Assembly (NCBI RefSeq): GCF_023734135.1
Contig: NZ_AP025730.1
Span: 4,278,001 to 4,342,000 of the forward strand
Length of the DNA stretch: 64,000 bases
Reading direction: 5' to 3'
From: Sphaerotilus microaerophilus
GTDB lineage: Bacteria; Pseudomonadota; Gammaproteobacteria; Burkholderiales; Burkholderiaceae_C
Notes under the pieces: model-generated
Seen by the model: only the letters and a program-made list of their open reading frames with translations
Database searches by the model: none
What the model was told of the DNA's origin: nothing
Translations under genes and position numbers: made by a program
Part shown: piece by piece, positions 1-64,000 of the stretch
Numbering within the stretch: position 1 is the first letter of the stretch
How the letters are laid out: each line of letters opens with the position of its first letter

Positions 1-715
1 CGGCCAGCACCTCCGGTACCGGCTGGGGCAGCGTGGCCGGCAGGCGCACCGGCTCGCGTACCAGACGACCCAGCACGGACGGCAAATCGGCCTCTCCCAG
101 CGGTGGTGTGCCGCTGAGCAACTGATGCATCAGCAGGCCGACGCCAAGCACGTCCCGTTCGCTGGCAACCCCGCCTTCAGTCAGCGGTGGCGGCGCCACC
201 ACTGCCAGGCCCCAGGGGATCACGCGGCCGGCGCGATCGATCAGCAGGCTGTGCAGGCCGACATCGCCGTGCGTGAGGCCCGCGTCGTGCGCCGCAGCCA
301 GTCCGTCCAGGACATCACTGCACCAACTGGCGATATCCAGCGCCGTGTTGACCTCGGCACGCCCGTTCAACCACTCTCCCAATGTCTGGGCGCCCTGGCG
401 AGGCTGACAGGCCACATAGAGCCAGCCGGCGTACTGCCCGATCTCGGAAGGTGCCTGCAGCCGCGGATGGTCGATGCGCGCGGCACGTCGCGCCGCATCG
501 AGCGCCCGCTTGAGGCCCTCGGCGCCCGCAGAACTGGCTCGCCGCGGCAGCATCAGCAGCACATCCTGCATGCTGCGCGAATCCTCGGCCAGCCAGGCCA
601 TCGTGAGGGAACTGCGTCCGAGCAACCGCTTCAGCCCGAAGGGACCGAAGCGGCGCTGCGTGATCTGCGCGGGGAAACCGGGCTGGCTGGCCGATGAGGG
701 CTGCAAAGCGTTCAT
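1..715 (-). CDS. Protein kinase-fold protein, probable pseudokinase (partial, C-terminus outside window)
   Basis: The frame is open from an ATG at 713-715 to the window edge, giving 238 residues that start MNALQPSSAS. The pattern is that of a Hanks-type Ser/Thr kinase domain without a signal peptide. The catalytic-loop equivalent reads THGDVGLHSLLID near residues 138-150, so HRD is HGD. Where DFG is expected there is PWG, and the usual VAIK lysine position reads VLLM near residue 53. It is therefore probably a catalytically dead or highly divergent kinase used for binding. Kinase family assignment is inferred from this catalytic-loop pattern and the helical E/F-lobe layout (DVLGVGLLMHQLLSG). 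It is divergent from trxA with about 260 bp between the starts. The missing C-terminus may carry further domains. Confidence 0.65.
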   Translation of the reverse strand, partial: MNALQPSSASQPGFPAQITQRRFGPFGLKRLLGRSSLTMAWLAEDSRSMQDVLLMLPRRASSAGAEGLKRALDAARRAARIDHPRLQAPSEIGQYAGWLYVACQPRQGAQTLGEWLNGRAEVNTALDIASWCSDVLDGLAAAHDAGLTHGDVGLHSLLIDRAGRVIPWGLAVVAPPPLTEGGVASERDVLGVGLLMHQLLSGTPPLGEADLPSVLGRLVREPVRLPATLPQPVPEVLA

Positions 716-973
716 GCAGGGCGGTCGACGGAGAAGGCCCTTCTGCGCACACGCAGGGCCGATCGTGCGCATTGGAACCGCGCCCCCGCAAGCAGGATCT
801 GCCGAACAGCAGCGCGATCCCGCCCGATTCCGCGGGAACAACGTCGAGTCGTCAACGACGGACCCGGCAGCACCCGGTAACGCCCGTCCATCGGTGCTCC
901 AGGCGGCTTCGTGCCAGAATCACGGCCATTGGCCGATGCTTCGGTCTGCCTTCAGCCACCCACGGAAGCTTTC

Positions 974-1303
974 ATGAGCAGCGATCTCATCAAACACGTT
1001 TCGGATGCTTCGTTCGAATTGGACGTGATCAAGTCGGACAAGCCGGTTCTGGTCGATTACTGGGCCGAGTGGTGCGGCCCCTGCAAGATGATTGCGCCCC
1101 TCCTGGACGATGTAGCCAGCCAGTTCAGCGATCAGTTGCAGGTGGCAAAGATGAACGTGGACGAGAATCGTGCTGTGCCGGCCCAGTTCGGCATCCGCGG
1201 CATCCCGACGTTGATGATCTTCAAGAACGGCCAGCTGGCTGCCACGCGCGTCGGTGCACTGAGCAAGGTGCAGTTGACTGAATTCGTCTCCCAGAATCTA
1301 TAA
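974..1303 (+). CDS. trxA: Thioredoxin
   Basis: 109-residue cytoplasmic thioredoxin that reduces protein disulfides using electrons from thioredoxin reductase. The active site WCGPC lies at about residues 33-37 within YWAEWCGPCKM, and the cis-proline loop reads GIRGIPTLMIF. The start at 974 (MSSDLIKHV) gives normal thioredoxin length and has GGAAG five bases upstream; an in-frame ATG at 911 would add 21 unrelated residues. rho follows on the same strand, an order common in Proteobacteria. The stop codon lies inside a likely promoter for rho. Confidence 0.97.
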   Translation: MSSDLIKHVSDASFELDVIKSDKPVLVDYWAEWCGPCKMIAPLLDDVASQFSDQLQVAKMNVDENRAVPAQFGIRGIPTLMIFKNGQLAATRVGALSKVQLTEFVSQNL

Positions 1304-1304
1304 T
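1274..1304 (+). promoter_or_regulatory. Sigma-70-like promoter for rho inside the trxA 3' end
   Basis: TTGACT at 1274-1279 and TATAAT at 1299-1304 are separated by 19 bp. The -10 box contains the trxA stop codon TAA (1301-1303). The spacer is two bases longer than optimal. It would give a rho transcript with a leader of roughly 250 nt. Confidence 0.5.
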
Positions 1305-1312
1305 TGGTGCTC

Positions 1313-1339
1313 GCGAAGCCAGAATCTGTCTGGTTTCGC
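1313..1339 (+). other. 11-bp hairpin in the trxA-rho intergenic leader
   Basis: GCGAAGCCAGA and TCTGGTTTCGC pair around a 5-nt loop with a single G-U pair. No T-run follows, so it is not a classical terminator. It could stabilise the trxA mRNA 3' end or act in the rho leader, since rho is autoregulated in E. coli by premature termination. That role is inference. Confidence 0.45.
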
Positions 1340-1560
1340 CTCCAGCCACTGTGCGCAGGAGCGTGAAACGGGTCGCAAGCATTGCAGCGCCCTCACCTCT
1401 CACGATCGCGCACAGCGTCGGCTCACCTTCCCCACCTTGCATTGCCACCCCGAGCTGATCGGCCTCCGCTCAGGTGCATCGCTCGGGTCCCCAGGTGACC
1501 GACCTTCCGGCATGCGTTGAGGGCCAGACGCAGCCTCGAATTCCAGGGTTCGCCCTTCCC

Positions 1561-2823
1561 ATGCATCTTTCCGAACTGAAGGCACAGCACATCTCGGCAC
1601 TCGTCAAGATGGCTGAAACGCTCGAGATCGAGAACGCCAGCCGCATGCGCAAGCAGGAGCTGATGTTCGCCATCATGAAGAAGCGCGCCCGGCAGGGTGA
1701 GCAGATCTTCGGCGACGGCGTGCTTGAGGTGTTGCCGGACGGCTTCGGCTTCCTGCGCGCACTGGACGCCAGCTTCCTGGCGAGCACGGACGACATCTAC
1801 CTCTCGCCCAGCCAGATCAGGCGCTTCAACCTCCACACTGGCGACATGGTCGAGGGTGAGGTGCGCGTGCCCAAGGATGGCGAGCGCTACTTTGCCCTCG
1901 TCAAGGTGGACCGCGTCAACGACATGACGCCGGAGGAGAGCAAGAACAAGATCATGTTCGAGAACTTGACGCCGCTGTTCCCCAAGGAACAGTTCAAGCT
2001 CGAACGTGAGATCCGCAATGAAGAGAACATCACCAGCCGCATCATCGACCTGATCGCACCGATCGGCAAAGGCCAGCGCGCCCTGTTGGTCGCGCCGCCC
2101 AAGAGCGGCAAGACGGTGATGATGCAACATCTGGCGCACGCCATCGTGGCCAACCACCCGGACGTGCACCTGATCGTGCTGCTGGTGGACGAGCGCCCCG
2201 AGGAAGTGACCGAAATGGTCCGCACGGTGCGTGGCGAGGTCATCTCTTCGACCTTTGACGAGCCGGCCGCTCGCCACGTCCAGGTCGCCGAGATGGTGAT
2301 CGAGCGCGCCAAGCGCCTGGTCGAACTGAAGAAGGATGTGGTGATCCTGCTGGACTCGATCACCCGCTTGGCACGTGCCTACAACAACGTGCTGCCGTCC
2401 TCCGGCAAGGTGCTCACCGGCGGTGTGGACGCCAACGCGCTACAGCGCCCCAAGCGCTTCTTCGGCGCGGCGCGCAACATCGAGGAAGGCGGCTCGCTGA
2501 CCATCATCGGCACGGCGCTGATCGACACCGGCTCGAAGATGGACGAGGTCATTTACGAGGAGTTCAAGGGCACCGGCAACTGCGAAATCCACCTGGATCG
2601 TCGCATGGCCGAGAAGCGCGTCTACCCGTCGATCCTGCTGAACAAGTCGGGGACCCGCCGCGAGGAGCTGCTGCTCAAGCCGGAGATCCTGCAGAAGACC
2701 TGGATCCTGCGCAAGCTGCTCTACCCGATGGACGAGATCGAGGCGATGGAGTTCATCCTCGACAAGATGAAGGCCACCAAGGGCAACATCGAGTTCTTCG
2801 ACTTGATGCGGCGTGGCGGCTGA
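1561..2823 (+). CDS. rho: Transcription termination factor Rho
   Basis: 420-residue hexameric RNA helicase/ATPase that ends transcription at Rho-dependent sites. It starts [10 protein letters not shown], as E. coli Rho does (MNLTELK). The order is: N-terminal helix bundle; OSB-fold RNA-binding domain with DGFGFLR and [14 protein letters not shown]; Walker [10 protein letters not shown] near residues 178-186; Walker [18 protein letters not shown]-loop and R-loop [14 protein letters not shown]; and [13 protein letters not shown] arginine region. A longer frame begins at 1474, but 1561 matches family length. It has its own promoter in trxA and a long leader. Confidence 0.98.
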
Positions 2824-2942
2824 AGCCAGACAGTGGCGGCTCGCAGAGCCGTCGCTGCTGGCGAAGCGGGCGCGTTGCGCGCGTCCGTGGGTGGAGTCGG
2901 TACCTGCTACCTGGAATCGGTGGCGGGCATCTGACTCCAAGC

Positions 2943-2948
2943 TATAAT
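2943..2948 (+). promoter_or_regulatory. Candidate -10 box for rpmE2
   Basis: A perfect TATAAT lies 72 bp before the rpmE2 start, in the 197-bp gap after rho. No convincing -35 hexamer sits 16-18 bp upstream, so this is a weak promoter call. Confidence 0.35.
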
Positions 2949-3020
2949 GTACGTTTTGCCGCTGTCGGCAAGTGCGCCCGCATCCCGCGGACGTGGCTCC
3001 CGGCACACAGCGAGGTATCC

Positions 3021-3278
3021 ATGAAAGAAGGCATCCACCCGAACTACCGCGAAGTCTGCTTCGTGGATCTGTCCAACGGCTTCAAGTTCGTGACGCGCTC
3101 CTGCGCACCCACGCGCGAAAGCACCAAGATGGACGACGGCCGCGAACTGCCGCTGTACAAGCTGGAAACCACCAGCGAGACGCACCCGTTCTACACCGGT
3201 ACGCAAAAGAGCGTGGACAGCCTGGGCGGCCGCGTCGAGAAGTTCCGCAACAAGTTCAAGGTCGGCATCAAGAAGTGA
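3021..3278 (+). CDS. rpmE2: 50S ribosomal protein L31 type B (cysteine-free)
   Basis: 85-residue L31 paralogue of the large ribosomal subunit. The start [12 protein letters not shown] and the motif SETHPFYTG are typical of the C-minus (RpmE2/YkgM) form. The zinc-binding CxxC pairs of RpmE are absent; the only two cysteines are far apart. This form does not need zinc and in many bacteria replaces the zinc form when zinc is scarce. It follows rho, the usual place in Burkholderiales, and ends before a strong terminator. Confidence 0.95.
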
Positions 3279-3311
3279 GGCCGGTGACCTGCGGGTCCCT
3301 GAACGACAAGG

Positions 3312-3336
3312 AAGGCAGCCGGGGCTGCCTTTTTTT
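3312..3336 (+). terminator. Rho-independent terminator after rpmE2
   Basis: The perfect 9-bp stem AAGGCAGCC/GGCTGCCTT with a GG loop is followed by a run of T to 3336, 33 bp after the rpmE2 stop. Confidence 0.85.
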
Positions 3337-3433
3337 CTGCCCCTGGCCTGAAAACCTGCCTGCGATTCCAGGCTGGTACCGCTGCACGACAATGTGCCAT
3401 CGGCCGCACAGCGCCTGATCCTTCCTGGACCTC

Positions 3434-5095
3434 GTGAACCTTCCGAATCCGGCCCTCGTCTCGCAACAGGCGGTGAAGCAGCTGCCGCGCCTGGCGCTGC
3501 TGCTGCTGTGCGCCGCCTATGTACTCCCGGGTGTCTTCGGGCGTGACCCCTGGAAGAACGCGGACCTGTCGGCGGTGGGCTACATGCTGTCGCTCGCACG
3601 CGGCCATGCCGATTGGCTGGCGCCGAGCCTCGGTGGCCTGCCAGCCGAGGGGGGATTGCTGCCCTACTGGATCGGCACGGCCAGCATCCTGCTGTTCGAC
3701 GGCTGGATCGAGCCCGTGCTGGCCGCGCGCCTGCCCTTTGCCCTGCTGCTCACCGCGGCGCTGGCCCTGACCTGGTACGCCAGTTTCCACCTCGCCCGCA
3801 CCGACAAGGCCCAGCCCCTGGCCTTCGCCTTTGGTGGTGAAGCCCAACCGGTCGACTACGCCCGCGCGATCGCCGATGCCAGCGTGCTGGCCCTGATCGG
3901 CAGCCTGGGCCTGTTGCAGCTCGGCCACGAAACCACCCCGGAACTCGTGCAACTGGCGGCCACCACGCTGGTGCTCTACGGCCTTGCCGCCAGCCCCTTC
4001 CGCCGCTGGCGCAGCCGTGTGGCCGTGCTCACCGCCCTGCCGGTACTGGCGATCAGTGCCGCCCCGACCACGGCCGTTCTGTTTGGTGCCGTGGCGACCC
4101 TGGTGTGCCTACGTTCCACCTACGAGAACGCGCGCCGCTTCGCCCCCTGGGTGGCGGCGGCCGCTCTGCTGGCGGCCTTGACAGCCTGTGCCGTGAACGC
4201 CTGGACCTGGCGCATCAGCGGCGAGGTACCCACGCTGGCCCTGCCACGCTTGCTGGCCTGGTTCACCTGGCCGGTGTGGCCGCTCGCGGCCTGGACGCTG
4301 TGGCAATGGCGGCGCCAGCTGGGCCATCGCCACCTCTCGGTTCCGCTGTGTCTGGCGGGGGTCGCAGCGGGCTGCAGCATGGCCATGGGTGGCAATGACC
4401 GCGCCCTGATGCTGGCATTGCCCAGCCTGGCGGTGCTGGGTGCCTTTGCGCTGCCGACGCTCAAGCGCAGTGTCAGTGCGGCGATCGACTGGTTCTCGGT
4501 CTTCTTCTTCACCGCGGCCGGCCTGACGTTCTGGGTGATGTACATCGCCGTCCACACGGGCCACCCCGCCAAGCCGGCGGCCAACGTCGCCAAGCTGCTG
4601 CCGGGCTTCGAGCCTCGATTCAGCCTGCCGGCGCTGCTGCTGGCCCTGGCGGGCACGCTGGCCTGGGCCTGGCTGGTGCGCTGGCGCACGGGGCATCACC
4701 GCCAGGCCCTGTGGAAAAGCCTCATCCTGCCGGCAGGGGGCGTGGCCTGGGGCTGGCTGCTGACGATGACACTCTGGCTGCCCATGCTCGACTACGCCCG
4801 CAGCTACCGCCCGACCGTGCAGCAGCTCGCGCGCGTCCTGCCGGCCGACGCCTGTGTCGTCACGGTCAACCTCAGCCGCCCGCAGCTCGCCGCGCTCACG
4901 GTGCACAGCCGCTGGCGCACCACCTCGGACCGCGACGACCGGCGCTGCGCGTGGATGCTGGTGCACCAACCGGGTCCTCAGGGGCAACCAAGCGGTGCCG
5001 ACCGGCCGTCGCCGGACGGGCAGTGGCAGTTCGTGCGGCGCATCCACCGCCCCACCGACCGGCAGGAAGGCCTGTTCATCTACCGCCGCCGCTGA
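3434..5095 (+). CDS. Polytopic inner-membrane glycosyltransferase, ArnT/PMT-like (GT39/GT83-type)
   Basis: 553-residue membrane protein beginning with GTG (MNLPNPALV). The first transmembrane segment is followed by GRDPWKNADLSAVGYM, which resembles the GRDPW/DE-containing first periplasmic loop of ArnT and protein-mannosyltransferase-like lipid-linked sugar transferases. About ten to eleven hydrophobic segments follow, for example LPRLALLLLCAAYVLPGVFG and PALLLALAGTLAWAWLV. The C-terminus is soluble and ends in YRRR. It probably moves a sugar from a polyprenyl-phosphate donor to an acceptor on the periplasmic side; donor and acceptor are unknown. It stands alone between the rpmE2 terminator and convergent phoR. 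Class assignment is moderately sure, substrate is not. Confidence 0.65.
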   Translation: MNLPNPALVSQQAVKQLPRLALLLLCAAYVLPGVFGRDPWKNADLSAVGYMLSLARGHADWLAPSLGGLPAEGGLLPYWIGTASILLFDGWIEPVLAARLPFALLLTAALALTWYASFHLARTDKAQPLAFAFGGEAQPVDYARAIADASVLALIGSLGLLQLGHETTPELVQLAATTLVLYGLAASPFRRWRSRVAVLTALPVLAISAAPTTAVLFGAVATLVCLRSTYENARRFAPWVAAAALLAALTACAVNAWTWRISGEVPTLALPRLLAWFTWPVWPLAAWTLWQWRRQLGHRHLSVPLCLAGVAAGCSMAMGGNDRALMLALPSLAVLGAFALPTLKRSVSAAIDWFSVFFFTAAGLTFWVMYIAVHTGHPAKPAANVAKLLPGFEPRFSLPALLLALAGTLAWAWLVRWRTGHHRQALWKSLILPAGGVAWGWLLTMTLWLPMLDYARSYRPTVQQLARVLPADACVVTVNLSRPQLAALTVHSRWRTTSDRDDRRCAWMLVHQPGPQGQPSGADRPSPDGQWQFVRRIHRPTDRQEGLFIYRRR

Positions 5096-5142
5096 GGAGC
5101 ACCGCCGCTCATCGCACCGGCATCGTGCCGGTATCGAGCGGA

Positions 5143-6468
5143 TCAGGCGCTGCGACGCAGCCTCACCGCCGGAAAGACGATGCGAAACGACGAGCCCTTG
5201 CCCGGCTCGCTGTCGACCTCCAGCTGGGCACCGTGCCGCTGCACGACGTGCTTGACGATCGACAGGCCCAGGCCCGTGCCCCCCGTCTCGCGCGAACGGC
5301 TGCCATCGACACGGTAGAAGCGTTCGGTCAGGCGCGGCAGGTGCTGGCGCTCGATGCCCACGCCGGTGTCGCGCACCTCGTACACCCCTTCGCCACTGTC
5401 GCGCGTACACCAGGTGATGTCGATCGAGCCGCCCTCGGGCGTGTAGCGCACCGCGTTGGTCGCGAGGTTCGTCATGGCCGACAGCAGCTCGCTCTGTGCA
5501 CCCCCGATCTGGACCCCCGCCACCTCTTCGTCGGCCGGGAAACCCAGGCGATGCCGCCCCTGCGACAGTCCGTGTGCTTCACCGGCCACCTGCGCCAGCA
5601 GGTCGGCCAGTTCGACCCAGTGGTCCGCCATCGGCCGCGGGCTGCCTTCGAGCTGCGCGAGCGTGAGCAGGTCCGACACCAGCGTCTGCATGCGACGCGT
5701 CTGCTGCGTCATCAGCCCAAGCACACGCTGGCGTTCCGCATCGGTCAGCGGCAGACTGGCCATGGTCTCGACGAAGCCCGCCAGCACGGTCAGCGGCGTG
5801 CGGATCTCGTGGGACACATTGGCCACGAAATCACGCCGCATGCCCTCTGCACGGTGGCGCTCGGTCACGTCCTGCGACAGCACCAGCTTCAGGCCCTGGC
5901 CGTAGCTGCGTACCAGGATCGACAGCATCAGCCCCAGCGGTTGGAACAGCAGCGTCACCGGCTCGGCCTGCGGAGGCGCCTGAAGCAGTTCGACAAAGGC
6001 CGGCATGCGCACCAGGTTGGTCACGCGCTGGCCGCGGTCACGCTCCGGGTCGAGCCCGAAGTGATCGGCCGCGACCGAATTGCACCAGGTGATGTGGCCC
6101 TTGGCGTCCAGCATCAGCACGCCGTTGGGCGAGGCCTCGATGGCGGAGAGAAACTCCGCCAGGCGCTGCTGCTCGCCCGTCAGCGCCTTGTCACGCAGCA
6201 CCAGGGCCCGCTCGATGCGGTAGGCCAGTTCCCCCCAGGCCGAGCGGTAGCGTGGCGCGCCGGTGGAGTGGCCGCTGCGCAGCCACTCCAGCACGCGGTG
6301 CCCGCGCAGCCCATCACGCACCCCGGCCAGCACCACGCCGATGCCTGCTCCGATCCACGCCCCCCAGTTCAGGGGCCCCCACCACCACAGCCCCAGCAGA
6401 TGACCGAGCACGGCGCACAGCGACGTGATCAGCAGGCTGAACGCCGTGCGACCGACAATGAAGTACAT
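5143..6468 (-). CDS. phoR: Phosphate regulon sensor histidine kinase PhoR
   Basis: 441-residue membrane histidine kinase. Two N-terminal hydrophobic segments (residues ~5-50) are followed by a PAS domain (about 105-210, ASPNGVLMLDAKGHITWCN). The HisKA box is FVANVSHEIRTPLTVLAGF, with the phosphoacceptor His near 226. The N box is NLATNAVRYTPEGG, then DTGVGIE and GGTGLGLSIVKHVVQRHG. When phosphate is scarce it phosphorylates PhoB, and with PstSCAB-PhoU it turns the signal off when phosphate is plentiful. It is the last gene of pstSCAB-phoU-phoB-phoR, 81 bp after phoB. Confidence 0.96.
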   Translation of the reverse strand: MYFIVGRTAFSLLITSLCAVLGHLLGLWWWGPLNWGAWIGAGIGVVLAGVRDGLRGHRVLEWLRSGHSTGAPRYRSAWGELAYRIERALVLRDKALTGEQQRLAEFLSAIEASPNGVLMLDAKGHITWCNSVAADHFGLDPERDRGQRVTNLVRMPAFVELLQAPPQAEPVTLLFQPLGLMLSILVRSYGQGLKLVLSQDVTERHRAEGMRRDFVANVSHEIRTPLTVLAGFVETMASLPLTDAERQRVLGLMTQQTRRMQTLVSDLLTLAQLEGSPRPMADHWVELADLLAQVAGEAHGLSQGRHRLGFPADEEVAGVQIGGAQSELLSAMTNLATNAVRYTPEGGSIDITWCTRDSGEGVYEVRDTGVGIERQHLPRLTERFYRVDGSRSRETGGTGLGLSIVKHVVQRHGAQLEVDSEPGKGSSFRIVFPAVRLRRSA

Positions 6469-6549
6469 CCGTCCGCTTTCAGCAGGACCACGCCAGAGGC
6501 CATCGTTGGCCCACGCGGCCGGCCCCGGGTATCAACCGCAACCGCAGGC

Positions 6550-7248
6550 TCAGTGCGACACGGCGCCCGACTGGGCGAGCCGGTAACCAGCGCCGCGTAC
6601 CGTTTCGATCATCGTGGCGCACTGCACCGGCGCCAGCGCCTCGCGCAGGCGCTTGACGTGCACATCCACCGTGCGCTCCTCGATGAAGACATGGTCGCCC
6701 CAGACGCGGTCGAGCAACTGGGCACGGCTGTGCACCCGCTCGGGGTGCGTCATGAAGAAATGCAGTAGGCGGAACTCGGTCGGCCCCACACGCACCTCGG
6801 CGGCACCCCGGGTGACGCGGTGCGTGCCGGGGTCCAGCCGCAGCCCGGCCACCTCCACGGCGCTGTCGAGGGCCTGCGGTGCGCGCCGCCGCAGCACCGA
6901 ACGGATGCGCGCGAGCAGCTCGCCCACGCCGAAGGGCTTGGTGAGGTAGTCGTCTGCACCGGCATCCAGCCCGTTGACCTTGTCGGCCTCATCGGCACGC
7001 GCCGTCAGCAGGATGATGGGCAGATCGCGCGTGCGCGCGGCCGACCGCCATTGGCGCGCCAGTGCCACGCCGGACTGCCCCGGCAGCATCCAGTCGAGCA
7101 GCACCAGGTCCGGCAGCACACCGTCGATCGCCACCTGGGCCTGCTCTGCTGTGGCGGCCAGCACCACCTCGAAGCCGGCGTGGCGCAAATTGATCGAAAT
7201 CAGCTCGGCAATCGCCGACTCATCCTCGACCACCAGGATCGAACTCAT
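6550..7248 (-). CDS. phoB: Phosphate regulon response regulator PhoB
   Basis: 232-residue OmpR/PhoB-class regulator. The receiver domain has the acidic pocket VVEDES and the phosphoacceptor Asp near residue 53 in LVLLDWMLPG, then TARADE and KPFGVGELLAR. The C-terminal winged helix (from about 130) contains RLLHFFMTHPERVHSRAQLL and the recognition-helix/wing part ERTVDVHVKRLREAL. PhoB~P binds Pho boxes such as the one upstream of pstS in this window. It is 18 bp downstream of phoU. Confidence 0.97.
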   Translation of the reverse strand: MSSILVVEDESAIAELISINLRHAGFEVVLAATAEQAQVAIDGVLPDLVLLDWMLPGQSGVALARQWRSAARTRDLPIILLTARADEADKVNGLDAGADDYLTKPFGVGELLARIRSVLRRRAPQALDSAVEVAGLRLDPGTHRVTRGAAEVRVGPTEFRLLHFFMTHPERVHSRAQLLDRVWGDHVFIEERTVDVHVKRLREALAPVQCATMIETVRGAGYRLAQSGAVSH

Positions 7249-7266
7249 CTGTTGCTCCCCATCGCT

Positions 7267-7974
7267 TCACTTCACAGCCGACTCGACCACGTCGAGCGGG
7301 TTGTGGCGCACGTCCGTGCCCTTGACGATGTAAATGATCTGCTCGGCCAGGTTCTTGGCGTGGTCACCCACACGCTCGATGGCCTTGGCGACGAACACCA
7401 GGTCGATCGACGCGGAGATGGTGCGCGGGTCTTCCATCATGTAGGTGATCAGCTTGCGCATCAGGCCATCGAACTCGGCGTCGATCGCGTTGTCCTCCTT
7501 GATCACCTGCAGCGCCTGGTTCACATCCAGGCGGGCAAAGGCATCCAGGGCCCGGCGCAGCGAGGCCGTGGCCAGGCTGGCCTCGAAGGACAGGTCCGAC
7601 ACCGGCAGGCGCAGCCGGCTTGACACGCCCGAGCCGACCAGATGCACCACGGTACGCGCGATGCGCGCCGCCTCGTCGCCCACACGCTCCAGGTTGCCGA
7701 TGGTCTTGGAAATGGCGATCAGCAGGCGCAGGTCCCGCGCCGTGGGTTGGCGCCGCGCGATGATGCCCGACAGGTCGCGATCGATCTCGACTTCCAGTTG
7801 GTTGACGCGCTCCTCGGTGCGCATCACCTGTTCGGCGGTCTCCGAGCTGAAGTTGGTCAGGGCGTAGACGGCCTGGGCCACCTGCGCCTCGACCATGCCG
7901 CCCATCTCGAGCACACGGGAGGAAACGCCGCTGAGCTCGGCGTCGAACTGGGAAGAGAGGTGCTTTTCGGTCAT
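7267..7974 (-). CDS. phoU: Phosphate signalling protein PhoU
   Basis: 235-residue all-helical cytoplasmic protein with two PhoU repeats. Family motifs are seen in both halves: DLRLLIAISKTIGNLERVGDEA in the first and SIDLVFVAKAIERVGDHAKN in the second, each supplying the E-x-x-R/D metal-binding pattern (ERVGDEA, ERVGDHA). It links PstB transport state to PhoR, keeping PhoR in its phosphatase form when phosphate is abundant. It sits between pstB and phoB, the classic order. Confidence 0.97.
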   Translation of the reverse strand: MTEKHLSSQFDAELSGVSSRVLEMGGMVEAQVAQAVYALTNFSSETAEQVMRTEERVNQLEVEIDRDLSGIIARRQPTARDLRLLIAISKTIGNLERVGDEAARIARTVVHLVGSGVSSRLRLPVSDLSFEASLATASLRRALDAFARLDVNQALQVIKEDNAIDAEFDGLMRKLITYMMEDPRTISASIDLVFVAKAIERVGDHAKNLAEQIIYIVKGTDVRHNPLDVVESAVK

Positions 7975-8005
7975 GGCTGTGCTCCGGTTCTTGCAGCGTC
8001 CACAC

Positions 8006-8791
8006 TCATCCGAATCGGCCGGTGATGTAGTCTTCTGTCTCGCGCTTCTTCGGCTTCATGAACAGCTCGCGCGTCGGCCCGAACTCGATCAGATCGCCCA
8101 GGTACATGTAGGCGGTGTAGTCCGAGCAGCGCGCCGCCTGCTGCATGTTGTGGGTGACGATGAGCACGGTGTAGTCCGACTTCAGCTCGTCGATCAACTC
8201 CTCGATCTTGCCGGTGGAGATCGGGTCCAGCGCCGAGCAGGGTTCGTCGAGCAGCAGCACCTCGGGCTTGATCGCGATGCCACGCGCGATGCACAGGCGC
8301 TGCTGCTGGCCACCGGACAGGCCCGAGCCGCTCTGGCCCAGCTTGTCCTTGACCTCGTTCCACAGCGCGGCCTTCTTCAGCGCCCACTCCACGCGCTCGT
8401 CCATCTCGACGCGCGAGAGGTTCTCGAACAGCCGCACGCCGAAGGCGATGTTGTCGTAGATCGACATCGGGAAGGGCGTGGGCTTCTGGAACACCATGCC
8501 GACCTTGGCGCGGATCAGCGACACGTCGTGCTTGCTGTCGAGCACGTTATCGCCATCGACCAGGATCTGCCCTTCGGCCCGCTGCTCGGGATAGAGCTCG
8601 AACATGCGGTTGAAGGTGCGCAGCAACGTGGACTTGCCACAACCGGAGGGACCGATGAAGGCGGTGACCTTCTTGTCGGGAATCTCCATGTTGATGTGCT
8701 TGAGGGCGTGGAAGCGACCGTAGTAGAAGTTCAGGTCACGCACCGAGATCTTGGCCGTGTCGGTCATCGGCCATTCGACTTTGGCATCCAT
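8006..8791 (-). CDS. pstB: Phosphate ABC transporter ATP-binding protein PstB
   Basis: 261-residue ATPase of the high-affinity phosphate importer. Walker A is GPSGCGKST, the signature is [18 protein letters not shown], and Walker B is [14 protein letters not shown], followed by the H-loop VTHNMQQ. The C-terminus EDYITGRFG is typical of PstB. The start [11 protein letters not shown] may be followed by a second in-frame ATG eight codons later. The gene is 16 bp after pstA and 31 bp before phoU. Confidence 0.97.
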
Positions 8792-8807
8792 GGGCAGGCC
8801 TTCAGAT

Positions 8808-9674
8808 TCAGTGTTTGTTGCGGAAGAACACGCGCGCGACGATGTTCAGCGCGAGCACGCCCAGCGTGATCAGGAAGACGCCGGCCCAGGCCAGCTTCTG
8901 CCAGTTCTCATAGGGGCTCATCGCAAACTTGAAGATCGTCACCGGCAGGCTGGCCATCGGCTGGGAGAGGTCGGCCGTCCAGAACTGGTTGGACAGCGCC
9001 GTGAACAGCAGCGGCGCCGTCTCTCCGGAGATGCGGGCCACGGCCAGCAACACGCCGGTGAGCACGCCGGCACGCACCGACTTGAGCGTGATCGACAGGA
9101 TCACCTTCCACTTCGGCGTCCCCAGCGCATAGGCCGCCTCGCGCATCGCGTGAGGTACCAGGTTGAGCATGTTCTCGGTCTGGCGGATCACCACCGGGAT
9201 CACGATCAGCGACAACGCCAGCACGCCGGCCCAACCCGAGAAACTCTTGAAGCGCGCCACCACGGCCGAGTAGATGAACAGGCCGATGACGATCGACGGC
9301 GCCGACAGCAGGATGTCGTTGATGAACTGCGTCACCCGACCCAGCCAGGTGCGCTGGCCGTACTCGGCCAGGTAGATGCCCGCCATCACGCCGATCGGTG
9401 TGCCGATCAGCGTGGCCAGCAGCACCATCAGGAAGGAGCCGTAGATCGCGTTGGCCAGGCCACCGACCTCCGCCTGAGGCGCGGGCGTCATCTCGGTGAA
9501 GACCTGCAGGCCCAGTCCATCCAGGCCCAGCCGCACGGTCTCGAACAGGATCCACAGCAGCCAGAAGATGCCGAAGGCCATGGCGGCCAGCGACAGGCTC
9601 AGCGCCAGCGCGTTGATGCGCTTGCGGCGCCGGTGAGCCGCCAGGCGGCCTGCGTCGAAGGACAGGGCACTCAT
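8808..9674 (-). CDS. pstA: Phosphate ABC transporter permease PstA
   Basis: 288-residue inner-membrane permease with about six transmembrane segments. The N-terminus is cytoplasmic and basic ([11 protein letters not shown]). The coupling-loop region [17 protein letters not shown] matches the EAA loop of binding-protein-dependent permeases. The start codon overlaps the pstC stop by 4 bp (ATGA), which implies translational coupling. It pairs with PstC to form the channel. Confidence 0.96.
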
Positions 9675-10693
9675 GAACGGCTCCCCTCGGCCTTCTTCAT
9701 CTGCGCCAGCAGCAGCTTGGACAGCGCCAGCACGACAAAGGTGATGAAGAACAAGATCAGACCCAGGTAGATCAGCGAGGCCTGGTGCAGGCCTTCACCC
9801 GCTTCGGCGAACTCGTTGGCCAGCGCCGAGGTGATGCTGTTGGCAGCTTCGAACAGGGAGATCGAGTTGAGCTGGTTCATGTTGCCGATCACGAAGGTGA
9901 CCGCCATCGTCTCGCCGAGCGCCCGCCCCAGGCCCAGCATCACGCCACCGACCACGCCCGCCTTGGTGTAAGGCAGCACGATGTTCCACACCACCTCCCA
10001 GGTGGTGGAACCCAGCCCGTAGGCGGACTCCTTGAGCATGGGCGGCGTCACCTCGAACACATCGCGCATCACCGAGGCGATGTACGGGATGATCATGATC
10101 GCCAGGATGATGCCCGCTGACAGCAGGCCGATGCCCACCGGTGGCCCCGCGAACAACGCCCCCAGCACCGGCACCCCTTTGAACAGGCCCTGCAGCGGCA
10201 GTTGCACCCAGGTCGACAGGATGGGACCGAACACCAGCAGGCCCCACATGCCGTAGACGATCGACGGCACGGCGGCCAGCAGCTCGACGGCCACACCCAA
10301 CGGGCGCTTGAGCCACTGCGGCGACAACTCGGTCAGGAACAGCGCGATGCCGAAGCTCACCGGTACGGCAATGATCAACGCGATCGCCGAGGTGACCAGC
10401 GTGCCGTAGATCATCACCAGGCCGCCGAACTTCTCGCCGACCGGATCCCACTCGCTGCGCCACAGGAAGCTCAATCCATACTCGCGGATCGCCGGGGATG
10501 CGCCGATGAACAGCGACACCAGGATGCCCACCAGCAGGGACAGCGTCAGCCAGGCCGCCGCATGGGCCAGGATGGAGAACAAGCGATCGCCCCAGGGCGC
10601 ACGCATGCGCCGGGGGGCCGGACCGCCGGAGGGGATCGATCGTTCCATGGGCACAGTATGGGGCAGGCCGGGCGCGGGCAAGGTCGCAGTCAT
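9671..10693 (-). CDS. pstC: Phosphate ABC transporter permease PstC
   Basis: 340-residue permease. The long N-terminal cytoplasmic segment is followed by about six transmembrane helices, with the EAA-type loop [21 protein letters not shown]. It is somewhat longer than E. coli PstC (319), with the extra length at the N-terminus ([12 protein letters not shown]). A later start is possible (MERSIPSGG, residue 16). It overlaps pstA by 4 bp and is separated from pstS by a hairpin. Confidence 0.96.
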
Positions 10694-10717
10694 GCACGTC
10701 TCCTCGTGGCATGAGCC

Positions 10718-10749
10718 GCACCACGCCGCCGGCGTCGGCAGCGCGGTGC
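10718..10749 (-). promoter_or_regulatory. Intercistronic hairpin between pstS and pstC
   Basis: On the minus strand GCACCGCGC and GCGTGGTGC form a 9-bp stem with one G-U pair; the 14-nt loop can pair further. No U-run follows. Such structures often protect the mRNA of a highly expressed periplasmic binding protein from 3' exonucleases and lower expression of the permease genes. That role is inferred. Confidence 0.4.
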
Positions 10750-10774
10750 AACGTCAGAGATCAGCCAGAACGGG

Positions 10775-11806
10775 TCAGTTGCGGACCGGCTTGCCCGCAC
10801 CGTCCTTGATCTCGGCGAACTGCTTGCGCACCAGCGCCTTCACGCTGTCAGGCAGGGGGACGTAGTCCAGGTCGTCAGCCAGCTTGTCGCCGTTGGAAAA
10901 GGCCCAGTCGAAGAACTTGAGCGACGCAGCCGCCTGCTCGGGCTTGCCCTGCACCTTGTGCATCAGGATGTAGGTCGGGTTGCTGATCGGCCAGGCATCC
11001 TTGCCGGGCTGCTCCGTGGTCACCTGGAAGAAAGTCTTGTTCCAGTCCGCGCCAGCCGCGGCCGCCTTGAAGGCCGAGTCGCTGGGCGACACATAGTGAC
11101 CGTCGCGGTTCTTCAACTGCGTGTAGGTCAGCTTGTTCTGCTTGACGTAGGCGTACTCGAGGTAGCCGATCGAGTTGGGCAGGCGCTGCACGTAGGCAGC
11201 AACGCCCTCGTTGCCCTTGCCACCCGCGCCGGTCGGCCAGTTGACCGCGGTGCCGTCGCCCACCTTGGCCTTCCAGTCGGCGTTGACCTTGGACAGGTAG
11301 TTCGTGAAGATGAAGGTGGTCCCGGAGCCGTCGGCGCGACGCACCACCGAGATCTCCGCATCAGGCAGCGCCACGCCTGCGTTCAGTGCAGCGATGGCCG
11401 CATCGTTCCACTTGGTGATCTTGCCCAGGTAGATGTCACCCAGCACCTGACCGGTCAGCTTGAGCTGGCCCGGGGCGATGCCCTTGATGTTCACCACCGG
11501 CACCACGCCGCCGATGACGGTCGGGAACTGCAGCAGGCCGTCCTTGGCCAGCTCATCGTCCTTGAGCGGCATGTCCGAGGCGCCGAAGTCCACCGTCTTG
11601 GACTTGATCTGCTTGATGCCGGCACCGGAGCCGACCGACTGGTAATTGACCTTGGCGCTGGTGGCCTTGTTGTAGGCATCGGCCCACTTGGCGTAAAGCG
11701 GTGCCGGGAAGGTGGCGCCAGCGCCCGTCACGTCCTGCGCCATGGCCGCGGCACAGGTCGCACCGAGGGTGAACGCCACCGAGTAGCGAGCAAAGGAAGT
11801 CAGCAT
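10775..11806 (-). CDS. pstS: Phosphate-binding periplasmic protein PstS
   Basis: 343 residues with a Sec signal peptide ([12 protein letters not shown]... cleaved after AMA, before [13 protein letters not shown]). Phosphate-binding residues are recognisable in [27 protein letters not shown] and the loop [16 protein letters not shown]. Mature PstS hands phosphate to PstCAB and is usually the most abundant product of the regulon. First gene of the operon, with a Pho box 70 bp upstream. Confidence 0.97.
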
Positions 11807-11875
11807 GGAAAGGACCTTTCGTCAGGGAGTGCGATCCGGGGAAACCCGTGATGCATGCCACTGTAGAAAGGTCCT

Positions 11876-11893
11876 GTGACAGCCATATGACAC
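11876..11893 (-). promoter_or_regulatory. Pho box upstream of pstS
   Basis: On the minus strand the 18 bases read GTGTCATATGGCTGTCAC, two TGTCA direct repeats spaced as in the E. coli consensus (CTGTCAT-4-CTGTCAY). A -10-like TACAGT lies 10 bp downstream (plus-strand 11860-11865), where a PhoB-activated promoter would need it. A second, weaker TGTCA-like stretch lies further upstream near 11935-11950. Confidence 0.85.
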
Positions 11894-11999
11894 TTGTCAT
11901 CAAGGCAGGCGGCCGTCACAAAAGCTGGAAAAACGTCATCTGACGGTCATCCAGCGGGCCAGGCGTGATCGACCTCACGCCCGGTCGCCTCGGCAAGCC

Positions 12000-13334
12000 T
12001 CAGCCGCGTACCGCCGCCTCGGCCAGGCGCTCGGCACAGGCGCGCGCAACATGCACGTCACGCGCCTCCACCATCACCCGCAGCAGCGGCTCGGTACCGG
12101 AGGGGCGGATGAGCAGGCGCCCGTCCTGGCCCAGCTCAGCGCTGACGCGCTCCTGCTCATGCGCCAGCAGTTCGTTGCGCTTCCAGTCCTGCCCAGCTTG
12201 CAGGCGCACGTTGATCAAGGTCTGCGGGAACAGCGACACCCCGTCGAGCAGTTCAGCCAGCGAGCGGCCGTTGCGCTGCTGGGCCTGCAGCACCTGCAGG
12301 GCGCTGACGATGCCGTCGCCGGTGGTGTGGCGGTCCAGCGCCAGCAGGTGCCCGGAGCCCTCCCCGCCCAGTTGCCAGCGGCGCTTGGCAAGCTCCTCCA
12401 GCACATAGCGGTCGCCCACCTTGGCTCGAACGAACTCGACCCCGCGCTGTTGCAGCGCCACCTCGATGGCCATGTTGGTCATCAGCGTGCCCACGGCACC
12501 CGGCACCGCCTCACCCTGGGCCAGTCGGTCGGCCACCATCACGTAAAGCAACTCGTCGCCGTTGTAGAGGCGCCCGGAAGCGTCAACCACCTGGAGGCGG
12601 TCGGCGTCACCATCAAGCGCGATACCGTAGTCGGCCCGGTGCGCCTTCACCGCTGCCACCAACGCCTCGGGCGAGGTCGCGCCGACACCGTCATTGATGT
12701 TGAAACCGTCCGGCTCGCAACCGATGCGAATGACATCCGCCCCCAGCTCGTGGAACACCTCGGGCGCGACGTGATACGCCGCACCGTGCGCCGCATCGAC
12801 GACGATCTTCAGCCCTCGCAACGACAGGTCGTTCGAGAAGGTGGACTTGCAGAACTCGATGTAGCGACCCGACGCATCTTCGAGGCGCTTGGCACGGCCG
12901 ATCTCGTTGGACGCGGCCCACTGCGGCGGTGCGTCGATCGCCGCCTCGACTTCCAGCTCCCAGGCGTCCGGGAGCTTCTCACCGCGCGCGGAGAAAAACT
13001 TGATCCCGTTGTCCTCGTAGGGGTTGTGCGAGGCGGAGATCACCACACCCAGGCTGAGGCGCAGCGCCCGCGTCAGGTAGGCCACCGCAGGCGTGGGGAC
13101 CGGACCGGTGAGCAGCACATCGGCCCCGGCCGAATTGAGCCCCGCCTCCAGCGCCGACTCCAGCATGTAGCCCGAAATGCGCGTGTCCTTGCCGATCACC
13201 ACCACCGGGCGCTCGTGACTGCCCTTCAGGACCCGGCCGACGGCGTGGCCCAGCCGTAGCACGAAATCTGGCGTGATGGGCGCAGTGCCCACGGTGCCAC
13301 GGATGCCGTCGGTGCCGAAATACTTTCTGCTCAT
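12000..13334 (-). CDS. glmM: Phosphoglucosamine mutase
   Basis: 444-residue cytoplasmic enzyme converting glucosamine-6-phosphate to glucosamine-1-phosphate for UDP-GlcNAc synthesis. It starts [11 protein letters not shown]. The catalytic phosphoserine loop is [17 protein letters not shown] near residues 96-112, the metal loop is [13 protein letters not shown], the sugar-binding loop is GGEGSGH, and the phosphate loop is [12 protein letters not shown]. It lies 142 bp after folP, the usual ftsH-folP-glmM order. Confidence 0.97.
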
Positions 13335-13476
13335 TGGATGCTAGCTCGCAGGGATCCGACGAACCGCTCCCCTGAAGGGGCCGCCGGGTGGGTACGGACC
13401 GGTTCTGTCGGGGCGTCTCATTGGTTGTGACACACCCATTGCCGGCTTGATGGACTGGAGAATTCGAGAGGCTAGG

Positions 13477-14310
13477 TCAGGCCGTTGCCGCAGGCAAGCC
13501 GGCGGCCTGCCAGACCGCCAGCGCGTCGACCGTTGCCGCCACATCGTGCACACGAATGACCCGGGCACCGTACTGCACCGCAGCAAGAGCGGCCGCCACG
13601 CTGCCCACCATCCGCTCCTCAGTGGCTCGGCCGGTGACCGAGCCGATCGCCGACTTTCGCGACCAGCCGGCCAGCACCGGAAAGCCCAGGCCGCGCAGGG
13701 CGCCCTGGCCGGGCAGGAGGGCAAAGTTGTCGGCCACGCTCTTGCCAAAACCTATGCCCGGGTCGAGCACGATACGCGCGGGCGCCACGCCTGCAGCGCG
13801 CAGCAGGTCGCAGCGCTGCGCCAGGAAACTGCGCACCTCACCCACGACATCGTCGTAGTGGGTGTCCTGCTGCATCGACCTCGGCTCACCGCGCATGTGC
13901 ATCAGGCAGACACCACAGGCAGGGTGCGAGGCAACCACCTCCACGGCACCCGTCGCCCGCAGCGCGGCAATGTCATTGATGATGTCAACGCCGAGGTCCA
14001 GCGCGGCACGCATCACCTCGGCCTTGTAGGTATCCACCGACACCGGTACGCCCAACCGAAGCGCCTCGCGCAACACGGGCAGCACACGCGCGAGTTCCTC
14101 CTCCAGCCCCACCGGAGCCGCCCCGGGTCGACTCGATTCGCCACCGATGTCAAGGATGTGGGCACCATCGCGCAGGAGGGCCTCTGCATGTGCGATGGCC
14201 TCGCGGGCGCCACGTCCACCATCGGAGAACGAGTCCGGGGTCACATTGACGATGCCCATCACGCGAGGGGCGTCGAGGGGAATCTCGAAACGGGTGGTCT
14301 TCCAGTACAT
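13477..14310 (-). CDS. folP: Dihydropteroate synthase
   Basis: 277-residue folate-pathway enzyme that joins p-aminobenzoate to hydroxymethyl-dihydropterin diphosphate. Motifs are MGIVNVTPDSFSDGG, ILDIGGESSRPGA, VSVDTYKAEV, INDIAAL, DPGIGFGKS and SRKSAIG, with the terminal IRVHDV loop. Length and order match the family. It lies 146 bp after ftsH, beyond a terminator-like hairpin. Confidence 0.97.
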   Translation of the reverse strand: MYWKTTRFEIPLDAPRVMGIVNVTPDSFSDGGRGAREAIAHAEALLRDGAHILDIGGESSRPGAAPVGLEEELARVLPVLREALRLGVPVSVDTYKAEVMRAALDLGVDIINDIAALRATGAVEVVASHPACGVCLMHMRGEPRSMQQDTHYDDVVGEVRSFLAQRCDLLRAAGVAPARIVLDPGIGFGKSVADNFALLPGQGALRGLGFPVLAGWSRKSAIGSVTGRATEERMVGSVAAALAAVQYGARVIRVHDVAATVDALAVWQAAGLPAATA

Positions 14311-14404
14311 CGCCGTAGTTCGCTCCCTTGATCACACTGGCCACAACAGCCGTTCATAACCACAAATCAGCGGATCCAGAAACGGTATTTTGTGTGAAAA
14401 AGTA

Positions 14405-14425
14405 ACGGGGCCCGCAGGGCCCCGT
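14405..14425 (-). terminator. Terminator-like hairpin after ftsH
   Basis: The perfect 9-bp stem ACGGGGCCC/GGGCCCCGT with a 3-nt loop is followed on the minus strand by TTACTTTTTC. The interrupted U-run suggests partial termination before folP. Confidence 0.65.
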
Positions 14426-14456
14426 CAAACTTGGGTCAGATCGCCGTCAACAGCCG

Positions 14457-16364
<1,908 letters not shown>

Positions 16365-16583
16365 CGCGGCTCCTTCATTGTTTCAATCGATCCTCCGGAG
16401 GAGGACTCTGCGGGAACGCCCGGGGCCAACCCCGGAAAAGCGCGAACCGTCGCGGTAGATGAGGACGATTCTAGACGACGCAACCCCCGCACCCTGATCG
16501 CAGCGACCTCTCCCACCGATGGCCTTTTCAGGGGGCTGGACATTTTCACGCCGCCAGACCCTGAATGTGCGCCCCGGCATGGC

Positions 16584-17261
16584 TCACCCAGGCTGCTTGA
16601 GACCGATGCCAACGAGAAAGGTTTCCGACGAACGGTCCCGCGACGCCTTCGGCTTCACCGCCTTCACCACGCGAAAGGTCCGACGAAAAGCCTCGACGAG
16701 CTGGCTATAACCACTGCCGTGGAAGACCTTGCACACCAGTGCCCCCTTGGGCACCAGGTGCGCCTGGGCAAATTCCAGCGCCAACTCGATCAGGTGCTCC
16801 ACCCGGGCAGAGTCGGTGACGTCGATGCCGGACAGGTTGGGGGCCATGTCGGAAAGCACCACGTCGACGGGGCGGCCCTGCAGCGCCGAGACGAGTTGCT
16901 CCAGCACCGCTTCCTCACGGAAGTCGCCCTGGATGAACTGCACCCCCTCGACGGGCTCGAACTCCAGCAGGTCCAACGCGATGATCGTGCCGTTGAGCTG
17001 CCCGGCCGCGGCGCCGCCCACCCCCGCCTCCTTCGGTGCGAAGCGACGGCGCACGTACTGGCTCCAGGCACCGGGCACGGCCCCGAGGTCCACCACCACC
17101 TGACCGGGCCGCAGCAGCTGACAGACCTCGTCGATCTCCTTGAGCTTGTAGGCGGCGCGCGAGCGATAGCCCTCCTTGTGGGCCTGCTGCACATAGGGAT
17201 CGGTCACATGGTCGTGCAGCCACGCCTTGTTGACTTTCTTGCTCTTGGTCTGAACTTTCAT
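16584..17261 (-). CDS. rlmE: 23S rRNA 2'-O-ribose U2552 methyltransferase RlmE (FtsJ/RrmJ)
   Basis: 225-residue SAM-dependent methyltransferase acting on the A-loop of 23S rRNA in the 50S subunit. The start [19 protein letters not shown] at 17261 matches the family; a longer frame runs back to 17564 but would overlap the divergent yhbY gene. SAM motif I is [16 protein letters not shown] and motif IV is [12 protein letters not shown]. Catalytic K-D-K-E residues are in [28 protein letters not shown] and SSETFLVG. It is divergent from yhbY with a 21-bp gap and lies upstream of ftsH. Confidence 0.97.
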
Positions 17262-17282
17262 GTGGCGACGATAATACGGCCC

Positions 17283-17774
17283 ATGCCTGCAATTGAACTG
17301 ACCCCCGCCCAGCGCAAGGAACACCGCGCGGCGGCCCACCACCTCCAGCCGGTCGTCATGATCGGTGCCGATGGCCTCACCCCGGCCGTCGTCAAGGAGA
17401 TCGACGCCGCCTTGAACGCCCACGGGCTGATCAAGGTGCGCGTCTTCAGCGATGACCGCGCGGCCCGCGAGGCGCTGCTCGGCCAGATCGCCAATGAACT
17501 GGGGGCCGCGCCGATCCAGCACATCGGCAAGCTGCTGGTGCTCTGGCGCCCGCTGCCCAAGCAACGGGCGGCAGAAGCGCCCGCCGCCGAAGGCCGCTCG
17601 GCCCGCCCCCGCGTGGTCAAGATCCTGACTTTCTCCAAGTCCGGCTCACAGCGTGCCCAGGTCAAGAAGGTCACCGTGCTGGGCAACCAGCGCCTGACGG
17701 CCGGCGGCCTGGTCAAGCGTGCGAAGAAGCGCTCCAGCGCCACGAGCGTCAAGAAGCGCTCGCAGGGCACCTGA
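17283..17774 (+). CDS. yhbY: YhbY/CRS1-CRM family RNA-binding protein
   Basis: 163 residues. The N-terminal ~95 form one CRM domain ([34 protein letters not shown], and the GxxG-containing part [11 protein letters not shown]). YhbY binds pre-50S ribosomal particles. A basic C-terminal tail of about 65 residues ([16 protein letters not shown] at the end) is longer than in E. coli YhbY (97 aa). It is divergent from rlmE, another 50S-maturation gene; the two starts are 21 bp apart and must share a promoter region. Confidence 0.9.
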
Positions 17775-17804
17775 GCGGCCCGCTCCTGCGGTGAAGCTCA
17801 ATCT

Positions 17805-18263
17805 TCACCGCCCTGCCTGGCGCCACGTCAGCGCCAGCAGCAGCAGCCCTTTCACGGCGAAGAAAAGCGTCGACAGCCCATGCAGGGCGCCAAAGCCGAG
17901 CCAAACCGGCTCCCCGGCCTTGGCTGACTCCATCATCGGCTGCAGCCCAAAGTAGCCCAGCACGGTGCAGAACAGCGCACCGGCAACCAGCAACAGCTCG
18001 GTTGACACCGCCGCCCCGTCAGTGCGGCGACGCAGGCGCCAACGCTCGACCAGGAACAGCAGCAGCGCGAAGCCCAGCGCGGCATGGGCCTCGATGCGGA
18101 ACATTTGCCCCGCCAGGCGCCCGGCCAGCGGCCGCTCCAGCATCGCGAACAGCGTGGGCGCAGCCACCAGCGCCAGCGTCGCCACCAGCCCCAGCCACAG
18201 GCTGGCCGCCACGGCTGCCACCCGCGCGGCCAGCCGCTCGCGCGGTGCGACCCAATCAGGCAT
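17805..18263 (-). CDS. DUF4149 family integral membrane protein
   Basis: 152-residue protein with about four transmembrane segments. Features are VAAVAASLWLGLVATLALVA, the conserved AHAALGFALLLFLVERWR block, LLLVAGALFCTVLGYFGLQP and the C-terminal FFAVKGLLLLALTWR. The pattern matches DUF4149, whose function is unknown. Its start overlaps the greA stop by 8 bp, so the two are probably co-translated; greA followed by a DUF4149 gene is a recurrent betaproteobacterial arrangement as far as I recall. Confidence 0.75.
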   Translation of the reverse strand: MPDWVAPRERLAARVAAVAASLWLGLVATLALVAAPTLFAMLERPLAGRLAGQMFRIEAHAALGFALLLFLVERWRLRRRTDGAAVSTELLLVAGALFCTVLGYFGLQPMMESAKAGEPVWLGFGALHGLSTLFFAVKGLLLLALTWRQAGR

Positions 18264-18732
18264 AGCGGACTTCGATCACCTCGTAGCGGCGGATGCCGCC
18301 CGGGGCGCGTACCTCGGCCACGTCCCCCACTTCCTTGCCGATCAGTGCGCGGGCGATGGGCGAGCTCACCGACACCAGGCCCAGCTTGAGGTCGGCCTCG
18401 TCGTCGCCGACGATCTGGTAAGTCACCGCATCGCCGCTGTCCTCGTCCTCAAGGTCGACCGTGGAGCCGAACACCACCCGGCCACCGGCATCCAACGTGG
18501 CCGGGTCGATCACCTGGGCCATCGACATCTTGCTTTCGATCTCCAGGATTCGCCCTTCGACAAAGCCCTGCTTGTCCTTGGCCGCCTCGTACTCGGCGTT
18601 CTCGGACAGGTCGCCCTGGGCACGCGCCTCGGAGATCGCGTTGATCACCGCCGGACGCTCGATGGTCTTGAGGCGATGCAGCTCCTGCTTGAGCAGCTCG
18701 GCGCCGCGCTTGGTCAGTGGGATGGTGGCCAT
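18256..18732 (-). CDS. greA: Transcription elongation factor GreA
   Basis: 158 residues, the exact usual length. It binds the secondary channel of RNA polymerase and stimulates cleavage of backtracked RNA. The N-terminal coiled coil includes the tip motif ARAQGDLSENAEYEAAKDKQ (the two acidic tip residues are in DLSENAEY). The C-terminal FKBP-like domain has SPIARALIGKEVGDVAEV. It lies 108 bp after carB, beyond a strong terminator, and overlaps the DUF4149 gene. Confidence 0.98.
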   Translation of the reverse strand: MATIPLTKRGAELLKQELHRLKTIERPAVINAISEARAQGDLSENAEYEAAKDKQGFVEGRILEIESKMSMAQVIDPATLDAGGRVVFGSTVDLEDEDSGDAVTYQIVGDDEADLKLGLVSVSSPIARALIGKEVGDVAEVRAPGGIRRYEVIEVRYA

Positions 18733-18773
18733 GGTCGTGGTCTGTGCAGACGTCGGTGAGGAAGCGGGTGCGG

Positions 18774-18821
18774 AAAAAGCGCCGCCGCCTGCCCCGGCAC
18801 AACGGCAGGGGCAGGCGGCGG
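18774..18821 (-). terminator. Rho-independent terminator after carB
   Basis: A perfect 14-bp GC-rich stem (CCGCCGCCTGCCCC and its complement) with a 12-nt loop is followed on the minus strand by CGC and then TTTTT. It lies 20 bp after the carB stop and separates carB from greA. Confidence 0.85.
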
Positions 18822-18840
18822 AATCGGAACGGCGCGCAGT

Positions 18841-22128
<3,288 letters not shown>

Positions 22129-22159
22129 GGTCTTGTCTTTATCTTGAATCGGGCGGGGC

Positions 22160-22804
22160 TCAGCCGAGGCTGGCCGTGGCGAGCTTGGCGCCAAAGCCGA
22201 GGAACAGGGCGCCAATGCCCGTGGTGGCCGCACTTGCGGTGCGGCGCCGTGCAACGAAGGCGGCAGCCAGGCGAGCGCCAGCGACGATCAGCACGGAGAG
22301 GTAGACCATCGAACAGATCTGCGCGATGGCCCCGAGGGCCAGGAAGGTCAGTCCCGGCCAGGCGTAGGCCGGATCGACGAACTGGATGAAGAAGGACACG
22401 TAGAACAGGATCGCCTTCGGGTTGAGCAGGCTGATCGTCAGCGCCTTGCGAAACGGCCGCGCGAGATCCTCGGCGGCATCGGGATGAGCAGGCGGGAGTT
22501 CGCCGCGCCAGCGCTGCCAGGCGTTGCGCAGTAGGCCCAGCCCGACCCAGGTCAGGTAGCCCGCACCCACCACCTTGATGACGATGAACAGCGCCGGCAC
22601 CGCGCGCAACAGCGACGCTGCCCCCAGCGCAGTCAGCAGCATGAGCACCGCATCCCCGACGAACACCCCGGCCGCACCGGCGTAGCCCGCGCGCACGCCG
22701 CAGCGCGCCGCCACCGAGAGCACGAACATCGAGTTCGGTCCCGGCAGCAGCACGATCGCGATCGTGCCGAGCAGGTAGGTGCCAAGGTCGGTGATGCCGA
22801 ACAT
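22160..22804 (-). CDS. leuE: LysE/RhtB-family amino-acid exporter, LeuE-like
   Basis: 214-residue exporter with about six transmembrane segments. The N-terminus [23 protein letters not shown] contains the family's PGPN motif, and [19 protein letters not shown] is the second conserved block. Similarity is closest to E. coli LeuE, which exports leucine and other amino acids. It lies between carA and carB with gaps of 34 and 31 bp, so it is co-transcribed with them. Substrate is inferred from family only. Confidence 0.85.
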
Positions 22805-22838
22805 GCTGCCCCGCGTGCCAGTCTGTTGCCGGTCTGTG

Positions 22839-24011
22839 TCAGGCCTTGGCCTGCGCCATCAGGTCGGTGAACCGGTCGAACAGGTAGGCGATGTCGTGCG
22901 GCCCCGGGGACGCTTCCGGGTGGCCCTGGAAGCAGAAAGCGGGCTTGTCGGTCCGTGCCAGACCCTGCAGCGTGCCGTCGAACAGGCTGACGTGCGTGGC
23001 ACGCAGGTTCGCCGGCAGCGTGGCGGCATCCACCGCGAAGCCGTGGTTCTGGCTGGTGATCGACACGCGGCCGTTGTCCAGATCCTTGACCGGGTGGTTC
23101 GCCCCGTGGTGGCCGAACTTCATCTTGAAGGTCCTGGCGCCAGAGGCCAGGGCCATGATCTGGTGACCCAGGCAGATGCCGAAGGTCGGGATGCCCGTCT
23201 CGATCAGCTCGCGGGCAGCGGCGATGGCGTAGTCGCAGGGCTCCGGGTCGCCGGGGCCGTTGGACAGGAAGATGCCATCGGGGCGGTGCTTGAGCGCCTC
23301 GGCCGCCGGCGTCCTGGCCGGCACGACGGTGACCTTGCAGCCGCGCTCGGCCAGCATGCGCAGGATGTTGCGCTTGACGCCGAAGTCATAGGCCACCACG
23401 TGGAAGGCCGCATCGGTCACCTGGCCGAAGCCGGGCAGGCCGTCCGCGCCGGCGAGCTTCCACTCCGTCTCGGTCCAGACCTCGGGCTCGTCGCGCGTGA
23501 CCACCTGGGCCAGGTCGAGGCCAGCCATGCTGGGCGCCGAACGGGCCAGCGCCACAGCCTCGTCCTTCATCGCGGGGGTGACCTCGGTGCCCACCGGGTA
23601 GGCCACGATCGCACCGTTCTGTGCGCCACCGGTACGCAGGATCCGGGTCAGGCGGCGGGTGTCCAGGTCCGAGATCGCCACGGTGCCCTCGGCCACGAGG
23701 TACTCGCTGAGAGTCTGGCTCTGGCGAAAGTTGGACGAGCGAACTGGCAGATCCTTGATGATCAGGCCGGCGGCATGGACCTTCGAGGCTTCGGTGTCCT
23801 GCACGTTGACGCCGTAGTTGCCGATGTGCGGATACGTGAGCGTCACGATCTGCCGGCAGTAGCTCGGGTCGGTGAGGATTTCCTGGTAGCCGGTGAGCGC
23901 GGTGTTGAACACCACCTCGCCGACCGTGCGACCGGCAGCGCCGATCGAAGTGCCTTGAAAGACCGTGCCGTCTGCGAGTGCGAGAAGAGCGGGAGGCAGG
24001 ACGGGCAGCAC
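22839..24011 (-). CDS. carA: Carbamoyl-phosphate synthase small subunit
   Basis: 390-residue glutaminase subunit that releases ammonia to CarB. GTG at 24011 is chosen because it gives the family N-terminus ([11 protein letters not shown]) and has CCGGAG six bases upstream; the frame stays open another 80 codons upstream without homology. The N-terminal domain has [20 protein letters not shown]. The class-I glutaminase has the nucleophile Cys in [14 protein letters not shown] and the His-Glu pair in [14 protein letters not shown]. First gene of carA-leuE-carB. Confidence 0.96.
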
Positions 24012-24338
24012 GGGAACTCCGGTAATGGCGCGCCCGGCCTGACCGCCGGCCGGGTGCCAAGGACCATGGATCCGTGGCACACCGTCAGGTCGAGTCCGAG
24101 TGGATTCGAAGGCGAGTTCGCTAGGCGGCGCAGTGAATGGGCAAACCTGCGAATTATAACCGACCGCGGGTTTCCCCTTCCCGCGGTCAGGCGGGAAAGA
24201 CCCACTGGCCGCACGCCCGATGAGCGGCCCGCCGCGCTCTGGGCAGGACATCCCTCAGGCCAGACGAGACCTCTCGGAACTAGAATCCGATAGCAGGATC
24301 TGAGCCTGCACCCTTTCATCCTCCACGGAGATCTGCAC
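24012..24338. promoter_or_regulatory. Divergent regulatory region between carA and the Bax-inhibitor-1 gene
   Basis: This 327-bp gap holds no supported gene. On the minus strand a perfect TATAAT (24153-24158) is the best carA -10 box, implying a leader of about 140 nt. Immediately upstream of it is a 27-bp perfect inverted repeat (24162-24188): GACCGCGGG, a 9-nt spacer, CCCGCGGTC. On the plus strand TAGAAT (24281-24286) is a candidate -10 box for the right-hand gene, whose start has GGAG upstream. No convincing -35 boxes were seen. Confidence 0.45.
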
Positions 24339-25034
24339 ATGAGTCAAAGCCTGCACACCTTTCCCGGTGTCTCCGGTTCAGGCGCGCTGGCCGCGCAGCG
24401 CAACCGCGTGCTGCGCAACACCTATTGGCTGCTGGCGCTGTCGCTGGTGCCCACGGTCCTCGGGGCCTGGGTGGGCGTCACCACCGGCATCATGACGACG
24501 ATGGGCACCGGCCTGTCGCTGATGCTGTTCCTGGGTGGCGCGTTCGGATTCATGTTCGCGATCGAGCGGACCAAGGATTCTGCCGCTGGCGTCGGCGTGC
24601 TGCTGGCCTTCACCTTCTTCATGGGCCTGATGTTGTCGCGCCTGCTGGCGATGGTGCTGGGCTTCAAGAACGGCGGCTCGCTGATCATGCTGGCCTTTGG
24701 CGGCACGGCCGGTGTGTTCTTTGCGATGGCCAGCTTGGCCAGCGTCATCAAGCGCGACTTGAGCGGCATGGGCAAGTTCCTGTTCGTCGGCGCCATCGTG
24801 CTGCTGGTGGCCGGTCTGATCAACGTGTTCATGCAGTCCAGCGCGCTGATGCTGACGCTGTCGGTGATCGCCATCGGCCTGTTCTCGGCCTTCATGCTCT
24901 ACGACATCAAGCGCGTGATCGATGGCGGCGAGACCAACTACATCAGCGCCACGCTGGCCATCTACCTGGACCTGTACAACATCTTCCAGAACCTGCTGGC
25001 GCTGCTGGGCATCTTCGGTGGCGAGCGCGACTGA
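24339..25034 (+). CDS. Bax inhibitor-1 / YccA-YbhL family membrane protein
   Basis: 231-residue protein with seven hydrophobic segments. The N-terminus (LRNTYWLLALSLVPTVLGAW) and the conserved C-terminus (SAFMLYDIKRVIDGGETNYI, then YLDLYNIFQNLLALLGIFGG) match BI-1 proteins of the YccA/YbhL type. Some members bind FtsH and modulate its activity, and BI-1 homologues can act as calcium leak channels. The role here is unproven. It is monocistronic and ends at a terminator. Confidence 0.93.
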   Translation: MSQSLHTFPGVSGSGALAAQRNRVLRNTYWLLALSLVPTVLGAWVGVTTGIMTTMGTGLSLMLFLGGAFGFMFAIERTKDSAAGVGVLLAFTFFMGLMLSRLLAMVLGFKNGGSLIMLAFGGTAGVFFAMASLASVIKRDLSGMGKFLFVGAIVLLVAGLINVFMQSSALMLTLSVIAIGLFSAFMLYDIKRVIDGGETNYISATLAIYLDLYNIFQNLLALLGIFGGERD

Positions 25035-25058
25035 CGTTCAACCCACCGCCGAATGACC

Positions 25059-25083
25059 AAGGGGCCTGCCGGGCCCCTTTTCA
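25059..25083 (+). terminator. Rho-independent terminator after the BI-1 gene
   Basis: The perfect 8-bp stem AAGGGGCC/GGCCCCTT with a 5-nt loop is followed by further T residues (CTTTTC), 24 bp after the stop. Confidence 0.8.
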
Positions 25084-25118
25084 TTTCCTGCACCAACCCG
25101 CAAATCCGCCGCGATCGG

Positions 25119-26534
25119 TCAGTATTCACTGCCGCCGAAACTGCCGGGCGCCAGGTTCTCGAACTTCGTGTGCGAGCGCAGGAACGCCAGCTTCACGGTC
25201 CCCACCGGGCCGTTACGCTGCTTGCCGATGATGATCTCGGCCACGCCTGGCTCCTTCGATTCCTTGTTGTAGTACTCGTCGCGGTAAATGAACATGATCA
25301 CGTCGGCATCCTGCTCGATGGCGCCGGATTCCCGCAGGTCGCTCATCATGGGGCGCTTGTCGGTGCGCTGCTCCACCGAGCGGTTCAGCTGCGACAGCGC
25401 GATCACCGGACATTGCAGCTCCTTGGCCAGGGCCTTCAGGCCGCGCGAGATCTCCGAGATCTCGGTGGCGCGGTTTTCACCGCTGGAACTGGCCGAGCCA
25501 CTCATCAACTGCAGGTAGTCGATGATGATCAAGCCGAGCCGGCCGCACTGGCGCGCCTGGCGACGCGCGCGCGCGCGCAATTCGGCCGGGTTCAAGGCCG
25601 GCGTCTCGTCGATGAACAGGCTGACGTTGCGCAGCTTGTCCACCGCCTCGGACAGGCGCCCCCATTCCTCATCGCGCAGCGCACCGGTGCGCAGGTGCTG
25701 CTGGTCGATGCGACCGAGCGAACCCACCATCCGCAACGCCAGCTGCGAAGCACCCATTTCCATCGAGAACACCACCACGGGCAGCTGTTCGTTGACGGCC
25801 ACGTGTTCACCAATGTTGAGCGCGAAGGCCGTCTTGCCCATCGAGGGACGCGCGGCCAGGATGATCAGGTCGCCCGGCTGCAGGCCCGCCGTCATGCGGT
25901 CCATGTCGTAGAAGCCGGTGGGCACGCCGGTCACGTCGCCCGCGCCGTTCTCGGCCAGTTCCTGGACACGGTCGATCAGCTCGACCACCAGCGAATCCAT
26001 CGAGTGGAAGCCCTGGCGGTTGCGCGACCCTTCCTCGCCGATCTTGAAGATCTTGCCCTCGGCCTCGTCCAGGATCTCGCTGGCAGGCCGCCCCAATGGG
26101 TTGAAGGCGTTGGTGGCGATCTCGTCGCTCACCGCCACCAGCTTGCGCAGCACCGCCCGCTCGCGCACGATCTCGGCGTAGCGGCGCAGGTTGGCCGCAC
26201 TCGGCACGCTCTGCGCCAGGGCGTTGAGGTAGGCCAGGCCGCCCACTTCCTCCGCCTTGCCCAGGCTCTGCAACTGCTCGTAGACAGTGATGACATCGGC
26301 CGGCTTGTTGGCACCGATCAAGCCCATCATGGCGCTGTAGATCAGCCGGTGCTCGTAGCGGTAGAAGTCCGAGTCGCTGAGCAGGTCGCCAGCACGATCG
26401 GACGCGCTGTTGTCCAGCAGCAGGCCACCCAGCACGCTCTGTTCAGCCTCGACCGAATGGGGCGGGATGCGCAGCCGCGCGACCTCGTCATCGCGGGCGG
26501 GGATCGGTGGCGTGGCAGAGAACAGGGCAGACAT
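25119..26534 (-). CDS. dnaB: Replicative DNA helicase DnaB
   Basis: 471-residue hexameric helicase of the replisome. The start MSALFSATPPIPARDDEV at 26534 gives normal length; the frame extends upstream without homology. The N-terminal helical domain begins RIPPHSVEAEQSVLGGLLLD. The RecA-fold C-terminal domain has Walker A ARPSMGKTAFALN, Walker B LGLIIIDYLQLMSG and the DnaB motif RGLKALAKELQCPVIALSQL. The Arg finger region is in SDLRESGAIEQDADV. It follows the rpsF-priB-rpsR-rplI operon after a terminator and a region with DnaA-box-like repeats. Confidence 0.98.
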   Translation of the reverse strand: MSALFSATPPIPARDDEVARLRIPPHSVEAEQSVLGGLLLDNSASDRAGDLLSDSDFYRYEHRLIYSAMMGLIGANKPADVITVYEQLQSLGKAEEVGGLAYLNALAQSVPSAANLRRYAEIVRERAVLRKLVAVSDEIATNAFNPLGRPASEILDEAEGKIFKIGEEGSRNRQGFHSMDSLVVELIDRVQELAENGAGDVTGVPTGFYDMDRMTAGLQPGDLIILAARPSMGKTAFALNIGEHVAVNEQLPVVVFSMEMGASQLALRMVGSLGRIDQQHLRTGALRDEEWGRLSEAVDKLRNVSLFIDETPALNPAELRARARRQARQCGRLGLIIIDYLQLMSGSASSSGENRATEISEISRGLKALAKELQCPVIALSQLNRSVEQRTDKRPMMSDLRESGAIEQDADVIMFIYRDEYYNKESKEPGVAEIIIGKQRNGPVGTVKLAFLRSHTKFENLAPGSFGGSEY

Positions 26535-26567
26535 GCGTCGATCATAGGAGCTGCCCGGCGCGGCAGC

Positions 26568-26664
26568 TGTGCACAGGGCTGTGGAAATCCACGGGACAAC
26601 GCACCGTCCACGACCGTCACAAGGCGGACCGCTGTGGACAACCCTGTCGACAGCCCGTGGAGAA
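26568..26664 (+). repeat. Cluster of DnaA-box-like 9-mers upstream of dnaB
   Basis: In 97 bp upstream of dnaB there are TGTGCACAG (26568-26576), TGTGGAAAT (26580-26588), TGTGGACAA (26633-26641, one mismatch to the DnaA box TGTGGATAA) and CGTGGAGAA (26656-26664, two mismatches). The last three share orientation. This could be a DnaA-responsive dnaB promoter, but the matches are imperfect and statistical support was not computed. Confidence 0.3.
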
Positions 26665-26696
26665 CCGGTGCAGCCACGGTGGAAAAGTGGTGCGCC

Positions 26697-26729
26697 CAAA
26701 ACGAACAAGGCCGGCAATGCCGGCCTTGT
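26697..26729 (-). terminator. Rho-independent terminator after rplI
   Basis: The 11-bp perfect stem ACAAGGCCGGC/GCCGGCCTTGT with a 3-nt loop lies 28 bp after the rplI stop and is followed on the minus strand by TCGTTTTGG. It separates the ribosomal protein operon from dnaB. Confidence 0.75.
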
Positions 26730-26757
26730 GGGTGCTGCGCAGGTGAGTGCGCTGCGG

Positions 26758-27210
26758 TCAGCCCGCCTGGGCGATCACCGCCACGACGACGTTCACGACC
26801 ACGTCGTGGTGCAGGGCAACAGCCACTTCGTGCTCGCCCACGGCCTTGATCGGGCCGTTCGGCAGGCGAACCTGGGACTTCACGGCCTCGACGCCCAGGC
26901 CCTTCAGGCCTTCGGCAATGTCGGCGTTGGTGACGGAGCCGAACAGGCGACCGTCGACGCCCGCCTTCTGGGCGATCGTCACGGTCTTGCCCGCGAGCTT
27001 CTCACCCTGAGCCTGGGCTGCAGCCAGCTTTTCGGCCTGGGACTTTTCGAGCTCGGCGCGGCGAACCTCGAACTCCTTGATGGCCTTCTCGGTGGCACGA
27101 CGTGCGGCACCGGTCGGGATCAGGAAGTTGCGGGCGTAGCCGTCCTTGACTTTGACGACGTCACCGAGACCGCCGAGCTTGGCAACCTTTTCAAGCAGGA
27201 TCACTTGCAT
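26758..27210 (-). CDS. rplI: 50S ribosomal protein L9
   Basis: 150-residue L9 of the large subunit. The N-terminal domain carries the family signature [19 protein letters not shown] and [14 protein letters not shown] long connecting helix (about 45-75) leads to the C-terminal RNA-binding domain ([14 protein letters not shown], with [21 protein letters not shown]). Last gene of rpsF-priB-rpsR-rplI, 11 bp after rpsR. Confidence 0.98.
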
Positions 27211-27221
27211 GGCGTCTCTCC

Positions 27222-27506
27222 TCAGACCTTGTGCTGGTCGCTGTACGGCAGCATGGCCAGATAGCGGGCACGCTTGATGGCGGTGGTCAGCTGACGCTGG
27301 AAGATCGCGCGGGTGCCAGTCAGGCGCGCCGGGGTGATCTTGCCGTTCTCGCCGACGAAGTCACGCAGCACGTCGAGATCCTTGTAGTCGATCTCCTTGA
27401 CGCCGGTGACGGTGAAGCGGCAGAAACGCTTGCGCTTGAACAGCAGCGACTGTTGGTTGCGCATGGTCTTGCGGTCCTTGGAAAACTTACCACGTGGCGG
27501 GGGCAT
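27222..27506 (-). CDS. rpsR: 30S ribosomal protein S18
   Basis: 94-residue S18, which forms a dimer with S6 on the platform of the small subunit. The core is [21 protein letters not shown] and [21 protein letters not shown]. The N-terminal extension [13 protein letters not shown] is longer than in E. coli (75 aa), as is usual for Burkholderiales. It lies 15 bp after priB. Confidence 0.98.
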
Positions 27507-27521
27507 GGAATGCTCCTGAAT

Positions 27522-27824
27522 TCAATCTGTTGACGCGGGGTGCGGAGTGAGCTCGATGATGTGCAACATGACGCCTCGACCGTTGCGCTGCTTGCCCAGG
27601 AAGCCGACCACATCGACGGTCTGACCGACCGCGATCCGGTTCAGCTGCGTGGCCACCCCATCGACGGCCGTTGCGTGGATCTCGCAGGAGATCTGGCGCA
27701 TCTGGCCGGCATGTTCGACCTGCGAGGCATGGGCCAATCGCACATCGACGGCCGGCAGTCCGGCGGGGGTGTAGCGCAGGGCCGCACGTTCGACCACCTG
27801 GGCCTGCAACAGCACTCGGTTCAT
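27522..27824 (-). CDS. priB: Primosomal replication protein N (PriB)
   Basis: 100-residue single OB-fold protein of the SSB superfamily, part of the PriA-PriB-DnaT replication restart pathway. It reads MNRVLLQAQVVERAALRYTP at the start, with core strands VDVRLAHASQVEHAG and ISCEIHATAV, and ends in a GKQRNGRGVMLHI strand. Its place between rpsF and rpsR is diagnostic. Confidence 0.95.
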   Translation of the reverse strand: MNRVLLQAQVVERAALRYTPAGLPAVDVRLAHASQVEHAGQMRQISCEIHATAVDGVATQLNRIAVGQTVDVVGFLGKQRNGRGVMLHIIELTPHPASTD

Positions 27825-27868
27825 GACCGGGTCCTGGCAGCGGGTCGGACGCAGGGCGTGTCACACAC

Positions 27869-28237
27869 TCAGGCGCTCGCCTCCTGCTGCTGGGAGGACT
27901 TGCGGGCCTCTTCCTTCTCGACGCGCTTCATCATCGACGACGGGCCGGTCTCGGCCTTGTCGCGGCGCACCGTCAGGTGACGCAGCACGGCATCGTTGAA
28001 GCGGAAGCCGGTCTCGATTTCAGCCAGGGTTTCCTTGCTGCACTCGATGTTGACGCACAGGTAGTGCGCCTTCGCCAGCTTGTTGATCAGGTAGGCCAGC
28101 TGCATGCGGCCCCAGTCTTCCACGCGATGGACCTTGCCGCCCGCCGCCGTGACCAGACCCTTGTAGCGCTCCAGCATGGCTGGAACCTGTTCGCTCTGGT
28201 CCGGGTGGACCAGCAGCACGATTTCGTAGTGACGCAT
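27869..28237 (-). CDS. rpsF: 30S ribosomal protein S6
   Basis: 122-residue S6. The start [19 protein letters not shown] at 28237 has a strong AAGGAGA ribosome binding site; the longer open frame to 28345 lacks one. The fold is a ferredoxin-like domain with [17 protein letters not shown], followed by the acidic/Gln-rich tail [14 protein letters not shown]. First gene of the operon, 44 bp before priB. Confidence 0.98.
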
Positions 28238-28314
28238 GAACTCTCCTTGTGGATTCCAGGCATGGAAGCCGCCTCGCAGCGTCTGACGCAAGTGCGGCAA
28301 GAGGGAAACCATCG

Positions 28315-28320
28315 ATTGTA
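28315..28320 (-). promoter_or_regulatory. Candidate -10 box for rpsF-priB-rpsR-rplI
   Basis: TACAAT on the minus strand lies 78 bp before the rpsF start. It is preceded by a 7-bp inverted repeat (AGCAAGG/CCTTGCT) in the spacer. The -35 region is poor. S6-S18 leader regulation is known in other bacteria, but I could not confirm the motif here. Confidence 0.3.
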
Positions 28321-28363
28321 GCAGCAAGGCCGACCTTGCTCTCACTTCGGGGCAGCTGGCGCC

Positions 28364-30481
28364 TCAATGCCCCGGCCGCTCGGCGGACGGATAACGCATG
28401 CGCTCCACGGCCCTGGCCTGCGCCGGCCCGGGCGGGCGCGTGAGCAGGCTGGCAACGACCAGCACCAGCGCCCCGACGGGCACGCCGAACACACCGGCCG
28501 CCGCCGCATCCACGTCCCACCAGCGGCACTCCTGCAGCGGCCGGGTCACGCCGAAGAGCTGGCGCAACGTCGGGTGGTTGAACACCATGTACCAGGCACA
28601 GACCGCCAGCCCGGACAACATGCCCAGCGTGGCGCCGATGCGGTTGGCGCGGCGCCAGAAGATGCCCAGCACCAGCGCCGGGAAGAAGGCCGCGGCCGCC
28701 AGTGAAAACGCGGCCGTGACGAATTGAAGGATGTCGGCAAACCGCATCGACGCCAGGAAGGCAGCCAGCAGCGCCACCACCAGCACCAGGAACTTCGACA
28801 GCATCACCCGCCGCAGCGCGGGGGCGCGCGGATTGATCATGCCGTAGTAGAGGTCGTAGGACAGCGCGTTCGAGATGGTCAGCAGCAGCCCATCGGCGGT
28901 CGACAGCGCCGCGGCCAGCCCCCCAGCCGCCACCAGGTAGGTCACCACCAGCGGCAGCCCGCCGATCTCCGGCGCGGCCAGCACGATCACGTCGGTCCCC
29001 AGGTGCAGCTCGGCCAGTTGCAGCAGGCCGTCGCCGTTGAGGTCCTCCACCGAGACCAGCGAGGGATCGAGCTTGGACCAGCGCCGGATCCAGCTCGGCA
29101 GCTCGTCGAAGGGCGTTCCGACCAGGTGGGTGAACACCTCGTACTTCACCATCACCGCGAGGGCCGGTGCCGCCATGTAGAGCAAGGCGATGAAGAACAG
29201 GGACCAGGCCACCGACCGGCGTGCCTCCAGCACCGTCGGCGTGGTGTAGTAGCGCGTCAGGATGTGCGGCATGGCCGCCGTGCCCAGCATCAGGCAGATC
29301 ACCAGCGCCAGGAAGTTGCGTCGCGTCGACTCGTACTGCTGGCGGGCCGCAGCGTCCCCCTGCGGATCGCCTGAGGCATGGGGCAGCGCCATCGGTGGCA
29401 TGCCGGCCAGCGGCTGGGCGCGCTGCTGCGCCACGTTGCGCTCCTGCCGGTAGGCGGCGCTGGCATCGGCTTCGGTCTGTGGCCGTGTCGCCAGGCGGCG
29501 TTCGGCCTGCTGCACCCGCGCGAGCGGCGCATCGGCGGCGCGCAGCGCGCGCACCTGGGCGGTCATGGTCTCGGTGTCGTCGACCATCGCCTGGCGCACA
29601 TCGGCCAGCTTGCGCTGCGCATCCTCGGCACGCACCCGCAGTTGCTGGATCACCGCCTGCTCACGCGGGTCGTTCAACAGCTCCTGCTCACGCCGGCCGA
29701 CCTGCTCCAGCTGCTGGCCGTAGGTGAACAGCGGAAAGGGACTGCCGGTCTGGTTGATCGACAGCCACACCACCGGCGTCAGGTAGGCCAGGATCAGCAC
29801 GATGTACTGTGCCACCTGGGTCCAGGTGACGGCACGCATCCCGCCGAGGAAGGAGCAGACCAACACGCCGCCCAGGCCGACGAAGATGCCGATCTCGAAG
29901 CTGAAGCCCGTCAGGTGCGAGGTGATCAGCCCGACGCCGTAGATCTGCACCACGACATAGACGAAGGACACCAGCACCGCGGCGCTGACACCCACCAGCC
30001 GCGGCAGCGTGCCGCCATAGCGCGCGCCGAGGAACTCGGGGATGGTGTAGAAGCCCATGCGCCGCAGGTAGGGCGCCAGCAGCAGGGCCACGAGGCAGTA
30101 CCCCCCCGTCCAGCCCAGGATGTAGGCCAGCCCGGCAAAGCCCTGCAGGTAGAGCACGCCGGCCGTGCCGATGAACGAGGCGGCCGACATCCAGTCCGCC
30201 GCAGTGGCCATGCCGTTGAAGATCGCCGGCACGCGCCGACCGGCCACGTAGTACTCGGCCTCTTCGGTGGTGCGCGACAGCAGCCCGATCGCCGCATAGA
30301 CCACCACCGTGGCGATCAGGAAGGTGCCGCCGATCCAGCTGCGCGGCCAGCCCTTGCGCTCCATCAGCGCCAAAGCGGCGATGAAGATCAGCGCACCGAC
30401 GGTGTAGACCGAATAGCGCCGATTCAGCACACGGGTGAAGACCCGCGTCTCCTCGGACGGGCCGCTGGGCTGCTCACCCAT
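28364..30481 (-). CDS. Sodium:solute symporter (VC_2705/ActP-like subfamily) with EF-hand loop
   Basis: 705-residue SSS-family transporter. The start MGEQPSGPSEETRV at 30481 overlaps the upstream DUF4212 gene by 8 bp. Family motifs are ADWMSAASFIGTAGVLYLQG, GGYCLVALLLAPYLRR, FYTIPEFLGARY and AAGGLAAALSTADGLLL. Between transmembrane segments there is a hydrophilic coiled-coil insert (about 253-388, many Gln/Arg/Glu) and, at 480-491, a perfect 12-residue EF-hand loop DLNGDGLLQLAE. Members with DUF4212 partners are annotated as acetate or other monocarboxylate symporters; the substrate here is inferred. The neighbouring ppsA would fit growth on acetate or pyruvate. Confidence 0.85.
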   Translation of the reverse strand: MGEQPSGPSEETRVFTRVLNRRYSVYTVGALIFIAALALMERKGWPRSWIGGTFLIATVVVYAAIGLLSRTTEEAEYYVAGRRVPAIFNGMATAADWMSAASFIGTAGVLYLQGFAGLAYILGWTGGYCLVALLLAPYLRRMGFYTIPEFLGARYGGTLPRLVGVSAAVLVSFVYVVVQIYGVGLITSHLTGFSFEIGIFVGLGGVLVCSFLGGMRAVTWTQVAQYIVLILAYLTPVVWLSINQTGSPFPLFTYGQQLEQVGRREQELLNDPREQAVIQQLRVRAEDAQRKLADVRQAMVDDTETMTAQVRALRAADAPLARVQQAERRLATRPQTEADASAAYRQERNVAQQRAQPLAGMPPMALPHASGDPQGDAAARQQYESTRRNFLALVICLMLGTAAMPHILTRYYTTPTVLEARRSVAWSLFFIALLYMAAPALAVMVKYEVFTHLVGTPFDELPSWIRRWSKLDPSLVSVEDLNGDGLLQLAELHLGTDVIVLAAPEIGGLPLVVTYLVAAGGLAAALSTADGLLLTISNALSYDLYYGMINPRAPALRRVMLSKFLVLVVALLAAFLASMRFADILQFVTAAFSLAAAAFFPALVLGIFWRRANRIGATLGMLSGLAVCAWYMVFNHPTLRQLFGVTRPLQECRWWDVDAAAAGVFGVPVGALVLVVASLLTRPPGPAQARAVERMRYPSAERPGH

Positions 30482-30899
30482 GCTTCGGGCCACTGCCAGG
30501 TTCGGCCAGAGGTGCGACGCCAGACGGGAATCCGGAGGACGGCTCGTCGTCACCCCCGAGATTCACGAATTGCGCCTCCAGGCGCTCCATCACGATGCAA
30601 TAGACCACGATGATCACCAGGAAGCCCCCGATCGCACCCTGAGCAGCCCACCAATAGCCTGCAGGCACCTGCGCGATGGTCCATCGGTCCAGGTCCCGCG
30701 CCAGCCAGACCACCCCGCAGGTGAGCACCAGCCAGCCGACCACGCCCAGCGCGGTCCACAGGCGCACACTGCGCCAGAAGCCCTGGCGCAGCCCACTGCG
30801 CAGTCCGCTCATGGCACTGGGGTCAGTGGCCGGCCCGTCGTGCCGGACCGGTGCGCGTTCAGCAGCGCCGGGCATGTCCATCCGCGTCTCCTCTGACAC
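30474..30899 (-). CDS. DUF4212 small membrane subunit of the symporter
   Basis: 141-residue protein with two transmembrane helices (about 47-67 LWTALGVVGWLVLTCGVVWL and 83-104 ending in VIIVVYCIVMERLEAQF). This two-helix unit with WLARDLDRW in the loop matches DUF4212 proteins, which are almost always encoded immediately upstream of an SSS transporter. The N-terminus is longer than usual; an internal ATG near residue 30 (MSGLRSGLRQG) is an alternative start. The overlap with the symporter gene implies coupled synthesis. Confidence 0.85.
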   Translation of the reverse strand: MSEETRMDMPGAAERAPVRHDGPATDPSAMSGLRSGLRQGFWRSVRLWTALGVVGWLVLTCGVVWLARDLDRWTIAQVPAGYWWAAQGAIGGFLVIIVVYCIVMERLEAQFVNLGGDDEPSSGFPSGVAPLAEPGSGPKHG

Positions 30900-30968
30900 A
30901 GATTTTCACGCTTCGGCCGCCTCGGTACCACGGGAATGACACCGAGGTGGCGCCGCAGCGACGCAGGC

Positions 30969-33377
30969 TCAGCGCGTCGCAAGCATCTGCCAGGTGGCGA
31001 TGACCGTGTCCGGGTTCAGCGAGATCGACACGATGCCCTCGTCGGCCAGCCACTGCGCGAAGTCCGGATGGTCGCTGGGGCCCTGGCCGCAGATACCCAC
31101 GTACTTGCCGTGCGCGCGGCAAGCGGCAATCGCCCGGCTGATCAGCGCCTTGACGGCCGGATCGCGCTCGTCGAAGTCCTGCGCCAGGATCTCCATGCCG
31201 GAGTCGCGGTCCAGGCCCAGCGTGAGCTGGGTCAGGTCGTTCGAGCCGATGGACATGCCGTCGAAGTACTGCAGGAACTGGTCGGCCAGGATGGCGTTGC
31301 TCGGGATCTCGCACATCATGATGACGCGCAGCCCGTTCTGCCCGCGCTTCAGGCCGTGCTCAGCCAGCATGGTGGTGACCCGCTCGGCCTGCTTCAGGGT
31401 GCGCACGAAGGGCACCATGATCTCGACGTTGTCCAGGCCCATGTCGCCGCGCACGCGCTTGATGGCCTCGCACTCCATCGCAAAGGCCTCGCCGAAGGCC
31501 TCGCTGACGTAGCGCGACGCCCCACGGAAGCCCAGCATCGGGTTCTCTTCCTCGGGCTCGTAGCGGCTGCCGCCGATGAGCTTCTTGTACTCGTTGCTCT
31601 TGAAGTCCGACAGGCGCACGATCACCGGTTTGGGCCAGAAGGCCGCGGCAATGGTGGCCACGCCTTCGGTGAGCTTGTCGACATAGAAGGCACGCGGGCT
31701 GGCATGGCCGCGGGCCACCGACTCGACCGCCTTCTTCAGGTCGGCATCGACATTCGGATAGTCGAGGATGGCCTTCGGGTGCACACCGATGTTGTTGTTG
31801 ATGATGAATTCCAGCCGCGCCAGGCCCACCCCCGAGTTCGGCATCTGCGCGAAGTCGAAGGCCAGCTGCGGGTTGCCGACGTTCATCATGATCTTCACCG
31901 GCGAATACGGCAGCTCGCCGCGCTGCACCTCGCTGACCTCCATCTCCAGCAGGCCGTCGTAGATGAAGCCGGTATCGCCTTCCGAGCAGGCCACCGTCAC
32001 CAGCTGGCCGTCCTTGAGGTGCTCGGTCGCGTCGCCGCAGCCCACCACGGCAGGAATGCCCAGCTCGCGGGCGATGATCGCCGCGTGGCAGGTACGCCCG
32101 CCGCGGTTGGTGACGATCGCACTGGCGCGCTTCATCACCGGCTCCCAGTTCGGGTCGGTCATGTCGGTGACCAGCACGTCGCCGGGCTGCACGCGCTCCA
32201 TCTCCACGATCGAATGCACCAGGCGCACCGGGCCGGCGCCGATCTTCTGGCCGATCGCGCGGCCCTCGGCCAGCACCGTGCTGTGGCCCTTGAGCTTGTA
32301 GCGGTGCTCGACCTGGTTGGCCGCCTGGCTCTTCACCGTCTCAGGCCGCGCCTGCAGGATGTAGAGCTGGTTGTCACCGCCGTCCTTGCCCCACTCGATG
32401 TCCATCGGCCGGCCGTAGTGCTGCTCGATGATCAGCGCGTAGCGAGCCAGCTCGATGACGTCCTCGTCGCTCAGCGAGTAGCGGTTGCGCAGCTCGGGCG
32501 GCGTGTCGGTGGTCTTGACCAGCTTGCGTGCCTGACCAGGTTCGGCTGCCTTCTCCTCGGCCGTCGCGAACTCCATGCGCAGCAGCTTGGAGCCCAGGTT
32601 GCGGCGGATCACCGGGAACTTGCCGGCCTTCAGCGCCGGCTTGTGCACGTAGAACTCGTCCGGGTTCACGGCGCCCTGCACCACCGTCTCACCCAGGCCG
32701 TAGCTGGAGGTGATGAAGACCACGTCCTGGAAGCCACTCTCGGTGTCGATGGTGAACATCACGCCGGCTGCGCCCAGGTCGGAGCGCACCATGCGCTGAA
32801 CGCCGGCCGACAGGGCCACCACGTCGTGGGCAAAGCCCTTGTGGACGCGGTAGGAGATGGCGCGGTCGTTGTACAGCGACGCGAACACCTCCTTCATCTT
32901 GTGCAGCACGTCCTCGATGCCCACCACGTTCAGGAAGGTCTCCTGCTGGCCGGCAAAGGACGCGTCGGGCAGGTCTTCCGCGGTGGCGGAGGAGCGCACG
33001 GCAAACGACGCACCCGGGTTGTCCGCGGTCAGGCGGGCGAACTCGGCGCGGATGGCCGCTTCCAGATCGGCCGGGAAAGGCGCCGCCTCCACCCAGCCGC
33101 GGATCTCCGCGCCAGCGGCAGCGAGCGCGCGCACATCGTCCGTGTCCAACGCCGCCAGGCGGGCGCTGATCTTCTCGGTCAGGCCGCCGGCCTGCAGGAA
33201 CTCGCGGAAGGCATTCGCCGTGGTGGCGAAGCCACCCGGCACACGCACGCCGGAGGCGGCCAGCTGCGAGATCATTTCGCCGAGGGAGGCGTTCTTGCCG
33301 CCTACCGTCTCGACGTCGGTCATTCTCAGGTTTTCAAAGGGTACGACCAGGGCGGTCGCCAGGTTGAGGTCAGACAT
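30969..33377 (-). CDS. ppsA: Phosphoenolpyruvate synthase
   Basis: 802-residue enzyme converting pyruvate and ATP to PEP, AMP and phosphate, needed for gluconeogenesis. The N-terminal ATP-grasp region starts [20 protein letters not shown] and has [20 protein letters not shown]. The swivelling phosphohistidine domain carries [21 protein letters not shown]. The C-terminal PEP-binding barrel has [25 protein letters not shown] and the catalytic Cys in [15 protein letters not shown]. It is divergent from its regulator gene. Confidence 0.98.
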
Positions 33378-33589
33378 GCCAAAGCTCCGTGATGTAACAA
33401 AACCGGGGCCTGCATCGCGGACAGCACCACCCCACCCCAGCGCTTTGTAGGCTGTTGATCGTGCGCAAGAAGGTGGGGAGCCATGAGGGGGCGTCGACGG
33501 TCGGCAGGCGAATGGGCGCGATTCTACGGGGGTGCCGACCTATGATGTCAGGCAGTTTTCAGCTTCAAGGCGTCAGCCTGACCTGTCTC

Positions 33590-34411
33590 ATGCCCGACCG
33601 CACCGTGTTCTTCGTCTCCGATGGCACCGGCATCACCGCCGAGACCTTCGGCAACTCCATCCTCGCGCAGTTCCCCGCCAAGTTCCGCCATGTGCGGCGG
33701 CCCTTCATCGACTCGGCCGACAAGGCCCAGACGGTGATCGAGGAGATCAACGCCACCGCGATGCAGGAAGGCAAGCGCCCGATCGTCTTCATCACCGTGG
33801 TCAACGACGAGGCGCGCACCCGCATCGAGACCCAGTGCAACGCCCAGGTAATGGACATGTTCCGCACCTTCGTCGAGCCGCTGGAGACCGAGTTGGGCGT
33901 CAAGAGCAACCACCGCGTCGGCCGCTTCTCCGACGTGGCCAAGAGCCAGGAGTACACCGACCGCATCGAGGCGATCAACTTCTCGCTCGCCCATGATGAC
34001 GGCCAGTCCTCGCGCAACCTGGCGCAAGCCGACGTGATCCTGGTGGGCGTGAGCCGCAGCGGCAAGACGCCCACCTCGCTCTACCTGGCCATGCAGCACG
34101 GCATCAAGGCGGCCAACTACCCGCTGATCCCGGAGGACTTCGAGCGTGGGGCGATCCCCTCCTCGCTCGCGCCCTACAAGCGCAAGTGCTTCGGCCTGAC
34201 CATCGACGCCGACCGCCTCAGCCAGATCCGCAACGAGCGCCGCCCGGGCAGCAAGTACGCCTCGCTGCTGAACTGCCGCTACGAGATCGCCGAAGCCGAG
34301 AAGATGATGAAGCGCGAGAGCATCTCCTGGCTGTCGTCGACGCACAAGTCGATCGAGGAGATCGCCACCACCATCCTGCGCGACATCCGGCCGGACCGGC
34401 TGATCTACTGA
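33590..34411 (+). CDS. ppsR: PEP synthase regulatory protein (bifunctional kinase/pyrophosphorylase, DUF299)
   Basis: 273-residue regulator that inactivates PEP synthase by ADP-dependent phosphorylation and reactivates it with phosphate. The start MPDRTVFFVSDGTGITAETF at 33590 matches the family; upstream in-frame ATGs at 33542/33545 would add 15-16 residues. The P-loop is GVSRSGKTPTSLYLA near residues 150-164. It is divergent from ppsA across a 212-bp gap. The stop is abutted by foreign-looking DNA (transposase tail). Confidence 0.96.
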   Translation: MPDRTVFFVSDGTGITAETFGNSILAQFPAKFRHVRRPFIDSADKAQTVIEEINATAMQEGKRPIVFITVVNDEARTRIETQCNAQVMDMFRTFVEPLETELGVKSNHRVGRFSDVAKSQEYTDRIEAINFSLAHDDGQSSRNLAQADVILVGVSRSGKTPTSLYLAMQHGIKAANYPLIPEDFERGAIPSSLAPYKRKCFGLTIDADRLSQIRNERRPGSKYASLLNCRYEIAEAEKMMKRESISWLSSTHKSIEEIATTILRDIRPDRLIY

Positions 34412-34612
34412 TCTGTCGGGGCTCCAGCGCAGGCGGTTGAGCTTACGGCGGATGCTGGCCTTGGATGCCTTGTCCTGCTTGACGAGGTTGAGCACGATGC
34501 GGCGCAGGATGGCTAGGTTGTGCGCGCCGTGGCCGACGCCGAGCCGGCAGTCGTCCTCGCGCAGCAGGACGTCGAGTTGGTTGCCGAAGAGCAGACTCTG
34601 CCCTGCAGTTGC
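34412..34612 (-). pseudogene. C-terminal remnant of an ISAs1-family transposase
   Basis: A minus-strand frame reads LLFGNQLDVLLREDDCRLG, then HGAHNLAILRRIVLNLVKQD and IRRKLNRLRWSPD. This is the conserved C-terminal pattern of ISAs1/H-repeat DDE transposases (E/DD-C-R then a NLAxLRRxALNLLKQD helix). The rest of the transposase is missing: the cassette gene A ends within 13-15 bp of the fragment, and the other end runs into ppsR without a stop. No inverted repeats were found. It is probably a scar of the event that brought in the 34.6-44.1 kb cassette. Confidence 0.6.
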
Positions 34613-34624
34613 AAACGGTGTGAT

Positions 34625-37600
34625 CTACGCGATCAGACCATAGGTGTAGCCTTTGGGAATGCGACTGTCGATGCCGTCGAACCACACGTGCCCGACAGCC
34701 GGCACCTTTACCTGTCTGCGCAGGGCCTCAGTGCCGGTGAACACGTCGAAATGCGCACCGAAGATCGCACCGCCGGTGTCATTGACGACGAACCAGCCGT
34801 CATGCATGCCGATGCCTGGGATCTGCAAGCCGTCGTATTCCTTGATGTAAACCTGCGTACCCGGCGGCACCAGTCCGCCCCTACCTTTCCAGCGCGGCTC
34901 GACGTTGGCGTATTTGGTGGTACCGATGTCGGCTGCCAAGGTGCGGAATGGTTCGTAGGCCACACCACGCGCCATGCCGTAGCCGAGGCCGCGCATGGCC
35001 GGCTCGACGACGTGAAAGGCGAAGGCGCGCACCACCTGACCACTGCTGACAGTGATGCCCGAGTACCGTGTCGACACCGGCTTGCGTCCCTGCTTGGCAC
35101 GTTTCTCGTTGACCTTGGCATAGGCCTTGTTGTGGTACGCCAGCACGTCATCGTAGTCGGCATGGCGCACCGCCACCGTCTTTCCCGTCACGTTGACCAG
35201 CCGGCCATCGGTCAGACGCCCGGTGCCTTCGAGCGAGAGCTTGGCGAAGAAAGCCGGGCCGCCTTCACCGAGGGTGTTGCCCTTGATGTCAACAATGGGG
35301 ATGCGTGCCGCGCCCGTCGGCTCGTCGGCTTGGTCGACTACGTGGTATGTGGTGAGGCGGAACTGACGGTAGGCGCTTGGGTCACTTGGGGGCGTCACAC
35401 CGCTCCGGCGCGCGGGATGATGGCTGTTGGATGACGTTGTCGGTGTGGAGGCAGACGCCCACCGTGCACGCTGCGCCAGCGCGTCCGTCAGCGCACTGCG
35501 TGTGGCAGCGTCGAGCCGTGCATCGGCACCGAGGCCATGACGCGAGCGGAAGTCGGCCAAGGCCTGCTTCGTGCGGTCGTCCAACTGCCCGGGTTGCGAG
35601 AACATCGATTGCTGCGCCAGTTCTTCGAGACCGCGCTGGGTTAGGGCGAGCAACGTGACGTTATCGAGGCCGCCGTGGCCGAGGTTGTGGTCTTCGCGGA
35701 ACCTGGTGACCGCCGCCTGCGTCATGCGACCGAACTGCCCGTCGTCAGCCAGCTTTGCTGCCTGCACAGCGTTCATCACGCGCTGTGCAAAGCGAACCAT
35801 CTCCGCCGTGGCCTTGGCGAAGCTGCCCAAACTCCTGCCGGACGCTGGCGTGGCCGGGGCCGCCGGCACTGTGCCGCTGTCCGGCACTAGGCCGTGGTCG
35901 CGCAGGAACAGCAGGTAGCGCGTCGGGTTTAGAAGCGAGGCCGGCGCGGTCTTGTCGTCTTTCCACCAGCGTTGGGTGGTGGTCGAGCCTTTCACATAGG
36001 TCTCGAAGTGGATCATCGCGGTATCGCTGACGAAGGCGATGGGCTGGCCAGCCACAACGCGCGATCCCACGGCCAGTCCGTGCTCGCTGAGCGAATCGCT
36101 GCGCACCTCGCCGTAGTTCACGACGACCTTCGAGCCGTCGTGCTCGACCATCAGCTTGTAGGTATCCTGCTTCGACTTGGCCTTGTAGAAATGGGAGAAG
36201 GCGACGATGGTGCCGGCCTCACAGGCCACGACCTCGTCGTTCGGGTAGGCGAACAGGTCGACACCGACGTGCCGGCGCGCCACTGTCTTGCCGCCGCGCT
36301 TGCCTTGGCGCGAGGCCATGAACATGCGGCCGCTGCGGCCCGTTATACCTTTTTTCGACTGGTATGACACCACACGCGCATCCTCATGCCGGGTCTTCAC
36401 AGGCCAGTAGCTGCCGCTGGCAGGCTCGGGCGCAAAGGGCACCGGGCTGTCACTGGGCAACTGCAAGGGTGCCGTGTCCGAGACTTCGTCTTCGAGTTCC
36501 GACTCGGCTTCGGCGGCGTCTTCTTCGTCGAACTCGAATTCCACTTCTTCGTCGGTGCCGGCTTCCTCGCTGTCGAACAGGTCTTCGAATTCGCCCTTGT
36601 CGCCTTCTTCGTCTTCCTCGTCGACAAAGTCGTCGGACAGAAGCAATTCTTCGAACTCGTCTTCGCTGTCGGCCTCGAACACCAGCTCGTCGCTCAGGCC
36701 TTCTTCGTCGAAGGCATAGGCTTCTTCGCCCTCGAACTCCAACTCGTCGGCCACCTCATGATCGGAGGTCAGGCCACGCAAAAGCGCGGGCAGGCGCCTG
36801 GCGGGCACGCTGCAGTGACCCTCCTTGCACTGCGTGACGAAAAGGCGGTTGCCGCGCCGCTTGTAGAAGCCGTAGCCGATCGGCTCGGTGCGAGTGCCGG
36901 GTCGGTAGAAGAAGTGCACCTGCAGCCCGGGCTGCGCGGCCAACCATGCCTTCCAGCGGTCGACGCTGCCCGAGTAGGTGGTGTCAAACGCCCACACCTC
37001 GCTGAGCCTGGCCAACGCGCCCTGGCGCATCTGCGGGTCGTCGCGCAGCGCGGCCAGTGGCTCCAGGAAATCGTAAGCACGCGAGTGGCCAGCGACCACC
37101 AGGCTGCCCAGCGAAGAGCCCGTGCCCGGTTGTACTCGGCCCAGCTCCGTCATGACCTCGGCCACCAGCGCGTTCAGGTTCTGCGGGTGGGCCAGTGCAT
37201 TCCAGCGCGGGTGGTCCTTGCCGAAGGCCTGGGCGCCGCCGGGGCGGCCCCAGTCGAGCAGCGGCACTACCAGCACGATGGGGCGATGCGACGCGTCGAC
37301 GATCGCGCCCAGCCCGAACGGGCTGTCGGTCACCATGCCTTCGGGCAGGCTCTTTGGCCGCTTGCAGGCATTGAGCAGGCCGTGGGCATAGACCAGCACG
37401 TCGACCTCCGCCTTCCCGGCTGCGTGTGGCGGGCTGTACACCGCCACGCGGGTGGCGAGCGTTTGTGCGTGGAAGGTCCACAGCTTGCCGCCCACGCCGT
37501 TGGCCACTGGCACCGAAGCAGGGATTTCCGTCGACGAGGGTGTTGCCACTGTTCGGCGCGCGGCGAGCGCATCGGTCAGTGCGCGCCGGGTCGCGGCGTC

Positions 37601-38917
37601 GACCAGCCCACCGAAGCCTAGGCCGTGCTGCGCGCGGAAGGCAGCGACGGCTTGGTCGGTGTTGGAATCCCTGATGCCAACCCTGGCAAAGATCGAGGAC
37701 TGGGCAATTTCCTCGAGTGCACGTTGCGCCAGCGCGAGCGCGGTGCGCGTGTCCAACGCCGAACCGGCGCCTAACTGGTATTTGGTGCGAAAACGCTCGA
37801 GGGCAGCGCGAGTCATGCGGCCCAGATCGCCGTCGTCAGCCAGCCTTTCACCTTCGGCGGCACTCAGCACGCGTTGGGCAAATCGCACCATTTCTGCCGA
37901 TTGTGACGAGGCAGGCGGTGTCGTGGCTCGGGATGCTGACGATTTGGATTTCACCGCCAAACCATGAATTGCCGCGTACCGCTCCATGAAGTCCCTCGAC
38001 GGATTATACTCCCAGTGCCAAGGTTCCATGCGGTACGGATACCAGCCGAATTCACGGGCACGCAACATCATCCACTTGTAGACGGGCGAGCGGTACATGC
38101 GTACCAACATTGCCATCTTTTCATTGGTTCGGGTCTCGTTTCTGAGTGGTTCGAGCCCCTCTACCTCCATGTCCAAATCGACGGCCAAGCCGTACACGTG
38201 TGCCGATCTAAGACCTCCGGCGGCATGCCGATTGGTCTGGCGTGCGGCTATGTCTTTCTGGTGCTCCTTGGTGCGATATGACGACGATATGATCAGCTTC
38301 ACACCCTCGATCGCCGCCGCCTCTCGCATACGTACGAAAGCGTCACATGCTTCCGGGAATAGACGTTCTCCCTTTGTGTTCAGAACCTTCTTGGTAGATG
38401 GATGATCGGGAGGATCAGGGTTTCCGTGCGCATTTGGACGTCGCTCGGGAGTCAACCTCGCCATCGCGGCAAACAGTTCGACCGCGATATTTTTCTTTCC
38501 CTTTTGAGGGAACGCGACGTTGTGCCAATCGACTGTATTCAAATACCTTTCTCGGTCATCCGGAGGTAGACGCTCGATGGCCGAGCGGGCGATGTCCAGC
38601 ACCCAGGCGCGGTCGACTACGCTCAAAGGAGCAGGTGGGTTTTCGGCCTCGAACGCGGGCCCAGTGAAGGCCCCTTCGTCGTCGCCATCGAGTTCTGCCT
38701 CTGCATGCGCATCGCCGCAGCATTCGTCACACTCGCACTCTTGCTCGGCTTCGTCCATCGGCTCGGCCACCTGCTCCGGCAGGCTCAACCGTGCGAACGG
38801 GCTTTCGAACAACAGCTTCGACAGCTGCGGCGACCAATCGGGCTGTGCTTCGTCGCCAGGCGGTTTGACCTCGTGATCGAGAAATGGCGAACCGAAACCG
38901 CCACCCGTGCTTCTCAT
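34625..38917 (-). CDS. Cassette gene A: multidomain M15/alpha-beta hydrolase/M23-like/3D protein with SPF motifs
   Basis: 1430 residues; start at 38917 chosen for GAGGAG six bases upstream (an ATG 21 bp earlier has none). N-terminus: no signal peptide, SPF motifs at 10-12 and 39-41, then CECDECC at 61-67. Residues ~175-310 form a VanY-type M15 peptidase with ligands in SAHVYGLAVD (H240, D247) and EPWH (E298, H301). Residues 341-455 and 1038-1152 are copies of a peptidoglycan-binding-like unit. Residues ~480-715 look like an alpha/beta hydrolase with GHSRA (S612). An acidic linker spans 722-812. An M23-like domain (882-972) keeps H883, D887 and H970 but lacks the assisting histidines. Residues ~1310-1415 are a 3D double-psi barrel with D1330, D1380 and D1391. 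Likely a cell-wall-acting protein; the function is inferred. Confidence 0.85.
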   Translation of the reverse strand: MRSTGGGFGSPFLDHEVKPPGDEAQPDWSPQLSKLLFESPFARLSLPEQVAEPMDEAEQECECDECCGDAHAEAELDGDDEGAFTGPAFEAENPPAPLSVVDRAWVLDIARSAIERLPPDDRERYLNTVDWHNVAFPQKGKKNIAVELFAAMARLTPERRPNAHGNPDPPDHPSTKKVLNTKGERLFPEACDAFVRMREAAAIEGVKLIISSSYRTKEHQKDIAARQTNRHAAGGLRSAHVYGLAVDLDMEVEGLEPLRNETRTNEKMAMLVRMYRSPVYKWMMLRAREFGWYPYRMEPWHWEYNPSRDFMERYAAIHGLAVKSKSSASRATTPPASSQSAEMVRFAQRVLSAAEGERLADDGDLGRMTRAALERFRTKYQLGAGSALDTRTALALAQRALEEIAQSSIFARVGIRDSNTDQAVAAFRAQHGLGFGGLVDAATRRALTDALAARRTVATPSSTEIPASVPVANGVGGKLWTFHAQTLATRVAVYSPPHAAGKAEVDVLVYAHGLLNACKRPKSLPEGMVTDSPFGLGAIVDASHRPIVLVVPLLDWGRPGGAQAFGKDHPRWNALAHPQNLNALVAEVMTELGRVQPGTGSSLGSLVVAGHSRAYDFLEPLAALRDDPQMRQGALARLSEVWAFDTTYSGSVDRWKAWLAAQPGLQVHFFYRPGTRTEPIGYGFYKRRGNRLFVTQCKEGHCSVPARRLPALLRGLTSDHEVADELEFEGEEAYAFDEEGLSDELVFEADSEDEFEELLLSDDFVDEEDEEGDKGEFEDLFDSEEAGTDEEVEFEFDEEDAAEAESELEDEVSDTAPLQLPSDSPVPFAPEPASGSYWPVKTRHEDARVVSYQSKKGITGRSGRMFMASRQGKRGGKTVARRHVGVDLFAYPNDEVVACEAGTIVAFSHFYKAKSKQDTYKLMVEHDGSKVVVNYGEVRSDSLSEHGLAVGSRVVAGQPIAFVSDTAMIHFETYVKGSTTTQRWWKDDKTAPASLLNPTRYLLFLRDHGLVPDSGTVPAAPATPASGRSLGSFAKATAEMVRFAQRVMNAVQAAKLADDGQFGRMTQAAVTRFREDHNLGHGGLDNVTLLALTQRGLEELAQQSMFSQPGQLDDRTKQALADFRSRHGLGADARLDAATRSALTDALAQRARWASASTPTTSSNSHHPARRSGVTPPSDPSAYRQFRLTTYHVVDQADEPTGAARIPIVDIKGNTLGEGGPAFFAKLSLEGTGRLTDGRLVNVTGKTVAVRHADYDDVLAYHNKAYAKVNEKRAKQGRKPVSTRYSGITVSSGQVVRAFAFHVVEPAMRGLGYGMARGVAYEPFRTLAADIGTTKYANVEPRWKGRGGLVPPGTQVYIKEYDGLQIPGIGMHDGWFVVNDTGGAIFGAHFDVFTGTEALRRQVKVPAVGHVWFDGIDSRIPKGYTYGLIA

Positions 38918-38973
38918 GGAAGTCTCCTCTACCGTCACGCAGATGGGTCAGCAACTGCGCAGGTTGAGCAACG

Positions 38974-40071
38974 TCAGTTCGTCGCGACCTTTCGGGCCTT
39001 CACGTCACGGCCGGTGATTGCCGTCCAGTGAGTGATGATTCGGCGCATCGCCGCCTCGGGGCTTGTCGCTACGCCGGCGGGCGTATACAGCGCAGGCACC
39101 GCAGCTTCGTCGTCAAAGTCACCGGTTTCGATCTGGATCAGGATGCGCGAAATGGCATCGGCGATGTCGAAGAAGTGCTTCGAGAGGCCGTGCGCCGGCA
39201 AGCCCACGCGCTCGGCGATCTTGAACAGGCGCTGCTCGGTGCCGTTGGCCTCAGCACGCAGAGACTTCACGATGGGCGAGTTGTCGTTGGTGTTGGTGTA
39301 TTCCAGCGTCATGTGGAACCAGGCCATTGCCGACACCGCAGCGAACTCTTCACGCGCTAGGTTGCCGTTCTGCCGGCGCGACAGCAGCATGTTCTTCAGC
39401 TTGCTGGCCAAGAGCGCAATCTTGGACGGGTCGGTCGGATTGCTGCTGGACGTTGCCGTCACGTAGGTCATGCCAACCCAGGCCTCGCGCAACAACTCTT
39501 CGAAGGTCGAGACGAAGTCGTTGTTGGCGGCTTCGGCGCGCACGTATTCGTAGGGCTTACCGTCGTCGGTGCCATGGTTCAGCTCCATGGCGAACATGCG
39601 CTGGTAGGGGTTGCGCCGGCTGCCACGCAGGTCGCGGCGGATATGGCTGGTAACGGAGCCGATGAAGAAAGGTGCACCGTCCTTGAAGAACAGCTCTTCG
39701 GTATTACGCAACCAAGCTTGGGCCTCTGCGGTGGGGGCACCAAGTTTTTCGCCGTGAAGCAGTTCATCGACTACACGCCGAAAGATCTCGTACACGCGCG
39801 TGTTCTCGACCATGTAGGCGTAGATGAGGTGGTCCCAGCGGAATCCGCTCCCCCCGGCGAGGAGCGGACTTAACGCGCCCAACGGAATCGGCTTTCCTGT
39901 TGGAGACGGCATTGCCTGTAGGTTGCTCCGGCGGTCAGGGTCGCCGAGTGACTTCGTTAGAGTGTCGTCAATGCGTCGCCGCCATACCTCTTCGAGCAGC
40001 CAGGCTAAAACGGCGGGATGGGCCTCGAAGAGAACATCGGGGTGGACGTTGGTGGCGAATTGTCGAAACAT
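38974..40071 (-). CDS. Cassette gene B: uncharacterised 365-residue protein
   Basis: Start MFRQFATNVHPDVLFEAHPA with GGAGA 11 bases upstream. I do not recognise the family. The sequence looks soluble and mostly helical, rich in Trp and Arg near the N-terminus (AWLLEEVWRRRIDDTL), with DHLIYAYMVENTRVYEIFRR and a C-terminal helical region HFFDIADAISRILIQIETGD. No signal peptide, transmembrane segment or catalytic motif is seen. It sits 56 bp upstream of gene A and 79 bp after gene C on the same strand, so it belongs to the cassette operon; a structural, adaptor or chaperone role is possible. Confidence 0.8.
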   Translation of the reverse strand: MFRQFATNVHPDVLFEAHPAVLAWLLEEVWRRRIDDTLTKSLGDPDRRSNLQAMPSPTGKPIPLGALSPLLAGGSGFRWDHLIYAYMVENTRVYEIFRRVVDELLHGEKLGAPTAEAQAWLRNTEELFFKDGAPFFIGSVTSHIRRDLRGSRRNPYQRMFAMELNHGTDDGKPYEYVRAEAANNDFVSTFEELLREAWVGMTYVTATSSSNPTDPSKIALLASKLKNMLLSRRQNGNLAREEFAAVSAMAWFHMTLEYTNTNDNSPIVKSLRAEANGTEQRLFKIAERVGLPAHGLSKHFFDIADAISRILIQIETGDFDDEAAVPALYTPAGVATSPEAAMRRIITHWTAITGRDVKARKVATN

Positions 40072-40150
40072 GATGTTGTCTCCGATCGTTTATCGGGCAT
40101 GGGCTTCCAAGTTCGCTGGTCCGGGTACTGACGTCGACCGAGCTGTCTTC

Positions 40151-40390
40151 TTAGGGTTTGTCAGCCAGAGTTTTCAGGTCAGCCGCGATGAGCTGGTAAT
40201 GACTGACCGCTGCAGCGGCCTTGCCTTTGAGGACGACATTGCTCTTGACTTCGAGGTTCACGTTTCGTAGCAAGTCAATCAGCGCCTTCGTCAGCTCTGA
40301 CGTTGGCGGGGCGTCAATCGATTGCGCCACCTGGATACTCTCGATCGCCGCGGATGTGTCGCTGCTAGTGCTGTGGCTTTGGCTGGGCAT
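40151..40390 (-). CDS. Cassette gene C: small uncharacterised protein (79 aa)
   Basis: Starts MPSQSHSTSSDTSAAIESIQ with AGGAG nine bases upstream. A Ser/Thr-rich N-terminus of about 30 residues is followed by two predicted helices (SELTKALIDLLRNVNLEVK and AAAAVSHYQLIAADLKTLAD). No known family is recognised. Its small size and position between two large cassette genes suggest an accessory or protective partner, which is speculation. It lies 36 bp after gene D. Confidence 0.7.
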   Translation of the reverse strand: MPSQSHSTSSDTSAAIESIQVAQSIDAPPTSELTKALIDLLRNVNLEVKSNVVLKGKAAAAVSHYQLIAADLKTLADKP

Positions 40391-40426
40391 GGATGATCTC
40401 CTGTGAAGAAGTCGGTCGAAGGAAAT

Positions 40427-41719
40427 TCAGGCGGTCTGAAGCGCCCCACCGAGTCGCAACATTGCTTGCTCCTGCCTTTCCAGGATGGCTTTCACATCGT
40501 GCGGGCGCACGGCAAGCTGCAGGCCGGTCAGGCTCAAGATGCGCAATGGCTCGGTCCATAGCCAGTGGGCCGAGGTGAACAGCGCCGGGCCGATGGTCGA
40601 GTCGAGTTCGTTCAATGCCGCCGGGCTGACCCGCTCGGGCGGAATCAGCGCGCGCAGAGGTCGGCCAGCAAATGCCCGCATCGGCGCGTCCAGCACCAGG
40701 CGAACTACAGCATTCAGCAGCGGCATCGAGTCAGCCACGATTGCACGTGTTTCGGTCGGCGCGTTCTGCAGCGGGTGCAGGTCTGTCCACGACAGCGCCA
40801 GCGCATCCCATGGGCCTTCGCCATAGCAGTGGCGGCACATTGCAGCACCGAGCAGCACACGCAGGTAACTGATGGGGTGCGGATCCCCAGGAGAAAAGCG
40901 GAACACCATTGACTGGTCTCCGGCCAACACATCGTGCAAGGCGGCGAGACTGGCGAAGCCTGTGTGGGCAAAGGCAAAACCATCGGCCGCGATCTCGGAT
41001 GCCCAGCCGGCCCAGATCTCGGCCAGCTCGCCCTTGGCGCCGGCCTGACGCAGGCCGGTGGCCAGCACCGCAGTCAGCTCGTCGTTCCAGTGGGTGATGT
41101 GCGCCACCTGGTGCCCGGCCTCGTGGATTAGTGCAGTTGGCCGCAGCAAGTTGTGGCGCGTGACCTTGATGACGGCAACCGGGCAGGCCTTGCCGCCGTC
41201 CCACAGCCGCAGGCCGGCTTTCAGGATGGATGCGCCGAGTCCCTTGTCAAGGTAGGTCAATGCGACCGGAGCGGTCTTGCCTAGCTGGTCGAGCAACTGG
41301 GCCATGCTGCGATGGGCAAGCGTGTCACAGGCGCGCAGCAGGCCTGCGATGTGACGGTTGGTGCGCACGCCGATCGCGTCGGCAAAGAAGTCGAGCGTGG
41401 TCTCGGAGCGCAGGTATTGGCGGCGAAACGCCAGCAGCCGGTGACGTACCTCGGCCCGAGCAGTGGGGCTCCGCGCTTCGTCGTTCATTGTGGTGAGCAC
41501 GCGGGCGTCGCTCATCAGGCTGTCGATCGTTCCCTGCAGGTGGCGACGCAGCGAGATGCCGAGGTACTGCTCGAGATGGCTCCACGCTTCTTGTGATGCC
41601 AGATCGTCCAGGTTCAGCCGCCACGCAGCAAGTACCCAGTGGGCCACCTGACGATCGGTCTGCGAGCCGACGGCGCTTTGCAGGTCAAACACAGCGGTGG
41701 CCCGGGAAGACGTCGACAC
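40427..41719 (-). CDS. Cassette gene D: HEAGH zinc metallopeptidase-like protein
   Basis: 430 residues from the GTG at 41719; a second in-frame GTG at 41692 overlaps the gene E stop (GTGTTTGA) and may be the true, translationally coupled start (421 aa). Neither has a clear ribosome binding site. The zinc motif is LIHEAGHQVAHITHWN with H199, E200 and H203, and the probable third ligand is E242 in WASEIAADGFAF, a gluzincin layout. The N-terminal ~150 residues are helical and Arg-rich. No signal peptide or membrane segment is seen. I cannot name the peptidase family. It overlaps gene E by up to 35 bp. Confidence 0.8.
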   Translation of the reverse strand: MSTSSRATAVFDLQSAVGSQTDRQVAHWVLAAWRLNLDDLASQEAWSHLEQYLGISLRRHLQGTIDSLMSDARVLTTMNDEARSPTARAEVRHRLLAFRRQYLRSETTLDFFADAIGVRTNRHIAGLLRACDTLAHRSMAQLLDQLGKTAPVALTYLDKGLGASILKAGLRLWDGGKACPVAVIKVTRHNLLRPTALIHEAGHQVAHITHWNDELTAVLATGLRQAGAKGELAEIWAGWASEIAADGFAFAHTGFASLAALHDVLAGDQSMVFRFSPGDPHPISYLRVLLGAAMCRHCYGEGPWDALALSWTDLHPLQNAPTETRAIVADSMPLLNAVVRLVLDAPMRAFAGRPLRALIPPERVSPAALNELDSTIGPALFTSAHWLWTEPLRILSLTGLQLAVRPHDVKAILERQEQAMLRLGGALQTA

Positions 41720-44126
41720 GCACGGTGGGCCGTGTGCTGGCAGCTGCCGGCACCGCCACAGCGCCGGGCCTGCCGTGCTCGACCATTGCTTGCGCCAATT
41801 CTTTGAGGCCCGGCGGGTGCTCGATGGTGAAGCTCAGGCTCACGCCATCATCTGCGTTCTCGGTGGCTGCAACGAAGCGTGCGCCTTGCGTCTTGACGAA
41901 CTCGGCAAAGCCTTGCACCAGCCAGCCTTGCAGCTGCGATGCGAACGCTTGCGAGGCGCCGGTCGGCAGGTTGTTCAAAGCGGCGCCAGCCGATTGCCCT
42001 GGGCGTTGGCCGGCGTGGATCAACCGAAGGCGACAGTCTGCGTCACCCGAAAAAATGCGCTTCAGCCGTGAGGCTATCGCGCGCTGGAAGCCGGCTGCCA
42101 GCTGCCCCAGGTTGGTCGACTGACGCAGCCGCACTGCGAGCTTCTGCGCCGTTGCTTCGCTGAAAAATACGCAGGTGCGCACCTGGTCCTGCTGCGCGTC
42201 GAGGCGGATCCTGACATGCAGCAGGCGCCGCAGGTGTGCGCGGTGATGGTGGCCGCTGCCGGATGCGAACAGGGGCCGCTTGCCAGGAATCGCGAGGTGG
42301 AACAGCCTCTGCCCTGCTGCGAGACTGCCGCCTGGCGACGCTGCTGGCGAGAGGCGCCCCAGCCCAGGCTTGCCCAGCAACACTGCTGCGGCCTGCGGCG
42401 TAAGCGGGTGCAACTGCGACGCGTTGACCTCGTCGCTTAGGCCTGGGCCCATTACTGCCCGCTCCGCACGTGCAATGTCACCGAGCGTGGTGCCCGGCAG
42501 GGTCTCGTACAAGTGCACTTGCGCGTCAACTTCGCCGCCTTCAGGCACGCTAAGCAGGTCTTGCAGGTATTCGGACAGTGGTGCACCTTCGAAGCTTTCA
42601 ACCTCATTCGCCATGTACGGAGAGATGCGCACCGTGAACACCTGCGAGCAGCGCTTGTAGCGCTTGCGCCCGCGCAGCGGCAACATCACCCAGGCGGCGT
42701 TAACACCGCCTTCCAGAAGCTCGGGCCGCTTGCGGTAGGTGCTTTCGGAGAACACCGCCGGCAGGTTCGCAGCGGCGGCCTGCTCAAAGGCTTCGAGTGC
42801 ATAGCCTTCCAGCAGCTCTTGGTTGTCGAGCACGTAATCGGGCAGCGAGGCGACACGGCTCACCATCTCCTCGACCGTCGAGGCCACCGCTGACGACGCG
42901 AGTTCGGCTTCATCAGACTCCGACATCTCCAGGTTCATGAGCTTCAAGCCAGCGTCGACCATGGCCCGCGACAATGCCGGCGCCTGCGCGGGGCCGATGA
43001 GGTTGGCGATCAGTTTGGCGACCAGTGGAGCCAGGAAGCCGATCACCCGCGGACGCCCAATCAGCCGGATGCCGAGCTTGAGCGCCGGCAACACAGCGGG
43101 CAGAAAGTTCTGCACATAGGGCTCCGCGCTTTCGCCTTGCTTAAGGTCGTTCAACTCGTTGATGAACTGCGCGCGTGCGTCGTCGAGCTCGGCGAACACT
43201 GGTGCACCTGAAGCAGATGTGGTCTCGATCGCTTGGGCTGTTTCCATTTCGAGCTCGATTTCGTCCTGCGACAGGAAAGCGCTTGCAATCTGCTGGTCGA
43301 ACTCTTGCTGCGGTGAGACGCCTTCGGCTCCGGCCACGTCCTGCACAGGTGACCCCGCGTCGGCTGCAGCAGGGGCCTGCAACGCTGCCGGCACAGCCAC
43401 TGGTGCGGACTTAGGCGCAGCAAAACCGAGCTTTTCGGCCAGCTTTTGCGCCACGGGTTGAACAGCCAATGGCAGGTAGCCGATGGCTCGTTGCAACACT
43501 CGATTGAGCAACGGCTTGATCAGCGCCTTCAGCTTTCTAAGGATGGGGCCAAGCCCGATCTGCTTGATGCCCTTCCAAGCCTTGCCAGCAGCCGACTTGA
43601 CAACTTTCCCGAGCTTCTTGGCTAGGCTACCAAAGAAATTCTCGAACTCGGGAGCGAGGTTCGATCCAGGTGTGTATTCGTCGAGGAACGAGTCGACCTC
43701 GTTATCGACGATGCCAGCCCCTTCGCGCGGTCCGAAGCGGTGCGCCACGCTGTCGACTACATGCTCCAACTCGTGAATCAGCGGCGCAAAGCGTTGCATC
43801 ACCAACCGGTCGGCTTCGGCGCGCGGCATGTCGGCGGCCAGTTGCTCATCGTGCATTGACCGGGCATGACACTGCAGTTCGAACAGGGCCTCATCGAATT
43901 CGTCGTCGTGCAGTTCGTTAATCAGTGCGGCATAGGCTTCACGCACCGGGTCTTCATAAGGGCTCTCCCCTTCAAGGACCTCATAGACCGACATGAAGGG
44001 CGAACGGGTTGCGAGCGCAGCCGACCGAACAGCGGCGGGAACTTCCGAACCTACTTCGACGGTGAAGCTGTCGAACGGCAAGAAAGGTGAGCGTGGAGCG
44101 GCAGTGCCACCGATATCGAGCGTCAT
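41685..44126 (-). CDS. Cassette gene E: large SPF-motif protein with HELEH site and cationic amphipathic blocks
   Basis: 813 residues; start at 44126 with AGGAG eight bases upstream. The N-terminus has SPF motifs at 13-15 and 42-44 and SPY at 55-57, with no signal peptide. Residues ~60-150 hold a putative zinc site LIHELEHVVDSVAHRF (H118, E119, H122), followed by NEVDSFLDEY, as in some DUF4157-like metallopeptidases. Residues 166-235 are an Arg/Lys-rich amphipathic block (for example LAKKLGKVVKSAAGKAWKG). A second basic hydrophobic block covers about 338-400 (RPRVIGFLAPLVAKLIANL). The remainder is unassigned. First gene of the cassette operon. Membrane activity is suggested by composition only. 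Confidence 0.8.
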   Translation of the reverse strand: MTLDIGGTAAPRSPFLPFDSFTVEVGSEVPAAVRSAALATRSPFMSVYEVLEGESPYEDPVREAYAALINELHDDEFDEALFELQCHARSMHDEQLAADMPRAEADRLVMQRFAPLIHELEHVVDSVAHRFGPREGAGIVDNEVDSFLDEYTPGSNLAPEFENFFGSLAKKLGKVVKSAAGKAWKGIKQIGLGPILRKLKALIKPLLNRVLQRAIGYLPLAVQPVAQKLAEKLGFAAPKSAPVAVPAALQAPAAADAGSPVQDVAGAEGVSPQQEFDQQIASAFLSQDEIELEMETAQAIETTSASGAPVFAELDDARAQFINELNDLKQGESAEPYVQNFLPAVLPALKLGIRLIGRPRVIGFLAPLVAKLIANLIGPAQAPALSRAMVDAGLKLMNLEMSESDEAELASSAVASTVEEMVSRVASLPDYVLDNQELLEGYALEAFEQAAAANLPAVFSESTYRKRPELLEGGVNAAWVMLPLRGRKRYKRCSQVFTVRISPYMANEVESFEGAPLSEYLQDLLSVPEGGEVDAQVHLYETLPGTTLGDIARAERAVMGPGLSDEVNASQLHPLTPQAAAVLLGKPGLGRLSPAASPGGSLAAGQRLFHLAIPGKRPLFASGSGHHHRAHLRRLLHVRIRLDAQQDQVRTCVFFSEATAQKLAVRLRQSTNLGQLAAGFQRAIASRLKRIFSGDADCRLRLIHAGQRPGQSAGAALNNLPTGASQAFASQLQGWLVQGFAEFVKTQGARFVAATENADDGVSLSFTIEHPPGLKELAQAMVEHGRPGAVAVPAAASTRPTVRVDVFPGHRCV

Positions 44127-44326
44127 GGGGTCGTCTCCTGATACGCAATGCAGGATTGAAATTGCACAATGAACGTTATCGTCGCGTCCTCAGTCGTAAG
44201 GACGCTGCTGCGGGCAGGTTTGGGAATCAGCATGGAAACAAGCTGCAGTTATCTGTCCACATGTTGCTAGTCGGCCCCTCTTCCCAAACAAAACAGCACG
44301 CGACAAACACACATCGTGGTCGCAGG

Positions 44327-44342
44327 GCCTAGATTTCTAGGC
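44327..44342. promoter_or_regulatory. Perfect 16-bp palindrome upstream of the cassette
   Basis: GCCTAGATTTCTAGGC: two 7-bp arms around a TT spacer, about 200 bp before gene E. It could be an operator for an unknown dimeric regulator or a short hairpin. No regulator gene is seen in the cassette. Confidence 0.4.
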
Positions 44343-44567
44343 ACGGAGCCTCGAAAATGAGTCCAGCGACTTTCTACGCGATCATGAAACTCGGGGCTGC
44401 CGCCGCAAGTGACTAAAGTCATCGAGCGCCCGCAATACACCCAGCCATTGCATGCAACCCCGCCCCTCAGAACGACTGCATCACCCGAGAGAGTTGATTC
44501 GTGGCAGACCGGAATTGACAGGAAACCTCAGAGCTCTTGGCGATCATGGCTTAGCTTCGTTTCTAAT

Positions 44568-44652
44568 CAGGTGACCGAATCGACGACCCAAGTGCCGGTG
44601 CTGCAGGAATTCGAGGAACTGAAGGATCCAAGGCAGCCGGATCGGCGCCCGC
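44568..44652 (+). pseudogene. Possible N-terminal remnant of an ISAs1-like transposase
   Basis: A plus-strand frame reads VPVLQEFEELKDPRQPDRR, resembling the N-terminal LLxxFxxLPDPRRP motif of ISAs1/H-repeat transposases. Similarity is lost after this motif. It would lie opposite in orientation to the remnant at 34412-34612. Weak call based on one short motif. Confidence 0.25.
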
Positions 44653-44727
44653 AACGGGGCAGTTGCCGGCATGAGGTGAGGCCGTTGCACGCGAGGGGCG
44701 GGCAGTTGCCCGTGCAGATCGGCGCCG

Positions 44728-45516
44728 TCAGCCGAGTTTTTGCCGCGCCGACTCGTACAGGCAGATCGCCGCGGCGGCCGCCACGTTGATGGACTCCTCG
44801 CCGCCCGGCTGCGGGATGCGCACCGTCAGTGCGCAGCGCTGCAGCAAGGCGGCGTCGACACCCTGCCCTTCGTGGCCGAACACCCAGGCGCAGGGCGCGG
44901 GCAGGTGCAGCGCCGGCAGGACGTGCTCGGCGTGCGAGCTGGTGGCGATCAGTGGCACGCCCAGGCCGGCCAGGTCGTCTGAGACCAGGCCCTCGACCAG
45001 GTGCAGGGCAAAGTGCGCGCCCATGCCGGCGCGCAGCACCTTGGGCGACCACAGCGCCGCCGTGCCCTTGAGGGCCAGCACCTGCTGGACGCCCAGCGCC
45101 GCGGCGCTGCGCAGGATGGTGCCGACGTTGCCCGGGTCCTGCAGCCGGTCGAGCAGCACGGCGCTCGCCCCCGCAAGTGGGCGCGCCGCCTCGCCGGCCG
45201 GCAGGCCGAGCAGGAAGCCCAGCGACACCGGCGTCTCCAGCGAGCTGACCTCGCCGAGCAGGGTGTCGTCGAGCACGAAGACCTCCGGCGCCTGCAGGGC
45301 AATGGTCCGTGGGCCCGGCTGCAGCCAGGCGCTGGCACCGATCACCGCGCACAGCGGTACGCCACCACGGGCCAGCAGCGCACTGCAGAGGTGGTCGCCC
45401 TCCAGCCAGATGCGGCCCAGCTTGCGGTAGGCGCCCGGGTCCTGCGCGAGCCGGCGCAGGTCCTTGACCAGCGCGTGGCTGCGCGAGCTGATGGGGCGTA
45501 CTGCAGGCATGGTCAT
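44728..45516 (-). CDS. TrmH/SpoU-family RNA 2'-O-methyltransferase
   Basis: 262-residue SPOUT methyltransferase, closest in layout to RlmB/TsnR-type rRNA methylases. The N-terminal substrate-binding region ([20 protein letters not shown]) precedes the knotted SPOUT domain with motif 1 [20 protein letters not shown], motif 2 [10 protein letters not shown] and motif 3 [20 protein letters not shown]. The target nucleotide is not known. Its start overlaps the rnhB stop by 4 bp. In relatives this gene commonly sits near ppsR, so the cassette interrupts that adjacency; that comparison is from memory. Confidence 0.9.
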
Positions 45517-46202
45517 GGCGCGCTCCCCAAGGACTCCGCCGCTGCACGCACCGGCGGGTCCAACGCAGCACGCACCGGTGCGAAAGAGCGCCGGTGGGCC
45601 GGGCTGGCGCCGTGCTGGCCGAGCGCGGCCAGGTGCGCCGGCGTCGGGTAGCCCTTGTGCACGTCGAAGCCGTAGCTGGGGAAGCGCTCGTGCAGCTGCA
45701 GGCAGAGCCGGTCGCGGTGCACCTTGGCCAGGATCGACGCGGCCGAGATCGCCTGCACCTTGGCATCGCCCTTGACGATGGCCTCGGCCGGCATCGGCAG
45801 CACCGGCAGGCGGTTGCCATCGACCAGCACCAGGCCCGGACGCAGGCGCAGGCCCTCGACGGCACGGCGCATCGCCAACAGCGTGGCCTGGAGGATGTTC
45901 AGGCGGTCGATCTCCTCGACGCTGGCTTCGGCGATGCAGCAGGCCAAGGACTTGGCACGGATCTCGTCGAACAGCAGCGCGCGGCGGCGTTCGGTCAGCA
46001 CCTTCGAGTCGGCGAGCCCGGCCACCGGCTGCTGGTCATCGAGGATCACCGCCGCCGCCACCACCGGCCCAGCCAGCGGACCGCGCCCGGCCTCGTCCAC
46101 CCCGGCGACCAGGCCCCCGTGGCCGAAGGAGAGCGCGAACTGCTCGCCGGGCCGTGCGGAGGCCCCGCGGCGATCAACGGCCGAGGACTTGCGCGATGGC
46201 AT
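45513..46202 (-). CDS. rnhB: Ribonuclease HII
   Basis: 229-residue RNase that removes ribonucleotides and RNA-DNA hybrids from DNA. The catalytic acidic residues are in [20 protein letters not shown] (D-E-x-G-R-G), [10 protein letters not shown] and [11 protein letters not shown], with Asp in [14 protein letters not shown]. It overlaps lpxB by 29 bp and the methyltransferase gene by 4 bp, so the start may lie slightly further in. Confidence 0.96.
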
Positions 46203-47319
46203 CGGTGGCGCGCCGGGCAGTGCCCTGGCGCAGCAGGTGGTGCAGCTCGGAGAAGCGCTCGGCCACGCGGGCGCAGCGGTTGGCGTCGTCGAGCCAGGCC
46301 CGCGCCGCCGATGCGATCGCCACCGGCGTGGCGGCGTCCTGGATCAGCTCGGGCACGATGAACTCGCGCGCCAGGATGTTGGGCAGGCCCACCCAGGGCA
46401 GGTAGGCCATGCGCCGCATGATCAGGTGGCTCAGCCAGTGCAGGTGGTAGACGATCACCATCGGCCGCTTGAACAGCGCCGCCTCCAGCGTCGCGGTGCC
46501 GCTGGCGATCAGCGTCAGGTCGCAGGCGGCCAGCGCGTCGTGGGATTGGCCGTCGAGCAATTGCACTGACAGGTCGGGGGCGTGCAGGGCCAGCATCGGC
46601 TCCAGCAGCGCGCGCACGCCCGGCGCCACCGGCAGCAGGAAGCGGGTGTGGGGCCGGGTGCGGCGCAACTCCACCGCTGCGGCAAGCAGGCGCGGCGCGA
46701 TATGCGTCACCTCGCCGCGTCGGCTGCCCGGCAGCAGGGCGACCACCTCGTCGGCTTCGGCCAGGCCCAGCTTCGCCCGGGCGGCCGCGCGCGGCACCTC
46801 GAGCGGGATGGCATCGGCCAGCGGGTGGCCGACGTAGGTCGCGGCGATGCCGGCGCGCTGGTAGATCTCCGGCTCGAACGGGAAGAGGCAGAGCACGTGG
46901 TCCACCGCAGAGCGGATCTTGTCGATGCGCCCGCCGCGCCAGGCCCAGATCGACGGGCTGACGAAGTGGATGCTGCGCAGCCCGGCGGCCTTCAGGCGCG
47001 CCTCCAGGCCGAGGTTGAAGTCGGGCGCGTCGACACCGATGAAGGCGTCCGGCCGCTCGTGCAGCAGGCGGTCGCCCAGCTCGCGGCGGATGCCGGCGAT
47101 CTCGCGGTAGTGCCTGAGCGCATCGACGTAGCCGAACACTGCCAGCTTGTCCTGCAGCCACCAGCTCTCGAAGCCCTGGGCGATCATCTTCGGCCCGCCG
47201 ATGCCCTGGGCACTCAGCGCCGGCCAGCGCTCGCGCAACGCGCCGAGCAGCAGGCTGGCAAGCAAGTCACCGGAGGTCTCGCCGGCGACCAGCGCCAGCC
47301 GCGGATCGGCCATGGTCAT
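46174..47319 (-). CDS. lpxB: Lipid-A-disaccharide synthase
   Basis: 381-residue GT19 glycosyltransferase joining UDP-2,3-diacylglucosamine and lipid X in the lipid A pathway, at the inner face of the inner membrane. Motifs are [77 protein letters not shown] and [20 protein letters not shown] second ATG two codons in ([11 protein letters not shown]) could be the start. It lies 11 bp after lpxA. Confidence 0.97.
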
Positions 47320-47330
47320 CGCAGGCAGGC

Positions 47331-48119
47331 TCAGCGCACGATGCCGCGCTTGGCGGCGGCCAGGAAGTCGAGCATCACGGCAATGTCGGCATCGGCGCCT
47401 TCGACCGAGCCGCGCAGCGCACCGATCTGCGCCACCGCCTGGTCGAGCGGCAGCGAGGAGCGGTACAGCAGCTTGTGCATCTGCCGGATCACCGCGATGC
47501 GCTCGGGGGAGAAATCACGCCGCTTCAGCCCCGTGAGGTTGACCGCGCGCGCCGCCAGCGGGTGGCCGTCCACCGTCATGTAGGGTGGCACGTCCTGCGC
47601 GACGTGGGCCTGGAAGCCCACCATTGCATGCGCGCCGACGTGGCAGAACTGGTGCACGCCCGTCAGCCCGCCGATCACCGCCCAGTCGCCGACGTGTACA
47701 TGCCCGGCCAGCGTGGCGTTGTTGGCCAGCACGCAGTGGTCGCCCAGCTGCACGTCGTGCGCCAGGTGCACGTAGGCCATGATCCAGTTGTCGCTGCCGA
47801 TGCGGGTGACACCCTGCTCCTTGAAGGTGCCGGTGTTGAAGGTGCAGAACTCGCGCACGGTGTTGCGGTCGCCGATCACCAGCTCGGTGACCTCGCCGCC
47901 ATGGCTCATGTCCTGCGGCATCGCGCCGATCGACGAGAACTGGAAGAAGCGGTTGTCGCAGCCGATCGTCGTGCGGCCCTCGACCACGCAGTGCGGGCCG
48001 ATCACCGTGCCGGCACCGATGCACACCTCGGGGCCGATGATCGCGTAGGGGCCGATGCTGACGTTGTCGGCGAGTTGCGCCTTCGGATCGACGATCGCGC
48101 TCGGGTGGATCTGCGCCAT
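47331..48119 (-). CDS. lpxA: UDP-N-acetylglucosamine acyltransferase
   Basis: 262-residue left-handed beta-helix enzyme for the first step of lipid A synthesis. The start [20 protein letters not shown] at 48119 fits the family; a longer open frame reads back over fabZ and is rejected. The catalytic His is in [12 protein letters not shown], and hexapeptide repeats run through residues ~10-185. The C-terminal helices include [18 protein letters not shown]. It is 11 bp after fabZ. Confidence 0.98.
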
Positions 48120-48130
48120 GCCGCCCCGCC

Positions 48131-48580
48131 TTACTCGACGCGGCGCTTGGTGCACATCAGCGAGGCCTCGCAGACCACGTCGCCGCCCACCAGCGCCCTG
48201 GCGTTGAACTTGTAGATGCCCGCGCGTACGCGGTCGATCGACACGTCCAGCATCAGCTGGTCGCCCGGCTCGACCGGGCGCTTGAAGCGCGCGCCGTCGA
48301 TGCCGGCGAAGTAGAACACCGTCTTGTCGTCCAGTTCCGTGTCCTCGGTGGCGAAGGACAGCAGGCCGGCGGCCTGCGCCAGCGCCTCCAGGATCAGCAC
48401 GCCGGGCATCACCGGTCGGTTCGGGAAGTGCCCCGTGAACTGCGGCTCGTTGATGGTGACGTTCTTGACCGCCAGGATGCGCACGCCCTTCTCCAGTTCG
48501 ACCACCCGGTCGACCAGCAGGAAGGGATAGCGGTGCGGCAGCTTTTTCAGGACCTGGTGGATGTCCAAGGCGGTAGTCAT
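48131..48580 (-). CDS. fabZ: 3-hydroxyacyl-ACP dehydratase FabZ
   Basis: 149-residue hot-dog-fold dehydratase of fatty-acid elongation. The start region [20 protein letters not shown] and the active-site His in [21 protein letters not shown] (with the catalytic Glu of the same helix) are diagnostic. It overlaps lpxD by 4 bp, so lpxD-fabZ-lpxA-lpxB are read as a coupled set balancing lipid A and phospholipid precursors. Confidence 0.97.
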
Positions 48581-49656
48581 GGGCGGATCTTCTTTTCGAG
48601 GTTGCGCATGCGCTCACGCAGGCCATGCAGGCGGCGCAGCGTGGCAGCGTTCTTTTCCCAATCGGCGTGTTCCTCCAACGGGTACACGCCGGTGTAGTGA
48701 CCGGGCTTGGTCAGCGAGCTCATCACCAAGCTGGCGGCCGAGACGTGCACGCCGTCGGCAATCGAGATGTGGCCGACGATGTTGGCCGCACCTCCGATGG
48801 TGCAGCCGCTGCCGATGCGGGTGCTGCCGGCCACCGCGGCGCAGCCGGCCATCGCGGTGCGCTCGCCGATCTGCACGTTGTGGGCGATCTGGATCAGGTT
48901 GTCCAGCTTGACGCCCGAGCCGATCACCGTGTCGTCCAATGCGCCACGGTCGATGCAGGTGTTGGCGCCGATCTCGACGTCGTCGCCGATCCACACGCCG
49001 CCCAGCTGTTCGATCTTCACCCAGCCCGCGGCGCTCGGCGCAAAGCCGAAGCCGTCCGCACCGACCACCACGCCGCTGTGCAGCAGGCAGCGCGCGCCGA
49101 CACGGGTGCCGTGCATCAGCACGACGTTGGGCGCCAACCGAGTGTGGGCGCCGATCTCCACGCCCGCACCGATGTGGCAGAGCGCGCCGATGTGCGCGCC
49201 CTCGCCCAGCACTGCGCCGGGCTCGACCACCGCCTGTGCGCCGATGAGGACGCCGGGGCCGACCTGCACGTCTGCTGCGACGGCCGCACTGGGGTGGATG
49301 CCGCTCGGCGCGGCGGGTCGGCAGCGCGCCGCCCACCACTGCGTGAGGCGGGCGAAGTAGAGGTAGGAGTCGGGCGTGACGATCAGTGCGGGCCGCTGAG
49401 ACGCTGCCTCGCGCATCGCCGGGGCGACGATCACGCAGGCGGCCTGCGTCTGGCCCAGTTGCACTTGGTAGCGCGCACTGGCCAGGAAGGCCACGGTCTG
49501 TTCGTCCGCGCTGTCCAGCGGGGCGATGCGCTGGATGCGCACCTCGCCATCGCCGACCAATTCACCGCCGAGCGCGGCCACCAGATCGGCGACCCGCACG
49601 GGCTGTGGCAGCACCGTGCCGCGGTGCTGCGGCTGGGCTGCCGCGGTGGCGCTCAC
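48577..49656 (-). CDS. lpxD: UDP-3-O-acylglucosamine N-acyltransferase
   Basis: 359-residue third enzyme of lipid A synthesis. It starts with GTG, overlapping the skp stop (GTGA). The N-terminal uridine-binding domain ([20 protein letters not shown]) precedes left-handed beta-helix hexapeptides. The catalytic His is in [15 protein letters not shown] and the C-terminal helix is [16 protein letters not shown]. Confidence 0.97.
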
Positions 49657-50192
49657 TTGGCTGCGGAGGCCGCGTTCAGCGCGCGGATGACCTTGTCGGT
49701 GATGTCCACGCGGGCGCTGGCGAACACCGCATCCTGCAGGATCAGGTCGTACTTCTCCTGCTCCCAGATCTGCTTGATGACGCGGTTGGCGCGCTCGACC
49801 ACCGAGGACAGTTCCTCGTTCTTGCGCTGCGTGAGGTCTTCCTGGAACTCGCGGCGCTTGCGCTGCAGATCCCGCTCCTGCTCGACCAGGTCACGCTGCC
49901 GGCGGCCGCGCTCGGACTCGGCCAGCGTCGGCTGCTCCTTCTCGAAGCGGTCGGCCGCGGCCTTCAGGCGCAGCGCAGCGTCGTTGAGTTCCTTGTCGCG
50001 CTTGCTGAACTCGGTCTCCAGCTTGGACTGGGCCGCCTTGGCCGGCACAGCGTCGCGCAGCACGCGGTCGCTGTTCACGTAGCCGATTTTCAGTTCCTGC
50101 GCCATGGCAGCAGGGGCCATGGCGGCCACCGAGCACGCCAGCGCCACAGCGGCGGACAGCGAACGGAGCAGCGCACGAGAAGAGGATGTCAT
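49653..50192 (-). CDS. skp: Periplasmic chaperone Skp (OmpH family)
   Basis: 179-residue periplasmic chaperone carrying unfolded outer-membrane proteins to BamA. ATG at 50192 is chosen; an in-frame TTG eight codons earlier is less likely. A signal peptide ([20 protein letters not shown]... ending AAMAQ) precedes [20 protein letters not shown]. Long charged helices form the jellyfish tentacles (for example [20 protein letters not shown]). It lies 29 bp after bamA. Confidence 0.95.
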
Positions 50193-50221
50193 GGTCAACG
50201 GACTCGAAAGACTCAAAGGGC

Positions 50222-52552
50222 TCAGAAAGCCGTACCGATCTGGAACTGGAAGCGCTGGATTCTATCCGTGCGGGCATAGCGCACCGGCACACCCCAGCTG
50301 AGCTTGAGCGGGCCCACCGGCGAGACCCACGACAGGCCGATGCCAGCGGACACGCGGATGGGGTTGGCCTCGCTGTCGCGCAACGACTCGCCTTCGCGCC
50401 ACACGTTGCCGGCGTCGGCATAGCCGAAGATGCGCAGCGTGCGGTCGTTGCCCACACCCGGGAAGGGCACGTAGAACTCGGCGTTCAGGTTCATGCGCCG
50501 GTTGCCGCCGATGTAGGCGCCGGTGACGTCCACCGGGCCGAGCGAGTTCTGGTCGAAGGCCCGCACCGTCCCGAGGCCACCGCCATAGAAGTTCTTGAAG
50601 ATCGGGTACTCGCGCCCGAACAGGCCCTTGCCGTAGCCGAACTCGGCGTTCAGGCCCAGGGTGTACTTCTTGGTCAGCGGGAAGTACTGCTGGAACTGGT
50701 AGTTGGACTTCAGGTAGCGGGTGTCGCCGGCGATGCCCCACTCCAGGTTGACTCGCTGGTAACGGCCCGCGTTGGGCACCAGGGCGCTGTCGCGGCCGTC
50801 GCGCTGCCAACCCAGCGTCAGCGGAACGGCGCTGGTGCTGTTGCCGTAGGTGCTGCGCAGGCGAAAGTAGTTCTCCGGCAGCGCACTGGCGGACTTGATG
50901 CGCGTGCTCTCCGCGCCGATGCCGACGAACACCGTGTCGTACTCGGAGTAGGGCACGCCGAAGCGCAGCGCCACGCCCGGGGTCGCCAGCTCGTAGGACT
51001 CGCCCTGGCTGTTGAGCGGCTTGGAGGTGCGGTAGTAGATGTCGAAGGCGCGCGAGACGCCGTCGTTGGTGAAATAGGGATCCACCGTCGAGAACACCAG
51101 CGTGCGGTTGCTCTTGCTGGTGTTGAACTCCACGCCCAGGTAGTTGCCCGAGCCGAAGACGTTGTCCTGCTTCACCGACGCGGAGAACGAGAGCTTGTCC
51201 GCACTGGAGAAGTTGGCCCCGAGCATCAGGCTGCCGGTGGGTTTTTCCTTGACGGTGAAGGTCAGGTCGACCTGGTCGAGTGCGCCGGGCACCTCGTTGG
51301 TCTCGACGTCCACCTCGCTGAAGTAGCCCAGCCGGTCGACGCGGTCACGCGAGAGCTTGATGCGCTGGCCGTCGTACCAGGCCGACTCGAACTGGCGGAA
51401 CTCGCGGCGCACCACCTCGTCGCGGGTGCGGGTGTTGCCCGAGACGTTGATGCGCCGCACGTAGACGCGCCGGCCCGGATCGGCATTGAGCAGCACCACC
51501 ACGCGGCCGGTGTTGCGGTCGATCTGCGGGATCGCCTCGATGCGGGCAAAGGCATAGCCGAACAGGCCGAAACGGTCGGTGAAGGCCTTCTGCGTGCTCG
51601 CCACCGCCTCGGCCCGGTAGGGCTCGCCCGGCTCGATGCTGACCAGCGACTTGAACTCCTCGTCCTTGCCGAGGTAGTCGCCGCCCAGCTTGACGCCGGT
51701 GACGGTGTAGCGCTGGCCTTCCTTGATCTGGATGGTGACGGTGATGCGCTGCTTGTCCGCCGAGATCGCCACCTGCGTGGACTCGACGTTGAACTCCAGG
51801 TAGCCCCGGTTCAGGTAAAAGGCGCGCAGCGTCTCCAGGTCGGCGTTGAGCTTGACGCGCGAGTAGCGGTCGCTCTTGGTGTACCAGCTCATCAGCCCGC
51901 CGGTGGTCAGGTCCATCTCGCCGAGCAGCGTGCCCTCCGAAAAGGCCTGGTTGCCGGTGATGCGGATCTCGTCGATGCGGGCAACGCCGCCCTCGGTCAC
52001 GGCGAAGGTGACGTTGACCCGGTTGCGCTCGATCGGCGTGATGGTGGTCACCACCTCGGCGCCATAGAGGCTGCGCGTCAGGTACTGGCGCTTGAGTTCC
52101 TGCTCGGCGCGATCGGCCAGGGCGCGGTCGAAGGGCTGGCCCTCGCCGACGCCGACGTCCTTCAGCGCCTTGATCAGCGTGTCGCGGTCGAACTCGTGGG
52201 TGCCGGTGAAGTCGACGCTGGCGATGATGGCGCGCTCCTGCACCACCACCACCACGACCCGCCCCTCCACCTCGATGCGCACGTCCTTGAACAACCCGGT
52301 GGCGAACAGCGCACGCAGCGCGGCCGCCCCCTTGTCATCGTTGTAGTTGTCGCCGACCCGGAAGGGCAGCGAGGCGAACACAGTGCCCGCCTCGGTGCGC
52401 TGCAGGCCTTCGATGCGGATGTCCTTGATCGCGAAGGGATCGACCGCCCGGGCCGGCAGGCTCACCAGGGCCGCCGAGGCGGCCAGGAGGCTCAGGCTGG
52501 TACGGGAGAGGATGGCGACAGGGCGGACGGGGAGCAGGCCGGTGAAATGCAT
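50222..52552 (-). CDS. bamA: Outer membrane protein assembly factor BamA
   Basis: 776-residue Omp85 protein that inserts beta-barrels into the outer membrane. A signal peptide ends near LPARAVDPF. Five POTRA domains follow (to about residue 420; for example IKDIRIEGLQRTEAGTVFAS), then a 16-strand barrel ending in the terminal Phe of RFQFQIGTAF. The L6-loop motif that is normally VRGF/Y reads VRAF in GGGLGTVRAFDQNSLGP. It lies 4 bp after rseP and 29 bp before skp. Confidence 0.97.
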   Translation of the reverse strand: MHFTGLLPVRPVAILSRTSLSLLAASAALVSLPARAVDPFAIKDIRIEGLQRTEAGTVFASLPFRVGDNYNDDKGAAALRALFATGLFKDVRIEVEGRVVVVVVQERAIIASVDFTGTHEFDRDTLIKALKDVGVGEGQPFDRALADRAEQELKRQYLTRSLYGAEVVTTITPIERNRVNVTFAVTEGGVARIDEIRITGNQAFSEGTLLGEMDLTTGGLMSWYTKSDRYSRVKLNADLETLRAFYLNRGYLEFNVESTQVAISADKQRITVTIQIKEGQRYTVTGVKLGGDYLGKDEEFKSLVSIEPGEPYRAEAVASTQKAFTDRFGLFGYAFARIEAIPQIDRNTGRVVVLLNADPGRRVYVRRINVSGNTRTRDEVVRREFRQFESAWYDGQRIKLSRDRVDRLGYFSEVDVETNEVPGALDQVDLTFTVKEKPTGSLMLGANFSSADKLSFSASVKQDNVFGSGNYLGVEFNTSKSNRTLVFSTVDPYFTNDGVSRAFDIYYRTSKPLNSQGESYELATPGVALRFGVPYSEYDTVFVGIGAESTRIKSASALPENYFRLRSTYGNSTSAVPLTLGWQRDGRDSALVPNAGRYQRVNLEWGIAGDTRYLKSNYQFQQYFPLTKKYTLGLNAEFGYGKGLFGREYPIFKNFYGGGLGTVRAFDQNSLGPVDVTGAYIGGNRRMNLNAEFYVPFPGVGNDRTLRIFGYADAGNVWREGESLRDSEANPIRVSAGIGLSWVSPVGPLKLSWGVPVRYARTDRIQRFQFQIGTAF

Positions 52553-52556
52553 GCGA

Positions 52557-53939
52557 TCAGTGCTGGCCCAGCAAGCGGGCCACGTCGTTGTAGAGAGCGA
52601 GGGTCATCATCATCAGGATGACGGCCAGCCCACCCCGTTGCAGCCGCTCCAGCCAGACCTCGGGAATCGGCTTGCGGGTCAGCCCCTCGATCAAATGATA
52701 CAGGAGGTGTCCACCGTCGAGCATCGGCAGCGGCAGCAGGTTCAACACGCCCAGGCTGACGCTGACCACGGCCAGGAAGCCCAGGTAGTAGGCCAGCCCC
52801 AGTTCGACCGACTGGCCGGCGAAGTCTGCGATGGTCAGCGGGCCGCTGATGTTGCGCAGCGAGGCCTCGCCGATGAGCATGCGGCCGAACATCTTGAGCG
52901 TCAGGCCGGCCACCTCGACGGTGCGCTCCCAGCCACGCAGCAGGCCGTCAGCGACGCCGTAGCGCACCTCGTCCATCTGCGGCGGGCCGCCCACGGCGGC
53001 CTGGATGCGACCAAACACCTCGCCGCGCTCCTCGACGCGCACCGGCTGCACCACCAGCGTCAGCAGCTCGGCCCCGCGCCGCAGCTCCCACTGCTGTGCA
53101 GCCACCTGCTGCCCGTTCACCGCCGAGCGGATGAGCGCGCGCAGCGCCGCCGCATCCGCCACGGTGCGGCCATCGACGCGCAGCACCACATCGCCACGCC
53201 GCAAGCCGGCCCGCTCTGCCGGGCCACCGGCAACGATCTCGCCCAGCAACGGTTCGGCGTAGGCCGCACCCAGGCCGATGCGCCGCACCAGCTTGGCATC
53301 CGCGTCGCCTGCCTGCAGCTCGGCCAGCGGCAGCCGCAGCACCCGGCGCCCACCGCCGGAGGGGCCGCTGACTTCCAGTTCCATGTCCTGGCCGTTCAGC
53401 GCCGCACGCGTGACCTGCCAGCGCAGGTCGGTCAGCGAGGCCACCGGCGTCCAGTCGGCGGGCATGGCCTCGCCGGGCTCACCCGTGCGGGCAGCACGCA
53501 CCCAGTCGCCGGCCTGCACCCCGGCGCGTTCGGCCACGCTACTGGCCAGCGGCGTGCCCAGCAGGGCACGTGGTTCCTGGGTGCCGATCCAGAAGGATGC
53601 GGCATAGAGCAGCACCGCCAGCAGCAGGTTGGCCAACGGCCCGGCGGCCACCACCGCGGAGCGCTGCCACAGCGACTTGCGGTTGAAAGCGCGGTGCAGC
53701 TCCTGCGGCGGCACGGGCGCCTCCCGCTCGTCGAGCATCTTCACGTAGCCGCCGAAAGGCAGCGCGCCGATGACCCACTCGGTCTCGCCACGCTGGCGGC
53801 GCCAGATCGGCCGACCGAATCCGACCGAAAAGCGCAGCACCTTGATGCCGCAGGCCCGGGCGACCCGGTAGTGCCCCCATTCGTGCACGACGATGAGGAC
53901 GGCGATGGTGACGAGAAAGGCCAGGATCGAATTCGGCAT
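52557..53939 (-). CDS. rseP: Site-2 zinc metalloprotease RseP
   Basis: 460-residue inner-membrane protease that cleaves anti-sigma-E and remnant signal peptides. The zinc site is LIVVHEWGHYRVARA (H-E-x-x-H, near residues 18-22), and the second catalytic motif is NLLPLPMLDGGHLLYH near 400. Two PDZ domains lie between (AERAGVQAGDWVRAA and AERAGLRRGDVVLRVDG). About four transmembrane helices. It lies 6 bp after dxr and 4 bp before bamA. Confidence 0.97.
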   Translation of the reverse strand: MPNSILAFLVTIAVLIVVHEWGHYRVARACGIKVLRFSVGFGRPIWRRQRGETEWVIGALPFGGYVKMLDEREAPVPPQELHRAFNRKSLWQRSAVVAAGPLANLLLAVLLYAASFWIGTQEPRALLGTPLASSVAERAGVQAGDWVRAARTGEPGEAMPADWTPVASLTDLRWQVTRAALNGQDMELEVSGPSGGGRRVLRLPLAELQAGDADAKLVRRIGLGAAYAEPLLGEIVAGGPAERAGLRRGDVVLRVDGRTVADAAALRALIRSAVNGQQVAAQQWELRRGAELLTLVVQPVRVEERGEVFGRIQAAVGGPPQMDEVRYGVADGLLRGWERTVEVAGLTLKMFGRMLIGEASLRNISGPLTIADFAGQSVELGLAYYLGFLAVVSVSLGVLNLLPLPMLDGGHLLYHLIEGLTRKPIPEVWLERLQRGGLAVILMMMTLALYNDVARLLGQH

Positions 53940-53945
53940 GGGGGC

Positions 53946-55166
53946 TCAGACTCCGCCGCGGGCGACCAGTTCACCGGCCACCGCACGCGCCGAGGCATCG
54001 AGTGCCAGCAGCCCACCCAGCGTCGACGTGGCGTCCTCCGGCACGGCCAGCTGGGCCAGCGTGCCGGCGTTCACGGCATGGATCCGGTCGAAACGCAGCC
54101 GCCGCTCCAGGAAGGCCGCCACGGCCACCTCATTGGCGGCATTGAGCACCGCGGTCGTGCCGGGGCGGGCCTCCAGCGCCTGCCAGGCCAGCTGCAGGCC
54201 GGGGAAGCGCTGCGCATCGGCCGGCTCGAAGGTCAGCGACGCCAGCGAGAGGAAGTCGAGCTGCGCCGCACCGGACTCGATGCGCTGCGGCCAGGACAGC
54301 CCGTAGGCGATCGGCACGCGCATGTCCGGCGTGCCGAGCTGGGCCAGCACGGAGGCGTCGCGGCAGACCACCATCGAATGGATGATGCTCTGCGGGTGGA
54401 GCAGCACGCGCACATCGCGCGGCGCCAGGTCGAAGAGCCAGCGCGCCTCGATGACCTCTAGCGCCTTGTTCATCATCGTGGCCGAGTCGACCGAGATCTT
54501 GCGGCCCATCACCCAGTTCGGATGCGCACAGGCCTGCTCGGGCGTCACCTCGGCCAGCGTGGCCGGGTCGCGCTGGCGGAACGGCCCGCCTGAGGCGGTC
54601 AGCACGATGTGGTCGATGCGCTGCGCCCAGGCCGACCGGTCTTCCGGCAGGCACTGGAAGATCGCCGAGTGCTCGCTGTCGATCGGCAGCAGCGTGGCGC
54701 CGCCCTCGCGCACTGCGCGCATGAACAGCTCGCCGCCGACGACCAGGGCCTCCTTGTTGGCCAGCAGCAGCCGCTTGCCGGCACGTGCCGCGGCCAGGCA
54801 GGGTGCCAGGCCGGCCGCACCGACGATGGCCGCCATCACGCTGTCCACCTCGGGGTGAGCAGCCACTTCTTCCAGCGCCGCGGCACCCACCAGCACCTCG
54901 GTGCGCACGTCGGCACTGCGCAGGCGCGTGGCGAGGTCGCGGGCCGCGGCGACATCCGGCAGCACGGCGAAGCGCGGCTGCCAGCGCAGGCACTGCGCCG
55001 CGAGGTCGTCGACGCGGCTGTGCGCCGACAGCGCAAACACCTCGAAACGCTCCGGGTGGCGGCCGATCACGTCGAGCGTGCTGGTGCCGATCGAGCCAGT
55101 GGAACCCAGCACGCACACGCGCTGGCGGGGAACGGACAACACGGTCGTGACGGACGAAGCACTCAT
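53946..55166 (-). CDS. dxr: 1-deoxy-D-xylulose 5-phosphate reductoisomerase
   Basis: 406-residue NADPH-dependent enzyme of the MEP isoprenoid pathway. ATG at 55166 overlaps the cdsA stop (ATGA); a longer frame exists but is less likely. The NADPH site is [19 protein letters not shown]. Metal and substrate loops are [43 protein letters not shown] and the C-terminal [12 protein letters not shown]. Its product supplies the undecaprenyl precursor used by neighbouring uppS. Confidence 0.97.
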
Positions 55167-55999
55167 GCACACACCAGGGCCAGGGCGAGAGGACACACGG
55201 GCAGCAGCGCGTCGATGCGGTCCAGCACGCCGCCATGCCCGGGCAGCAGAGCCGAGCTGTCCTTGGCGCCGACAGCACGCTTGACCAGCGACTCGAACAG
55301 GTCACCCACCACGCTCAACGCCGAGAGGAACAGGCAGCCGATCACCAGGCCGAGCGGCCCGGAGCGCTGCCAGAGCAGCGTGTAGAGACTGGGGCCATCG
55401 GCCAGGCCACGCTGGTCGAAGGCCATCCACAGCGCAGCCACCAGCAGCACGCCGATCATGCCGCTGTAGACCCCCGCCCAACTCTTGCCCGGGCTGATGG
55501 CCGGCGCCAGCTTGCGCCGGCCGAAGGCGCGACCGCCGAAGTAGGCGGCGATGTCGGCGGCCCACACCAGGCAGAAGGTCGAAAGCAGGAAGTTCAGCCC
55601 ACGCAGGCGGGCCTCGGCGATCGCCAGCCAGGCCAGCCAGAGCAGCAGCAGGCCCGCCACGAGCCGCAGCCCGCGCGGCACGGTCGGCCAGGCGGCCACG
55701 CCACGGCGCAGCACCCAGGCGCCGCCCAGCACCCACACCAGCATGGCCAGCCACCACAGACCGGCAGGACTGTGGCCCACCCACCCCAGCCACCAAGCCA
55801 CCCCTGCGCCGGCCACGACCAGCGCGCCGAAGGCGAGCGCCGCGACACCGGGTGCATGGTTGAGGCGGGACCATTCCCAGCCCGCTGCGCCGATCATCAC
55901 CAGCGTCAGGGCCATGAAGGGCCAGGGGGCGGACGCAAACAGCGCCGGCAGCAGCACCGCCATCAGCAGCAGCGCCGTGATGACCCGTTGTTTGAGCAT
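55163..55999 (-). CDS. cdsA: Phosphatidate cytidylyltransferase
   Basis: 278-residue membrane enzyme making CDP-diacylglycerol from phosphatidic acid and CTP. About seven to eight transmembrane segments. The CDS signature is [24 protein letters not shown], split here as [13 protein letters not shown] and [18 protein letters not shown], with [20 protein letters not shown] earlier. It overlaps dxr by 4 bp and follows uppS. Confidence 0.96.
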
Positions 56000-56028
56000 G
56001 GGCGATTCCGGTCTCGGAGGGCGCAGGT

Positions 56029-56781
56029 TCAGCTGCCCGCAGGCAGCGAGACGACTTCGCCACTGGGCGCGATGTCGGTCTTCACGCGACCGAAGCGGCG
56101 GTCGCGCCGGGCATAGTCCTCCAACGCCGCATCGAGGGCCCGCTCGTCGAAGTCGGGCCAGAGGCAGTCGGTGAAGTACAGCTCCGAATACGCAGTCTGC
56201 CAGAGCAGGAAATTGGAGATGCGCACCTCGCCGCCGGTGCGGATGAAGAGGTCCGGGTCCGGTGCGTAGGTCAGCGACATGCGGCTCGACAGCGCGGCCT
56301 CGTCGATCTGCTCGGGCCGCAGGCCCTCGGCGATGGCGCGCTGGCAGGCCTGCACCACGTCCCAGCGCCCGCCGTAATTGAAGGCCACCGACACCGTGAT
56401 GCGGCGGTTGTTCGCAGTGCGGGCCTCGGCATGGTCCCAGGCCGCCCGCACCTTCTCGGCCACGTGGCTGCGATCGCCGATGATGCGGATGCGCACGCCG
56501 TCCTCGGCCATGCGGGCGAGGTACTTCGACACTGCCACCATGACCAGGTTCATCAGGCCGGAGACCTCGTCCTGGGGCCGCTTCCAGTTCTCGGAGGAGA
56601 AGGCAAAGACGGTGAGGTACTCGATGCCGCGCGCCGCACTGGCGTGGATGATGCGCACGAGCGCGTCGACACCGAACTTGTGCCCGACCACGCGCGGCAT
56701 CAGCCGCCGGTTGGCCCAGCGGCCATTGCCATCCATCACGATGGCCACGTGGCGTGGCACGGGATGCAGGGGCTCAGCCAC
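56029..56781 (-). CDS. uppS: Undecaprenyl diphosphate synthase
   Basis: 250-residue cis-prenyltransferase making the C55 lipid carrier for cell-wall and LPS sugars. Motifs are HVAIVMDGNGRWANRRLMPR with the catalytic Asp, GHKFGVDALVRII, LTVFAFSSENWKRPQDEV, and the C-terminal DLFIRTGGEVRISNFLLWQ with YSELYFTDCLWPDFDE. It lies 84 bp after frr and 29 bp before cdsA. Confidence 0.97.
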   Translation of the reverse strand: MAEPLHPVPRHVAIVMDGNGRWANRRLMPRVVGHKFGVDALVRIIHASAARGIEYLTVFAFSSENWKRPQDEVSGLMNLVMVAVSKYLARMAEDGVRIRIIGDRSHVAEKVRAAWDHAEARTANNRRITVSVAFNYGGRWDVVQACQRAIAEGLRPEQIDEAALSSRMSLTYAPDPDLFIRTGGEVRISNFLLWQTAYSELYFTDCLWPDFDERALDAALEDYARRDRRFGRVKTDIAPSGEVVSLPAGS

Positions 56782-56865
56782 GGCCGCTCCTCGGATCCGG
56801 ACTCAGGGCGAGCAGTCCCGCAAAACGACGCGCGAACCGCTCGGACGGACACACCACCGCGGGCG

Positions 56866-57426
56866 TCAGACCGCGAGGATGTCGGCTTCCTTGCCGTGCA
56901 CCAGCTTGTCGATCTCGGCGATGGTGCGGTCGGTGAGCTTCTGCACTTCGTCGATGGAACGGCGCTCCTCGTCCTCGGTGATCTGCTTGTCCTTGAGCAA
57001 CTTCTTGGCGTGCTCGTTGGCATCACGACGCAGGTTGCGCACCGCGACCTTGGACTCCTCGCCGGCGTGGCGCACCACCTTGGTCAGCTCCTTGCGGCGC
57101 TCCTCGGTCAGCGCGGGCATCGGCACGCGGATCAGGTCGCCCATCGTCGACGGGTTCAGCCCCAGGTCGGACTCGCGGATGGCCTTCTCGATCTTTTGGC
57201 CCATGCCCTTTTCCCAGGGCTGGACGCTGATGGTCCGGGCATCGATCAGGGAGACGTTGGCCACCTGGCTGATCGGAACCGGTGAGCCGTAGTAATCCAC
57301 ATGCACCTGGTCAAGGATGCCCGGGTGGGCACGGCCGGTGCGGATCTTGGTCAGTTCGTGCTTGAAGGCCTCGATGGACTTGGCCATCTTGGCTTCGGCG
57401 TTCTTCTTGATGTCGGCAATGCTCAT
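56866..57426 (-). CDS. frr: Ribosome recycling factor
   Basis: 186 residues, the standard length. With EF-G it splits post-termination ribosomes. It has the tRNA-like two-domain layout: long helices of domain I ([40 protein letters not shown]) and domain II ([20 protein letters not shown]). It lies 91 bp after pyrH. Confidence 0.98.
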
Positions 57427-57517
57427 CGCTTGACTCCTGGGAATGCGGCGTTTCTTGCGGCGTTCATGCGGCGGTTGTGCGGCGGGACGGTGACGAACCG
57501 GGGCGCGACAGCGACCC

Positions 57518-58228
57518 TCAGACGTGCACCAGCGTGCCTTCGTCCTCGCCCAGCACCACGCGCTTGAGCGCGCCCGGCTTGACGATGGAGAACACCTTGA
57601 GCGGCAGCTTCTGGTCGCGGCACAGCGCGAAGGCCGTGGCGTCGAGCACCGCCAGGTTCTTGATGATGGCCTCGTCGAAGGTCAGCGACGGGTAGCGCGT
57701 GGCGCTGGGATCCTTCTTCGGGTCGGCGGTGTAGACACCGTCCACCTTGGTGGCCTTGAGCATGATCTCGGCGCCCACCTCGGCACCGCGCAGCGCTGCG
57801 GCCGTGTCGGTGGTGAAGAAGGGGTTGCCGGTGCCGCCAGCGAAGATCACCACCTTGCCCTCTTCGAGGTACTGCAGCGCCTTGGGTCGCACGTAGGGCT
57901 CGACCACCTGGTCGATGCTGATGGCAGACATGACGCGTGCGGTCATGCCCTCCAGCCGCATCGTGTCGGCCAGCGCCAGCGAGTTCATCACCGTGGCCAG
58001 CATGCCCATGTAGTCGGCCGTGGCCCGGTCCATGCCGACCGAGCCGCCCGCGACACCGCGGAAGATGTTGCCACCGCCGATCACGACGGCCACCTCGACA
58101 CCCAGCGCCGTGACTTCCCGGATCTCGCGCACCATGCGCACGATCGTCGCGCGGTTGATGCCGAAGGCATCGTCGCCCATCAGGGCCTCTCCGGAAAGCT
58201 TCAGCAGGATGCGTTTGTAGGCCGGCAT
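57518..58228 (-). CDS. pyrH: Uridylate kinase
   Basis: 236-residue hexameric UMP kinase. The start [18 protein letters not shown] at 58228 is the conserved N-terminus; a longer frame to 58402 reads into the tsf-pyrH gap and is rejected. Motifs are [51 protein letters not shown] and [17 protein letters not shown]. It lies 94 bp after tsf. Confidence 0.98.
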
Positions 58229-58322
58229 GCGTGGTTCCTCGATCAGTGCAACGTGGCGGCAGTTTAGGCGATCACACGGGTACAAACCCCAAGTTCGGGA
58301 TCTGCACCCACGGCGCCGAAGG

Positions 58323-59219
58323 TCACTGACCCTTGGCGGCAGCGACCTGGGCAGCCACTTCGGCCGCGAAGTCGTCCTGCTTCTTCTCGATGCCTTCACC
58401 AACGATGAACATCGTGAAGCCCTTGACGGCCGTACCGGCCCCCTTCAGGTAGGCACCCACGGTCTGCTTGCCATCGGCGGCCTTCACGAAGACCTGGTCG
58501 AGCAGCGAGACTTCCTTCAGGAACTTCTGCACCGAGCCGTCGACCATCTTGGCGACGATCTCGGCCGGCTTGCCGGACTCGGCAGCCTTCTCGGCAGCGA
58601 TCTTGCGCTCCTTCTCGACCAGCTCGGCAGGCACGTCGGCCGACGACAGCGCGGCCGGCTTCATCGCGGCGATGTGCATCGCAGCGTCCTTGGCGGCTGC
58701 GGCGCTGCCGGTGTACTCGACCACCACGCCGATGCGCGTGCCGTGCAGGTAGTGGGCCAGGTCACCACCGCCCGCGTAGCGCTTGAAGCGGCGGATCGAC
58801 ATGTTCTCGCCGATCTTGCCGATCAGGCCCTTGCGCACTTCTTCGACGGTCGGGCCAAAGTCCTCCATCGCCAGCGGCAGGGCCGACAGCGCCGCCACGT
58901 CGGCCGGGTTGTGCTCGGCAACCAACTGGGCGCAGGACTGCACGAAGGCCAGGAAGGTCTCGTTCTTGGAGACGAAATCGGTTTCGCAGTTGACTTCGAT
59001 CAGCGCACCAGTGGCGCCAGCCACCGCTGCGGCGATCACGCCCTCGGCCGTCACACGCGAAGCCGCCTTGCTGGCCTTGTTGCCCAGCTTGACGCGCAGG
59101 ATCTCTTCGGCACGGGCCATGTCGCCGTCGGCCTCGGTCAGCGCCTTCTTGCACTCCATCATCGGGGCATCGGTCTTGGCCCGCAGGTCGGCAACCATCT
59201 TTGCGGTAATCGCAGCCAT
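58323..59219 (-). CDS. tsf: Translation elongation factor Ts
   Basis: 298-residue nucleotide exchange factor for EF-Tu. The start [20 protein letters not shown] at 59219 is typical and has GGAGA upstream. The signature [19 protein letters not shown] and the [15 protein letters not shown] exchange motif (Asp-Phe pair) are present, with two core subdomains and a C-terminal [15 protein letters not shown] helix. It lies 111 bp after rpsB with a terminator-like hairpin between. Confidence 0.98.
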
Positions 59220-59280
59220 CGTTCTCTCCTTGGCAGCCGGCGGCAGCACAGGTCGCCACCGGGATGTGTTCAAAACGTCT

Positions 59281-59309
59281 TGAAAAAAGGGGGCTGAAGC
59301 AGCCCCCTT
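59281..59309 (-). terminator. Terminator/attenuator between rpsB and tsf
   Basis: The perfect 10-bp stem AAGGGGGCTG/CAGCCCCCTT with a 3-nt loop is followed on the minus strand by TTTTCA, making a run of six T with the stem end. It lies 22 bp after the rpsB stop and upstream of tsf, so only part of the transcripts should continue into tsf. Confidence 0.8.
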
Positions 59310-59330
59310 GCATGAGCCGCGGGCGTGGAC

Positions 59331-60077
59331 TCAGGCGGCGTCGCTGACCTCGACGAACTCGTCGCCGGTCGCAGCCACGGCCTCGACCACGTCATTGATC
59401 GCGTTGGCCTTGCCTTCCAGGACGGCATCCGCCATCACCCGGGCGTACAGCGCCACGGCCTTGGCCGAGTCGTCGTTGCCGGGGATGACGTAGTCGATGC
59501 CCACCGGCGAGTGGTTGGTGTCCACCACGCCGATGACCGGGATGCCCAGCTTCTGAGCTTCCGCCACGGCGATCTTGTGATAACCGACGTCGATCACGAA
59601 CAGCGCGTCAGGCAGCGCGCCCATGTCCTGGATGCCGCCGATGTCCTTCTCGAGCTTGGACAGCTCGCGCTGGAACAGCAGGCCTTCCTTCTTGTTCATC
59701 TGCTCCAGGCCGGCCTCGACCTGGGCCTGCATGTCCTTGAGCTTCTTGAGCGAACCCTTGACCGTCTTGAAGTTGGTCAGCATGCCGCCCAGCCAGCGCT
59801 GGTCGACATAGGGCATGCCGGCACGGGCGGCTTCCTGGGCGACCACGTCACGCGCCTGGCGCTTCGTGCCGACGAACAGGACGGTGCCGCGCTTGGATGC
59901 CAGCTGGCGCGCGAACTTGGTGGCCTCAGTGAAGAGCGGAACCGTCTTCTCGAGGTTGATGATGTGGATCTTGTTGCGATGGCCGAAAATGAACGGGGCC
60001 ATCTTGGGGTTCCAGAAGCGGGTCTGGTGACCAAAGTGGACACCGGCTTCCAGCATTTCGCGCATCGTGAAGGACAT
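59331..60077 (-). CDS. rpsB: 30S ribosomal protein S2
   Basis: 248-residue S2. The start [20 protein letters not shown] at 60077 with TTTGGAG upstream is family-typical; a longer in-frame extension to 60194 is rejected. Signatures are [20 protein letters not shown] and [20 protein letters not shown]. It is the first gene of the minus-strand translation/envelope cluster and has a leader of up to about 270 nt. Confidence 0.98.
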
Positions 60078-60519
60078 CGAGAGACTCCAAAGGTTGGATC
60101 TAGAATCCGGCTGGAATCGCACAGGGTGAGAGGGCGATGCAGGCAGGTCAGCCGCTGCGCGGCACCACCCCATCGAACCCACGGTGTGCAACACCTTTAG
60201 TTAGCCGGATCCGGGCTTCATTCTTCCGGCCGCAGGCGCCTCGAAGCACCTGGCGGACAACAACCCCGGAACGGGGCACTTCATCGACAGCCGACATGTC
60301 AGACCTCTTCAAGGAGGAGGCGGCGACCGGCCTGTCTCTGCGGAAAAACCCAAAGAGTATATCAGCCTTGATCCCGCTCATCCCAACCGGTAAGCGCACC
60401 GACCGCGTACCCCCAATCCAAGCCACCCACCCTGCCGATGCGGCACCCGATGGCTCGCGACGCCGGCCGCTCCAGCTGAAGCACGCGCCGAGACACCTGC
60501 CGATGCGGACGCCGCTCTG
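60078..60519. promoter_or_regulatory. Divergent region between rpsB and the DadA-like gene
   Basis: 442 bp without a supported gene. The best minus-strand -10 box is TATACT (60356-60361), preceded at 19 bp by TTGGGA, which would give an rpsB leader of about 270 nt. The leader contains the short hairpin GGTGT-TGC-ACACC near 60190 and the palindrome CCGGATCCGG (60205-60214). Autoregulation of rpsB by S2 through its leader is known in E. coli; whether it applies here is inference. No plus-strand promoter was identified. Confidence 0.4.
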
Positions 60520-61863
60520 ATGCGCGTCGCCGTCATCGGTGCCGGGATCGCCGGCATCACGACCGCCTACGAACTGGCACACGATGGCCACGAGGTGATC
60601 GTCATCGAGCGCAACGACGCCGTGGCCGCCGAGGCCAGCTTCGCCCATGCCGGGCTCATCAGCCCCGCCCTGCTGGCCTGGCCCGGCAGGCCATCGCGCT
60701 CGCGGGGCTGGGCCGCCACACGCCCCGGCAGCACCGACGGACTGCGCTGGCGAACTCGCTGGCACGCGGCCGAGTGGCAGTGGCTGCGGCAGTGGAAGCG
60801 CAGCCAGGCCAGCCGCGCCGCGGTGGCGCATCACTCGCTGCTGCAACTGGGCGAGCTGGGCCGCGAGCGGCACCAGGCCCTGAGTCGCGAGCACCAGCTG
60901 AGCCACGAGCGCTCGCAGGGCGTGCTGGTGCTGCGTCGCCAGGCCGGCGACAGCGAGGCGCGCTGGGCCCTGCTCGAATCGCTGCGGCAGGCCGGCATCC
61001 GGGTCGAGGCCCTCGACCCCTTGCAGTGCCGGCACATCGAGCCCGGCCTGAACACCGAGACACCGCTGGCCGGCGGCCTCTACCTGCCGGACTCCGGGGT
61101 CGGCAACTGCCGCGAATTCGCCCACCAGCTGCGCCTGGTCTGCCAGCGCGAGGGCGGCGTGCGCTTTCACTTCCAGACCGAGGTCACCGGCCTCCAGCCC
61201 GGCACACCAGGCCCGACGCTGAAGCTCTCGCCCACCCGCGACACCGGCGAGGCCGCGCGGGGGCGGGGGCGCAGCGGCGCGGAGCAGCTGGCCTTCCTGC
61301 CCACCCAGGCCGACCCGTTGCCGGCCGAGCTGACCGTCGACGCCGTGCTGCTCTGCACCGGCGCCCAGGCCCTGCCGCCGATCGCCCTGGCCGGCCTGAA
61401 GCTGCCGCTGCTGCCGGTGTGGGGCCTGGGCGTGACCTTTCGCCTGCGCGACGACCTGCAGGAACAGGCGCTGCGCTCGGCCGTGATCGAGGCCGACACC
61501 GGCCTGACCCTCAGCCGCCTCGGGCAGCGCCTGCGCATCTGCGGCGGCTGGGAGCTGGGCGGCAGCGGCGCCGTGGCCGACGCCGCCTACGACCCGCTCT
61601 ACGCCGCCCTGGACCGCTGGTTCCCGCTCGCCGCCCAGCGCGCGGGAGCACAGCTCTGGCGTGGCGCACGCCCCATGCTGCCGGACGGTCTACCGGTCAT
61701 CGGCCCTGCGGCCGCACCGGGCGTGTGGCTGCAACTCGGACACGGCGGGCTGGGCTGGACCCAGGCCTGTGCTGCCGCCCGGCTGCTGGCCGACCAGCTG
61801 GCCGGGCGCGCCTGCGCGATCGACCCCGCCCCCTTCTCCGCCCACCGCTGGAGCACCGCCTGA
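60520..61863 (+). CDS. FAD-dependent D-amino-acid dehydrogenase-like oxidoreductase (DadA family)
   Basis: 447-residue flavoprotein of the DAO superfamily. The N-terminal Rossmann motif VAVIGAGIAGITTAYELAHD is followed by VIVIERNDAVAAEASFAHAG. The C-terminus PDGLPVIGPAAAPGVWLQLG, then HGGLGWTQACAAARLLADQL, matches the end of DadA small subunits. It probably oxidises D-amino acids to 2-oxo acids and passes electrons to the quinone pool. An Arg/Gly-rich loop near residues 235-265 (ARGRGRSGAEQL) is an insertion relative to E. coli DadA. Substrate is inferred. Confidence 0.8.
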   Translation: MRVAVIGAGIAGITTAYELAHDGHEVIVIERNDAVAAEASFAHAGLISPALLAWPGRPSRSRGWAATRPGSTDGLRWRTRWHAAEWQWLRQWKRSQASRAAVAHHSLLQLGELGRERHQALSREHQLSHERSQGVLVLRRQAGDSEARWALLESLRQAGIRVEALDPLQCRHIEPGLNTETPLAGGLYLPDSGVGNCREFAHQLRLVCQREGGVRFHFQTEVTGLQPGTPGPTLKLSPTRDTGEAARGRGRSGAEQLAFLPTQADPLPAELTVDAVLLCTGAQALPPIALAGLKLPLLPVWGLGVTFRLRDDLQEQALRSAVIEADTGLTLSRLGQRLRICGGWELGGSGAVADAAYDPLYAALDRWFPLAAQRAGAQLWRGARPMLPDGLPVIGPAAAPGVWLQLGHGGLGWTQACAAARLLADQLAGRACAIDPAPFSAHRWSTA

Positions 61864-61886
61864 ACCCGGACGCCGCCATCGCCACC

Positions 61887-62396
61887 GTGCCGGCCACTCC
61901 CGTGGCGAGGGCGGCTCCGGTTGCGCTTGCGACCATCCCCCAGGAGGCGCCTGGCTGCATCCTCGACACCAACGTAGTCCTGGACTGGTTGGTCTTCGCC
62001 GACCCGCACGGCCTGGCCGTCGGCGAGGCCGTGATCAACGGCCGGCTGCAGTGGCTCAGCACGCCCGCGATGCAGGCCGAGCTGGTCGAGGTGCTGTCGC
62101 GCCTGCGCAGCGAACCCGCGCTGCGGCGCTGGCAGCACCACGAGGCTCGGGCGCTGGAGATGGCCACCACCTGGGCCACGCCCACCGCCGCCCCCGCTCC
62201 CCTGCCACCGCACCGCCAGGCGCGCTGCAGCGACCCTGACGACCAGGTCTTCATCGACCTCGCCTCGGCCCGCAGCGTGCCCTGGCTGTTCTCCCGCGAC
62301 CGAGCCGTGCTGAAGCTGGCACGCCGGATGCGGCCCTGGGGCGTGACCGTGCTGACGCCGCGCCACTGGTGCGAGACCCAGACGTCTCGCACCTGA
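61887..62396 (+). CDS. PIN-domain protein (VapC-like/TIGR00305-type)
   Basis: About 169 residues. The PIN core has the first acidic residue in GCILDTNVVLDWLVFADP, a helical part STPAMQAELVEVLSRLRSE, and the second cluster in CSDPDDQVFIDLASARSVPW with FSRDRAVLKLARRM. PIN domains are metal-dependent ribonucleases. The start is uncertain: candidates are GTG at 61887 or 61902, neither with a clear ribosome binding site, so it may be coupled to the preceding gene. No antitoxin-like gene is adjacent, unlike a typical VapBC pair. Confidence 0.7.
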   Translation: MPATPVARAAPVALATIPQEAPGCILDTNVVLDWLVFADPHGLAVGEAVINGRLQWLSTPAMQAELVEVLSRLRSEPALRRWQHHEARALEMATTWATPTAAPAPLPPHRQARCSDPDDQVFIDLASARSVPWLFSRDRAVLKLARRMRPWGVTVLTPRHWCETQTSRT

Positions 62397-62421
62397 TGCG
62401 CCGGCACTGCCGCACAACGCC

Positions 62422-64000
62422 ATGCCCCACCCCGCAAACCGCACGACCGCGCCTTCCGACCCCACTGTCCTCCCTTGCACGTGGGCAGACGCTCCCCGGC
62501 GCCCCCGGCCGCTGACGCCGTGGTGCTCCACCACCGCCGCCGCCCCCCTCCCCTTGCACGACAGTGCCGCGGCGCGGCGGCTGGAGGCCCGCGCCGCCGC
62601 CACGCTGGCGCCCCACACCCTGATGCAGCGCGCCGGCCTGGGCGTGGCCCGGCTGGCCGCCGCCATCGCCCCCCATGCCGGCACCGTCTCGGTGCTGGCC
62701 GGCCCGGGCAACAACGGTGGCGATGGCTTCGAGGCCTCGTTGCACCTGCTGCAACCCGGCCGTGACCTGTGCGTCTGGTTCCTGGGGGACGCTGCCAGGC
62801 TGCCGGCCGATGCCGTCACATCCCTGCAACGGGCCCGCGCCGCGGGCGTGCGCGTCGAGGCCTGGTCCGAGTCGTCTGCCGCCGCGCTGAACGCACGCAG
62901 CGCTGGCATAGATCACCTGGTCATCGACGCCCTGCTCGGCCGGGGCCTGGGCAGGCCTGCCGAGGGACGTATCGCCGGGGCGATCGAGGCCATCAACCGC
63001 AGCGGCGCGCAGGTACTGGCGGTCGACCTGCCATCCGGGCTGCCGGCCGATACCGGTGCGATCGCCACCGGCGCCGCCTGCGTCCGGGCGGACGCCACCC
63101 TGGCGCTGCTGAGCCTGGCACCCGGGCTGTTCACCGCCCACGGCCGCGATGCCGCGGGCCGGATCTGGTGGGACGACCTGGCCGTCTCAGTGCGCGATAA
63201 GCCCCCCGTCGCCTGGCTGAACGCCCCGCAACCGGGCACCGCAACACCGCTGCAGCGCCGCCATGCTCAGCACAAGGGCAGCTTCGGCGATGTGCGCGTC
63301 GTTGGCGGAGCGGCCTCGATGACGGGCGCCGCGCTGCTGGCCGGCCGCGCCGCATTGCGCGCCGGCGCCGGGCGCGTCTACGTCCACCTGCTCGATCCGC
63401 AGGCCCCGCGGCTGGATACGAGCAGTCCCGAGCTGATGTTCGGCGGCCCGCTGGAGGGCGCGCAACTCGGACCTCAGACCACCGCCCTGGCAGGCTGCGG
63501 TGGTGGCAGTGACATCGCGCAGGTGCTGCCCTTGCTGATCGAACAGGCCGTGCGCCTGGTGCTGGATGCGGACGCCCTCAACGCCATCGCCACACAGCCG
63601 GCCTGGCAGGACGCATTGCGCGAACGCGGCCAGCTGGGCCTGGCCACGGTGCTCACACCCCACCCGCTGGAGGCGGCGCGCCTGCTCGACCCGCACGCTC
63701 CCTCGGTGTCGGGCGTGCAGCGCGACCGGCTCGAAGCGGCCCGGCAACTGGCCGAACGCTACGCGGCCGTGGTCGTGCTGAAGGGATCCGGCACAGTGAT
63801 CGCCGCCCCAGGGCAAACGCCCTGGATCAACCCGACCGGCAACGCCGCGCTGGCCGTGCCCGGCAGCGGCGATGTGCTGGCGGGCTGGCTGGCCGGCCTG
63901 TGGAGCCCGCAGCCCGGCCACCTCGACGCTGCGCTGAGCGCCGCACGCCAGGCGGTGTTCCGGCACGGGCAACTGGCCGAGCGCCTGCAGCCCGATGGCC
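62422..64000 (+). CDS. nnr: Bifunctional NAD(P)H-hydrate repair enzyme Nnr (partial, C-terminus outside window)
   Basis: 526 residues are visible from ATG 62422 to the window end. After a proline-rich N-terminus of about 45 residues, the epimerase domain (NnrE/YjeF_N) has LMQRAGLGVA, GPGNNGGDGFEASLHLL, DALLGRGLGRPAEGRIA and AVDLPSGLPADTG. The ADP-dependent dehydratase domain (NnrD) follows with HKGSFGDVRVVGGAASMTG, LDADALNAIA, TVLTPHPLEAARLL, VVLKGSGTVIAAP and NPTGNAALAVPGSGDVLAGW. It repairs damaged NADH and NADPH hydrates. The gene is not terminated in the window. Confidence 0.92.
   Translation, partial: MPHPANRTTAPSDPTVLPCTWADAPRRPRPLTPWCSTTAAAPLPLHDSAAARRLEARAAATLAPHTLMQRAGLGVARLAAAIAPHAGTVSVLAGPGNNGGDGFEASLHLLQPGRDLCVWFLGDAARLPADAVTSLQRARAAGVRVEAWSESSAAALNARSAGIDHLVIDALLGRGLGRPAEGRIAGAIEAINRSGAQVLAVDLPSGLPADTGAIATGAACVRADATLALLSLAPGLFTAHGRDAAGRIWWDDLAVSVRDKPPVAWLNAPQPGTATPLQRRHAQHKGSFGDVRVVGGAASMTGAALLAGRAALRAGAGRVYVHLLDPQAPRLDTSSPELMFGGPLEGAQLGPQTTALAGCGGGSDIAQVLPLLIEQAVRLVLDADALNAIATQPAWQDALRERGQLGLATVLTPHPLEAARLLDPHAPSVSGVQRDRLEAARQLAERYAAVVVLKGSGTVIAAPGQTPWINPTGNAALAVPGSGDVLAGWLAGLWSPQPGHLDAALSAARQAVFRHGQLAERLQPDG

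Follow-up and report, generated by a model that had tools for sequence, protein, structure and literature searches.

The window analyzed here is a stretch of 64,000 nucleotides of the Sphaerotilus microaerophilus genome (NZ_AP025730.1, positions 4,278,001 to 4,342,000). It harbors five consecutive ORFs on the minus strand, designated A, B, C, D and E, which are flanked by a PpsR-like and a TrmH-like gene (names taken over from an earlier, sequence-only reading of this DNA). The ORF coordinates agree with that reading, which had placed five consecutive minus-strand genes between ppsR and a TrmH-family gene. The features discussed below are the following:

41685..44126, minus strand: gene A, 813 aa; the N-terminus is disordered and bears two SPF motifs, acidic helical blocks alternate with cationic ones, and the C-terminal region is alpha/beta
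44082..44090, minus strand: SPF motif 1 of A; at least one motif occurs in the first 100 aa of 26/28 A homologues
43995..44003, minus strand: SPF motif 2 of A; P43 and F44 are invariant in the A alignments
43422..43652, minus strand: segment of A (residues 159-235) that is cationic and amphipathic, with a net charge of +12; same sign in 46/46
40427..41692, minus strand: gene B, probably 421 aa; predicted zinc metallopeptidase with a gluzincin-like signature
41111..41125, minus strand: HEAGH of B; H, E and H invariant in 28/28
40982..40996, minus strand: EIAAD of B; its E and D are invariant, and it is presumed to provide the third zinc ligand
40151..40390, minus strand: gene C, 79 aa, between B and D
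38974..40071, minus strand: gene D, 365 aa; highly conserved, all-helical
34625..38917, minus strand: gene E, about 1430 aa; exchangeable payload
38882..38890, minus strand: SPF motif 1 of E, read from the sequence
38795..38803, minus strand: SPF motif 2 of E, read from the sequence
38000..38365, minus strand: VanY/M15 domain of E (Pfam, E-value = 2.1e-10, 40.9 bits against a cut-off of 25)
35984..36274, minus strand: M23-like domain of E (Pfam, E-value = 3.2e-6, 27.7 bits, just below the cut-off of 28.7)
34724..34873, minus strand: 3D domain of E (Pfam, E-value = 2.1e-7, above the cut-off)

Two of the start codons differ from those assigned before. B had been given 430 aa from position 41719, while its start is probably the GTG at 41692, 8 nt within A, because 21 of 28 loci have a start codon at the same position relative to the end of A. 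For E, the ATG at 38917, preceded by AGAGGAG, is probably the start instead of the GTG at 38938.

The cassette occupies a site that is variable within the genus. TrmH and PpsR are separated by 10.3 kb in the genome of the window (interval 34412-44727), and in 7 of the 12 congeners searched their matches lie only 12-63 bp apart, representing the empty site. Elsewhere the distance is 457 bp (G012), 4.3 kb (G002 and G008) or 6.1 kb (G005), and in G004 the two matches are found on separate contigs. The inserts of these congeners are unlike that of the window, consisting of a 1439-aa ORF (G002, G008), four ORFs (G005) and a 137-aa ORF (G012). Besides its own genome, 59 relatives were searched for gene A and all lack it, and the most plausible reading of the cassette is that of a foreign insert at a site that accepts inserts. 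Regarding possible vehicles, no D homologue was confirmed in viral contigs and none was present in 72,556 plasmid records or in 50,697 phage records. As an observation on the genus itself, the TrmH-PpsR interval is an insertion hot spot, where four congeners (L048-L051) carry differing inserts (0.46, 4.3 and 6.1 kb).

A profile of D run against 84,980 species genomes retrieved 33 loci, 13 of them labelled MAG. Their hosts are spread patchily over Proteobacteria, Acidobacteria, Nitrospira, Cyanobacteria, Bacteroidota, Verrucomicrobia, Myxococcaceae, Actinobacteria, Paenibacillus and others, and include the archaeon Methanosarcina sp. MSH10X1. By tblastn, B was detected in 32 and A in 30 of the 33 D loci with order and strand kept; A, B and D occur together in 30 of them, the misses (L007, L016, L023) being at contig ends, and in L011 A is fragmented into pieces. 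D is single-copy in all 31 carrier genomes searched, a set composed of the window's genome and those of all loci except L007, L008 and L023 (30 of 33). For A, B and D, matrices of pairwise identity over 25 members show correlations of 0.67-0.78, a level reached by none of 999 permutations, so that the three genes co-diverge as judged from their sequences. In the protein collection, at least 552 homologues of A and 1529 of D were found at E <= 1e-3. The Methanosarcina carrier (L004) is taken as truly archaeal, since an archaeal replication factor C large subunit and CDC48 are encoded within about 30 kb of D on the same contig; a relative of methanogenesis marker 16, with a score under the cut-off, lies within the same distance. 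These results bear out the suggestion of a co-transferred set: in the search for neighboring homologues across genomes that had been proposed along with it, A, B and D were neighbors in unrelated phyla. The fixed set of five genes described earlier did not hold, given that the constant part is A-B-C-D, while E is exchanged between loci; on sequence grounds E is a variable payload outside the conserved core.

The position of C is conserved rather than its sequence. In 31 of the 32 loci having both genes, B and D are separated by an ORF of 45 aa or more; the exception is L006, whose B-D gap of just 53 bp has no C ORF. The sequences at this position share no conservation across lineages, and some of the ORFs may be there by chance. 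By eye, the gene varies by lineage, with an IPT/TIG-like stretch in L016 (1681-2151) and an FN3-like stretch in L007 (1240-1752).

Searches with profile and structural methods yielded no identifying match for A, B and D in Pfam, NCBIfam, PADLOC, PHROGs or PDB. Specifically, none of the three had a Pfam match at E <= 0.1; NCBIfam and PADLOC returned nothing for A-D and PHROGs nothing for A-D of the window, while no PADLOC family was assigned to any of the five proteins. A description of the cassette was not encountered among the literature matches listed, going by titles and abstract openings, with subscription journals and most preprints outside that scope. The earlier statement that no system of this composition has been described is consistent with the family, structure and literature searches, and its recommended profile search has now been carried out with no identification of A, B or D. 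Several weak library matches were judged to be chance, because few members share them. For B these were LNT_N (3 of 28 members, best value 0.00072) and the PDB entry SRN2 (0.0055); for A, a designed ice-binding protein (0.003), PF24987 in one homologue (2.2e-6) and phrog_38122 in one of the three homologues scanned (1.9e-4); for D, Rv2175c_C in one of 27 members (0.0044).

HExxH followed by ExxxD, with a glutamate ligand, is the signature of gluzincin-type zinc peptidases. In B the residues H199, E200, H203, E242 and D246 (HEAGH...ExxxD) are invariant in 28/28 sequences, EIAAD is presumed to supply the third zinc ligand by analogy with this signature, and B is predicted from its sequence to be a gluzincin-type zinc metallopeptidase. 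Two HExxH proteins had been claimed for the cassette: the HEAGH of B stands, while the HELEH of A is lost in the homologues aligned. As HELEH is not conserved, A is not a metallopeptidase on present evidence. Some close or partial loci, e.g., L003, L008 and L032, are omitted from the alignments A3-A5.

Protein A is characterized by its pattern of charges. In the window its cationic segment 159-235 is flanked by the acidic blocks 58-158 (-17) and 272-345 (-13), and the alternation is retained in 46/46 A sequences, which are acidic at 58-158, 272-345 and 403-475, cationic and amphipathic at 159-235 (+8 to +32), and hydrophobic with a mildly positive charge at 346-402. On a simple charge-pattern score, 28 of 29 A proteins obtain 9 or more, as against 4 of 169 other ORFs with 8 or more (maximum 13). 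The model of A has a mean pLDDT of 75; helices make it up as far as about residue 466, an alpha/beta region follows, and no PDB fold stands out from its structure comparison. The cationic segment may be structural, since it is predicted to be helical inside a packed bundle. A putative LysM-like register spotted by eye at residues 525-620 received a P of about 0.01 and a probability of 2% by hhalign, LysM is not among the Pfam families listed, and the register is kept as a lead. Ahead of both cationic blocks of A stand similar motifs of the Phe/Glu or Asn/Phe kind, FENFFG (residues 161-166, 43629-43646) and QNFLP (residues 339-343, 43098-43112), which are possible processing sites. D was modelled with a mean pLDDT of 93 as an almost wholly helical protein, and no convincing PDB match was obtained for it; a fold like that of TIPE-type lipid carriers is a tentative candidate. 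By a crude hydropathy criterion, a Sec-type hydrophobic N-terminus was present in 0/29 A proteins and 0/22 payloads tested.

The payload of the window is a predicted peptidoglycan hydrolase, its catalytic VanY domain being over the family cut-off. It additionally has three PG_binding_1 domains above the Pfam cut-off. M15, alpha/beta-hydrolase, M23-like and 3D modules had been proposed for E; M15 and 3D were recovered over their cut-offs, the M23-like domain fell just under it in the window and is above it in the homologous E of L002 and L003, and no alpha/beta-hydrolase was detected at a Pfam E <= 0.1. Across the collection, a same-strand gene is located downstream of D in 27 of the 33 loci (counting an untagged SIR2 gene in L027, which is probably no payload, and excluding the small ORFs of L022 and L030), with spacings of -38 to +108 bp among the 25 loci for which they were measured. 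No payload was recognized behind D in L017, L018, L022, L023 and L030, and L008 ends within D. A scan of 27 payload-slot proteins, including that of the window, revealed 16 with a peptidoglycan-active or -binding family above the Pfam cut-off, namely VanY/M15 types, M23, SLT, phage lysozyme, M74, NlpC/P60, Amidase_6 (together with VanY) and PG_binding. The remaining ones are three trypsin-like proteins, one OmpA (L024), the SIR2 of L027 and six with no family over the cut-off, one of which is truncated. The recurrence of peptidoglycan-active domains among unrelated payloads upholds the earlier emphasis on wall-directed modules, and the trypsin-like and OmpA payloads suggest that the wall may not always be the target. 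The Methanosarcina payload combines DUF2272, PG-binding and SLT domains. Tandem payload genes follow D in L016 (3417-7165), encoding an M15 peptidase and an SPF-tagged 647-aa protein with no Pfam match.

Apart from their neighborhood, A and the payloads share a short sequence tag. The motif [S/T]P[F/Y] occurs within the first 100 residues of 22/26 payloads and 26/28 A proteins, compared with 8/214 other ORFs of at least 200 aa from the same loci (Fisher 1e-20 for payloads vs. other ORFs). The 26 payloads are those of the window and 25 loci, with the near-duplicates L024/L025 and L031/L032 and the doubtful L027 counted (its match at residue 89 is probably chance) and with those of L003 and L016 left out; the second payload of L016 sits among the control ORFs as one of the eight, and, ORFs having been called mechanically, some controls are surely not genes. 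Two copies, spaced by 12-42 residues, are present in 10/26 payloads and 20/28 A proteins, often with an acidic stretch after the tag, and the motif is rare in the core partners B (2/32) and D (2/33). Being common to A and the payload, the tag ties the payload to the core independently of gene order. When a tag profile was run over the window's own genome, E was the sole match; the profile is insensitive, as it missed the tag of A itself. A region-based search returned no tagged proteins beyond the query.

We tentatively read the cassette as a laterally transferred antibacterial system, composed of a constant core of A, B, a small C and D and of an exchangeable payload E downstream of D; judged on sequence evidence, this falls a little short of an even chance. 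More doubtful is the wider proposal that the cassette represents a type of weapon not described before, used among bacteria and by archaea on bacteria. Its mobile core of four genes would use the SPF tag to draw exchangeable payloads to a complex with A, which would be membrane-active but masked by itself until the zinc peptidase B unlocks it, and delivery would require neither a classical secretion signal nor a contractile machine. Recruitment, cleavage, membrane action and target are what we infer here. Through the tag, A and the payload would meet at a common partner, either D or B; A and/or the payload would then be trimmed by B; the amphipathic segments of the unmasked A could disturb a target membrane, and the wall hydrolase or other payload would thereby reach its target. 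Release would take place through lysis of the producer or some exporter, given that A and the tested payloads have no Sec-type N-terminus. Methanosarcina-type archaea have no murein of their own, so the Methanosarcina payload, having no substrate in its host, would most simply act on bacteria, and its target would be foreign. This agrees with the reported killing of bacteria by secreted archaeal peptidoglycan hydrolases (PMC12352652). We count against the weapon reading the trypsin-like and OmpA payloads, the 6 of 27 payload-slot proteins with no family over the cut-off, the five loci where no payload was recognized behind D, a possible structural role of the cationic segment, the 4 of 169 other ORFs that reach a charge score of 8, and the fact that unsystematic inspection recognized neither an immunity gene nor an exporter.

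Antimicrobial precursors activated by proteases offer a parallel for the proposed masking, as they too have acidic segments beside a cationic amphipathic one and a protease encoded alongside; A differs in being an 813-aa multidomain protein with no sequence relative detected among them, and its cleavage is putative. Antagonism based on a protease and a precursor is reported in haloarchaea as well (PMC12893001). With lysostaphin, enzymes of the zoocin A type and the archaeal Woldo and Danwoldo (PMC12352652), the cassette shares a wall hydrolase with peptidoglycan-binding modules directed against other species, and an archaeal occurrence. However, Woldo and Danwoldo have Tat signal peptides, whereas the cassette payloads have no Sec-type signal and the hydrolase is accompanied by a conserved A-D core. 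Three conserved families with no identifying match in the libraries searched travel together through many bacterial phyla and one archaeon with a mostly wall-directed payload. If the weapon reading is true, this would be a new kind of modular weapon, whose payload slot would be a catalogue of new antibacterial enzymes and membrane-active peptides and whose short sorting tag is open to testing; whatever its function, the unit gives a shared context to many unannotated “hypothetical proteins.”

An unlikely alternative, though one with a real chance, is a device for self-lysis or release, in which A would act as a holin that opens the membrane of the producer itself and E as an endolysin that cuts its wall, either releasing something or causing abortive infection. 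The amphipathic segments of A, the missing Sec-type signal of A and E and the peptidoglycan hydrolases in the payload slot would all fit. Holin-endolysin cassettes and type 10 secretion likewise combine a candidate membrane-active protein with a wall hydrolase and have no signal peptide, but they differ from the cassette in its extra peptidase B, conserved D, non-hydrolase payloads and a murein-free archaeal host. The Methanosarcina carrier would have no murein to cut, which weakens the “lysis device” suggested earlier, and the trypsin-like and OmpA payloads, the absence of D homologues from the viral, plasmid and phage collections searched and the lack of any PADLOC match also argue against it.

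Rather less probable is a housekeeping or nutritional role, with the enzymes recycling the host's own envelope or digesting dead cells. Wall remodelling commonly involves M15, M23 and amidase domains, and three of the four upstream genes scanned are regulators. Set against this role are the patchy distribution, the single copy in 31/31 genomes and the absence from 59 relatives, together with payload exchange, the archaeal carrier and the shared tag. The regulators observed directly upstream of A on the same strand are of the LuxR type in L021 (5317-6126) and L015 (4943-5707) and of the AraC type in L017 (4870-5601), which suggests regulated expression.

We consider it improbable that A-D ready tagged payloads for loading into eCIS particles; lineage-matched controls took away much of the raw co-occurrence, and what is left of it keeps this reading as a rival. 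The marker PF14065 is found in 17/31 carrier genomes and the tube protein PF06841 in 18/31, the window's included, and PF14065 is more frequent among carriers than among relatives pooled (70/216, p = 0.025). For the window's genome and two Rhizobacter the comparison is 3/3 vs. 15/99 relatives (p = 0.005), for groups chosen afterwards and with the also positive Nitrosomonas G075 outside the group of three. However, little enrichment is left in lineage-matched comparisons with known carriers removed and the cassette status of controls not scored (Bacteroidota 4/6 vs. 34/57, Actinobacteria 5/11 vs. 21/60), and PF14065 is missing in 14/31 carriers, some of which are incomplete MAGs. In none of the 31 genomes did PF14065 or PF06841 lie less than 40 kb from D on the same contig; among the 17 positives, the nearest markers are at 41 and 126 kb (Rhizobacter) and 967 kb (the window's genome). 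No tag was present in the ORFs called in the eCIS cluster of the window's genome, and no N-terminal PVC-metallopeptidase (DUF4157-type) was matched by Pfam or NCBIfam in A, B or the payloads scanned.

The polymorphic toxins of PVC-SS/eCIS described by Zhang et al. (2012; PMC3482391) resemble the cassette in having a constant trafficking part and a variable toxin part with an HExxH metallopeptidase, PVC-type toxins likewise combining such a peptidase with variable toxins, and in a patchy spread reaching euryarchaea and OmpA and wall-directed toxin domains. In the cassette, however, the peptidase is a separate gene with an HEAGH...ExxxD signature and no Pfam family, and the payloads bear a short tag instead of a peptidase domain, with no contractile genes near D. 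The PVC toxin layout is the nearest published idea by analogy, yet two of its defining features, the peptidase domain and the contractile neighborhood, were looked for and not found, and the cassette is not filed as an eCIS module.

Anti-phage defence, with B and D sensing infection and A/E killing the infected cell, is highly improbable, as the patchy distribution and hot spot location which favor it are countered by five proteins with no PADLOC match, mostly wall-directed payloads and an archaeal carrier. Finally, the eCIS cluster of the window's genome, located at G000:C1:3350-3382 kb (L036, L037), contains Pvc16_N, two T4_gp19 tube proteins and, by eye, two sheath-like ORFs, and it ends in a 1387-aa ORF which by eye resembles a DUF4157-type toxin.
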